From: a virus | Strand: one strand, 5' to 3' | DNA length: 28,297 bases | IMG/VR virus record: IMGVR_UViG_3300017765_000033 | Coordinates: 1-28,297 of that record | In this document: positions 1-28,297 of the stretch, piece by piece | Layout of the letters: each line of letters starts with the position of its first letter | Position numbering within the stretch: position 1 is the first letter of the stretch | Made by a program: the position numbers and the translations under genes | The notes under the pieces: generated by a model | Databases searched by the model: none | What the model saw: the letters and a program-made list of their open reading frames with translations, nothing else | Told to the model about the DNA's origin: nothing

Positions 1-276
1 GTAATATTCATCACCCGTACTATCAGCAGGCAAACCAAGAAGCAGGACATTGGTGGACGCATCAAACTCTAATTTGACGCTCATTCCAACTGTTGCCCAA
101 TATATTCTTGCTACCGATACAGAAGTACAAGTTTGCCCTGCGCTATTTTTAGTAAGCGCAGAGACATCTACTTTTTTTACAGCCGACTCACCAGTGCCGT
201 CAGACACATTGGTAAATTTTAAAATCGCGGTTTTCTCACCATCTTGAATGGTTTGTGAAGTTACTGCGTCAGCCAT
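1..276 (-). CDS. Phage structural-type protein, C-terminus cut by window edge
   Basis: The frame is open from the ATG at 274-276 to base 1, giving the first 92 residues. The protein begins MADAVTSQTIQDGEKTAIL and continues with a beta-rich sequence containing FTNVSDGTGESAVKKVDVSAL. A strong ribosome site (AAGGAGT) lies just upstream of the ATG. I associate this sequence style with small conserved structural proteins of marine phages, but I cannot name a family. It is the last visible gene of the leftward operon and follows the 236-residue beta-rich protein by about 10 bases. The reading frame and start are well supported. The virion role is inferred from its neighbours. Confidence 0.75.
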   Translation of the reverse strand, partial: MADAVTSQTIQDGEKTAILKFTNVSDGTGESAVKKVDVSALTKNSAGQTCTSVSVARIYWATVGMSVKLEFDASTNVLLLGLPADSTGDEYY

Positions 277-286
277 GTTTTACTCC

Positions 287-997
287 TTAAAGTTCAGTTG
301 AGCTAGTACGTTCTTTTAGAGCGTGCACATAGTCTATTGTCATAGTCTTTGCAGCTGCTGCTCCATTTTGAATACCAAAGCTAACTGTTAATTCTTCATC
401 ATCTGGTGCATTAGTGTTCACTACTGTGCCAGCTAATACATTGTTTTGATAAACGTGAAACTTTTGATCTTTAGGATTATATAAATAACCAACAGTCATA
501 AAAGTATCATCTGCAACAGCATTTGGTAGATCTAAAGTAGATTGCGTACCATTTTTTTCTACTACAAAAGAAATAGTTGTAGATCCGTCACTTTTAATAA
601 AGAAAACACCGTCTGAAACATCTAATGGTGTTGTGTCGGTTATTTGTAAACCGCAAACAATATCAGATTGAGTAGCGTCGTTTGTTTTAAACCTGGAGTA
701 AAATCCTAGTTGTTTTCCAGCTTCATATTTAAAGCCTTCTTTTACAAGTTGGAAAAAGTCATGGTCATTGTCTCCAGCTGCGTTGGTTACTAATAGTAAA
801 CCACCATCGCCGTCAGCTAATGCCTCAGTTGCGGATCCTGTGCCATCCTCAGTTGTTGTAATAGTCCAATCCGAAGCTAGGTAAGTATCAAAATCATTAA
901 AGTAATCGTGATACTTGTGCTTGCTCGGTTGCTTTACGAGTCCTTCGGACCCAGTTGAACTGACGTTGGTGACGCCAGAGGTAAAATGCGTAGTCAT
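287..997 (-). CDS. Beta-rich phage protein, LamG/jelly-roll-like, probable virion component
   Basis: I start this 236-residue protein at MTTHFTSGVTN because AGGAGG lies five bases before that ATG. The longer frame adds an implausible N-terminus (MLRTWCSQWH) with no ribosome site. The sequence is rich in alternating hydrophobic residues, Gly and Asp. Segments such as GKQLGFYSRFK, VGYLYNPKDQKFHVYQNN and LTVSFGIQNGAAAAKTMTIDYVHA are typical of concanavalin/LamG-type beta sandwiches that often decorate phage capsids or fibres. There are no catalytic motifs. It is read from the promoter downstream of the capsid gene, so a capsid-surface role is possible but unproven. The fold call comes from sequence style only. 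Confidence 0.7.
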   Translation of the reverse strand: MTTHFTSGVTNVSSTGSEGLVKQPSKHKYHDYFNDFDTYLASDWTITTTEDGTGSATEALADGDGGLLLVTNAAGDNDHDFFQLVKEGFKYEAGKQLGFYSRFKTNDATQSDIVCGLQITDTTPLDVSDGVFFIKSDGSTTISFVVEKNGTQSTLDLPNAVADDTFMTVGYLYNPKDQKFHVYQNNVLAGTVVNTNAPDDEELTVSFGIQNGAAAAKTMTIDYVHALKERTSSTEL

Positions 998-1083
998 AAA
1001 CAGCCTCCTTTTAATGTGCCATTGCGAACACCATGTCCGCAACATTCATAAGTACAGTATCGATAATACCTTTTGGCTGTTAT
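994..1083 (-). CDS. Candidate 29-residue Cys-rich protein with a non-canonical (ATA) start
   Basis: A short frame reads (M)TAKRYYRYCTYECCGHGV, then RNGTLKGGCL and TGA. Its stop overlaps the next ATG as ATGA, and its last codons contain the GGAGG ribosome site of that next gene. The composition (four cysteines in a C-x4-CC pattern plus a late Cys, many Tyr and Arg, a Gly-rich turn) looks like a real small metal-binding or knot-like peptide rather than random sequence. No ATG, GTG or TTG exists between the upstream in-frame stop and this segment, so a start would have to be ATA at 1081-1083, and I see no clear ribosome site for it. This is a candidate only. Confidence 0.35.
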   Translation of the reverse strand: MTAKRYYRYCTYECCGHGVRNGTLKGGCL

Positions 1084-1099
1084 TTGTGCAACTAGGAAC

Positions 1100-1582
1100 C
1101 TAGTTTATTAGATCTTGCAGCTGCGCAATAGTGTCAGCTGCATTGATGTGAAGAATACCTATACCACCTGCATTGGTCCAGGCTTTAATATTTCTAGGCC
1201 TATCGTCTATGAGTATAGAACCAGGTTTAGCATAGGCTGCTTTTTGCTCACCTTTGAATGTACAGGTGATAACGACTCCTGGATCTACATGTTCTCTGAT
1301 CCAAGTGGTTTTGTCTTGTGCTACTTTTTTTCTATTCAGCTCACCAGTACAGGTAAGAATCTCCCAGTAAATACCAGTATCTTTAATGCCGTCAATCAGA
1401 TCTTGCATATCAGTCATAGGCGGTAGATCTTTGAATAGGCCTTTATTACTAAGTGCAATCTTATTGTCGTCATACAAGTTGTCAGTTAAAGGGCCATTCA
1501 AATACTTTGGACCTTGAACGCCCTGGACGAAGTCAGCTAAGACTCCGTCCATGTCAACAAATATTCTATTTATTGGTATCAT
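1100..1582 (-). CDS. HAD-superfamily 5'(3')-deoxyribonucleotidase-like phosphatase
   Basis: This 160-residue protein has the HAD phosphatase signature at its N-terminus: DMDGVLADF, with nucleophile Asp10 and acid/base Asp12. A Thr-containing motif II (LTCTG, about 76-80) follows, then a Lys in motif III (about 110-114), and IDDRPRN with the motif IV aspartates near 126-127. Spacing and length match the NT5C-like family, which removes phosphate from deoxynucleoside monophosphates in the cytoplasm. For a phage this would adjust nucleotide pools or recycle host nucleotides. It overlaps the 53-residue gene by 17 bases. Family assignment is strong; substrate specificity is inferred. Confidence 0.85.
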   Translation of the reverse strand: MIPINRIFVDMDGVLADFVQGVQGPKYLNGPLTDNLYDDNKIALSNKGLFKDLPPMTDMQDLIDGIKDTGIYWEILTCTGELNRKKVAQDKTTWIREHVDPGVVITCTFKGEQKAAYAKPGSILIDDRPRNIKAWTNAGGIGILHINAADTIAQLQDLIN

Positions 1583-1727
1583 TATTGTCCTTATCTAATT
1601 TATTTAAGAAATCTAACATTTTTATAGTCTCATCAAGCAAACCTTTGTGCTGTGAATATTTGCCTAGAAAAGCAACTGCTTTTAAATGGTTTGGTTTGTT
1701 TTTTACTTTTACTTTTACTTTTTCCAT
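1566..1727 (-). CDS. Small basic protein, 53 residues, unknown
   Basis: The frame begins MEKVKVKVKNKPNHLKAV and ends with LDKDNNDTNK and TAG. An AGGAG ribosome site lies ten bases before the ATG at 1725-1727. The N-terminus alternates Lys and Val over eight residues, and the rest looks like one amphipathic helix (LLDETIKMLDFLNKL). The 3' end overlaps the start of the nucleotidase by 17 bases out of frame, which suggests translational coupling. I do not recognise a family. The ribosome site, the operon position and the protein-like sequence support it as a gene. Confidence 0.65.
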   Translation of the reverse strand: MEKVKVKVKNKPNHLKAVAFLGKYSQHKGLLDETIKMLDFLNKLDKDNNDTNK

Positions 1728-1742
1728 TTTTTATTACTCCTT

Positions 1743-2051
1743 TTAATAATGTGCAGGACTGGCTGTGTTATTCCAATCAAGTTCACTAGGATCCTCTTCA
1801 TTCTCCCAGTCTTCGTATGTTTTTAATAATCTTTCATTAAGATCATGGAAGTTGGCATCTTCCAGAGCTGAGTGCATTGTTTCCATAATGTCTGCACCAT
1901 CCCATTTCAAATACTTGGCCACAATTATCCCAAGAGCATCTGCGTCAGTTACTCTTGGATCATTTGGATCAACGTATGCTGTTTGTCTTACCATCTTAAT
2001 AACCTTTGGCATTAAGTCTTTTATCACATCGTCACTTGATTTATATTCCAT
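1743..2051 (-). CDS. Acidic 102-residue hypothetical protein
   Basis: I choose the ATG at 2049-2051 (MEYKSSDDVIKDLMPKV). It overlaps the upstream stop as TAATG, and GGGAGG lies seven bases before it. The longer frame would run through the end of the DUF2958 gene. The protein is mostly helical by composition and acidic, with LGIIVAKYLKWDGADIMETM in the middle and a C-terminal tail rich in Glu, Asp and Trp. No membrane segment or known motif is visible. It sits in the small operon that begins at 2602 and is probably a cytoplasmic accessory protein. Function unknown. Confidence 0.7.
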   Translation of the reverse strand: MEYKSSDDVIKDLMPKVIKMVRQTAYVDPNDPRVTDADALGIIVAKYLKWDGADIMETMHSALEDANFHDLNERLLKTYEDWENEEDPSELDWNNTASPAHY

Positions 2052-2386
2052 TATGCTGCCTCCCTTGCATCGTTGTAATATTCTTCTAAAGTCTTTTCTG
2101 GCTCCCACCAAGTATCTCTTTCAATCTTCAAACCAAAAGGTAAATCAAGATTTTCTATTTCATTTAAACTTACATAACCCAGCTCTGGGCAACCAAAGCC
2201 AAGATCACAAAGGCCATACATAGTGTCTCCATCTTCTGCGATCGCTGCTATCAACCAAGTCTGAGCTCCCACTGGATTAAATAATTTTAACCACGGTTTT
2301 ATATCATTACCTGTCATAGTAACAGGCACAGGTCTTGCTCCAGCTCTTTTGAGCTTATTCATAATTTCTTTAGTTATTAATTTCAC
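2051..2386 (-). CDS. DUF2958 family protein
   Basis: This 111-residue protein starts with GTG. The opening MKLITKEIMNKL, the central WLIAAIAEDGDTMYGLCDLG, and the later ELGYVSLNEIENL followed by LPFGLKIERDTWWEP match the layout I know for DUF2958: a short start, a Trp-rich centre, a Gly-Leu-Gly block and a C-terminal ERD-x(4)-P element. The family is common on plasmids and phages and has no established activity. The gene ends in Glu-Ala-Ala because its last codons contain the ribosome site of the next gene. A G-rich site (GAAGGGGG) precedes the GTG and lies in the tail of the upstream zinc-ribbon-like gene. Confidence 0.8.
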   Translation of the reverse strand: MKLITKEIMNKLKRAGARPVPVTMTGNDIKPWLKLFNPVGAQTWLIAAIAEDGDTMYGLCDLGFGCPELGYVSLNEIENLDLPFGLKIERDTWWEPEKTLEEYYNDAREAA

Positions 2387-2602
2387 TTAATCTAACCCCC
2401 CTTCTTTTATCATTTTTAAAAGATCTTGTTTTTTTTCTTCCATGAAGATCTCACCACATGGTTCGCAAAGAACTTTGTCATAACAGAACTGGATTTTGTT
2501 GTTACCTCCAGCTGCGTCACCACCACATTTCTCACAAACCTTGCCATCATTGGTGCATGCTGCATCAATAATGTCATTACTACTTACTACATAATTAGCC
2601 AT
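2387..2602 (-). CDS. Small zinc-ribbon-like protein, 71 residues
   Basis: The start is the ATG at 2600-2602 (MANYVVSSNDIIDAAC), with CGGAGG just upstream. The longer frame would run back through the promoter region. The centre has CEKCGGDAAGG followed about 16 residues later by CEPC, a paired C-x2-C arrangement typical of zinc ribbons that bind nucleic acid or protein. The C-terminus is a short charged helix (MEEKKQDLLKMIKEGG). This is the first gene after the promoter at 2646-2674, so it heads the operon. Zinc binding is a reasonable inference; the partner is unknown. Confidence 0.75.
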   Translation of the reverse strand: MANYVVSSNDIIDAACTNDGKVCEKCGGDAAGGNNKIQFCYDKVLCEPCGEIFMEEKKQDLLKMIKEGGLD

Positions 2603-2645
2603 TCTTGCCTCCGTTTTTGTTTTTAATTTCAATTCCCACATAACT

Positions 2646-2674
2646 AATATACTAAAATATGCAACTAATTGCAA
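2646..2674 (-). promoter_or_regulatory. Sigma70-like promoter and operator for the 2602-1 operon
   Basis: On the minus strand TTGCAA (2669-2674) is followed by a 17-base spacer and TATATT (2646-2651), about 45 bases before the first ATG. GCAACTAWTT is directly repeated here with a 10-base period (2661 and 2671), which places both copies on the same helix face. A related block (TTGCAACTATTTA, then ATATTGATTT) lies in the divergent control region near 26695-26730, so the same regulator may act at both. Promoter strength and operator function are inferred. Confidence 0.6.
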
Positions 2675-2708
2675 CTATTTACACATAATATATTGATTTA
2701 TTTTAGGC

Positions 2709-2736
2709 AAAAAAAAGGGCCCTTTTGAGGCCCTTT
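2709..2736 (-). terminator. Rho-independent terminator after the capsid gene
   Basis: A perfect 8-bp stem (AAAGGGCC at 2714-2721, GGCCCTTT at 2729-2736) closes a 7-base loop. On the minus strand it is followed by a run of eight T. It lies 44 bases beyond the capsid stop and just before the next leftward promoter, so it separates the long late operon from the small 2602-1 operon. It is the clearest intrinsic terminator in the window. Confidence 0.9.
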
Positions 2737-2779
2737 GTTTGAAATACTTGAGTAATAAACGGTATTTCTAATCGTTCAT

Positions 2780-3697
2780 TTATGCACCTTGAGATCCGTA
2801 GATTCCTCTCCAATCAGAGAAACCGAATGAATATCTCTCTCTCGCTTTATATCTGATATTGCCAGTAGAAAAGTCTGGTTCCATTGAAGTCTCCATTGGA
2901 GATCTTTGGAACATTTTTAGACCTTCGCCTGCACTATTTACAGATGTAAGGATGAAGAAAGCATCTGGATCAGTAAGATAATGGTTGACGCTATAGCCAC
3001 CAGGTAAAACCCCAGTGTTTTTAATAGCGTTAATGTCATTATCAGCTGTACCAGATCTTTGCTGAGAGTTTAAGATTCTGTCAGCTACAAACACTAATTG
3101 TGGTGGTACCACAAGTTTGTCAGCTTGGACAGAAATAGTTAAACCTCTATCATCCGTGAAAGTTGAAATATCAATCAATGCGTCTTCTAATGAAGCCTCA
3201 TTTAAGTCAGCCATAGTAGTAGCTCTGTTCGCAGCTGTTCCACCACCAGATAGTGTGTGGGCAGTGTTAATAAGTGATACTCCATCGCCTCCTGTGAAGC
3301 TAGATGAGAAAGCATTGTTTAAAACATCAGCGCCTTTAACCTCTTTGGTGTTAGCCATAGATTTTGCTAATGCTTTAACGTATCTTTTACCTAAAGAATC
3401 GTAAAGGTTGTCTTCGACTGCTTCTTCTGTTAAAGCAAACGCTAACGCAATCGTATCATGCGTATAACGTGCACTGTAACTTTCAGATGCGTTATCAAAT
3501 TGAACCCCTTGTCCCTCAGACTTAAGTGGTGCGGAACCGAATCCAGTTACTAAAACCTCTTCTTCAAATGCTCTATTTGAATCCTCGATAACGAAAATAT
3601 CTTCATATTCTCTCTCGTAGGAATCATAGGACATCCCAAAAAGTGCGTTTAGACCAGGCTCTAGCTCTTTCGCTAATTGTGCTCTTGAAATTGCCAT
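2780..3697 (-). CDS. Major capsid protein (HK97-like fold, Mu gpT-like type)
   Basis: This 305-residue protein begins MAISRAQLAKELEPGLNALF and has features I know from marine phage capsid proteins. An N-terminal helix leads to YEREYEDIFVIEDSNRAFEE. A long middle block (ARYTHDTIALAFALTEEAVEDN) is followed by GKRYVKALAKSMANTKEV. The C-terminal beta region carries YKARERYSFGFSDWRGIYG. A strong AAGGAGG site precedes the ATG. It follows scaffold-like, decoration-like and portal genes in the usual order and is followed by a strong terminator, as expected for the end of a late operon. The capsid assignment is confident; the exact subfamily is less so. Confidence 0.88.
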   Translation of the reverse strand: MAISRAQLAKELEPGLNALFGMSYDSYEREYEDIFVIEDSNRAFEEEVLVTGFGSAPLKSEGQGVQFDNASESYSARYTHDTIALAFALTEEAVEDNLYDSLGKRYVKALAKSMANTKEVKGADVLNNAFSSSFTGGDGVSLINTAHTLSGGGTAANRATTMADLNEASLEDALIDISTFTDDRGLTISVQADKLVVPPQLVFVADRILNSQQRSGTADNDINAIKNTGVLPGGYSVNHYLTDPDAFFILTSVNSAGEGLKMFQRSPMETSMEPDFSTGNIRYKARERYSFGFSDWRGIYGSQGA

Positions 3698-3712
3698 TTT
3701 ATTTTAGCCTCC

Positions 3713-4300
3713 TTATGCTAAACCAGCACTTTTTTGTCCACAGATATGATTCTGTATGACACAAAGTACGTTAGTATTTGATGATGAAACATCATCGTTT
3801 TCTGGATCCTGTGATATGTCTAACGCTTTTAAAGGCAATGTAGCAGTGGTATTACCAGTGCTCACAGCAATTTCAGTGTTAGAAATCCCAGACGAGGTAT
3901 CGCCAACTGGTGAACCATCAACGATTTCAAAGTTTCCAAACAAGTCGGCCACAGGCATTGCTGCGTCTCCTTGAATTTCAAAAACTACGTTGGGATCATC
4001 AACGACGCTTGCTATTATATCAGAAGCAGCGATGCTTCCAGGATAATAGTTTTTAAACACTTGTTCGCCAGATGTTGGATCAGTGTATTGAACACCGTTA
4101 AACACTCCGACAATTGGAACAGTACCAGAAGCTGCATGTCTACCAATTACACCGCCAGTTAGCTGTGTTACCAAGTCGCCTTGGAATATTGGTGTTGTTG
4201 CTCCACTAGCAATTCTATATCTGGATTGTCCACCAGAATAGGGTGCTCCGCTCATCATACGAACAGGTTTACATCCAAATGCGCTATCTTTATTAGCCAT
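3713..4300 (-). CDS. Capsid-associated structural protein, 195 residues
   Basis: The sequence starts MANKDSAFGCKPVRMMSGAP and is beta-rich, with many Gly, Ser and Thr. Segments include FQGDLVTQLTGGVIGRHAASG, ending with CVIQNHICGQKSAGLA. Proteins of this kind sit immediately before the major capsid gene in many marine phages and are thought to be decoration or capsid-stabilising proteins. A GGAG site lies upstream of the ATG, and the capsid gene follows 15 bases after the stop. There are no enzyme motifs or membrane segments. The role is inferred from position and composition. Confidence 0.75.
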   Translation of the reverse strand: MANKDSAFGCKPVRMMSGAPYSGGQSRYRIASGATTPIFQGDLVTQLTGGVIGRHAASGTVPIVGVFNGVQYTDPTSGEQVFKNYYPGSIAASDIIASVVDDPNVVFEIQGDAAMPVADLFGNFEIVDGSPVGDTSSGISNTEIAVSTGNTTATLPLKALDISQDPENDDVSSSNTNVLCVIQNHICGQKSAGLA

Positions 4301-4321
4301 TTTTATATTCTCCTATTTTAA

Positions 4322-4798
4322 TTACTTTTTTCCAAAAGTAACATTAGACTTTCTATCTGCATCATACTTAACGTACCTGCCGTCTCTCCTAGATTCTGTA
4401 AACATATTATTGTCTAAAGCCTCTTTTTTAAGACGGGTTTGATCTTCGTAATAAGCATTACGTTCTTCTTTGGTTTCGGTAGGTATTTTTGCTAATAGCA
4501 AGCCTTCACTATAAACAAGACCAGCATGTCTTCCTTCGTCAGCTGTAGGGTAAGAAAATTCACTAGGGAGATCAGTTCCTCTTACGAGTTCCCATCCCTC
4601 TCTAATTCTTCTACTTACGTTAGCTTTATCCTCTTGACCAAGCATGGATTCTCTTATCCAACGATATTCGTATCCTTCTGGTGGTGGAGGTGTTTCTAGT
4701 TTTCTTACTGGTCGCCATGGTTGTCTACGAGTATTTTTAGCGTGCTGCTCGGACTCACGAGAATTTCTGGTTTGTGTTATTTCTTTTTCAGTTGTCAT
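4322..4798 (-). CDS. Conserved phage hypothetical protein, head region, 158 residues
   Basis: The protein is highly charged. It opens with a disordered, Arg-rich segment, then RQPWRPVRKLETPPPPEGYE followed by YRWIRESMLG, and then a helical part (NVSRRIREGWELVRG). The proline cluster before YRWIR is a pattern I associate with small head-region proteins of short-tailed phages encoded between scaffold and capsid genes. Its start overlaps the scaffold-like gene's stop as ATGA, so the two are translationally coupled. It may act in capsid assembly. Function is not established. Confidence 0.72.
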   Translation of the reverse strand: MTTEKEITQTRNSRESEQHAKNTRRQPWRPVRKLETPPPPEGYEYRWIRESMLGQEDKANVSRRIREGWELVRGTDLPSEFSYPTADEGRHAGLVYSEGLLLAKIPTETKEERNAYYEDQTRLKKEALDNNMFTESRRDGRYVKYDADRKSNVTFGKK

Positions 4799-5703
4799 TT
4801 TGCCTCCCTAGATGCAATGCGTTGTTTTTCTTTAGCAACGGATTTTAGCCAGGCATCTTCTGTCATGCCATGTGGCTTTAGTCCACGGAGTCTGTCAACT
4901 TCATTTTTTGAAAATTGCACACCGTTCTTTTTGCCTTGTGTTTTTTGCCGACTTCCTGGGGAAGTGGAGGCGACTCTTTGCACAGCGGGCCTGCCCTCAC
5001 TTTGTTCAGCATTATCAGATCTAAGATCTGGATAAACTTTATAAACTCTATTATTTAACTCGTTATAATATTCATTTGAATCTGGCTCAAAACCCTCATT
5101 AACCAAATTTACATGGGTATATTGAGCGTATTGTGTAGCCTCTGGTTCTTCACCAAACCAATTATTTTTTGACTTCCACTCTAAAGCCTCTTGCGTTGGT
5201 TGTACCTGGGCCTGTTGTTCTTGCACAGGTTGTTGATAGTAATTTTGCTGTGACTGAGCGTAAGTCTGTTCAGATCTCTGTTTTGCAATTCTTACTTTTT
5301 CTTTTTGAATAGAAACTTCATTTTTTAAACTGTCAGCTTTTGACATAAGTTCAGCATCGCCTGCACCATGAGCTTTTTTATACAACTCATTAGCTTCACG
5401 CTCTTTTAAATTAATGGTTTCTTCTTCTTTTGCTAATAAACTATTTTGAGATTGAACTGCTTGGTTGTAATAAGCATGCACTTCTTGTTCTCTTTGCTGT
5501 AAAGCAGCCTCTAGTGCAGCTGCTTTTTCTTCGGCAGCTCTTTTTCTCTCATTTAGTTTGTTTATTCTTTTTGATACACCTTTAGTGTAATTTTCTAGTT
5601 CGTCGTCGCTTGAAGCCTCATTAGAAACCTCTTGTGATTCAGTAACTTCTACCTCAATATCCTCAACCTCTGGTTGAATTTGATTTTGTTCTTGTATCGT
5701 CAT
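4795..5703 (-). CDS. Probable head scaffolding protein
   Basis: This 302-residue protein is acidic and Gln/Glu-rich, and is largely predicted coiled coil. Residues about 45-155 are a long charged helix (NKLNERKRAAEEKAAALEAA and on), followed by a Gln-rich stretch (QQNYYQQPVQEQQ). The basic C-terminus (GMTEDAWLKSVAKEKQRIAS) resembles the capsid-binding helix of scaffold proteins. It lies upstream of the decoration-like and capsid genes in transcription order, the usual scaffold position. It overlaps both neighbours by ATGA. No protease motif is seen, so scaffold removal would need another protein. Identity rests on composition and position. Confidence 0.75.
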   Translation of the reverse strand: MTIQEQNQIQPEVEDIEVEVTESQEVSNEASSDDELENYTKGVSKRINKLNERKRAAEEKAAALEAALQQREQEVHAYYNQAVQSQNSLLAKEEETINLKEREANELYKKAHGAGDAELMSKADSLKNEVSIQKEKVRIAKQRSEQTYAQSQQNYYQQPVQEQQAQVQPTQEALEWKSKNNWFGEEPEATQYAQYTHVNLVNEGFEPDSNEYYNELNNRVYKVYPDLRSDNAEQSEGRPAVQRVASTSPGSRQKTQGKKNGVQFSKNEVDRLRGLKPHGMTEDAWLKSVAKEKQRIASREAK

Positions 5704-6140
5704 AAGCTCACTATATCATCTGGATTAAGTATGGTGGCAATCACTTCATCATCGTTGATAATGCGAACCTCTGCACCGTCCTCAAGTTTAAATCTCGAAC
5801 CAGAGTAGCGTCCGATTAAAACCCATTGCTTTTCTTCACACCAGGGTGAATCTCCGTATCTTTCTTTGTTGTTATAAGCTAAAGGTCCTTTTTTAACCAC
5901 ATAAGCTACAACTGTTGACAAAGCCTCTCTGTCTGTTGTTTGTTTTGTAAGAATAATGCCGCCTTCTGTTTTGGCTTTTCCTGCGTATGGTAGCACTAAC
6001 ATTCTCCAGCCAGTTGGTTGCGGCATACGATCTAAAATTGATTGATCTAATTTTTCTGGATCTAAAACCACTGAGTCTGGTTCAACGTATGCTTCTGCTA
6101 CCTTTTTAGCCATTACGTTATTTTCTTTAATATTCGTCAT
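5700..6140 (-). CDS. groES: GroES-like co-chaperonin
   Basis: This 146-residue protein carries a chaperonin-10 beta-barrel: GWRMLVLPYAGKAKTEGGII near 44-63 with a mobile-loop-like region, then GPLAYNNKERYGDSPW, WVLIGRYSGSRFKLEDGAEV and INDDEVIATI. That order (N-terminal strand, mobile loop, barrel, final strand) matches Cpn10. It would cap host GroEL to help fold the capsid protein, as gp31 of T4 does. The gene lies next to the scaffold-like and capsid genes, which fits that job. The first ATG is used because it overlaps the upstream stop as ATGA; an internal ATG (MAKKVAEAYV) is an alternative start. Confidence 0.85.
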   Translation of the reverse strand: MTNIKENNVMAKKVAEAYVEPDSVVLDPEKLDQSILDRMPQPTGWRMLVLPYAGKAKTEGGIILTKQTTDREALSTVVAYVVKKGPLAYNNKERYGDSPWCEEKQWVLIGRYSGSRFKLEDGAEVRIINDDEVIATILNPDDIVSL

Positions 6141-6319
6141 ATATTTTTTCCCATGTCACTTATTTCGTTTGCAATATAGTATAAAGCACTGAGCTCTCCT
6201 TGCAAATATTTATAATGTTCAATATCTTTTAGTCCACCAGACATCAAAGTTTCTTGTATCTGTTGTTCTCTTTGGGAGATTGATTTTTTGATACTGTCTA
6301 AAACAGCTATTTCATCCAT
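6137..6319 (-). CDS. Small helical protein, 60 residues
   Basis: The sequence MDEIAVLDSIKKSISQREQQ followed by an ALYYIANEI-containing helix suggests a small, all-helical, charged protein, possibly a helical hairpin. It overlaps the GroES-like gene by ATGA and follows the Lys-rich gene by three bases. Small proteins of this size are usual between portal and scaffold genes in marine phages, but I recognise no family. The coding call rests on tight operon placement and protein-like sequence. Confidence 0.65.
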   Translation of the reverse strand: MDEIAVLDSIKKSISQREQQIQETLMSGGLKDIEHYKYLQGELSALYYIANEISDMGKNI

Positions 6320-6322
6320 AAT

Positions 6323-6613
6323 CTATTTAGTTTTTTTCTTGGTTGCTTTTTTAGTTGTTGTTTTTTTCTTTGCAACTGATTTTTTTACTGTAGATTTTTT
6401 CTTTGTTGTTGTTTTTTTAACAACTTGTTTTTCTTCTACTGGCACTTCACCATTAATCATTGCTATTTTCTTTTCGATTCTAGCCATATTTTCTTGGTGT
6501 GCTTTATCTTCTGCCTCTTGTTTCTGTTTTAACTGCATGGCTTCTTGCTCACGCAGCTGTTTTTTTTCAGCTTTTAATTTTTTTTGTGCTTCTAATTTGT
6601 AAGATGTTGTCAT
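6323..6613 (-). CDS. Lys-rich protein with histone-H1-like tail
   Basis: Residues 1-60 form a charged coiled coil (AQKKLKAEKKQLREQEAM and on). The last 35 residues are almost only Lys, Thr, Ser, Val and Ala, in repeats of the KKTTTKKK type, as in bacterial histone-H1-like proteins and AlgP-like tails. Such tails bind DNA by charge. Placed directly after the portal gene with an ATGA overlap, it could condense phage DNA, act in the head, or bind scaffold. There is no signal peptide or membrane segment. The DNA-binding idea comes from composition alone. Confidence 0.7.
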   Translation of the reverse strand: MTTSYKLEAQKKLKAEKKQLREQEAMQLKQKQEAEDKAHQENMARIEKKIAMINGEVPVEEKQVVKKTTTKKKSTVKKSVAKKKTTTKKATKKKTK

Positions 6614-9096
6614 AATATTCCTCGAATTTTATTTTCTAATTCAAATAACTTTAAATCAGCATTTTGTTTAAGTCTATCTAAAGCAACTCCAAGTTTATCA
6701 TCTGCTATTTCTTTTTGCACATTTATCCTTTCTTGTTGCAATTGTCCGTCCATCATTTTTTCTTGTTGTCTTTGACCTTGTTTGGCTACAAACTGCTCAG
6801 ATTCCATATTAAGTTCTTTATCTTTAAGATCTAATTCACGGTTTCTTATATCCACTAATGGATCCTCACCAGATCCCATACCAATGGATTGCAAGAACTC
6901 GTTAGCTAATTGAGCCATAATCTGAGCACTAAATTGTTCTGTAATCATTTGTATTTGTTGTTGGATTTGTTGCGCTTCCTCTGGGGAAACTTGTTGCATT
7001 TGTCCTTGAATTTGTTGTATTTGTTGTTGTATTTCTGGTGGCATTTGTTCTTGTGCTTGTTGCATGGCCATAAATTGCAAATGTTGCATACAGTGAGAAA
7101 TTATAAGCGCTTGCACCTGCGGACTTTCTTTGACAATAGTAGTTAAAAATAAACTTTTGTGCGTATCTAAATGCGCTTGATGATTTTGTTCTGGAAAAGC
7201 CTGGGCAGGTTGTCCCATTAATAAACCAGCATTTTCTAAACCTGCATCTTGTGGTTTCGGCGTATTATCTGGCGGTGGTTGTAACAAAGCATCAACATTA
7301 TCTACACCAAGAGCTGCATACATTCTTCTGTAAGCCTCATATATACCTAAAGGACCATGTATTTCTGGATTTGACTGAACCATCTGTAAAAGTTCTTGAG
7401 CTAAGGTCACTCTTTGGCTTTGTGAAAAAATATTAGGATCTGAAATTGGTATTATGTCTACTCTATCGTCAAAGTCTTGTTGTTTTACTTCACCTGGTCC
7501 AGAGCCAACTTGATAAGTATAAACAGGAGGTAAATACTCACTAAATACTTTTGCAAGCAATCCAAACTCTATTCTTTGTGCGTAATGTAATCTTTTATGA
7601 ATAGCACTCATTACTTTAGTGCCACGCTCAAGTAAAGCGACAGTTGTTCCTACTGGCATAGCTTGATTCATGTCACCGACATTCATGTCTGCTATAGCAG
7701 CAAAACGCTTACCAGAATCTACTAAAATACCGAGTAATTGCATTAAAACATTGCTTGGCTCTTTTATTGGTAGCGGTATTAAATTTTCTCTAAGAGATCC
7801 ACCCGTAGTGTCTATATCCCTAAATTCACCTGGTTGTAATGGATCATCCTCGTCTCGGATCCTCATGCCTCTTGCTTTAAAACCAGCTGGTAAATTAGCA
7901 AGAGTACCAGCATCAATAAGCTGTCTTAATATAGATGTTGATGCTTTTGAAAGTCCGCCGATCATGTGTGATAAACCTAAGCCATAAAAACCAAGTCCAG
8001 GTAAAAATTTATACTGCACAAAATAATTAATTTTATTTTTAAATGGATCGGTTTCTACATAGTTTCTTCTTATAGATAAAACCTGCTCTGAGTCTTCTTC
8101 AATAGTTACTATATATGGTAATTTAAGGCCAGTTGACATTCCTTCTTGATCAATATCCTCAAAGCCTTCTATGTCTAAAACAGTGTGTACTTCATAAACG
8201 GTTCTGTTTCTGTTTTCTTTATAAGAGGGTGATATGCCTTGTATTTCATCTATTGCTTCATCTATGTCATTCATATCTTCTGATATGCCGCCAGATCCTA
8301 TGTCGACATTTGCATAAAACCCAGATACTTGCTGTTTTTTAATTTCATTCGCAGACATAGTTATAGAATGTGTAATTCTTTCAGCTGAACTCATGTCAGC
8401 TGCTTCATAAGGAACAATAAGATCTTCTGGAGCTATAAATTTAGATACAGCTCTATTTAAAACAAAATCAAAATAAACTTTCTTAAAACAAGAACCAGCT
8501 AGTGGTAGGTAAAAAAGCATTTGATCAAGCTCTGGATCATATTCATCCATTTTATTCATTATGTAATAATTCATAAACTCTTGGACACGTTCAGCTTGGT
8601 TTTCAGTCTCAATAGTACGAGCACCAACAATTTCTGTTTTTACTGGCCCTTTGGCTGGTAACATTTCTTTATATGCTTGTGCCTGGAACTGAGTTACAGC
8701 TTCTGCTAAAATTGGATGCACCACACCAGAGGATCCCTCAAAAGGTTGTGATCTTGTTTCATCAAACTTCATACCTAAGTATTTAAGTCCATCTGTGTAT
8801 GTTTTTTCCCATTCAGATCTTGATTGTTTATCGCCTCTAATTGAGCTAAGTAAATCGCTTGCTATTTTATCAAGTGTGATTTCATCTATAAAGTCTACTA
8901 AATTAGCATCAAAACTCATTTGTGGTGCTAACTCTTGTTGTATTTCTTGATCTAAAAGTATTTCTTCATCATCAACCAAAATTTGTGCTGCTGCTGCAAT
9001 TTGTTCGTCTCTTGTAGTATCTGGTACGATTTCTACAGAAGATCCCTGGACTTTTATATCTGGATCTTCGTTTGTTCCTAATTTATCTATAGCCAT
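6610..9096 (-). CDS. Portal protein (head-tail connector)
   Basis: This 828-residue protein starts MAIDKLGTNEDPDIKVQG. It shows features of large portals of short-tailed phages: an N-terminal helical part with SRSEWEKTYTDGLKYLG-type sequence, a clip/stem-like centre with QYKFLPGLGFYGLGLSHMIG, and the strongly conserved AMPVGTTVALLERGTKVMSA followed by IHKRLHYAQRIEFGLLA. The last 200 residues are Gln/Glu-rich coiled coil (QQIQQQIQMITEQ). It forms the ring through which DNA enters and leaves the head. It follows terminase with one small gene between them. The length suits portal families with a C-terminal barrel. Confidence 0.88.
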   Translation of the reverse strand: MAIDKLGTNEDPDIKVQGSSVEIVPDTTRDEQIAAAAQILVDDEEILLDQEIQQELAPQMSFDANLVDFIDEITLDKIASDLLSSIRGDKQSRSEWEKTYTDGLKYLGMKFDETRSQPFEGSSGVVHPILAEAVTQFQAQAYKEMLPAKGPVKTEIVGARTIETENQAERVQEFMNYYIMNKMDEYDPELDQMLFYLPLAGSCFKKVYFDFVLNRAVSKFIAPEDLIVPYEAADMSSAERITHSITMSANEIKKQQVSGFYANVDIGSGGISEDMNDIDEAIDEIQGISPSYKENRNRTVYEVHTVLDIEGFEDIDQEGMSTGLKLPYIVTIEEDSEQVLSIRRNYVETDPFKNKINYFVQYKFLPGLGFYGLGLSHMIGGLSKASTSILRQLIDAGTLANLPAGFKARGMRIRDEDDPLQPGEFRDIDTTGGSLRENLIPLPIKEPSNVLMQLLGILVDSGKRFAAIADMNVGDMNQAMPVGTTVALLERGTKVMSAIHKRLHYAQRIEFGLLAKVFSEYLPPVYTYQVGSGPGEVKQQDFDDRVDIIPISDPNIFSQSQRVTLAQELLQMVQSNPEIHGPLGIYEAYRRMYAALGVDNVDALLQPPPDNTPKPQDAGLENAGLLMGQPAQAFPEQNHQAHLDTHKSLFLTTIVKESPQVQALIISHCMQHLQFMAMQQAQEQMPPEIQQQIQQIQGQMQQVSPEEAQQIQQQIQMITEQFSAQIMAQLANEFLQSIGMGSGEDPLVDIRNRELDLKDKELNMESEQFVAKQGQRQQEKMMDGQLQQERINVQKEIADDKLGVALDRLKQNADLKLFELENKIRGIL

Positions 9097-9098
9097 AA

Positions 9099-9293
9099 TT
9101 AATGTAACACCCTGTTTCGTGGATCTGCTTTCAGCTCCACTTCTGTTCCTATAATAGCCTCTAATTCACCATCAATCAAAAGGCCGTGGTATTCTGCTAT
9201 GATTTTAGCTTGTGTAAAATCTTCTGCATGTATTAGTGGTCCAGAATATTCAATACCATCCCACTCAAAAGTTGTTGCGTATGTTTTAATAAT
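9099..9293 (-). CDS. Conserved-looking 64-residue protein with a probable ATT start
   Basis: The frame between terminase and portal reads (M)IKTYATTFEWDGIEYSG, then PLIHAEDFTQAKIIAEYHGL, and ends RNRVLH TAA two bases before the portal ATG. The sequence is clearly protein-like and beta-alpha in character. No ATG, GTG or TTG is available between the upstream in-frame stop and the start of similarity. The best start is ATT at 9291-9293, with AGGA placed six bases upstream. It overlaps the terminase end by 8 bases. I have the impression that related small proteins occur beside terminase in other marine phages. The unusual start should be checked. Confidence 0.55.
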   Translation of the reverse strand: MIKTYATTFEWDGIEYSGPLIHAEDFTQAKIIAEYHGLLIDGELEAIIGTEVELKADPRNRVLH

Positions 9294-10770
9294 AAACCGT
9301 CCTGTTCTTTTTTAGTAACTTAATTTCATCCTGGTAGTCTTCTTGCAATGATATAAAACCACCTTGACGGAAACGCATTAAAGCCATTGTAGCACTATCG
9401 CAAAAGTCGTCATAATCACCGAATGGAAATGATGCCATTTCTTCAATAACCTCTTCTGCAAAATCATCTTCTGGCGCCCATACCATTCCAGACTCAAATA
9501 TAGGTGCAACACTATTCATCCTGGCTACCTTGTCCTGTCCTCTGCTCGGTGAGTATGAAGTAACAGGTATGCCCATACGTCTAAGCTCATGTGTAAGCGG
9601 TGTTCCAGAAGCCTTAGCTTCAATCAAAACGCAATCTGGTTCCCAGTATCTGTATTCTTCAAGAGCAAGTTTTTTAAGCTCTGGAAAGTCAAACCTTACT
9701 CTTTTTGCATCTAAAAGTATGATTTCATCGTTTTGTTCATCACCTCTGTTAAAAATTGCCCAGGTAGTTATAGCTGAATAGTCTGCTGTTTCTTTTTTAG
9801 AAAAAGCAGTGTCATAACTTTGTATTACATAAGAATACGATGGTACATCTGCATCTTCCCATCTATTCCACCATTCTCTTTTGACTATAGATCCTTCCTC
9901 AGCTGTTGGATTTTGCATCCACTGACTGTTCCATTTAGATATAGGTAATGAGGCTTTAACACCAAGCAACTCTTCTTTTTTCCAAAACTCTGGCCATAAA
10001 GGTTTTTCAGAATCTGGCAAGATTGCAGGAAACTCAACGACTTCCCACTGATCAGCATTTTCATCGCCCTGTTTATTTAATACTTTACCAACCAGATCTT
10101 TTGTGCTCCATCTAGTCATTACTATCACAATAATTCCACCAGGCTGTAAACGCTGTCTTGGACCAGATGTGTACCACTCGTAAGCTGATTCTAATGCTTT
10201 CGGAGATAGCGCATCTTGTTCTGAATGTGGATCATCAATAATCAATAGATCCGCACCACGACCTGTAATAGCACCACCAACACCAGCTGCAAAGAACTCA
10301 CCTTCTTGGTTACTTGTCCAACGGCCAGCTGATTTGTTATCTGCTTGTAGTTGGAGATCTGGAAAAACATGTTGATAATCTTCGCTGTCTATTATGTTTC
10401 TTACTTTACGGCCGAACCTAACAGCTAGTTCAGCTGTATGAGTTGTTTGTATAATTTTTAAATTGCCACGTCTGCCCATCATCCAGGCAGGAAAAAAAGT
10501 TGATGCAAATTCAGACTTAGAGTGTCTAGGCGGTAGGCAAACTATTAATCTTTTAAGTTTGTTATCGGCAATTTTATTAAATTTTTCAGCAATAATTTTA
10601 TGATGAGATCCTTCAATAAAGTCGGGCCACATGTGTTTTATAAAAGTTATAAAGTCTTGTTGACAACCATCTTGTTTTTCTAATTGATCATATCTATGCA
10701 ATAAGGCAACAGCCTCAGCCTTGTCTTGCTCAGATAAAATATCAAAATCTTTAAAAGATACTTCACTCAT
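9286..10770 (-). CDS. terL: Terminase large subunit
   Basis: This is a two-domain DNA-packaging motor, 494 residues if started at MSEVSFKDFDILSEQ; a TTG six codons upstream is an alternative. The ATPase half has a Walker A-like CLPPRHSKSE (about 78-87) and Walker B LLIIDDPH (about 175-182). The nuclease half has the acidic residues of an RNase-H fold: Asp320 in QSYDTAFSK, Glu384 in LIEAKASGTP, and the Asp cluster of GDYDDFCD near 451-458. It cuts concatemeric DNA and pumps it through the portal encoded just downstream. No small subunit is visible next to it; one could lie outside the window. Confidence 0.93.
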   Translation of the reverse strand: MSEVSFKDFDILSEQDKAEAVALLHRYDQLEKQDGCQQDFITFIKHMWPDFIEGSHHKIIAEKFNKIADNKLKRLIVCLPPRHSKSEFASTFFPAWMMGRRGNLKIIQTTHTAELAVRFGRKVRNIIDSEDYQHVFPDLQLQADNKSAGRWTSNQEGEFFAAGVGGAITGRGADLLIIDDPHSEQDALSPKALESAYEWYTSGPRQRLQPGGIIVIVMTRWSTKDLVGKVLNKQGDENADQWEVVEFPAILPDSEKPLWPEFWKKEELLGVKASLPISKWNSQWMQNPTAEEGSIVKREWWNRWEDADVPSYSYVIQSYDTAFSKKETADYSAITTWAIFNRGDEQNDEIILLDAKRVRFDFPELKKLALEEYRYWEPDCVLIEAKASGTPLTHELRRMGIPVTSYSPSRGQDKVARMNSVAPIFESGMVWAPEDDFAEEVIEEMASFPFGDYDDFCDSATMALMRFRQGGFISLQEDYQDEIKLLKKNRTVYY

Positions 10771-10855
10771 AATCGAGCTGAGAAACAAGGTAGCGACGAT
10801 ATTTTATGCAACTCAGCTCTAAGCGTATTAGGCCTAGGTGTAGTATTACATATCG

Positions 10856-11299
10856 CTATACTTCGTGCCATTCCTTACCCTCGAATAGTAAGGCTTCCGC
10901 ATCCCTTCTTCTAATTAGTCCTTCAAGCACGCGGCCACCAGCTTTATTCCACCTGCGTATTTGGCTAGGTACTTCATCATATTCGCCTTCATTTAGAACA
11001 CGAAGCATTGTTGAACTACTTAGATTTGATGGGCCTAAATTAAAAGTCCAGGAAACTATTGCGTCATATTGATTTTGTGAAAGCGGTACTTTTACTGCTC
11101 TGGTGACAGATTCTTCAAACTTAGCCACGTCTTCCATTAACAATTCGTCAGCTTCTTCTTGAGTAATCTCCATATCCATAGATACACCATGAGTAGATCC
11201 ATACCCGATTGTAGGAACTCCTGCGGCGCAGTGGTATGCTTTTAATTCGCATCCTTCAAACTTTTTAATTAACGATAAACCTTCTTTTGATATTTGCAT
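10856..11299 (-). CDS. Endolysin, phage lysozyme (GH24)
   Basis: This 147-residue muramidase begins MQISKEGLSLIKKFEGCELK. The GH24 active-site block is clear: Glu15 in KKFEG, then AYHCAAGVPTIGYGST, with Cys24 where T4 lysozyme has Asp and Thr30 as the third member. A Cys there is seen in other phage lysozymes of this family. WTFNLGPSNLSSSTMLRVLN and the C-terminal helix are also typical. There is no signal peptide, so release across the inner membrane should need the holin-like proteins encoded at 17909-18477. It cleaves peptidoglycan at lysis and follows the spanin genes. Confidence 0.92.
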   Translation of the reverse strand: MQISKEGLSLIKKFEGCELKAYHCAAGVPTIGYGSTHGVSMDMEITQEEADELLMEDVAKFEESVTRAVKVPLSQNQYDAIVSWTFNLGPSNLSSSTMLRVLNEGEYDEVPSQIRRWNKAGGRVLEGLIRRRDAEALLFEGKEWHEV

Positions 11300-11300
11300 G

Positions 11301-11690
11301 TTATTCTCCTTCTTTATCCTGTTTTGTAGTTACTTTTCTATAATACACCACAACATCTTTAAGTTCAGTTATGTAGCGTTTGATCTCTTGCATGTTATAA
11401 GCCATTACTTCGTAATCTGGTATTGTCATGGCTAAAAACAATATTTCACCTTCTTGTTCTTCTATTAAAGCTAATTGTTCTTCCCAATTATCTGGTGTTA
11501 CAACTATCCACATTGGTTCTTTTAGATCTATTTCTCTAGGCATTACTGGTTGTACTATGGTTCGGTCCATAGGCTTTGCAGTTATTTCTATTTGTTTAGT
11601 CGGAAGAAGGCTGCAACTGCAAGCCATCATCAAGATCATCAACAGTGACGCTGATTTTCTCGATGTCCTCCATAATATTCTTTGTTCCAT
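11301..11690 (-). CDS. Rz1-type outer-membrane spanin lipoprotein
   Basis: The protein opens with a basic n-region and a hydrophobic stretch ending in a lipobox (LMILMMACSC; lipidated Cys24). A periplasmic part of about 100 residues follows, with Pro near the start (AKPMDRTIVQPVMPREIDL). The first 95 bases overlap the end of the Rz-like gene out of frame, the classic Rz/Rz1 nested arrangement. It would sit in the outer membrane and fuse membranes with its partner after the wall is cut. It is longer than lambda Rz1 and has a charged C-terminus. An internal ATG (MILMMACSC) would leave too short a basic region, so I prefer the first start. Confidence 0.72.
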   Translation of the reverse strand: MEQRILWRTSRKSASLLMILMMACSCSLLPTKQIEITAKPMDRTIVQPVMPREIDLKEPMWIVVTPDNWEEQLALIEEQEGEILFLAMTIPDYEVMAYNMQEIKRYITELKDVVVYYRKVTTKQDKEGE

Positions 11691-11991
11691 TATTTATTTT
11701 CCTTTGCATTTCTTCTGGATCTGCAAGTATTTTTGCCGACAATTGATAATTTTGTATAAACTGTGTATATCTATTTAACTCTCTTTGTGCGGCTTGGCTT
11801 TTAACAGTAAGCTCATTCATTTGTTCAGTCTGTAACGCAAAATCATTTTGAAGTGATGTTATGGCTTCCTCTTGCGTTGCTATAGCGCCTTCTAATACAA
11901 GATTATTCGCAGTTAATGTTTTGTTTTCATTAAACAAATAGTAGGTTGTAAAACCTAAAAACAATATTATGCCTATAAACACTTGTTGCAT
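11596..11991 (-). CDS. Rz-type inner-membrane spanin
   Basis: This 131-residue protein has one N-terminal membrane segment (QVFIGIILFLGFTTYYLF) followed by a long periplasmic coiled coil (LTVKSQAAQRELNRYTQFIQ), the usual i-spanin layout. It overlaps the lipoprotein gene by 95 bases in another frame and sits beside lysozyme. Together with the lipoprotein it would bridge the inner and outer membranes in the final lysis step. No catalytic function is expected. The call rests on topology and arrangement, since spanins share little sequence. Confidence 0.75.
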   Translation of the reverse strand: MQQVFIGIILFLGFTTYYLFNENKTLTANNLVLEGAIATQEEAITSLQNDFALQTEQMNELTVKSQAAQRELNRYTQFIQNYQLSAKILADPEEMQRKINNGTKNIMEDIEKISVTVDDLDDGLQLQPSSD

Positions 11992-12230
11992 TAAATTTCC
12001 TCTATTATGTAATTAAGGCCACCTGCACTTCTGTATTCAATAATACAATCATCTTCGTCCCTAAATTTTAAGTGTTTTTCTTTTTGCACTAAAATTTTTT
12101 TGGTAATAAATGTTCGATCATCTGAGTCACCGTATTCTTTGTTAAATGACACTGTCACTTTATACCTAGTTTGAAATAAAGATAAAAACCAATTAAAAAC
12201 CCATATACTTAATTTTTTTAAATTGTCCAT
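11991..12230 (-). CDS. Small protein with N-terminal membrane-like segment, 79 residues
   Basis: The N-terminus (LSIWVFNWFLSLFQTRY) is aromatic and hydrophobic and may anchor or associate with the membrane. The remainder is a compact beta-rich domain (YKVTVSFNKEYGDSDDRTFI, then KKILVQKEKHLKFRDEDD) ending IEYRSAGGLNYIIEEI. Its start overlaps the end of the cyclase gene by 13 bases, so it is translationally coupled to the cyclase, and its stop abuts the spanin gene. I do not know the family. It could be a lysis accessory or a partner of the cyclase. Confidence 0.65.
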   Translation of the reverse strand: MDNLKKLSIWVFNWFLSLFQTRYKVTVSFNKEYGDSDDRTFITKKILVQKEKHLKFRDEDDCIIEYRSAGGLNYIIEEI

Positions 12231-13966
12231 ATCTGTAACGCGTCTTTTTTACCTTTTACTTTGATAGGTTTTAGAGACTTTAACACAAGTTTGCAATTTT
12301 TTGCAGTTTCTTGCCCAATTAAAATATCTACACCAACTTCTTTGGTTGCCGACTCTAATCTTGCAGCTGTGTTTACAGGATCACCAATTGCCGAATAATC
12401 AAACCGAGTATCGGATCCCATATTACCAATCACTGCTACTCCCGACTGACATCCTACTCCTACCTGGACTGGAGTAGATAAAGTTTTGTTAAGCTCGGCT
12501 ATACCTTTTTGAATATCTATAGCAGCCTGGACAGCTTTTGTTTCTTGATCTTTAAGATCTAAGGGCGCTCCAAATATAAACATACCTGCGTCCCCGATAA
12601 ATTTGTCCGTCATTCCGCCAAGTTTTTGCACGGCGTTGACCTGGACTGTTAAAGTTTTATTCATTATGTCGGTGACTTCCTCTGGTGGCAGTTTTTCACT
12701 TAAAGATGTAAAACCACGAAGATCTGTAAATAAAAATGTGCAGTATTTTTTCTCGCCACCGAGTTTTAATAGATCTGGATTGTCCTGGAGCTGTTTAACT
12801 TGTCTTGGATCCAAATAATGTTCAAATTGTTTTTTGATTTGTTGACGTAATTTGAACTGTTTTCTAAAGTTTAGATAGAAGGCAATAGAGCCTGCAATGA
12901 ACTGTGATACAAAAGTCCATGAAAAATCGATTAAATAACCTTTTTGGACGCTAAAAATCTCTGAGAAAGCCGCTGTGCTTAACAAAATTACAGCCATACT
13001 TACACCCTTGGTTATACCGAGATAATTGATTACAAGCCACGTCAGCGACACAAATATTGCAAAAATTAAAATTTCGGCCGCTAAATGCCAATCTGGGATT
13101 TGTGGAGAGTTTTGTATCAAAATTGACTCAGATAATGCTGCTTGAATCTTGTGAGGTTCTAATAAACCGACTGGGGTTGCAATTTGTGGTTGGATTCCTG
13201 CGGCGGTAATTCCGATAAATACAAATTTACCAGCAACATTCATTTCTTCTAAATTTGTTTCTGGTGTTTTTACCCAGCTAATCCATTTTCTTCCAAAATT
13301 ATCTGTAGGTATTGGTGGCAATCCTCTGACTGCAATTTCTTGTATGCCATTTTCATTCGTGGTAATAATATAGCTTCTGGTTTCAGTTAATACTTTTAAA
13401 ACTTCTGTGCCAAAAGAAGAAACATAGCCGTCTGGTGTTTTTAATAATAATGGTATTCGTCTTACCAGGTTGTCTATGTCAACTGGTGCAGTAGCTATAC
13501 CTTGATTTGCATTATTTTGTAGTATGTTGATATTTTGTACTACACCTGGAGTAAGCATACCACCTACGTCATTGCCTTTTATTATTGTTCCTGTAGTTTT
13601 TGGATATTCACCATTGTCGTTTTCAAACATTGCTAACACAGAAGGTGCATATCCGAGTGTTTGTGCAAAAACCTCATCGCCACCCATTCTGTCTTCTTGT
13701 GGGAAAGCTATTACCCATCCAACTCCCATAGCTCCTGCATTAATAAGATCTATTTGTATTTGTGCGAGAGTTTGACGCGGAAAGGGCCAGCCATCTTCTT
13801 TTGCTACATCTTCTTCTGTAATATTTAAAACAACAAAGTTACCAGAAGGTTCTTGTTCTGTAACCAGTGCATCAAATATTTTTAGTTTTAGTATTTCGGT
13901 TGGTGTAGACTGAAATATTAAAGGCAAGATCAAAATTATAAGTAACAGTGATAATAGTCTTTTCAT
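12218..13966 (-). CDS. CHASE2-domain class III adenylate cyclase
   Basis: This 582-residue protein has an N-terminal membrane segment (5-19), then a periplasmic CHASE2 sensor (about 22-290) with LKIFDAL, DGWPFPRQTLAQ and LINAGAMGVGWVIAFP. Three membrane helices follow (about 294-367), then the linker FEHYLDPRQVKQL, and a class III cyclase domain (about 405-582). Key residues are present: metal-binding Asp415 (FTDLRGF) and Asp459 (GDAGMF), Lys455 for adenine, a Ser at the partner position (FDYSAIGD), and Asn532 and Arg536 (NTAARLE). This set favours cAMP over cGMP. It should work as a membrane dimer that responds to a periplasmic cue. It is very unusual in a phage and lies beside a FecR-domain gene, its common bacterial partner. 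Confidence 0.92.
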   Translation of the reverse strand: MKRLLSLLLIILILPLIFQSTPTEILKLKIFDALVTEQEPSGNFVVLNITEEDVAKEDGWPFPRQTLAQIQIDLINAGAMGVGWVIAFPQEDRMGGDEVFAQTLGYAPSVLAMFENDNGEYPKTTGTIIKGNDVGGMLTPGVVQNINILQNNANQGIATAPVDIDNLVRRIPLLLKTPDGYVSSFGTEVLKVLTETRSYIITTNENGIQEIAVRGLPPIPTDNFGRKWISWVKTPETNLEEMNVAGKFVFIGITAAGIQPQIATPVGLLEPHKIQAALSESILIQNSPQIPDWHLAAEILIFAIFVSLTWLVINYLGITKGVSMAVILLSTAAFSEIFSVQKGYLIDFSWTFVSQFIAGSIAFYLNFRKQFKLRQQIKKQFEHYLDPRQVKQLQDNPDLLKLGGEKKYCTFLFTDLRGFTSLSEKLPPEEVTDIMNKTLTVQVNAVQKLGGMTDKFIGDAGMFIFGAPLDLKDQETKAVQAAIDIQKGIAELNKTLSTPVQVGVGCQSGVAVIGNMGSDTRFDYSAIGDPVNTAARLESATKEVGVDILIGQETAKNCKLVLKSLKPIKVKGKKDALQIWTI

Positions 13967-14355
13967 TTTATATATTTGTAATTATTTATAACTGCTATAC
14001 CTAAGCCTACATTTATAGCGAGTATATAACTTTCACTACTATTTCTTGCTATCAAAGTACCAATTATAGCTTTTTGTAATATTAACTCTTTTAACTCTGG
14101 TCTATCAGGTAAAAGAGGATTAAGTTCTTTACAGGTTAGACATTTTTTCATGCCTTCATAAGTTGTATAAGTATCTAGTACGTTAAGAGTCCAAAAAAAT
14201 ATCATTTGATTTTTTGTTGGAGGCTCTTTGTAGTCACCAAAATTTAAAATAAATTCTTTAGGAGGTATATAAACAGCAGGTTGTTCAGGTATTGTTAAAT
14301 CTAGTTCAGCTGAAACATTTAAAATAAAAAATATAAAAATCAAATATTTCATCAA
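13963..14355 (-). CDS. Small membrane protein with signal sequence (DUF5658-like style)
   Basis: The protein has an N-terminal signal (MMKYLIFIFFILNVSA), a Pro-rich exported stretch, then FFWTLNVLDTYTTYEGMKKC and ELNPLLPDRP, and a C-terminal hydrophobic helix (AINVGLGIAVINNY). The order N-x-L-D-x-x-T-T, a glycine, then E-L-N-P-L, resembles small membrane proteins of the DUF5658 kind. It overlaps both the FecR gene upstream and the cyclase downstream by ATGA, so the three are made together. It could be a membrane partner of the sensor system. Function unknown. Confidence 0.7.
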   Translation of the reverse strand: MMKYLIFIFFILNVSAELDLTIPEQPAVYIPPKEFILNFGDYKEPPTKNQMIFFWTLNVLDTYTTYEGMKKCLTCKELNPLLPDRPELKELILQKAIIGTLIARNSSESYILAINVGLGIAVINNYKYIK

Positions 14356-15476
14356 TTGCTCTGGGTTATTTTTATAGTAGAGTCAGATCCACCGTTTACT
14401 CTCACAACATTTGATTTACCATCTTGTATAAAAATGACGGTATATGATCCGCCGCCGTCTATATCAACACGAGCAGAGCCGCTAACATTCCTTCGTAAAC
14501 TTACAACCTGGCCTGTAACAATAGTTGTAATCTGCGTTTCTGTGTCCTGGCCTATTGCTGTACCAGCAATCTTAATACTAGTGGCTTGCTGTAACTGATC
14601 TTCTTCCTCTTGCACTTCTAAAGCATCTAAAACATTAAGCATATCTTCTAAAAAATTAACATCCAGGTAGTTTATATCTAGCTCTGTAAAAGTTAGATCT
14701 TCACCTAAAAAATCTTCTGCCAAGTAATCTACATCTAAGTCATTAAAATCTAAAACATTGTTTTGTTTTGCAGATACTTGTGCATCGCTTATTTGTTCTT
14801 TTTCTTCTGGTGGCGTAACGATAAGCATGTTATCAAGCATTTCTAAACTAAGATCTAATATTACTGGTTTGCTTGGATTGCTTTCAAAAACCGAAATAGT
14901 TGTTGCCTGAAATGGTTTGTTTAATAAAACAGATCCTGTAGCAGTAATTACTTCAATCTCACCGCTTGATAAACCCAGAGCATCTGGAAGTAATACTATG
15001 AGACTTTTGCCCAATTCGTCCACCGTAACCGAAAAATCTGTTCCGCGAATCGCGATATTAGCGGTCGGTGTTTTTAGCTTTATGTTTTGCTTATCTATAC
15101 GGTTTAGATTGCCTGTTATAAACCTAGCTGTGCCAAGGCCGAAAGTAAGGGCCATTTTAGACTTAGAAGGATCTGGATCAAAAATATACTCGTCTACAAT
15201 GAGCTGACTGTGCTCGGTCAGTCGGACCGTACTATCATCTAAAAAAGTTATGGCCATGCGGCCGTTGTTTGTTATAGCCTCATCGTTTTGCTGAATAGCA
15301 AACTGTATCTCTGCTGGATAGGTTTGATCTCTAACGATTTGTGCTTGGCCGTTAAGCTCAGATATATCGCCTATATCAGCAGCTTGTGCTTGTGCCTTGG
15401 TCGTTTTGAATGACACAAACAGTAGAAGTATTACTGCCTGTATTGTTGGATATAGATATGATCTTAAGCCAGTCAT
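14352..15476 (-). CDS. Secreted FecR-domain protein
   Basis: A signal peptide (about 1-32, ending TKAQAQA) leads to a FecR domain at about 35-190 with NGRMAITFLDDSTVRLTEHS and the family-typical TPTANIAIRGTDFSV (136-150). Residues about 242-288 repeat a D-L-D-V-D-Y-L-like acidic motif. The end (GGGSYTVIFIQDGKSNVVRV) has a Q-x-G-x-x-N pattern reminiscent of curlin repeats. FecR domains act in the periplasm in signalling and are often encoded beside CHASE2 cyclases, as here, so it may regulate the cyclase. The first 101 bases, including the whole signal peptide, overlap the curlin-like gene in another frame. Confidence 0.85.
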   Translation of the reverse strand: MTGLRSYLYPTIQAVILLLFVSFKTTKAQAQAADIGDISELNGQAQIVRDQTYPAEIQFAIQQNDEAITNNGRMAITFLDDSTVRLTEHSQLIVDEYIFDPDPSKSKMALTFGLGTARFITGNLNRIDKQNIKLKTPTANIAIRGTDFSVTVDELGKSLIVLLPDALGLSSGEIEVITATGSVLLNKPFQATTISVFESNPSKPVILDLSLEMLDNMLIVTPPEEKEQISDAQVSAKQNNVLDFNDLDVDYLAEDFLGEDLTFTELDINYLDVNFLEDMLNVLDALEVQEEEDQLQQATSIKIAGTAIGQDTETQITTIVTGQVVSLRRNVSGSARVDIDGGGSYTVIFIQDGKSNVVRVNGGSDSTIKITQSN

Positions 15477-16113
15477 TGTCTTGGGTACTCAGTTGTTGTA
15501 CGTTAAAGGTCATATTATTACCAGTTTGATCTAAATAAAAGTAGCCACCTGCATATCCAGAACCAGTAAAGTTAATTGTGTTCGAATTTCCATCCACGTC
15601 CATGTAATTTGTGGCTCCGTCATAGTTAATATTACTTGTGACTTGGTTCCCAGTACCGTTAATTATCCAATCAAGATCTAGTGTAGCAGCAAGTGCAGAT
15701 GTACCGTGGTTAAGGGTAAAGGTGTTAGTGCTACCAGTCACATCGACGTTATAATTTGAGTTATCAATACCAAAGGTATTTGTAGGATCGCCTTGTATTG
15801 TAAAGGTATTGCTATCGCCATCAAACTCAAAAAATCCTGTTACGCTATCGCCGTATATATCACCAAGAAATTTATTAGTATTACCTATTTGATTTATATC
15901 AAGCGTAAAAGCATTGCCGTCCATATCGAAAGGGGTTAGGGATCCAGCTGAGGATAAGAGTCCTCCTATAATATTGCCAGATCCAAGCTGTTCTAAATCT
16001 ATGTTTACAGTGGTACCAGATTGATCTATGTATATTTCGTTATCAGCCGCGTATGCTGGCGATACAATTAACATCATCATCATCGCAAGGTTTATTAATT
16101 TTAGTTTCTTCAT
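15376..16113 (-). CDS. Curlin-like secreted amyloid repeat protein (CsgA/CsgB-like)
   Basis: I start at MKKLKLINLAMMMMLIVSP, a clean signal peptide cleaved after AYA, with AGGAG upstream. The mature part (about 223 residues) is made of degenerate curlin-type repeats with Ser/Asn, Gln and Gly-x-x-Asn spacing: NEIYIDQSGTTVNIDLEQLG, FTLDINQIGNTN, NTFTIQGDPTN. It is longer than E. coli CsgA, and its only two cysteines are in the last 15 residues (TVCVIQNDQGTSTSC), which is unusual for a curlin. It directly follows the CsgG-like gene. It should be exported by that pore and may form surface fibres. Amyloid formation is inferred. Confidence 0.8.
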   Translation of the reverse strand: MKKLKLINLAMMMMLIVSPAYAADNEIYIDQSGTTVNIDLEQLGSGNIIGGLLSSAGSLTPFDMDGNAFTLDINQIGNTNKFLGDIYGDSVTGFFEFDGDSNTFTIQGDPTNTFGIDNSNYNVDVTGSTNTFTLNHGTSALAATLDLDWIINGTGNQVTSNINYDGATNYMDVDGNSNTINFTGSGYAGGYFYLDQTGNNMTFNVQQLSTQDNDWLKIISISNNTGSNTSTVCVIQNDQGTSTSC

Positions 16114-16351
16114 GCTTCCAAAATCTCCTGTCGTAGCCGACCTTAATGAGCTCAACCACTGCTGCTTCTATTGACTTCATCAAAGCAATAGTAGTGCTCT
16201 CGTTACGCGCAGATCCGATTTCTAACTCTACAAGCTCCGTTCCAGACTCATAAAATTTGAAGACATCGTTTGATCTTCCGTAACTATAAATGGTTTTTTG
16301 GCTTAATACTTCTATAAGAATTTCACCAGTTGCGACTGAAACCATCCGCAA
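16043..16351 (-). CDS. csgG: CsgG-like protein, C-terminal part beyond an in-frame stop
   Basis: This frame is exactly in phase with the CsgG N-terminal part and continues it after a single TAA. LRMVSVATGEIL, SQKTIYSYGRSNDVFKFYES and LMKSIEAAVVELIKVGYDR match the end of CsgG (E. coli: VVNVSTGEILSSV, TSKTILSYEVQAGVFRF, LMSAIETGVIFLINDG). It ends with a Cys-flanked Asp run (PCDDDDVNC) not found in E. coli CsgG. On its own it would start at TTG and could not form the pore. It is most likely the second half of one gene (16043-16924), expressed only if the stop is suppressed, or lost. Its tail overlaps the curlin signal peptide. Confidence 0.8.
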   Translation of the reverse strand: MRMVSVATGEILIEVLSQKTIYSYGRSNDVFKFYESGTELVELEIGSARNESTTIALMKSIEAAVVELIKVGYDRRFWKHEETKINKPCDDDDVNCIASIRG

Positions 16352-16375
16352 ACTAACGCTTACGGTATCTTCTCG

Positions 16376-16378
16376 TTA
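16376..16378 (-). other. In-frame TAA inside csgG, at an expected Tyr codon
   Basis: The codons read GCG CAA TAA CGA GAA GAT ACC GTA. Against E. coli CsgG (DTQYQLDQIAVNL), the protein reads SAQ-stop-REDTVSVSL, so the stop replaces the Tyr of the Q-Y pair. One third-base change from TAT or TAC gives TAA. The frame is intact on both sides. Confidence 0.85.
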
Positions 16379-16924
16379 TTGCGCACTACCAGACACACCG
16401 AGAAAGCGGGCACCAGCGCCACCACTTTTTAAGTTTGTATCATAGCTTATCACAGATCCTTCGAGCAAGACACCTGCAAACAGCAATGGTGGTACATTCC
16501 TGTCTTCTTCTTTTTCAGCAAACTGTTCTCGCGCACTACGAATGAGCTGTCTTTCTTTTACTAGGTTATCTAGGCCCACACGTTCAACTACACGAAAAAA
16601 CTCACCGTTCGACGCATGCTTCAATGCCCGTATAAGTAAAGTGCTAGGCTGTTGAGTTATGGCCGTGCTAAATAAAGCAAACTCGCTGTTGCTTTTTCTT
16701 TGTCCAGTTTGATCGGTAAAAGCAGTTGCATAAACAGCAACTACTGGCTGTACTTCTGGTTTTTGTATATTTTTTAATTCTTCTGATTGTAAAGAAAAAA
16801 TACTTGCTTCTGTTAATCCTTTACTTGGAAACCTTTGTGCAAAGGTATCTTCTTGAACATCGACTATAGCGCAACTAGAAAGTAAAAGAACCAATAGGAA
16901 GGGTAATTTCTGTAATGTTGCCAT
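16376..16924 (-). CDS. csgG: CsgG-like outer-membrane curli secretion pore, N-terminal part
   Basis: A lipoprotein signal (FLLVLLLSSC, lipidated Cys about 18) begins the protein. It continues with CsgG landmarks: VVAVYATAFTDQTGQRKSN, FSTAITQQPSTLLIRALKHA, FRVVERVGLDNLVKERQLIR, LEGSVISYDTNLKSGGAGAR and FLGVSG. CsgG forms a nonameric outer-membrane channel that exports curli subunits. The frame stops at 182 residues, but the same frame continues to 16043 and supplies the missing C-terminal third, giving about 293 residues against 277 in E. coli. The start overlaps the CsgF-like gene by 50 bases. As written, the product would be truncated and probably inactive unless the stop is read through. 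Confidence 0.88.
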   Translation of the reverse strand: MATLQKLPFLLVLLLSSCAIVDVQEDTFAQRFPSKGLTEASIFSLQSEELKNIQKPEVQPVVAVYATAFTDQTGQRKSNSEFALFSTAITQQPSTLLIRALKHASNGEFFRVVERVGLDNLVKERQLIRSAREQFAEKEEDRNVPPLLFAGVLLEGSVISYDTNLKSGGAGARFLGVSGSAQ

Positions 16925-17378
16925 CGGGATCCGTTATTTTTAAAGTTATAAATTGTCCATCGCTAGTGTAAGTTATTATATTGCCTTCTAGCTCAATAGT
17001 TCCAGATGTAGAGGCTGTATCTCCAAAGAGGTTTTCTACTAGCTGTCTTGAAAGCTGTGCATAGATTCTGGACTCCAGGTTACGAATAAATCTAGCTAAA
17101 GTCGTGTTTTCTTTATCACGCTCTATTTGCTCTTGTAGTGCCTTTATTTCTTCTTTTATGGACATTTTACGATTAAACTCTTGGTTCTCAATCGTAAGAT
17201 AGTGACTAGAAGTTCCGATACCAGAAAATGAAGGTGACTTAAATTTATGAACTATCTGGTCAGCTGCAATGTTTTGCACAAATACGCCAAAAAACAAAAC
17301 AAAGCCTATAGCAACTAGAATTTGTATTGTAAAAAGTTTTTCTGCTTCTTCTTTTTTACTTTTTTTGTTTTGTATCAT
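16875..17378 (-). CDS. csgF: CsgF-like curli assembly factor
   Basis: This 167-residue protein has a basic start and one export segment (LVAIGFVLFFGVFVQNIAA), probably cleaved near Ala39. The mature N-terminus carries HKFKSPSFSG, matching the FQFRNPNFGG element by which CsgF plugs into CsgG. The middle is helical, and the C-terminal half (ARFIRNLESRIYAQLSRQLV, then TIELEGNIITYTSDGQFITL and ITDPDGNITEITLP) matches the CsgF core. CsgF sits on the outer side of the CsgG pore and couples secretion to fibre nucleation. It is placed just before csgG with a 50-base overlap. It has a long n-region and an inserted coiled coil relative to E. coli CsgF. Confidence 0.85.
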   Translation of the reverse strand: MIQNKKSKKEEAEKLFTIQILVAIGFVLFFGVFVQNIAADQIVHKFKSPSFSGIGTSSHYLTIENQEFNRKMSIKEEIKALQEQIERDKENTTLARFIRNLESRIYAQLSRQLVENLFGDTASTSGTIELEGNIITYTSDGQFITLKITDPDGNITEITLPIGSFTF

Positions 17379-17616
17379 CTTTTTTTTGTTGTCTGATTTT
17401 AGTTACAGTATCAACCTTCTCTTTTAATCGTATCATATCTTGGTCTAAAAGTCGTAGCTGGTCCGTCAACCTAATAATAGTCTTCTTCATTTCACTTATA
17501 GATGGATCTATGGTGTTGTTAATAGTTTGCCAAACATAGAACACAAAATATCCCAGGCCAATTACCATTACAGTCGGAAAACCGAATTTTTGTATTAAAT
17601 CAACTATTTCCATCAA
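17356..17616 (-). CDS. Single-span membrane protein with cytoplasmic coiled coil, 86 residues
   Basis: One membrane segment (FPTVMVIGLGYFVFYVWQTI) is followed by a coiled coil (IRLTDQLRLLDQDMIRLKEK) and a Lys/Gln-rich tail. Topology and size resemble the gene just upstream, suggesting an old duplication or a matched pair. It overlaps the CsgF-like gene by 23 bases and its other neighbour by ATGA. It could be holin-like or a lysis regulator. No family is recognised, so the role is open. Confidence 0.68.
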   Translation of the reverse strand: MMEIVDLIQKFGFPTVMVIGLGYFVFYVWQTINNTIDPSISEMKKTIIRLTDQLRLLDQDMIRLKEKVDTVTKIRQQKKDDTKQKK

Positions 17617-17909
17617 TCGCGTCTAGCATCAATCTTGCCATCTTCAACAAAGTTTTCTGCTCTAGCGATTCGTTCAAGATCTGGAGGTATGTCAAGTGCG
17701 CTTGACACTACTGTATCAATTCTAATAATGTCGTTGTTCATTATTGAGGCTCTAGTAATAAGCATTTTTGTAATGCCCTGGATAGATTTAATGTCAGATA
17801 CTAGATTATTCATAAGCTGTCTGATTATAAGAAATATAAAATAACCCATAATCAAACCGCTTGCGATTGGTAGGCCTACGTCGCTGATCAAGCCTATGGC
17901 TTGATTCAT
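17613..17909 (-). CDS. Single-span membrane protein with coiled coil, 98 residues
   Basis: The N-terminus MNQAIGLISDVGLPIASGLI leads to a membrane segment (GYFIFLIIRQLM), then a helical region (DIKSIQGITKMLITRASIMN) and a charged C-terminus. The pattern of a short N-terminal helix, G-x-P, and GYF inside the membrane segment is shared with the 86-residue neighbour. It is placed between holin-like genes and the CsgF-like gene, so it may belong to either system. Its start abuts the preceding stop. No family is recognised. Confidence 0.68.
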   Translation of the reverse strand: MNQAIGLISDVGLPIASGLIMGYFIFLIIRQLMNNLVSDIKSIQGITKMLITRASIMNNDIIRIDTVVSSALDIPPDLERIARAENFVEDGKIDARRD

Positions 17910-18295
17910 TACTTATCTTCGCCTTTAAATCCTTTACTTTGTCCAGACTTACCAGAATAAACTCCAAAGACAACACCCATTGCGCCTACAACAACTGAGA
18001 CTAATGCTGATTGTTCTAGGTTAGGATCTGGTAGGTTCATAAACCAAATAACAGACTCATACATAAGATAAATATAAACCACAACAAATATCCTAGGAAA
18101 TATTCTCCAGGCATCTATTGCTCTAGCTAAGTGAATTACTTTTTGCCAGGGGTTTATATTTGTTTCGTCTTCTAAGTCTCTAATTTTTTCTTTGAGTTCA
18201 CCGATTTCTTGAATCATAGACATGAACTTGTTTAGATCCATTTCTACTTCATTACGATCCATGTCTCCGCCAAATCTTCCGCTTCCTTCGTGCAT
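17909..18295 (-). CDS. Holin-like membrane protein with two C-terminal spans, 128 residues
   Basis: I use the ATG at 18293-18295 (MHEGSGRFGGDMDRNEVEMD). It overlaps the upstream stop as TAATG and has a G-rich site before it. The N-terminal half is a charged coiled coil (MIQEIGELKEKIRDLEDE). Two membrane segments follow (IFPRIFVVVYIYLMYESVIW and about 96-113, VSVVVGAMGVVFGVYSG), ending in a basic tail. This topology and the position beside the XhlA-like gene fit a phage holin or pinholin-like protein that lets endolysin reach the wall. The holin role is inferred from topology and neighbours. Confidence 0.7.
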   Translation of the reverse strand: MHEGSGRFGGDMDRNEVEMDLNKFMSMIQEIGELKEKIRDLEDETNINPWQKVIHLARAIDAWRIFPRIFVVVYIYLMYESVIWFMNLPDPNLEQSALVSVVVGAMGVVFGVYSGKSGQSKGFKGEDK

Positions 18296-18477
18296 TATAT
18301 AAACCTCGCTAGTATTACTGCTCCAACTATAAATGGGTAGACGGCCCATATCATGTTTTCTAATTTATCAAAACGCTTAGATCCGTCTTCTAATCTTTTA
18401 TCAATACTTTTATACAAAGCCTTACACTCTCTTTCGTGAGACTCTATTGCATTGAGCGCATCTTTTACTGTAGCCAT
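18295..18477 (-). CDS. XhlA-like (haemolysin XhlA type) holin-associated protein
   Basis: This 60-residue protein has a charged helix (RECKALYKSIDKRLEDGSKR) and a C-terminal membrane segment (MIWAVYPFIVGAVILARFI). The order E-R-E-x(n)-K-R-L-E-x-G-x-K-R-F-x-K-L-E then a membrane anchor matches small XhlA-type proteins that accompany phage holins. It is the first clear lysis gene in transcription order. It overlaps the holin-like gene downstream by TAATG. It probably anchors or times lysis at the inner membrane. Confidence 0.75.
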   Translation of the reverse strand: MATVKDALNAIESHERECKALYKSIDKRLEDGSKRFDKLENMIWAVYPFIVGAVILARFI

Positions 18478-18665
18478 TATTCGTTATTGTCGATAGATAC
18501 CTTTGCAGGCCTACCTCTTTTTTTTCTTACTGTTGTGTAAGCCTCATTAACATCTGGAGTCGATTTATCATCTGCAACATAATGGCCTTTTTTATTTCTT
18601 GATCTGACATTTACACGCTCAGTGTTTGTCACTTTATCCCAAAAATTTGACCACCAGCTACTCAT
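18477..18665 (-). CDS. Small basic protein with AT-hook-like tail, 62 residues
   Basis: The protein starts MSSWWSNFWDKVTNTERVNV and ends with a basic motif RKKRGRPAK, the core RGRP of an AT-hook, which binds the minor groove of AT-rich DNA. The rest is probably unstructured. It overlaps the small membrane-protein gene upstream by 8 bases and abuts the XhlA-like gene. DNA binding is a motif-based suggestion; no experimental family is known to me. Confidence 0.65.
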   Translation of the reverse strand: MSSWWSNFWDKVTNTERVNVRSRNKKGHYVADDKSTPDVNEAYTTVRKKRGRPAKVSIDNNE

Positions 18666-18828
18666 TGTGCTTTTCCTTGGCTTTTAGAACATTTAACGCA
18701 CACCAATCAATGATGCGATAAAGTTTGCTTAACCACCAATTTCCCTGTGGTGTTGGTGTGACAGCTGCAACAAATGATGCAATAGCTATTATGGTTGTTA
18801 TCCATGAAAATATATTAAGAATTGTCAT
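18658..18828 (-). CDS. Small membrane protein, 56 residues
   Basis: The frame reads MTILNIFSWITTIIAIASFV and AAVTPTPQGNWWLSKLYRII, ending DWCALNVLKAKEKHNE. There is one N-terminal membrane segment, then a TPTPQGNWW turn and an amphipathic helix. Proteins with this arrangement (membrane helix, TPTP, KLYRIID-x-x-ALN) are frequent in phage tail-lysis regions. The ATG overlaps the upstream stop as TAATG and GGAG lies just before it. The stop overlaps the next start by 8 bases. It may assist lysis, but this is not shown. Confidence 0.72.
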   Translation of the reverse strand: MTILNIFSWITTIIAIASFVAAVTPTPQGNWWLSKLYRIIDWCALNVLKAKEKHNE

Positions 18829-19022
18829 TAATCATCTCCTTTTGTTTCTGTATCTTCTTCAAGATCAGTAGTTATTTCTTGGTCAGCAAATTCTTTAAGT
18901 TGCTCAACCACGTCTTTTCTTAAAATAGCAACAGCTTCTAACTCTTCACCATTCCAAGTTCCTCTTTTAGTAGCAACATCAATAATTTGTAACATGCCTA
19001 ATAAAAATTGTTTTTTATCCAT
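18828..19022 (-). CDS. Small acidic helical phage protein, 64 residues
   Basis: It begins MDKKQFLLGMLQIIDVATKR, followed by GTWNGEELEAVAILRKDVVE, and ends in a disordered Asp/Glu-rich tail. The central T-K-R-G-x-x-x-x-E-E-L motif is shared with small proteins often found between tail fibre and lysis genes of marine phages. A GGAG site precedes the ATG. It is coupled to the small membrane protein by TAATG. There is no enzymatic motif. Confidence 0.68.
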   Translation of the reverse strand: MDKKQFLLGMLQIIDVATKRGTWNGEELEAVAILRKDVVEQLKEFADQEITTDLEEDTETKGDD

Positions 19023-19049
19023 TATCGTCTCCTTGTTTTACAAAAAAAA

Positions 19050-19346
19050 TTAACTATTAGCTGCGATGTATGCTTTACCAGTTGCAATAGCTGCAACGTG
19101 AGTAGTCTTTTTACTATCTGCTGCACCTTTTACATCTGGAGTTTCATCATCACTGTCAACAGGTGCATATTCTAAAATGATTTCCAAATGGTCTACATTT
19201 CTCTGTACTACTTCGTTGATCTCAGTTTGATTCATTCCTTCAACTGCATCTTCAGATGAGGCATCTGTATTAATACTATTGATTAATGTTACGCTATCGC
19301 TTCCTGCTGATAAAATTGATGTTACTGTATTAGCTTCCATAGTCAT
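19050..19346 (-). CDS. Tail-region accessory protein, 98 residues
   Basis: It starts MTMEANTVTSILSAGSDSVT and contains NVDHLEIILEY and a final GKAYIAANS. The HLEI(I/M)L and AxxxGKAYIA(A/T)N elements are typical of small proteins encoded next to phage tail fibres, perhaps fibre chaperones or adaptors. AAGGAG stands just before the ATG, and the fibre gene's stop overlaps its start. Function is inferred from position. Confidence 0.7.
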   Translation of the reverse strand: MTMEANTVTSILSAGSDSVTLINSINTDASSEDAVEGMNQTEINEVVQRNVDHLEIILEYAPVDSDDETPDVKGAADSKKTTHVAAIATGKAYIAANS

Positions 19347-19347
19347 A

Positions 19348-21885
19348 TTATTCTCCTTTTAAAATTTGTATTTCTTGTTTTAATTCATCTACTTGTGATG
19401 AAAGTTCTTGTACTGCTTTAACCATAACAGACATAATAGCGTTAGGTGCAACCCTTTGCCTTCCATCTGCTTCATCTTCTGACCACATATCAAAACCATC
19501 TTTTAAGTTATGATTATCAATAACTTCTTTAACTTCTTGAGCTATAAAACCATGATTGTATTTACCATTCATGGTTCTTTCTTCTGAGCCTTCTTTATAG
19601 GCTTTCATGTCTGAAGGTATATCTTTTTCTTTTTTCCAAAGGAAAGTAACAGGTCTTAAATCGTTTATAAAATCTAAGCCTACTTTTTCATCTTGTATAT
19701 CTTCTTTGAGTCTGATATCTGAAGGAGCTGTAATTGAAGTAGCACCAAAAGCTATATTTGAATCTGTAGAGTCTTTTCCAATAGTAAAACTATTATTACC
19801 AGCACTGGTAACAGTGTCTCCCATAACAATTTGGTTATCTGCATCTGTTGCAGAAGGTCTAGTATTTCTACCTATTAAAATACAATCAGTTCCAGTTACC
19901 AAAGATGTGCCTGACGCACCTGCATCTCCACCTATACAAATATTTTTTGCACCAGTTGTAATTGAGGCACCTGCACTATCTCCAATACAAGTATTTGAAA
20001 ATCCTGTTGTAACTGCGACACCTGCTCTTCTACCAACACAATTATTAGAAAATCCTGTTGTTATTGCACCACCTGCTGAAATGCCTAACATAGAATTTTT
20101 AGTACCTGTAGTAATATATCTACCAGCAACAGTACCAAAAGCTACATTATCACTACCTGTTGTTACTTGGTTTAAAGTAAAGTAACCAAATCCATTGTTA
20201 TTTTCACCAGTAGTATTAGCTGAACAAGTATTTGAACCATAAGCTGTTGCACCATGAGTAGTAGAAACGGTTAAACAATTTTCACCAACAGCAGTATTAG
20301 AAAAGAAAGCATGGCTACTTCTTAGAGCATTTATCCCAACAGCAGTATTGTTTTGACCATTGGTTCCTGCTATTGACATACCAGCTTCTTTACCAAAACA
20401 AGTATTACCTGAACCTGTATCAAACTGTCCACCAGCATTGAATCCCATAATTGTATTGTTACCACCAGTGGTAATAGAATCACCTGCTAGTGCACCTACT
20501 ACAGTGTTTTGAGTACCTGTAGTGTTTACTTTTAAAGCTGAATAACCAACTGCTGTGTTGTAATCTGCTGTGGTATTTTTATTTAATGCTTTAAATCCAA
20601 TACCTGTATTTGCATCAGCAGTTGTATTTTCTTCTAATGCTGCTAACCCTATGCCTGTATTAGAATGACCTACTGTATTTTTTGTAAGTGCATCTTGTCC
20701 AAAAGCTGCATTATTACCAGCTGTGGTGTTTGATGCTAAAGCTGATTCACCTACTGCTGTATTAGAAGCACCTGTAGTGTTTGCACCTAAAGCTGATTTA
20801 CCAATTCCTGTGTTGTTAGAAGCGGTTGTATTAGCGGTTAAAGCACCTTGACCAACAGCTACATTATCTGAACCTGTTGTGTTTGAGTCCATTGACACAT
20901 CTCCTACTGAAACATTTCTGTTACCAGTAGTTTGTTGTCTAAGTGAGTGATAACCAACAGCAGTATTTTCAGCACCTGTAGTGTTGCCTGTAAGTGATTT
21001 AAAACCTAAAGCTGAGTTTCTACTAGCTGTCGTATTAGCATCAAGAGCATTTACACCAAGTGCTACGTTGTAACTACCAGTAGTATTAACAGCCATTGAT
21101 GATTTACCAACTGCGGTATTTTCAGCTCCTGTGGTGTTAGCATCTAAAGAAGATTTACCAATCGCTGTATTGTTTGATGCAGTTGTATTAGCGTCAAGAG
21201 CTGCATGACCTAAAGCAGTATTGTTAGCACCTGTCGTATTTGCTGCCATGGCACTACTTCCTACCGCAGTATTTTGCGAGGCTGTAGTATTAGCTAATAA
21301 TGCTGAATTACCAACTGCAACATTAGTGGTACCAGATGTATTGACATGTAAAGCCTTATATCCAACACCAGTATTATTAGATACTGTTGTTTGAACAGTC
21401 ATTACAGCATATCCTATACCTGTATTGTTAGAACCTGTTGTTATTGCATCAAGTGTTAAAGCACCTAATGCAGAATTAAAACTAGCTGTTGTGTTTGATG
21501 CTAAAGCTGCATATCCAATACCTGTGTTAGATTCTCCAGTAGTGGTAGAACCTAAAGCAGAACTACCCATACCTATATTAAAACTTCCTGTTGTAATAGA
21601 TTCCATAGCTGCTGAACCAAAACCAGTATTATGGTCGCCTGACGTTAAAGCTATTAAAACATCTCTACCCATAGCTGTATTTTGTGTTCCAGATGTTAAT
21701 GCTGCAAAAACACTATCACCTAAACCTGTGTTGTGAGATGCGGAAGATAAAGTGCCTGTACTTGCATTTTGACTTATTAAAATACTGTCAGTAAAGTTTG
21801 TAGCATCAGCTAGAATACCTACGCCATTGATTGTGCTTGAACCTGTAATAGCTCCTGTAACACCTAAAGTACCGCCAACAGTCAT
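19348..21885 (-). CDS. Tail fibre with 17-residue repeats and S74 autoproteolytic chaperone
   Basis: Residues about 52-695 are roughly 36 repeats of 17 residues, with consensus NTAVGxxALxANTTGxN, as in YadA-head-like trimeric fibres. The last 124 residues (from SDIRLKEDI at about 722) are a peptidase S74 intramolecular chaperone: DLRPVTFLWKKEKD, YNHGFIAQEVKEV, then a C-terminal coiled coil. That domain trimerises the fibre and then cleaves itself off just before the Ser of SDIRLK. The fibre likely binds the host. The same frame is open upstream to 21984, and before that a TAG separates it from a fitting N-terminal domain, so this is probably part of a 1002-residue fibre. Confidence 0.88.
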   Translation of the reverse strand: MTVGGTLGVTGAITGSSTINGVGILADATNFTDSILISQNASTGTLSSASHNTGLGDSVFAALTSGTQNTAMGRDVLIALTSGDHNTGFGSAAMESITTGSFNIGMGSSALGSTTTGESNTGIGYAALASNTTASFNSALGALTLDAITTGSNNTGIGYAVMTVQTTVSNNTGVGYKALHVNTSGTTNVAVGNSALLANTTASQNTAVGSSAMAANTTGANNTALGHAALDANTTASNNTAIGKSSLDANTTGAENTAVGKSSMAVNTTGSYNVALGVNALDANTTASRNSALGFKSLTGNTTGAENTAVGYHSLRQQTTGNRNVSVGDVSMDSNTTGSDNVAVGQGALTANTTASNNTGIGKSALGANTTGASNTAVGESALASNTTAGNNAAFGQDALTKNTVGHSNTGIGLAALEENTTADANTGIGFKALNKNTTADYNTAVGYSALKVNTTGTQNTVVGALAGDSITTGGNNTIMGFNAGGQFDTGSGNTCFGKEAGMSIAGTNGQNNTAVGINALRSSHAFFSNTAVGENCLTVSTTHGATAYGSNTCSANTTGENNNGFGYFTLNQVTTGSDNVAFGTVAGRYITTGTKNSMLGISAGGAITTGFSNNCVGRRAGVAVTTGFSNTCIGDSAGASITTGAKNICIGGDAGASGTSLVTGTDCILIGRNTRPSATDADNQIVMGDTVTSAGNNSFTIGKDSTDSNIAFGATSITAPSDIRLKEDIQDEKVGLDFINDLRPVTFLWKKEKDIPSDMKAYKEGSEERTMNGKYNHGFIAQEVKEVIDNHNLKDGFDMWSEDEADGRQRVAPNAIMSVMVKAVQELSSQVDELKQEIQILKGE
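19800..21732 (-). repeat. Degenerate 51-bp coding repeat array (17-residue fibre repeats)
   Basis: Each unit encodes N-T/S-x-hydrophobic-G, five residues, then NTTG or NTTA and two or three more. The DNA copies are diverged, so selection acts on the protein rather than on recent duplication. Near the C-terminal end the period drifts by one to three residues. Confidence 0.85.
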
Positions 21886-21984
21886 ATCGTCAGTTACGGT
21901 TAAATCATCTTGTACTTTTAGATCTACAACGCTAAGACTGGCAAAAGCGTCAACGACTGCTGCTCCAGATCCTGCTCCGTCTGA

Positions 21985-21987
21985 CTA
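21985..21987 (-). other. In-frame TAG inside the tail fibre, at an expected Tyr codon
   Basis: The codons read GTA GTT TAG TCA GAC GGA GCA GGA. The N-terminal piece ends GDVKVV, and the next codons give SDGAGSGAAVVDAF in the same frame. Marine fibre proteins of this style, as I recall them, run without a break as KVxYxDGAGSGAAVVDAF, so the stop replaces Tyr. Confidence 0.75.
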
Positions 21988-22356
21988 AACTACTTTTACA
22001 TCCCCTGGGGGTATGGTGATGTTAGCTCCACTGCCTTGAGAAATAATTATGTTTTGAGATCCAGATGTGCCGTTTTCAATAAACCACATTTTACTAACGG
22101 TGTTAGGACCAATAGTAATAGTACAAGCTGAGTCAAGTGTTCCTGTATATTTTAAATATAAAGATCTGCCTGGATCTGTGGATCCGTCTGCAATTGTTGT
22201 TGTGTGTGTATCAGCATTAGTTGTTATAGCCTCGGTGCCAAAACTAAATGCTTCTGCGATTAATTCTAAATTGGTGTTGGTTTCCGTACCCCAAGTACCA
22301 CTGGATTCACCAGTGCCAATTTCTTTTAATCTTAAATCGTTTACATAGGTTGCCAT
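21985..22356 (-). CDS. Tail fibre N-terminal domain, separated from the fibre by an in-frame TAG
   Basis: These 123 residues (MATYVNDLRLKEIGTGESSG, WGTETNTNLELIAEAFSFGT, SLYLKYTGTLDSACTITIGP, FIENGTSGSQNIIISQGSG) are the virion-attachment and shaft start of a marine phage tail fibre. The stop is exactly in phase with the repeat fibre at 19348, and the 32 codons after it encode a normal shaft linker with DGAGSGAAVVDAF and DDLTVTDDMTVGG. Alone, this piece could attach to the virion but would not carry a receptor-binding end. AGAGGA precedes the ATG. Confidence 0.85.
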   Translation of the reverse strand: MATYVNDLRLKEIGTGESSGTWGTETNTNLELIAEAFSFGTEAITTNADTHTTTIADGSTDPGRSLYLKYTGTLDSACTITIGPNTVSKMWFIENGTSGSQNIIISQGSGANITIPPGDVKVV

Positions 22357-22376
22357 ACTTAATGTCCTCTAAGTTA

Positions 22377-23099
22377 TCATGCCGCGTCTCTACCAGCATC
22401 TATTGTAGTATAGTTTGGAGATTGACTTGTCGCAACCTCTGAGTAGCCAGGGGTTTGTGAGGTTGTAACCTCTCCGTATCCAGGGGTTTGGTCAGTATCT
22501 ATTTCACCGTAGACTAAAATAAAGCCTGGAGAGGTTGTGATAGACAATCCAGATATATTTACGTCAGCTGCGGCCGTTGGTGCAATAGATCCGTTAGCAC
22601 TTGTTATTGCCTGGCCAGTTACTTCAAAAGTAACGCCGACACTAATAAATGGTGTGCCTAAAGCTGAGGTTGCAGCTTGGCCATCTGGTGTTACGTTTGC
22701 AGCTGCGGTAGTAGTAACAGATCCAACGGCAGTAGATAAAGATCCAACGGTAGTTACAGATACATTTGCGTCAGCTGTCGGTGCTATAGATCCTACAGAA
22801 CTGGTAGCTGCTTGGCCTGTCGGTATGACATTAGCTTTACCTGTAATTGTTAGAGATCCGACTGCTGCGGTGGCCGCTTGACCAGTAACGGATACATTTG
22901 CTTTTGCTGATACTGTTGTAGATCCTAGGCTGGAAGTAACCGCTAAACCTGTTATCTGAACTACAGCTGCTGCAACAACAGTTGCGGATCCTAGACTTGC
23001 AGTTGCGGACTGCCCTGTGACATCAACATCGACAGGAATACTTATTGCTTCGTTCCAGGCTCCTTGTCCCCAGGTACCTCGTCCCCAACCGCTACTCAT
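22377..23099 (-). CDS. Virion protein with repeated beta modules
   Basis: The start MSSGWGRGTWGQGAWNE is a Trp-Gly motif I associate with virion proteins of marine phages. The body has about seven modules of 24-29 residues around VTGQAATAAVGS and T-x-T-x-x-A-x-A-x-V, each probably a beta hairpin or Ig-like strand set. The C-terminus has a short repeat, TDQTPGYGEV, TSQTPGYSEV, TSQSPNYTTI. It lies directly upstream of the tail-fibre gene, so it may be a tail or fibre-attachment protein. It overlaps the 46-residue gene by TAATG. Confidence 0.75.
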   Translation of the reverse strand: MSSGWGRGTWGQGAWNEAISIPVDVDVTGQSATASLGSATVVAAAVVQITGLAVTSSLGSTTVSAKANVSVTGQAATAAVGSLTITGKANVIPTGQAATSSVGSIAPTADANVSVTTVGSLSTAVGSVTTTAAANVTPDGQAATSALGTPFISVGVTFEVTGQAITSANGSIAPTAAADVNISGLSITTSPGFILVYGEIDTDQTPGYGEVTTSQTPGYSEVATSQSPNYTTIDAGRDAA

Positions 23100-23239
23100 T
23101 AGCTTAAGTTATCTCTTACTTCTTCAAGCTCAGTTTTAATTTTGTTAAGATCTTCTCTTACAGGATCTGTCATAAAATCAAGTGTTAGCATTGAATTGAT
23201 TGTAGTAATGGCGCTTATTATTTTTTCTCTGTCGGTCAT
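23099..23239 (-). CDS. Small helical protein, 46 residues
   Basis: The frame reads MTDREKIISAITTINSMLTL, then DFMTDPVREDLNKIKTELEE, and ends VRDNLS TAA overlapping the next ATG. It is all helical and acidic, with no membrane segment. It sits between the RelA/ART-like protein and the tail repeat protein, and close junctions on both sides support coding. No family is recognised. Confidence 0.65.
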   Translation of the reverse strand: MTDREKIISAITTINSMLTLDFMTDPVREDLNKIKTELEEVRDNLS

Positions 23240-23243
23240 TGTG

Positions 23244-25100
23244 TTATTCTACCTCGAATATATCTACATCATTAGGGTTGTAGTTTTTTGTAAATTTTTG
23301 TAAACTATTGTTGATGGAAAAATTTGATACATTATATTTTGCGTGGGAAGATGGTCCTGCTGTATTAGCACCAGTCGGTGACGGAGATCTGGGATATTTT
23401 ATATCTCCAGGTAAGTCTGATTGGACACTAGCAGAGCCAAGCCAAGTTGCAGACTTTTTCGTCGACGGCTCAAAAATATCTAAAGACGCATTTGAAAAAA
23501 CATTTGGTGTCATTGGAGCCGATCTTCCAGAATTACCAGCTGTAACATAACCACCACTAGCAAACTTTTTAACTTCTTTTTTAGAACTTCTTTTTGTAAC
23601 TTTTATAATACTGTCGTCTGGCACCACCATATTTCCAGAGCCGTTTATCTCACCATATACTTTGCCGCCATAAGGCACTTTTTTTGGAGATCCCCATGCA
23701 GCAAATTTTACTCCATTTGGATCATCAAAACTTTTAGCTATTGGACCATTTTCAACAAAAAATTCAATATCATTTCCTGTAGGATCTTTTTTTACAAAAT
23801 CATCTGGCAATATTTCTTTTAGTTTTTTTCTCAAAGTAGGATGTTGCCTGCTTAATGGTTCATCAACTCTTAATAATTTTTCACTTGGTACCTCAACCTT
23901 ATAAACAAAACCGTCTTCGCCAGCATAGTTGGCTACAGTATTTTTTCCTTCTTTATTTCTGGTTGTGAAGTAATGGCCGCGACCATATCGATCAAGGCCT
24001 TTTGGCAACCCAAATTCATCTAAGGGTTCTTTGCTCATGTCAAATTTATCAAATTTTGCTGGACTTCCATGTAATCCTGTAATTCCTTTGCTTGTAAAAT
24101 AGAAATCTGGATCTATTTGATTTTTTGCGTTTCCAAAAACATCACCCATGCCTTTTTGTAAGGCCTCACCTTTAAGTCTTATGTCTCTGCTTATTGTTTG
24201 TAATTCTTTTGAATCTGTCGGCATGCCTTTCGGGAATAAAGATCTAAATTCTTCATATAAAACGTGCGCTTCGTCTGAGGCTCTCCACATAGGAGCTGTA
24301 ATAATACCCACCTCTGCTACTAACTTTTCACCGTTAGATCCAACAAATTGAATATTTAGTTTACGGTCAACAAAACCCTCTGGCTTAATGTCGCGGCCTT
24401 TATCAAAGAGTTTGTATTGGTTTTTCATAAGATCTACAACAGCTTCTTCTTCGGCTGGTGTATTAACCACAATTCTAGTTCTGATTGGATCTGTCAGCTG
24501 CGTTACATCTTTGTCGTATTTTTTTCTGGACTTTTCTACCATCCTGGGTATTTTTTTTACGGTTCCCATTTTTTGCCCAGTAGCTGCATCAATCTTTGTA
24601 GTAAATTCTGGCAGCGTAGTTTCCAGATTTAAACTTTTTGCTATATCGTCTATTTGTTGATTAAACTCTGGAGCTAAACGAACAGCTCGATCATACATCT
24701 TATTTGCATCACCTAAAGGATTGCCTGTATATAGATCTTCCTGGTGTCTTGTTATTTCGTATCGAGGATTGTTGCTAGGTAAACTTTGAATACCTTTTTT
24801 TAAAGGCTGTTTTGCTAGGTTGGCCAGCTCACCAACTAAGGGTACAGCTGCGAGTCCAGATAAAGCGGCAATACCAAGATTGCCAAAGCCACTGCCAATA
24901 TTACCTTGTGAAAAATCTTTAAAAGAATCACGGCCATATTTGCCAGCTGCCGCAATATCCATGGCCATACCTGGAGGAGTAAAGCCAGCAGCTATTTGGC
25001 CGAGTAGAGGTACGTTTTCCTCGTAGCCTTCAACCGTTCGATCTAATAGATCTTTGTCAGCTGCACCGCCTTGTTGGAATATGTCAATATCTTGATACAT
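23244..25100 (-). CDS. Polyvalent-type protein with RelA/SpoT-like and ADP-ribosyltransferase-like domains
   Basis: This 618-residue protein has an N-terminal hydrophobic Gly/Ala-rich part (1-95). Next is a RelA/SpoT-nucleotidyltransferase-like region (about 135-295): EKSRKKYDKDVTQLTDPIRT, EGFVDRKLNI and LVAEVGIITAPMWRASDEAH. An ADP-ribosyltransferase-like region (about 341-505) follows: GLHGSPAKFDKFD, RYGRGHYFTTR, VYKVEVPSEKLLRVDEPLS. A disordered tail has FASGGYVTAG. A D-x-D-I-F or LDIFE motif occurs near both ends and at about 540. Such multi-domain effectors are often carried in the virion and injected. It may modify host nucleotides or proteins; activity is unproven and catalytic residues need alignment. 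Confidence 0.7.
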   Translation of the reverse strand: MYQDIDIFQQGGAADKDLLDRTVEGYEENVPLLGQIAAGFTPPGMAMDIAAAGKYGRDSFKDFSQGNIGSGFGNLGIAALSGLAAVPLVGELANLAKQPLKKGIQSLPSNNPRYEITRHQEDLYTGNPLGDANKMYDRAVRLAPEFNQQIDDIAKSLNLETTLPEFTTKIDAATGQKMGTVKKIPRMVEKSRKKYDKDVTQLTDPIRTRIVVNTPAEEEAVVDLMKNQYKLFDKGRDIKPEGFVDRKLNIQFVGSNGEKLVAEVGIITAPMWRASDEAHVLYEEFRSLFPKGMPTDSKELQTISRDIRLKGEALQKGMGDVFGNAKNQIDPDFYFTSKGITGLHGSPAKFDKFDMSKEPLDEFGLPKGLDRYGRGHYFTTRNKEGKNTVANYAGEDGFVYKVEVPSEKLLRVDEPLSRQHPTLRKKLKEILPDDFVKKDPTGNDIEFFVENGPIAKSFDDPNGVKFAAWGSPKKVPYGGKVYGEINGSGNMVVPDDSIIKVTKRSSKKEVKKFASGGYVTAGNSGRSAPMTPNVFSNASLDIFEPSTKKSATWLGSASVQSDLPGDIKYPRSPSPTGANTAGPSSHAKYNVSNFSINNSLQKFTKNYNPNDVDIFEVE

Positions 25101-25131
25101 TCCATGATTATAACTAAATCTCTAGGATTTT

Positions 25132-25920
25132 CTATTCGTGGAGGCCTTGGAATTTTCTTTTGAGTATTCTTTGGACCTTGTGATAGGGGAAGTCCTCGTA
25201 TCCAGCGTGTGAACTTTGGATCTGAGTAGCTATCTTCCTGGCACCTAGGCCTTGAGCTCTTAGTGCATAGATATGCTTTAGAACTGCTTGCTCCTCTGGA
25301 ATTGGCACTAATTTAGTTCTTCTTCTGCTACCAGATTCGTCGTATTCTTTTTTGTAGCCAAAGGGAGTCTTACCACCGATTGAGTAGCCTTTTTCTGCAT
25401 AGACCAGCTTGCCGCCGTTTAGCCTGGACATAATCATTTCTCTCTCGATCTCAGCGAACTGCGCCATGTTGGTCACTAGGTTTTGGTTGGCTATTCTGGT
25501 CATATTCATTTTCGCTGCTAGACCAGATTGTTCTTTTTGCTTGGGCAAAACCACTGGTATGTCTGCAAACATATCGCAGAAGTAAAGTGTGATCCCAGTC
25601 TCTTCCAGAGTAGGAATCATATTAACCATTTCTAAAAAGGATCTTGCAAGCCTGTCGAGCTTGGTTGCTACTATCACGTCGTTAGCGTCCATGGTATCAG
25701 TCAGCTCTCTGGATCCTGGCCTTTCAAGCAATGGCTTCATGCCACTTATGCCAGCGTCGGTAAAGAACTGATCGACTTTCCTGCCGCCGTATTTGTTGGC
25801 CACAAACTCTTCAATAGATCTTTTTTGTTCGTCCAGGGAAGATCCATCTTTGGCCTGCTGCTCAGATGATACTCTGATATAGCCGTAGATATTGTTTACT
25901 TGTTTTCTTGGTTCAATCAT
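25132..25920 (-). CDS. Serine recombinase (resolvase/invertase family)
   Basis: This 262-residue protein has the resolvase catalytic domain: YIRVSSEQQ with nucleophile Ser18, Arg16, DQFFTDAGISG, and ATKLDRLARS carrying the conserved Asp and Arg residues. A recombinase-type DNA-binding part follows (GYSIGGKTPFGYKKEYDESG). The C-terminus is a short helix-turn-helix-like region (ARKIATQIQSSH). It may integrate the phage, invert a DNA segment, or resolve dimers. It is too short for a large serine integrase and is closer to small recombinases with a recombinase domain. It is the last gene of the operon beside the divergent control region. No inverted target repeat was recognised. Confidence 0.9.
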   Translation of the reverse strand: MIEPRKQVNNIYGYIRVSSEQQAKDGSSLDEQKRSIEEFVANKYGGRKVDQFFTDAGISGMKPLLERPGSRELTDTMDANDVIVATKLDRLARSFLEMVNMIPTLEETGITLYFCDMFADIPVVLPKQKEQSGLAAKMNMTRIANQNLVTNMAQFAEIEREMIMSRLNGGKLVYAEKGYSIGGKTPFGYKKEYDESGSRRRTKLVPIPEEQAVLKHIYALRAQGLGARKIATQIQSSHAGYEDFPYHKVQRILKRKFQGLHE

Positions 25921-26072
25921 GCTGCCTCCTCTTCTTTTATTACTTTATCTATAATTGCAAATGCCTCTAGCATTTCATTTATAACATCCCCATCACAGTA
26001 TCCTAAAATCGCATCATCTAGTTTTTTTCTAGCCTTTTTTAATTTTTTTATATTTGTTTTCGTGTTGTTCAT
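25917..26072 (-). CDS. Small basic-to-acidic helical protein, 51 residues
   Basis: The frame reads MNNTKTNIKKLKKARKKLDD, AILGYCDGDVINEMLEAFAI, then IDKVIKEEEAA and TGA, which overlaps the recombinase ATG. The preceding GGAGGCAGCATGA, inside the end of the upstream gene, supplies the ribosome site, and this gene's own end repeats that sequence for the recombinase. It has a Lys-rich first half and an acidic second half. It may regulate or bind the recombinase, but no family is known. Confidence 0.7.
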   Translation of the reverse strand: MNNTKTNIKKLKKARKKLDDAILGYCDGDVINEMLEAFAIIDKVIKEEEAA

Positions 26073-26428
26073 GCTGCCTCCTTATAAAACTGTTTGTATT
26101 GTTTGTATTTTCTTATGTTCTTTGGATCATCCAGTTCTGCTTTAATCATCTTGACAAAGGATCTTGGATTAATCCTTGGCATAAAGACGCTTTTGTAGCC
26201 ATCCCTCGCCAGGGGTGATGGAGCTTCTCTTTGCAACGGATCTTTGTATCTGGTCATGTGAATTTCGGCATGGTCAACCTTGTGTATGTTTCCATCATCA
26301 AACTTTACCCAGTTCCAATGTTTGCAAAGATCTATCCTTACAGTAACTTTGTCTTTGCCGTGGGACCAGGTGAACTTGTCAATGGTCTTATATTCTCTAT
26401 TGAACTTTGATTTGACTATCTCGCTCAT
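26069..26428 (-). CDS. Basic 119-residue hypothetical protein
   Basis: The protein starts MSEIVKSKFNREYKTIDKFT and has a beta-rich first half (KVTVRIDLCKHWNWVKFDDG) and a Lys/Arg-rich helical end (KYKQYKQFYKEAA). It is rich in Trp and His. There are no membrane or enzymatic motifs. It is coupled at both ends by the GGAGGCAGCATGA junction. It belongs to the leftward operon that opens opposite the RHH gene, so a control or recombination-accessory function is possible. No family is recognised. Confidence 0.68.
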   Translation of the reverse strand: MSEIVKSKFNREYKTIDKFTWSHGKDKVTVRIDLCKHWNWVKFDDGNIHKVDHAEIHMTRYKDPLQREAPSPLARDGYKSVFMPRINPRSFVKMIKAELDDPKNIRKYKQYKQFYKEAA

Positions 26429-26637
26429 GCTGCCTCCATATAATTTTCTGTAATCTTAATCGGCCTGCCGATATGATATTTGCTAGAGAAGAACGCTATC
26501 TTTTTATAGCAATCTTTCAGACTGTCAAACACCATTGACCAATCTGGATCACCTGCAATCCTCAATCTATAAACACCACCGTATCTTGAATCAAGATCTG
26601 TATACAAGACATCAATCACATATTCACAATCAATCAT
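26425..26637 (-). CDS. 70-residue hypothetical protein, first gene of the leftward operon
   Basis: It starts MIDCEYVIDVLYTDLDSRYG and continues RLRIAGDPDWSMVFDSLKDC. An alpha-beta pattern with Tyr and Asp suggests a small globular protein. A consensus site GGAGGAAAT precedes the ATG. The gene lies directly downstream of a leftward promoter in the divergent region and ends in Glu-Ala-Ala over the next ribosome site. The family is not recognised. Confidence 0.7.
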   Translation of the reverse strand: MIDCEYVIDVLYTDLDSRYGGVYRLRIAGDPDWSMVFDSLKDCYKKIAFFSSKYHIGRPIKITENYMEAA

Positions 26638-26672
26638 ATTTCCTCCTTATTTAATTTGTTACTCACACTACA

Positions 26673-26723
26673 ATAATAACACTTTAACAAATATTTGCAA
26701 CTATTTATAACTTATAGTATATT
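26673..26723. promoter_or_regulatory. Divergent promoters sharing one palindromic TTGCAA
   Basis: TTGCAA (26695-26700) reads the same on both strands. Rightward it is followed by 17 bases and TATATT (26718-26723), upstream of the RHH gene. Leftward it is followed by 16 bases and TATTAT (26673-26678), upstream of the 26637 gene. The two polymerases could not bind together, so the two directions should compete. GCAACTATTTA and ATATTGATTT also occur at the 2646-2700 site. The region 26638-26750 holds no gene. Confidence 0.6.
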
Positions 26724-26750
26724 GATTTTATATTAATTTACGGAGTAATT

Positions 26751-26927
26751 ATGAAACTTGATTTTAATGTTAAAAAACCAAATACAACAACGGTTCAGTT
26801 TAGAATTGATCCAGATACTAAAAGACAGATGAACGCATTAAAAAAACACTACGGTGTGCGTACGGGCCAGCTGATCAAAAAAATGATCCAGGTATCCTTT
26901 GCAGCTGTAGAGGGAGAAATAAAATGA
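26751..26927 (+). CDS. Ribbon-helix-helix (Arc/CopG-like) DNA-binding regulator, 58 residues
   Basis: After a short basic arm, TTVQFRIDPDTKRQMNALKK forms the RHH strand and first helix, and TGQLIKKMIQVSFAAVEGE the second helix. The strand TVQFRID would contact the DNA groove as a dimer. GGAG lies upstream of the ATG. It is the first gene of the rightward operon next to the shared promoter, the classic place for an autoregulator that also represses the leftward operon. Targets may be the GCAACTATTTA elements. The fold is well supported; the targets are inferred. Confidence 0.75.
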   Translation: MKLDFNVKKPNTTTVQFRIDPDTKRQMNALKKHYGVRTGQLIKKMIQVSFAAVEGEIK

Positions 26928-27142
26928 GCGAACCTAAACATGCAAAGAACTGGCTATATCCAGTAATGAAAGAAATATTTATAAAGTTTCTTGTCAATAA
27001 ACATAACAAGCCGTACAAAGATATTAAGATCTCAGAAATGACGGATACTGAGATTGAGCTCTGGCAACAAGTCGAGGCCATGAACGGAAATAAGATCGGA
27101 GTTACTTTTAAATCTGGATCTGATAAAAGAGTATTGCATTGA
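26924..27142 (+). CDS. 72-residue hypothetical protein
   Basis: The sequence MSEPKHAKNWLYPVMKEIFI and KFLVNKHNKPYKDIKISEMT shows a basic helix, then a polar region with EIELWQQVEAMNG and a short beta end. It overlaps the RHH gene by ATGA and the next by TTGA, so all are co-translated. It has no membrane or catalytic motif. It may be an early accessory protein. The family is unknown to me. Confidence 0.65.
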   Translation: MSEPKHAKNWLYPVMKEIFIKFLVNKHNKPYKDIKISEMTDTEIELWQQVEAMNGNKIGVTFKSGSDKRVLH

Positions 27143-27378
27143 TCAGCAGATCTAAATATCGAAAAGAAACCAGAAAAAATATCTGCGTTGATAACGAAAC
27201 TTATGAACAACTTATTTTGTTAAAAAAAGCATTGATCGTAAAAAACAAAACTAGGCCGTTTACAGATAAAGCGATTAGTCAGCACGATACGATTAAATGG
27301 CTTTTGAAAAATTGTCCTGTTCCAGTTGATATTGATTGGTTAAAAATGTGGGACATGCAAAAGGAGCAAGGTAAATGA
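27139..27378 (+). CDS. 79-residue basic protein, possibly RHH-like, with PVDIDWL tail
   Basis: The start is TTG, overlapping the previous stop as TTGA. The protein begins with a basic arm, then KNICVDNETYEQLILLKKAL and HDTIKWLLKN, a possible strand-helix-helix pattern. The C-terminus reads PVPVDIDWLKMWDM. The block PVDIDWL also appears in the gene at 27589, with near-identical DNA. It might be a docking peptide or a small duplicated module. The RHH identity is weaker than for the first gene. Confidence 0.62.
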   Translation: MISRSKYRKETRKNICVDNETYEQLILLKKALIVKNKTRPFTDKAISQHDTIKWLLKNCPVPVDIDWLKMWDMQKEQGK

Positions 27379-27605
27379 CTGAGGATCATTCTCAAGAAAA
27401 GTTTGCAGCTGACGTTGCTGGAATCATAATGCGATTTATGAAACACATTACAGCTGTAAAAAATTTGGAAGGATATTATTTATCAAATCAATCGGCGATT
27501 AGCCAGGTAAAAAAAATTGACCAGGACAAACACGATGAATTGATTCAGGCCTTTAAAAATAAAAAAACAGAAATATTGGAGAAACAAAATGATGAAACTA
27601 CTTAG
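27375..27605 (+). CDS. 76-residue helical hypothetical protein
   Basis: MTEDHSQEKFAADVAGIIMR starts the protein, followed by FMKHITAVKNLEGYYLSNQS, and a charged final helix (DELIQAFKNKKTEILEK). Largely helical and soluble. It overlaps both neighbours (ATGA upstream, 17 bases downstream). No family is recognised. It is supported by tight coupling in the rightward operon. Confidence 0.62.
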   Translation: MTEDHSQEKFAADVAGIIMRFMKHITAVKNLEGYYLSNQSAISQVKKIDQDKHDELIQAFKNKKTEILEKQNDETT

Positions 27606-27819
27606 AAGACTAGACAGATTTTTAGACAGACGTTGGAGATCTACACATGCAGCAATTGTGCATTTCATTGACAGGCGAAAGGATCCAGTGGATATTGATT
27701 GGTTGAACATGCACAATGATATGGGATTTGATGAAAAGAAAAATTGGGAAAACAAAACCAAAACATACTTGAATGAAACAAAACATATAGACAAGTGGAT
27801 AAAAAATGACAATAAATAA
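27589..27819 (+). CDS. 76-residue basic protein with DPVDIDWLNM
   Basis: Two ATG codons stand at 27589 and 27592; a GGAG site lies upstream. The N-terminus is strongly basic (MMKLLRRLDRFLDRRWRSTH) and may form an amphipathic helix that binds membrane or DNA. The middle carries KDPVDIDWLNMHND, the same element as in the 79-residue gene. The end is charged (KTYLNETKHIDKWIKND). The shared motif suggests a common partner. Function unknown. Confidence 0.62.
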   Translation: MMKLLRRLDRFLDRRWRSTHAAIVHFIDRRKDPVDIDWLNMHNDMGFDEKKNWENKTKTYLNETKHIDKWIKNDNK

Positions 27820-28027
27820 ACACGAACTAGAGATTGCGCGGGTTGCCAGGAGGTTTCGCGAAATTTGTGCAGAGCACATAGAAAATATGGAGGATAAACT
27901 TCCAGGTGCAAACAATCCCCTGGAGCGTGATGATCTAAACAAACAAATAGATGCTATGCACGAATTAGCTGACCAGGCTAATTCCAGAGCAAAAGCTATG
28001 ATCGAGAATTATTATAAAAATGAATAG
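27806..28027 (+). CDS. 73-residue helical hypothetical protein
   Basis: The protein MTINKHELEIARVARRFREI, CAEHIENMEDKLPGANNPLE, RDDLNKQIDAMHELADQANS is almost entirely predicted helix with a loop around PGANNPLE, so a helical hairpin is likely. It is acidic, without membrane segments. It overlaps the preceding gene by 14 bases and the following short frame by 8. It may be an early-phase host-takeover protein, but this is a guess. Confidence 0.65.
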   Translation: MTINKHELEIARVARRFREICAEHIENMEDKLPGANNPLERDDLNKQIDAMHELADQANSRAKAMIENYYKNE

Positions 28028-28109
28028 AAAAAATATACCAGAACACTTAAGGCATTTAAGCGATGAAGCGCTTAGATCTTTAATTAAGCTCTTTACACCT
28101 AATTTCTAA
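28020..28109 (+). CDS. Candidate 29-residue peptide
   Basis: The frame reads MNRKNIPEHLRHLSDEALRS, LIKLFTPNF, then TAA. It overlaps the end of the previous gene by 8 bases and the convergent oxygenase stop by 3. There is no ribosome site of its own, so it would depend on coupling. The sequence is helical and protein-like, but the short length leaves it uncertain. Confidence 0.4.
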   Translation: MNRKNIPEHLRHLSDEALRSLIKLFTPNF

Positions 28110-28297
28110 CGAAACGGCGGGCCAGTAAACCAGCAAACGACAACATAACGGTCGCCTTTGGTTACAGGCTTGACCTGGTGCGAAATAAACGAGCTAAAAG
28201 CTACTGCTTCACCCATTCTTGGCCGCGTGCAATTAGCGTTATCACTGGTGCGAAAGCATATTTCGCCGCCCTCATATTCCTCATTCAGCATTAAAGA
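28106..28297 (-). CDS. 2OG-Fe(II) oxygenase (PKHD-type), C-terminal part, cut by window edge
   Basis: The frame is open to the last base, so the gene continues beyond the window. Visible residues include SLMLNEEYEGGEICFRTSD, then MGEAVAFSSFISHQVKPVTK and GDRYVVVCWFTGPPFR. This is the C-terminal half of a prolyl-hydroxylase-type beta barrel: E-GGE-x-x-F, then S-x-x-x-H as an iron ligand, and G-x-R-Y for 2-oxoglutarate binding, ending in W-F-x-G-P. Such enzymes hydroxylate proteins or nucleotides, and relatives are frequent in marine phages. The N-terminal metal ligands (H-x-D) lie outside. It is convergent with the rightward operon. Confidence 0.85.
   Translation of the reverse strand, partial: SLMLNEEYEGGEICFRTSDNANCTRPRMGEAVAFSSFISHQVKPVTKGDRYVVVCWFTGPPFR

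Follow-up and report, generated by a model that had tools for sequence, protein, structure and literature searches.

The window analysed here, a stretch of 28,297 nucleotides, carries on its minus strand genes for CsgF, CsgG, a curlin-like protein, a protein with a FecR domain, a small membrane protein and a CHASE2 cyclase. This gene block is real and well conserved, but it had been reported from related phages in 2022: PMC9599517 gives the order CsgF-CsgG-CsgA/B-FecR-(second curlin)-adenylate cyclase for pelagimyophages and for podophages of the HTVC023P type, so that the statement of a preliminary description that no such phage system had been reported does not hold. Phage csgF and csgG also feature in PMC7029224 (2020) and PMC9004378 (2022). 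The window displays the order CsgF-CsgG-curlin-FecR-(variable)-cyclase and shares with the cluster of PMC9599517 its genes, their order, the phage type, the small gene(s) before CsgF and the lack of CsgE. Our analysis adds the gene order in 157 loci, the lysis cassettes, the cellular FecR-CHASE2 pairs, the lack of a kinase domain in the Pfam searches, the catalytic residues and the rarity of cNMP-binding domains. Tentatively, and with slightly less than even confidence, we interpret the block as a curli-like (type VIII secretion) module of a pelagiphage combined with a bacterial-type periplasmic sensor pair that operates by the mechanism set out below.

Terminase comparison identifies the window as part of the genome of an HTVC023P-type pelagiphage, its terminase being 60.6% identical to that of 023Pt_psg01, 58.7% to that of HTVC027P and 57.7% to that of HTVC023P; it also shows 60.3% identity over 90% to the terminase of DSL-LC04, whose recorded host belongs to the Gammaproteobacteria. 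Phages of this type are known to infect SAR11 bacteria, and the origin of the window is the ocean. Adjoining genes from csgF to the cyclase overlap by 1-101 nt, in agreement with the linkage and overlap originally noted for six genes, but the run is longer than stated there, extending through overlapping or abutting genes upstream to a pair of small membrane/coiled-coil genes (17356-17909) and downstream to lysis genes (10856-11991). The overlapping run, as considered here, opens with a gene (17909..18349; like all features below, on the minus strand) for a membrane protein of 146 aa (phrog_10198) that was matched in only 19 of the 161 sources searched, with the window counted twice. It is followed by s2 (17613..17909; 98 aa, phrog_18771), which has an N-terminal hydrophobic segment and, judged by eye, a predicted coiled coil, and by its paralog s1 (17356..17616; 86 aa). 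All 14 aligned members of this family match phrog_18771, five of them give a weak holin match, and none matches a kinase family in Pfam at E ≤ 1. PMC9599517 calls the gene before CsgF a histidine kinase ('HK'), whereas the window has at this place s1 and s2, which show no kinase domain in Pfam and are equated with that gene by position alone.

The gene order is nearly invariant across the 157 viral loci sampled. Where enough contig is available, csgF and csgG lie upstream of FecR in 72/72 viral loci and the cyclase lies downstream of it in 140/140; conserved order in many phages, named beforehand as support for a joint system, is thus observed, and the linkage of these genes is conserved beyond chance. 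The isolates HTVC008M and Melnitz likewise carry the module in nearly fixed order, differing from the window by a second curlin where the latter has a 129-aa membrane protein, and by the interruption of csgG in the window. In 42/70 cellular loci, FecR has a CHASE2 cyclase as its neighbour, and none of these loci contains csg genes. Capture of a whole bacterial curli operon was considered and rejected: in 20-kb stretches around five alphaproteobacterial csgF-csgG loci, there was no match to FecR, CHASE2, the cyclase or the s genes. These loci stem from the six matching genomes among 385, the sixth, below the cut-off, being left out; CHASE2 is present in two of the five genomes, away from the csg locus.

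The CsgF homolog (16875..17378; 167 aa) is recognized by PF10614 (E = 2.7e-16) and phrog_35372 and is 42% identical to CsgF of HTVC008M; a search of PDB sequences gave no match at E ≤ 0.1. The gene for the outer-membrane pore protein CsgG (16043..16924) belongs to the PF03783 family, as proposed, but consists of two pieces of one reading frame (E = 3.2e-26 and 9.6e-11) split by an in-frame TAA at 16376-16378 that had been missed. An altered genetic code does not explain this codon, as TAA ends 8 of the 17 other genes checked, including those for the cyclase, the spanins and the terminase, and csgG is open in the related locus L003, where it is intact, encodes 293 aa and matches the sequence of a solved CsgG structure at 1.9e-40. 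Since a relative contig that is 99.96% identical to the window over 10.5 kb has an intact csgG, the stop is best regarded either as an error in the sequence or as a rare variant; were it real, the window copy could not export. The stop, together with the likewise split csgG of locus L129, could suggest that the module in the window is in decay or is carried along as inert cargo. We consider this very improbable, given the intact near-identical contig and the full length of 102/104 CsgG ORFs that lie clear of contig ends in the sampled viral loci. CsgE, noted from the start as not visible, was not found in the window or 14 related records (0/15), and its absence in pelagiphages is already reported in PMC9599517.

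The curlin-like protein (15376..16113; 245 aa), a secreted repeat protein, is assigned by transitive homology. The window protein itself matches Pfam Curlin_rpt at E = 3.6 only, but it is homologous (28% identity) to the curlin-repeat protein of Melnitz, which scores above the Pfam cut-off (E = 8.6e-6); the first curlin of HTVC008M itself falls below this cut-off. The predicted structure is a strand-turn-strand solenoid (mean pLDDT 79.1) without a PDB match at E ≤ 0.001 in Foldseek. Compared with other beta-helices using VIA-align, the model fits best to SufB (Z 17.9, 205 residues, rmsd 3.9), a resemblance that indicates arrangement and not kinship; CsgA fibrils are not among the matches listed. 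The original curlin call is thus upheld only indirectly, by way of the Melnitz homolog, and the repeats diverge strongly from bacterial ones. Like the E. coli curli system (csgBAC-csgDEFG), the module combines CsgG and CsgF homologs with a signal-bearing curlin-like subunit, whereas it has no CsgE that we could find, contains divergent repeats and is joined to FecR and a CHASE2 cyclase.

The secreted FecR-domain protein (14352..15476; 374 aa, PF04773, E = 1.9e-10) yields a model that matches the PupR-type fold 6ovk (Z 15.7, 136 residues, rmsd 2.5). In PupR-type systems, the FecR domain reads an outer-membrane partner. The window protein has the periplasmic FecR fold in common with the PupR/FecR anti-sigma regulators but differs from them in that its signal helix (predicted for residues 5-24) runs straight into the periplasmic domain (strands predicted from residue 36), with no cytoplasmic anti-sigma part ahead of the membrane helix. 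Its C-terminal beta region was not seen in the cellular homologs sampled, whose matches stop by model position 198/370. The C-terminus, which ends in IxIxQxN, was considered as a fibre-sampling curlin repeat, an idea not supported by profile-profile comparison (probability 2.5%, E = 0.019). The slot between FecR and the cyclase is variable, holding a second curlin in myophages and, in the window, a signal-bearing membrane protein of 129 aa (13963..14352), which is also found in L003 and L099, is absent from L002, L004, L005 and L006, and matches DUF5658 at E = 0.014 with 16.6 bits against a cut-off of 25.2. The CHASE2 class III nucleotidyl cyclase (12218..13966; 582 aa) contains PF05226 at residues 11-305 (E = 1.4e-28) and PF00211 (E = 9e-18) and matches adenylate cyclases of known structure. 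Its catalytic positions D415, K455, D459 and R536 are kept in 155/155 sequences and N532 in 154/155; we take these to be the two metal Asp, the purine Lys and the Asn and Arg residues. The enzyme probably produces cAMP. Pfam searches thus directly uphold the CsgF, CsgG, FecR and CHASE2 cyclase assignments, and the related phages keep these genes linked, so that neither of the two objections named beforehand applies.

A rival reading takes up the published 'sibling capture' idea for phage curli (PMC7029224 and PMC9599517): fibres on the cell surface would make cells aggregate or exclude superinfecting phages, and FecR and the cyclase would be passengers or weak regulators. The CsgF, CsgG and curlin set is complete, and the second curlin of HTVC008M carries a PA14 domain. 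PA14 domains could bind glycans. However, the presence of the cyclase in all 140 sufficiently long loci and its nearly invariant catalytic residues argue that FecR and the cyclase are not passengers, and PMC9004378 reports no clumping of Melnitz-infected cells, an observation that also counts against our own reading; we regard the rival reading as rather improbable.

The cyclase gene is followed by a 79-aa ORF (11991..12230), an Rz-like spanin gene (11596..11991; phrog_739), an overlapping Rz-like spanin gene in the Rz1 position (11301..11690; phrog_812) and an endolysin gene (10856..11299; phrog_7, E = 3.3e-63). One of two unrelated lysis cassettes follows the cyclase in 107/118 viral loci, whereas the module of HTVC008M and Melnitz lacks a lysis neighbourhood. 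Roles of phage csgG and csgF in lysis (PMC9004378) and uptake (PMC7029224, PMC9599517) have been suggested. CsgG and CsgF could form a repurposed outer-membrane pore serving uptake or lysis timing, with FecR-CHASE2 as an envelope sensor and the curlin-like protein as a plug or gate instead of a fibre. The frequent lysis cassettes, the missing CsgE, the strongly divergent repeats and the unclumped Melnitz cells fit this possibility; yet the curlin-like gene adjoins FecR in 105/108 viral loci and is present elsewhere in the other three, CsgF, a fibre-anchoring chaperone, is retained, and in the isolates a second gene of curlin type is present as well. On balance, we find a repurposed pore unlikely.

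In the mechanism that we tentatively favour, the module would share an operon with the lysis genes and be expressed at a late stage of infection. A CsgG/CsgF pore made by the phage would sit in the outer membrane and carry the curlin-like solenoid out to the host cell surface, while the FecR protein would report the state of pore or fibre to the inner-membrane CHASE2 domain and thereby set cyclase activity, with probably cAMP as the output. As a guess, cAMP may act not on a CRP regulon but on late-phase processes such as envelope physiology and the timing of lysis. Consistent with this proposal are the Csg, FecR, CHASE2 and cyclase families, the match of CsgG to solved pores, the nearly fixed order, the PupR fold, the catalytic residues, the operon overlap with lysis genes, the lysis cassettes that follow the cyclase in 107/118 loci and the cellular FecR-CHASE2 pairs, also published for Campylobacterota; against it count the transitive curlin homology, the lack of a significant PDB match, the missing CsgE, the interrupted csgG, the isolates without lysis neighbourhood and a FecR C-terminus not demonstrably related to curlin.

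Known systems provide partial parallels. FecR/CHASE2-cyclase clusters have been reported for Campylobacterota (PMC9239204), and we therefore dropped this pairing as a novelty; there too, a secreted FecR-domain protein lies beside a CHASE2 sensor enzyme, but these clusters have no curli genes and include a phosphodiesterase and a TPR protein not seen in the window. The LysM-FecR/CHASE2-kinase biofilm operon of Burkholderia (PMC5192318) likewise unites FecR and CHASE2, with a kinase as the enzyme and no curli genes. The S. meliloti CHASE2 cyclases CyaD1, CyaD2 and CyaK work through the outer-membrane protein NsrA (PMC13001267), a link that also speaks for our proposal; loss of CHASE2 leads to constitutive cAMP, and the reader there is the CRP-family protein Clr.

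The scarcity of readers for the signal also counts against the proposal. In the presumed host family, cNMP-binding domains occur in only 4/79 genomes; among phage records, they occur in 0/14, and the literature matches listed for SAR11 with cAMP or CRP contained nothing relevant. The initial working idea of amyloid export coupled to envelope sensing and cAMP thus fits in its parts, judging from the PupR-like FecR model and the catalytic residues, but few genomes of the presumed host family show a recognizable receptor for cAMP, and none was found in the phages. An envelope checkpoint, in which FecR would read the CsgG/curlin state and CHASE2 would signal through a cyclic nucleotide, perhaps to a phage-encoded receptor, and so time the lysis cassette, appears highly doubtful. 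Such a checkpoint would operate in a host lineage that mostly shows no class III cyclase or cNMP-binding protein of its own.

The most abundant marine bacteria thus seem to receive from their phages a machine for surface secretion that is missing from the host family. If the points added here are borne out, a cyclase that drives curli expression as in E. coli, as has been published, would require another reader. These points turn a published list of auxiliary genes into testable questions: whether the sensor pair detects pore or fibre, what cAMP can do in cells that mostly show no cNMP-binding protein, and why the module is placed before unrelated lysis cassettes.

The minus-strand genes from position 18349 down to 10856 abut or overlap, with gaps of -101 to +1 nt. 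The run starts with a gene for a 146-aa protein, followed by those for two paralogous small membrane/coiled-coil proteins, s2 (17613-17909) and s1 (17356-17616), CsgF, CsgG, a curlin-like protein and a FecR-domain protein. Next come genes for a small membrane protein and a CHASE2 cyclase, and a 79-aa ORF, a pair of spanin-like genes and an endolysin gene complete the run; the segment from csgF to the cyclase gene (12218-17378) is referred to as the module. Two scans of IMG/VR, each reduced to the best 80 of 600 stretches, yielded 157 distinct viral loci (L002-L158), which were selected through FecR or cyclase similarity rather than through their neighbouring genes and, being near relatives, are non-independent. 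The conserved gene order in related phages that the preliminary description had named as a check was borne out in these best-80-of-600 samples: among loci whose contigs reach far enough, CsgF and CsgG are encoded upstream of FecR at 72 of 72, the s proteins upstream at 66 of 66 and the cyclase downstream at all 140, while curlin lies within 300 nt upstream of FecR at 105 of 108, with a curlin match in the same row at the remaining three. The isolate pelagimyophages HTVC008M and Melnitz share this gene order, with one extra gene ahead of the cyclase gene, which encodes a second curlin-type protein. In HTVC008M (L159:6583-7908), this protein is annotated as hypothetical and contains five Curlin_rpt stretches (5.2e-8) and a PA14 domain (2.7e-6). 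The module is also found on nine contigs (ten loci, L161-L170) in diverse bacterial genome bins, which carry the labels Pelagibacter, Maricaulis, Neomarinimicrobiota, Saprospirales, Sphingobacteriales, Planctomycetaceae and Flavobacteriaceae; these are probably phage contigs binned with bacteria.

The preliminary description knew of no phage system joining curli export to a sensor cyclase. This claim of novelty was wrong, because PMC9599517, PMC7029224 and PMC9004378 precede it. Excerpts of PMC9599517, a 2022 paper on the pelagiphage T8SS cluster, report the cluster, its conserved order, the lack of CsgE, its expression in metatranscriptomes and its transfer between phage families, and the FecR-CHASE2 cyclase pairing is already in print in PMC9239204. 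Excerpts of PMC7029224 and PMC9004378 describe csgF/csgG in related myophages, for which sibling capture, uptake or the timing of lysis are proposed. As far as the literature was searched, the new elements are the lysis-cassette counts, a cargo slot with retained overlaps, a problem with a kinase label and the scarcity of cAMP readers. The label concerns the one or two histidine kinases placed ahead of CsgF in the excerpted text of PMC9599517, which we equate by position with the window genes for 86 and 98 aa. Each of the 14 aligned s members belongs to family phrog_18771, five have a weak holin-family match, and Pfam gave no kinase-family hit for any of the 14 at E<=1.

The window csgG is split by an in-frame TAA at 16376-16378, with each of the two pieces matching CsgG. 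Either a rare variant or an error in the sequence accounts for this stop: among 104 CsgG ORFs clear of contig ends, including those of the window, HTVC008M and Melnitz, 102 comprise at least 240 aa, and the only short ones are those of the window and L129. The viral locus L003, which shares 99.96% identity with the window across 10,500 nt, encodes an intact CsgG of 293 aa that matches the E. coli CsgG of solved structure (E 1.9e-40). In L129, csgG is split (L129:1027-1860), and the cyclase of L016 is spread over two ORFs; both are either rare defective copies or sequence errors. Curlin_rpt of Pfam gives E values of 3.6 for the window curlin-like protein and 1.1 for the first HTVC008M curlin. 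The window protein is nevertheless labelled curlin-like, by transitive homology and predicted architecture, because the Melnitz homologue passes the Curlin_rpt cut-off (8.6e-6, four stretches), shares 28% identity with it, and an AlphaFold2 model built from 29 sequences adopts a strand-turn-strand solenoid (mean pLDDT 79.1, pTM 0.73), with GxxN after six of 16 strands. Foldseek returned no PDB match for this model at E<=0.001.

The FecR protein starts with a signal helix, and its model (mean pLDDT 73.5, pTM 0.48) resembles, over residues 62-217, the cell-surface-signalling domain of PupR (6ovk: Z 15.7, 136 residues, rmsd 2.5; top Foldseek match 4m0h, 2.5e-5); no cytoplasmic anti-sigma part was seen in the window protein. 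Scanning genome contigs with the FecR alignment gave 323 stretches (272 relatives), and the best 80, biased toward proteins resembling phage FecR, comprised 70 cellular and ten phage loci. Within this best-80 sample, CHASE2 is matched no more than 300 nt away from FecR at 42 of the 70 cellular loci (25 on the same strand, 17 on the opposite one) and elsewhere in the locus at seven; there is no such match at 12 whose flanks reach 1.5 kb or more on each side, nor at nine with shorter flanks. Further, csg or s matches occur at none of the 70. FecR/CHASE2-cyclase clusters that also encode a TPR protein and a phosphodiesterase have been noted in Campylobacterota (excerpt of PMC9239204), and the loci found here also cover Massilia, Duganella and other groups. 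The pair is absent from 20 kb at five alphaproteobacterial csgF-csgG loci. The module thus joins a bacterial sensor pair to a secretion set, a union that looks phage-specific in these samples because the cellular FecR loci lack csg and the alphaproteobacterial loci lack the pair; the excerpted PMC9599517 says likewise of bacterial T8SS operons. A Burkholderia biofilm operon combines a LysM-FecR protein with a CHASE2 kinase (PMC5192318, in part), whereas the window enzyme with CHASE2 is a cyclase. According to excerpts, CHASE2 cyclases of S. meliloti respond via the outer-membrane protein NsrA (PMC13001267) and, without CHASE2, yield constitutive cAMP (PMC5498481).

At four viral loci (L002, L004, L005 and L006), the FecR stop overlaps the cyclase start, with nothing in between. 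The window and L003 encode a 129-aa membrane protein in this slot, with both overlaps retained, and a homologue is found in L099. Other small ORFs occupy the slot in L048, L050, L061, L072, L153 and L158. An identical gene, DNA methylase-like by eye (SPPY motif), lies there in L043 (L043:5633-6310) and L073 (L073:1130-1807).

Across the 155 aligned cyclase homologues, D415, K455, D459 and R536 never vary and N532 is retained in 154, while residue 525 varies among S (110), T (44) and D (one). The first five are the catalytic positions, and the pattern at them and at 525 fits an adenylate-type class III enzyme. Terminase and portal comparison identifies the record as an HTVC023P-type virus of 28,297 bases, whose terminase shares 60.6% identity with phage 023Pt_psg01, 58.7% with HTVC027P and 57.7% with HTVC023P. 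The recorded host of the latter two is Candidatus Pelagibacter HTCC1062. Judged from these comparisons, SAR11 is the likely host, short of proven because the DSL-LC04 terminase, with a Gammaproteobacteria host entry, is similarly near (60.3% over 90%). Among 79 genomes of unstated completeness that belong to the family of the MAG G002, titled Candidatus Pelagibacter, cNMP-binding domains occur in four, including G001, the MAG holding L161; response regulators, as a control, occur in 77. Three of the 79 contain class III cyclases, two being the phage contigs themselves. The third, in G067, is a sub-cut-off match, and because it shares its contig with a cNMP-binding domain, a cAMP system of its own may exist in one or more members of the family. 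CsgG is found in two of the 79, both phage contigs, and GAF in six. None of 14 phage records (HTVC008M and Melnitz complete, the other twelve possibly fragments) shows a cNMP-binding domain. The words receptor and Crp are absent from the main text of PMC9599517, whose reference list includes a CRP-csgD paper, and no paper stating this scarcity of cAMP readers was found in the literature searched.

Elsewhere on the minus strand, the window encodes a 618-aa, possibly polyvalent protein (23244-25100) that weakly matches RelA_SpoT (0.0029) and ART-PolyVal (0.0087), both below cut-off, a serine recombinase (25132-25920; Resolvase domain, 1.2e-25), a 5'-3' deoxyribonucleotidase-like gene (1100-1582; phrog_2643, 2e-34) and, within the capsid region, a GroES-like co-chaperonin (5700-6140; phrog_3188, 1e-13). 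A GroES is also annotated close to the capsid gene of HTVC023P.

Lysis genes were counted at the 118 loci of the best-80-of-600 samples that extend more than 1.6 kb past the cyclase gene. A window-type spanin or endolysin match lies within ~2.1 kb at 90 of them; of the remaining 28, 17 carry relatives of the L100 lysis genes (a phrog_3427 holin and a phrog_894 endolysin, families typed in L100 alone), eight a phrog_1544-type protein and three neither. One of two unrelated lysis cassettes thus follows the cyclase gene at 107 of 118 loci; none does so in HTVC008M and Melnitz, and the words holin and endolysin are absent from the main text of PMC9599517. This neighbourhood may merely mark a favoured insertion site within a late operon, or it may signify a role of the module in the lysis phase. 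What the sequences and models show is which genes these are, their order and conservation, the retained catalytic residues and the modelled FecR fold; beyond this, we infer that the module, probably expressed late, would mediate outer-membrane export, fibre formation, sensing through FecR and cAMP output, and that it may affect lysis or aggregation.
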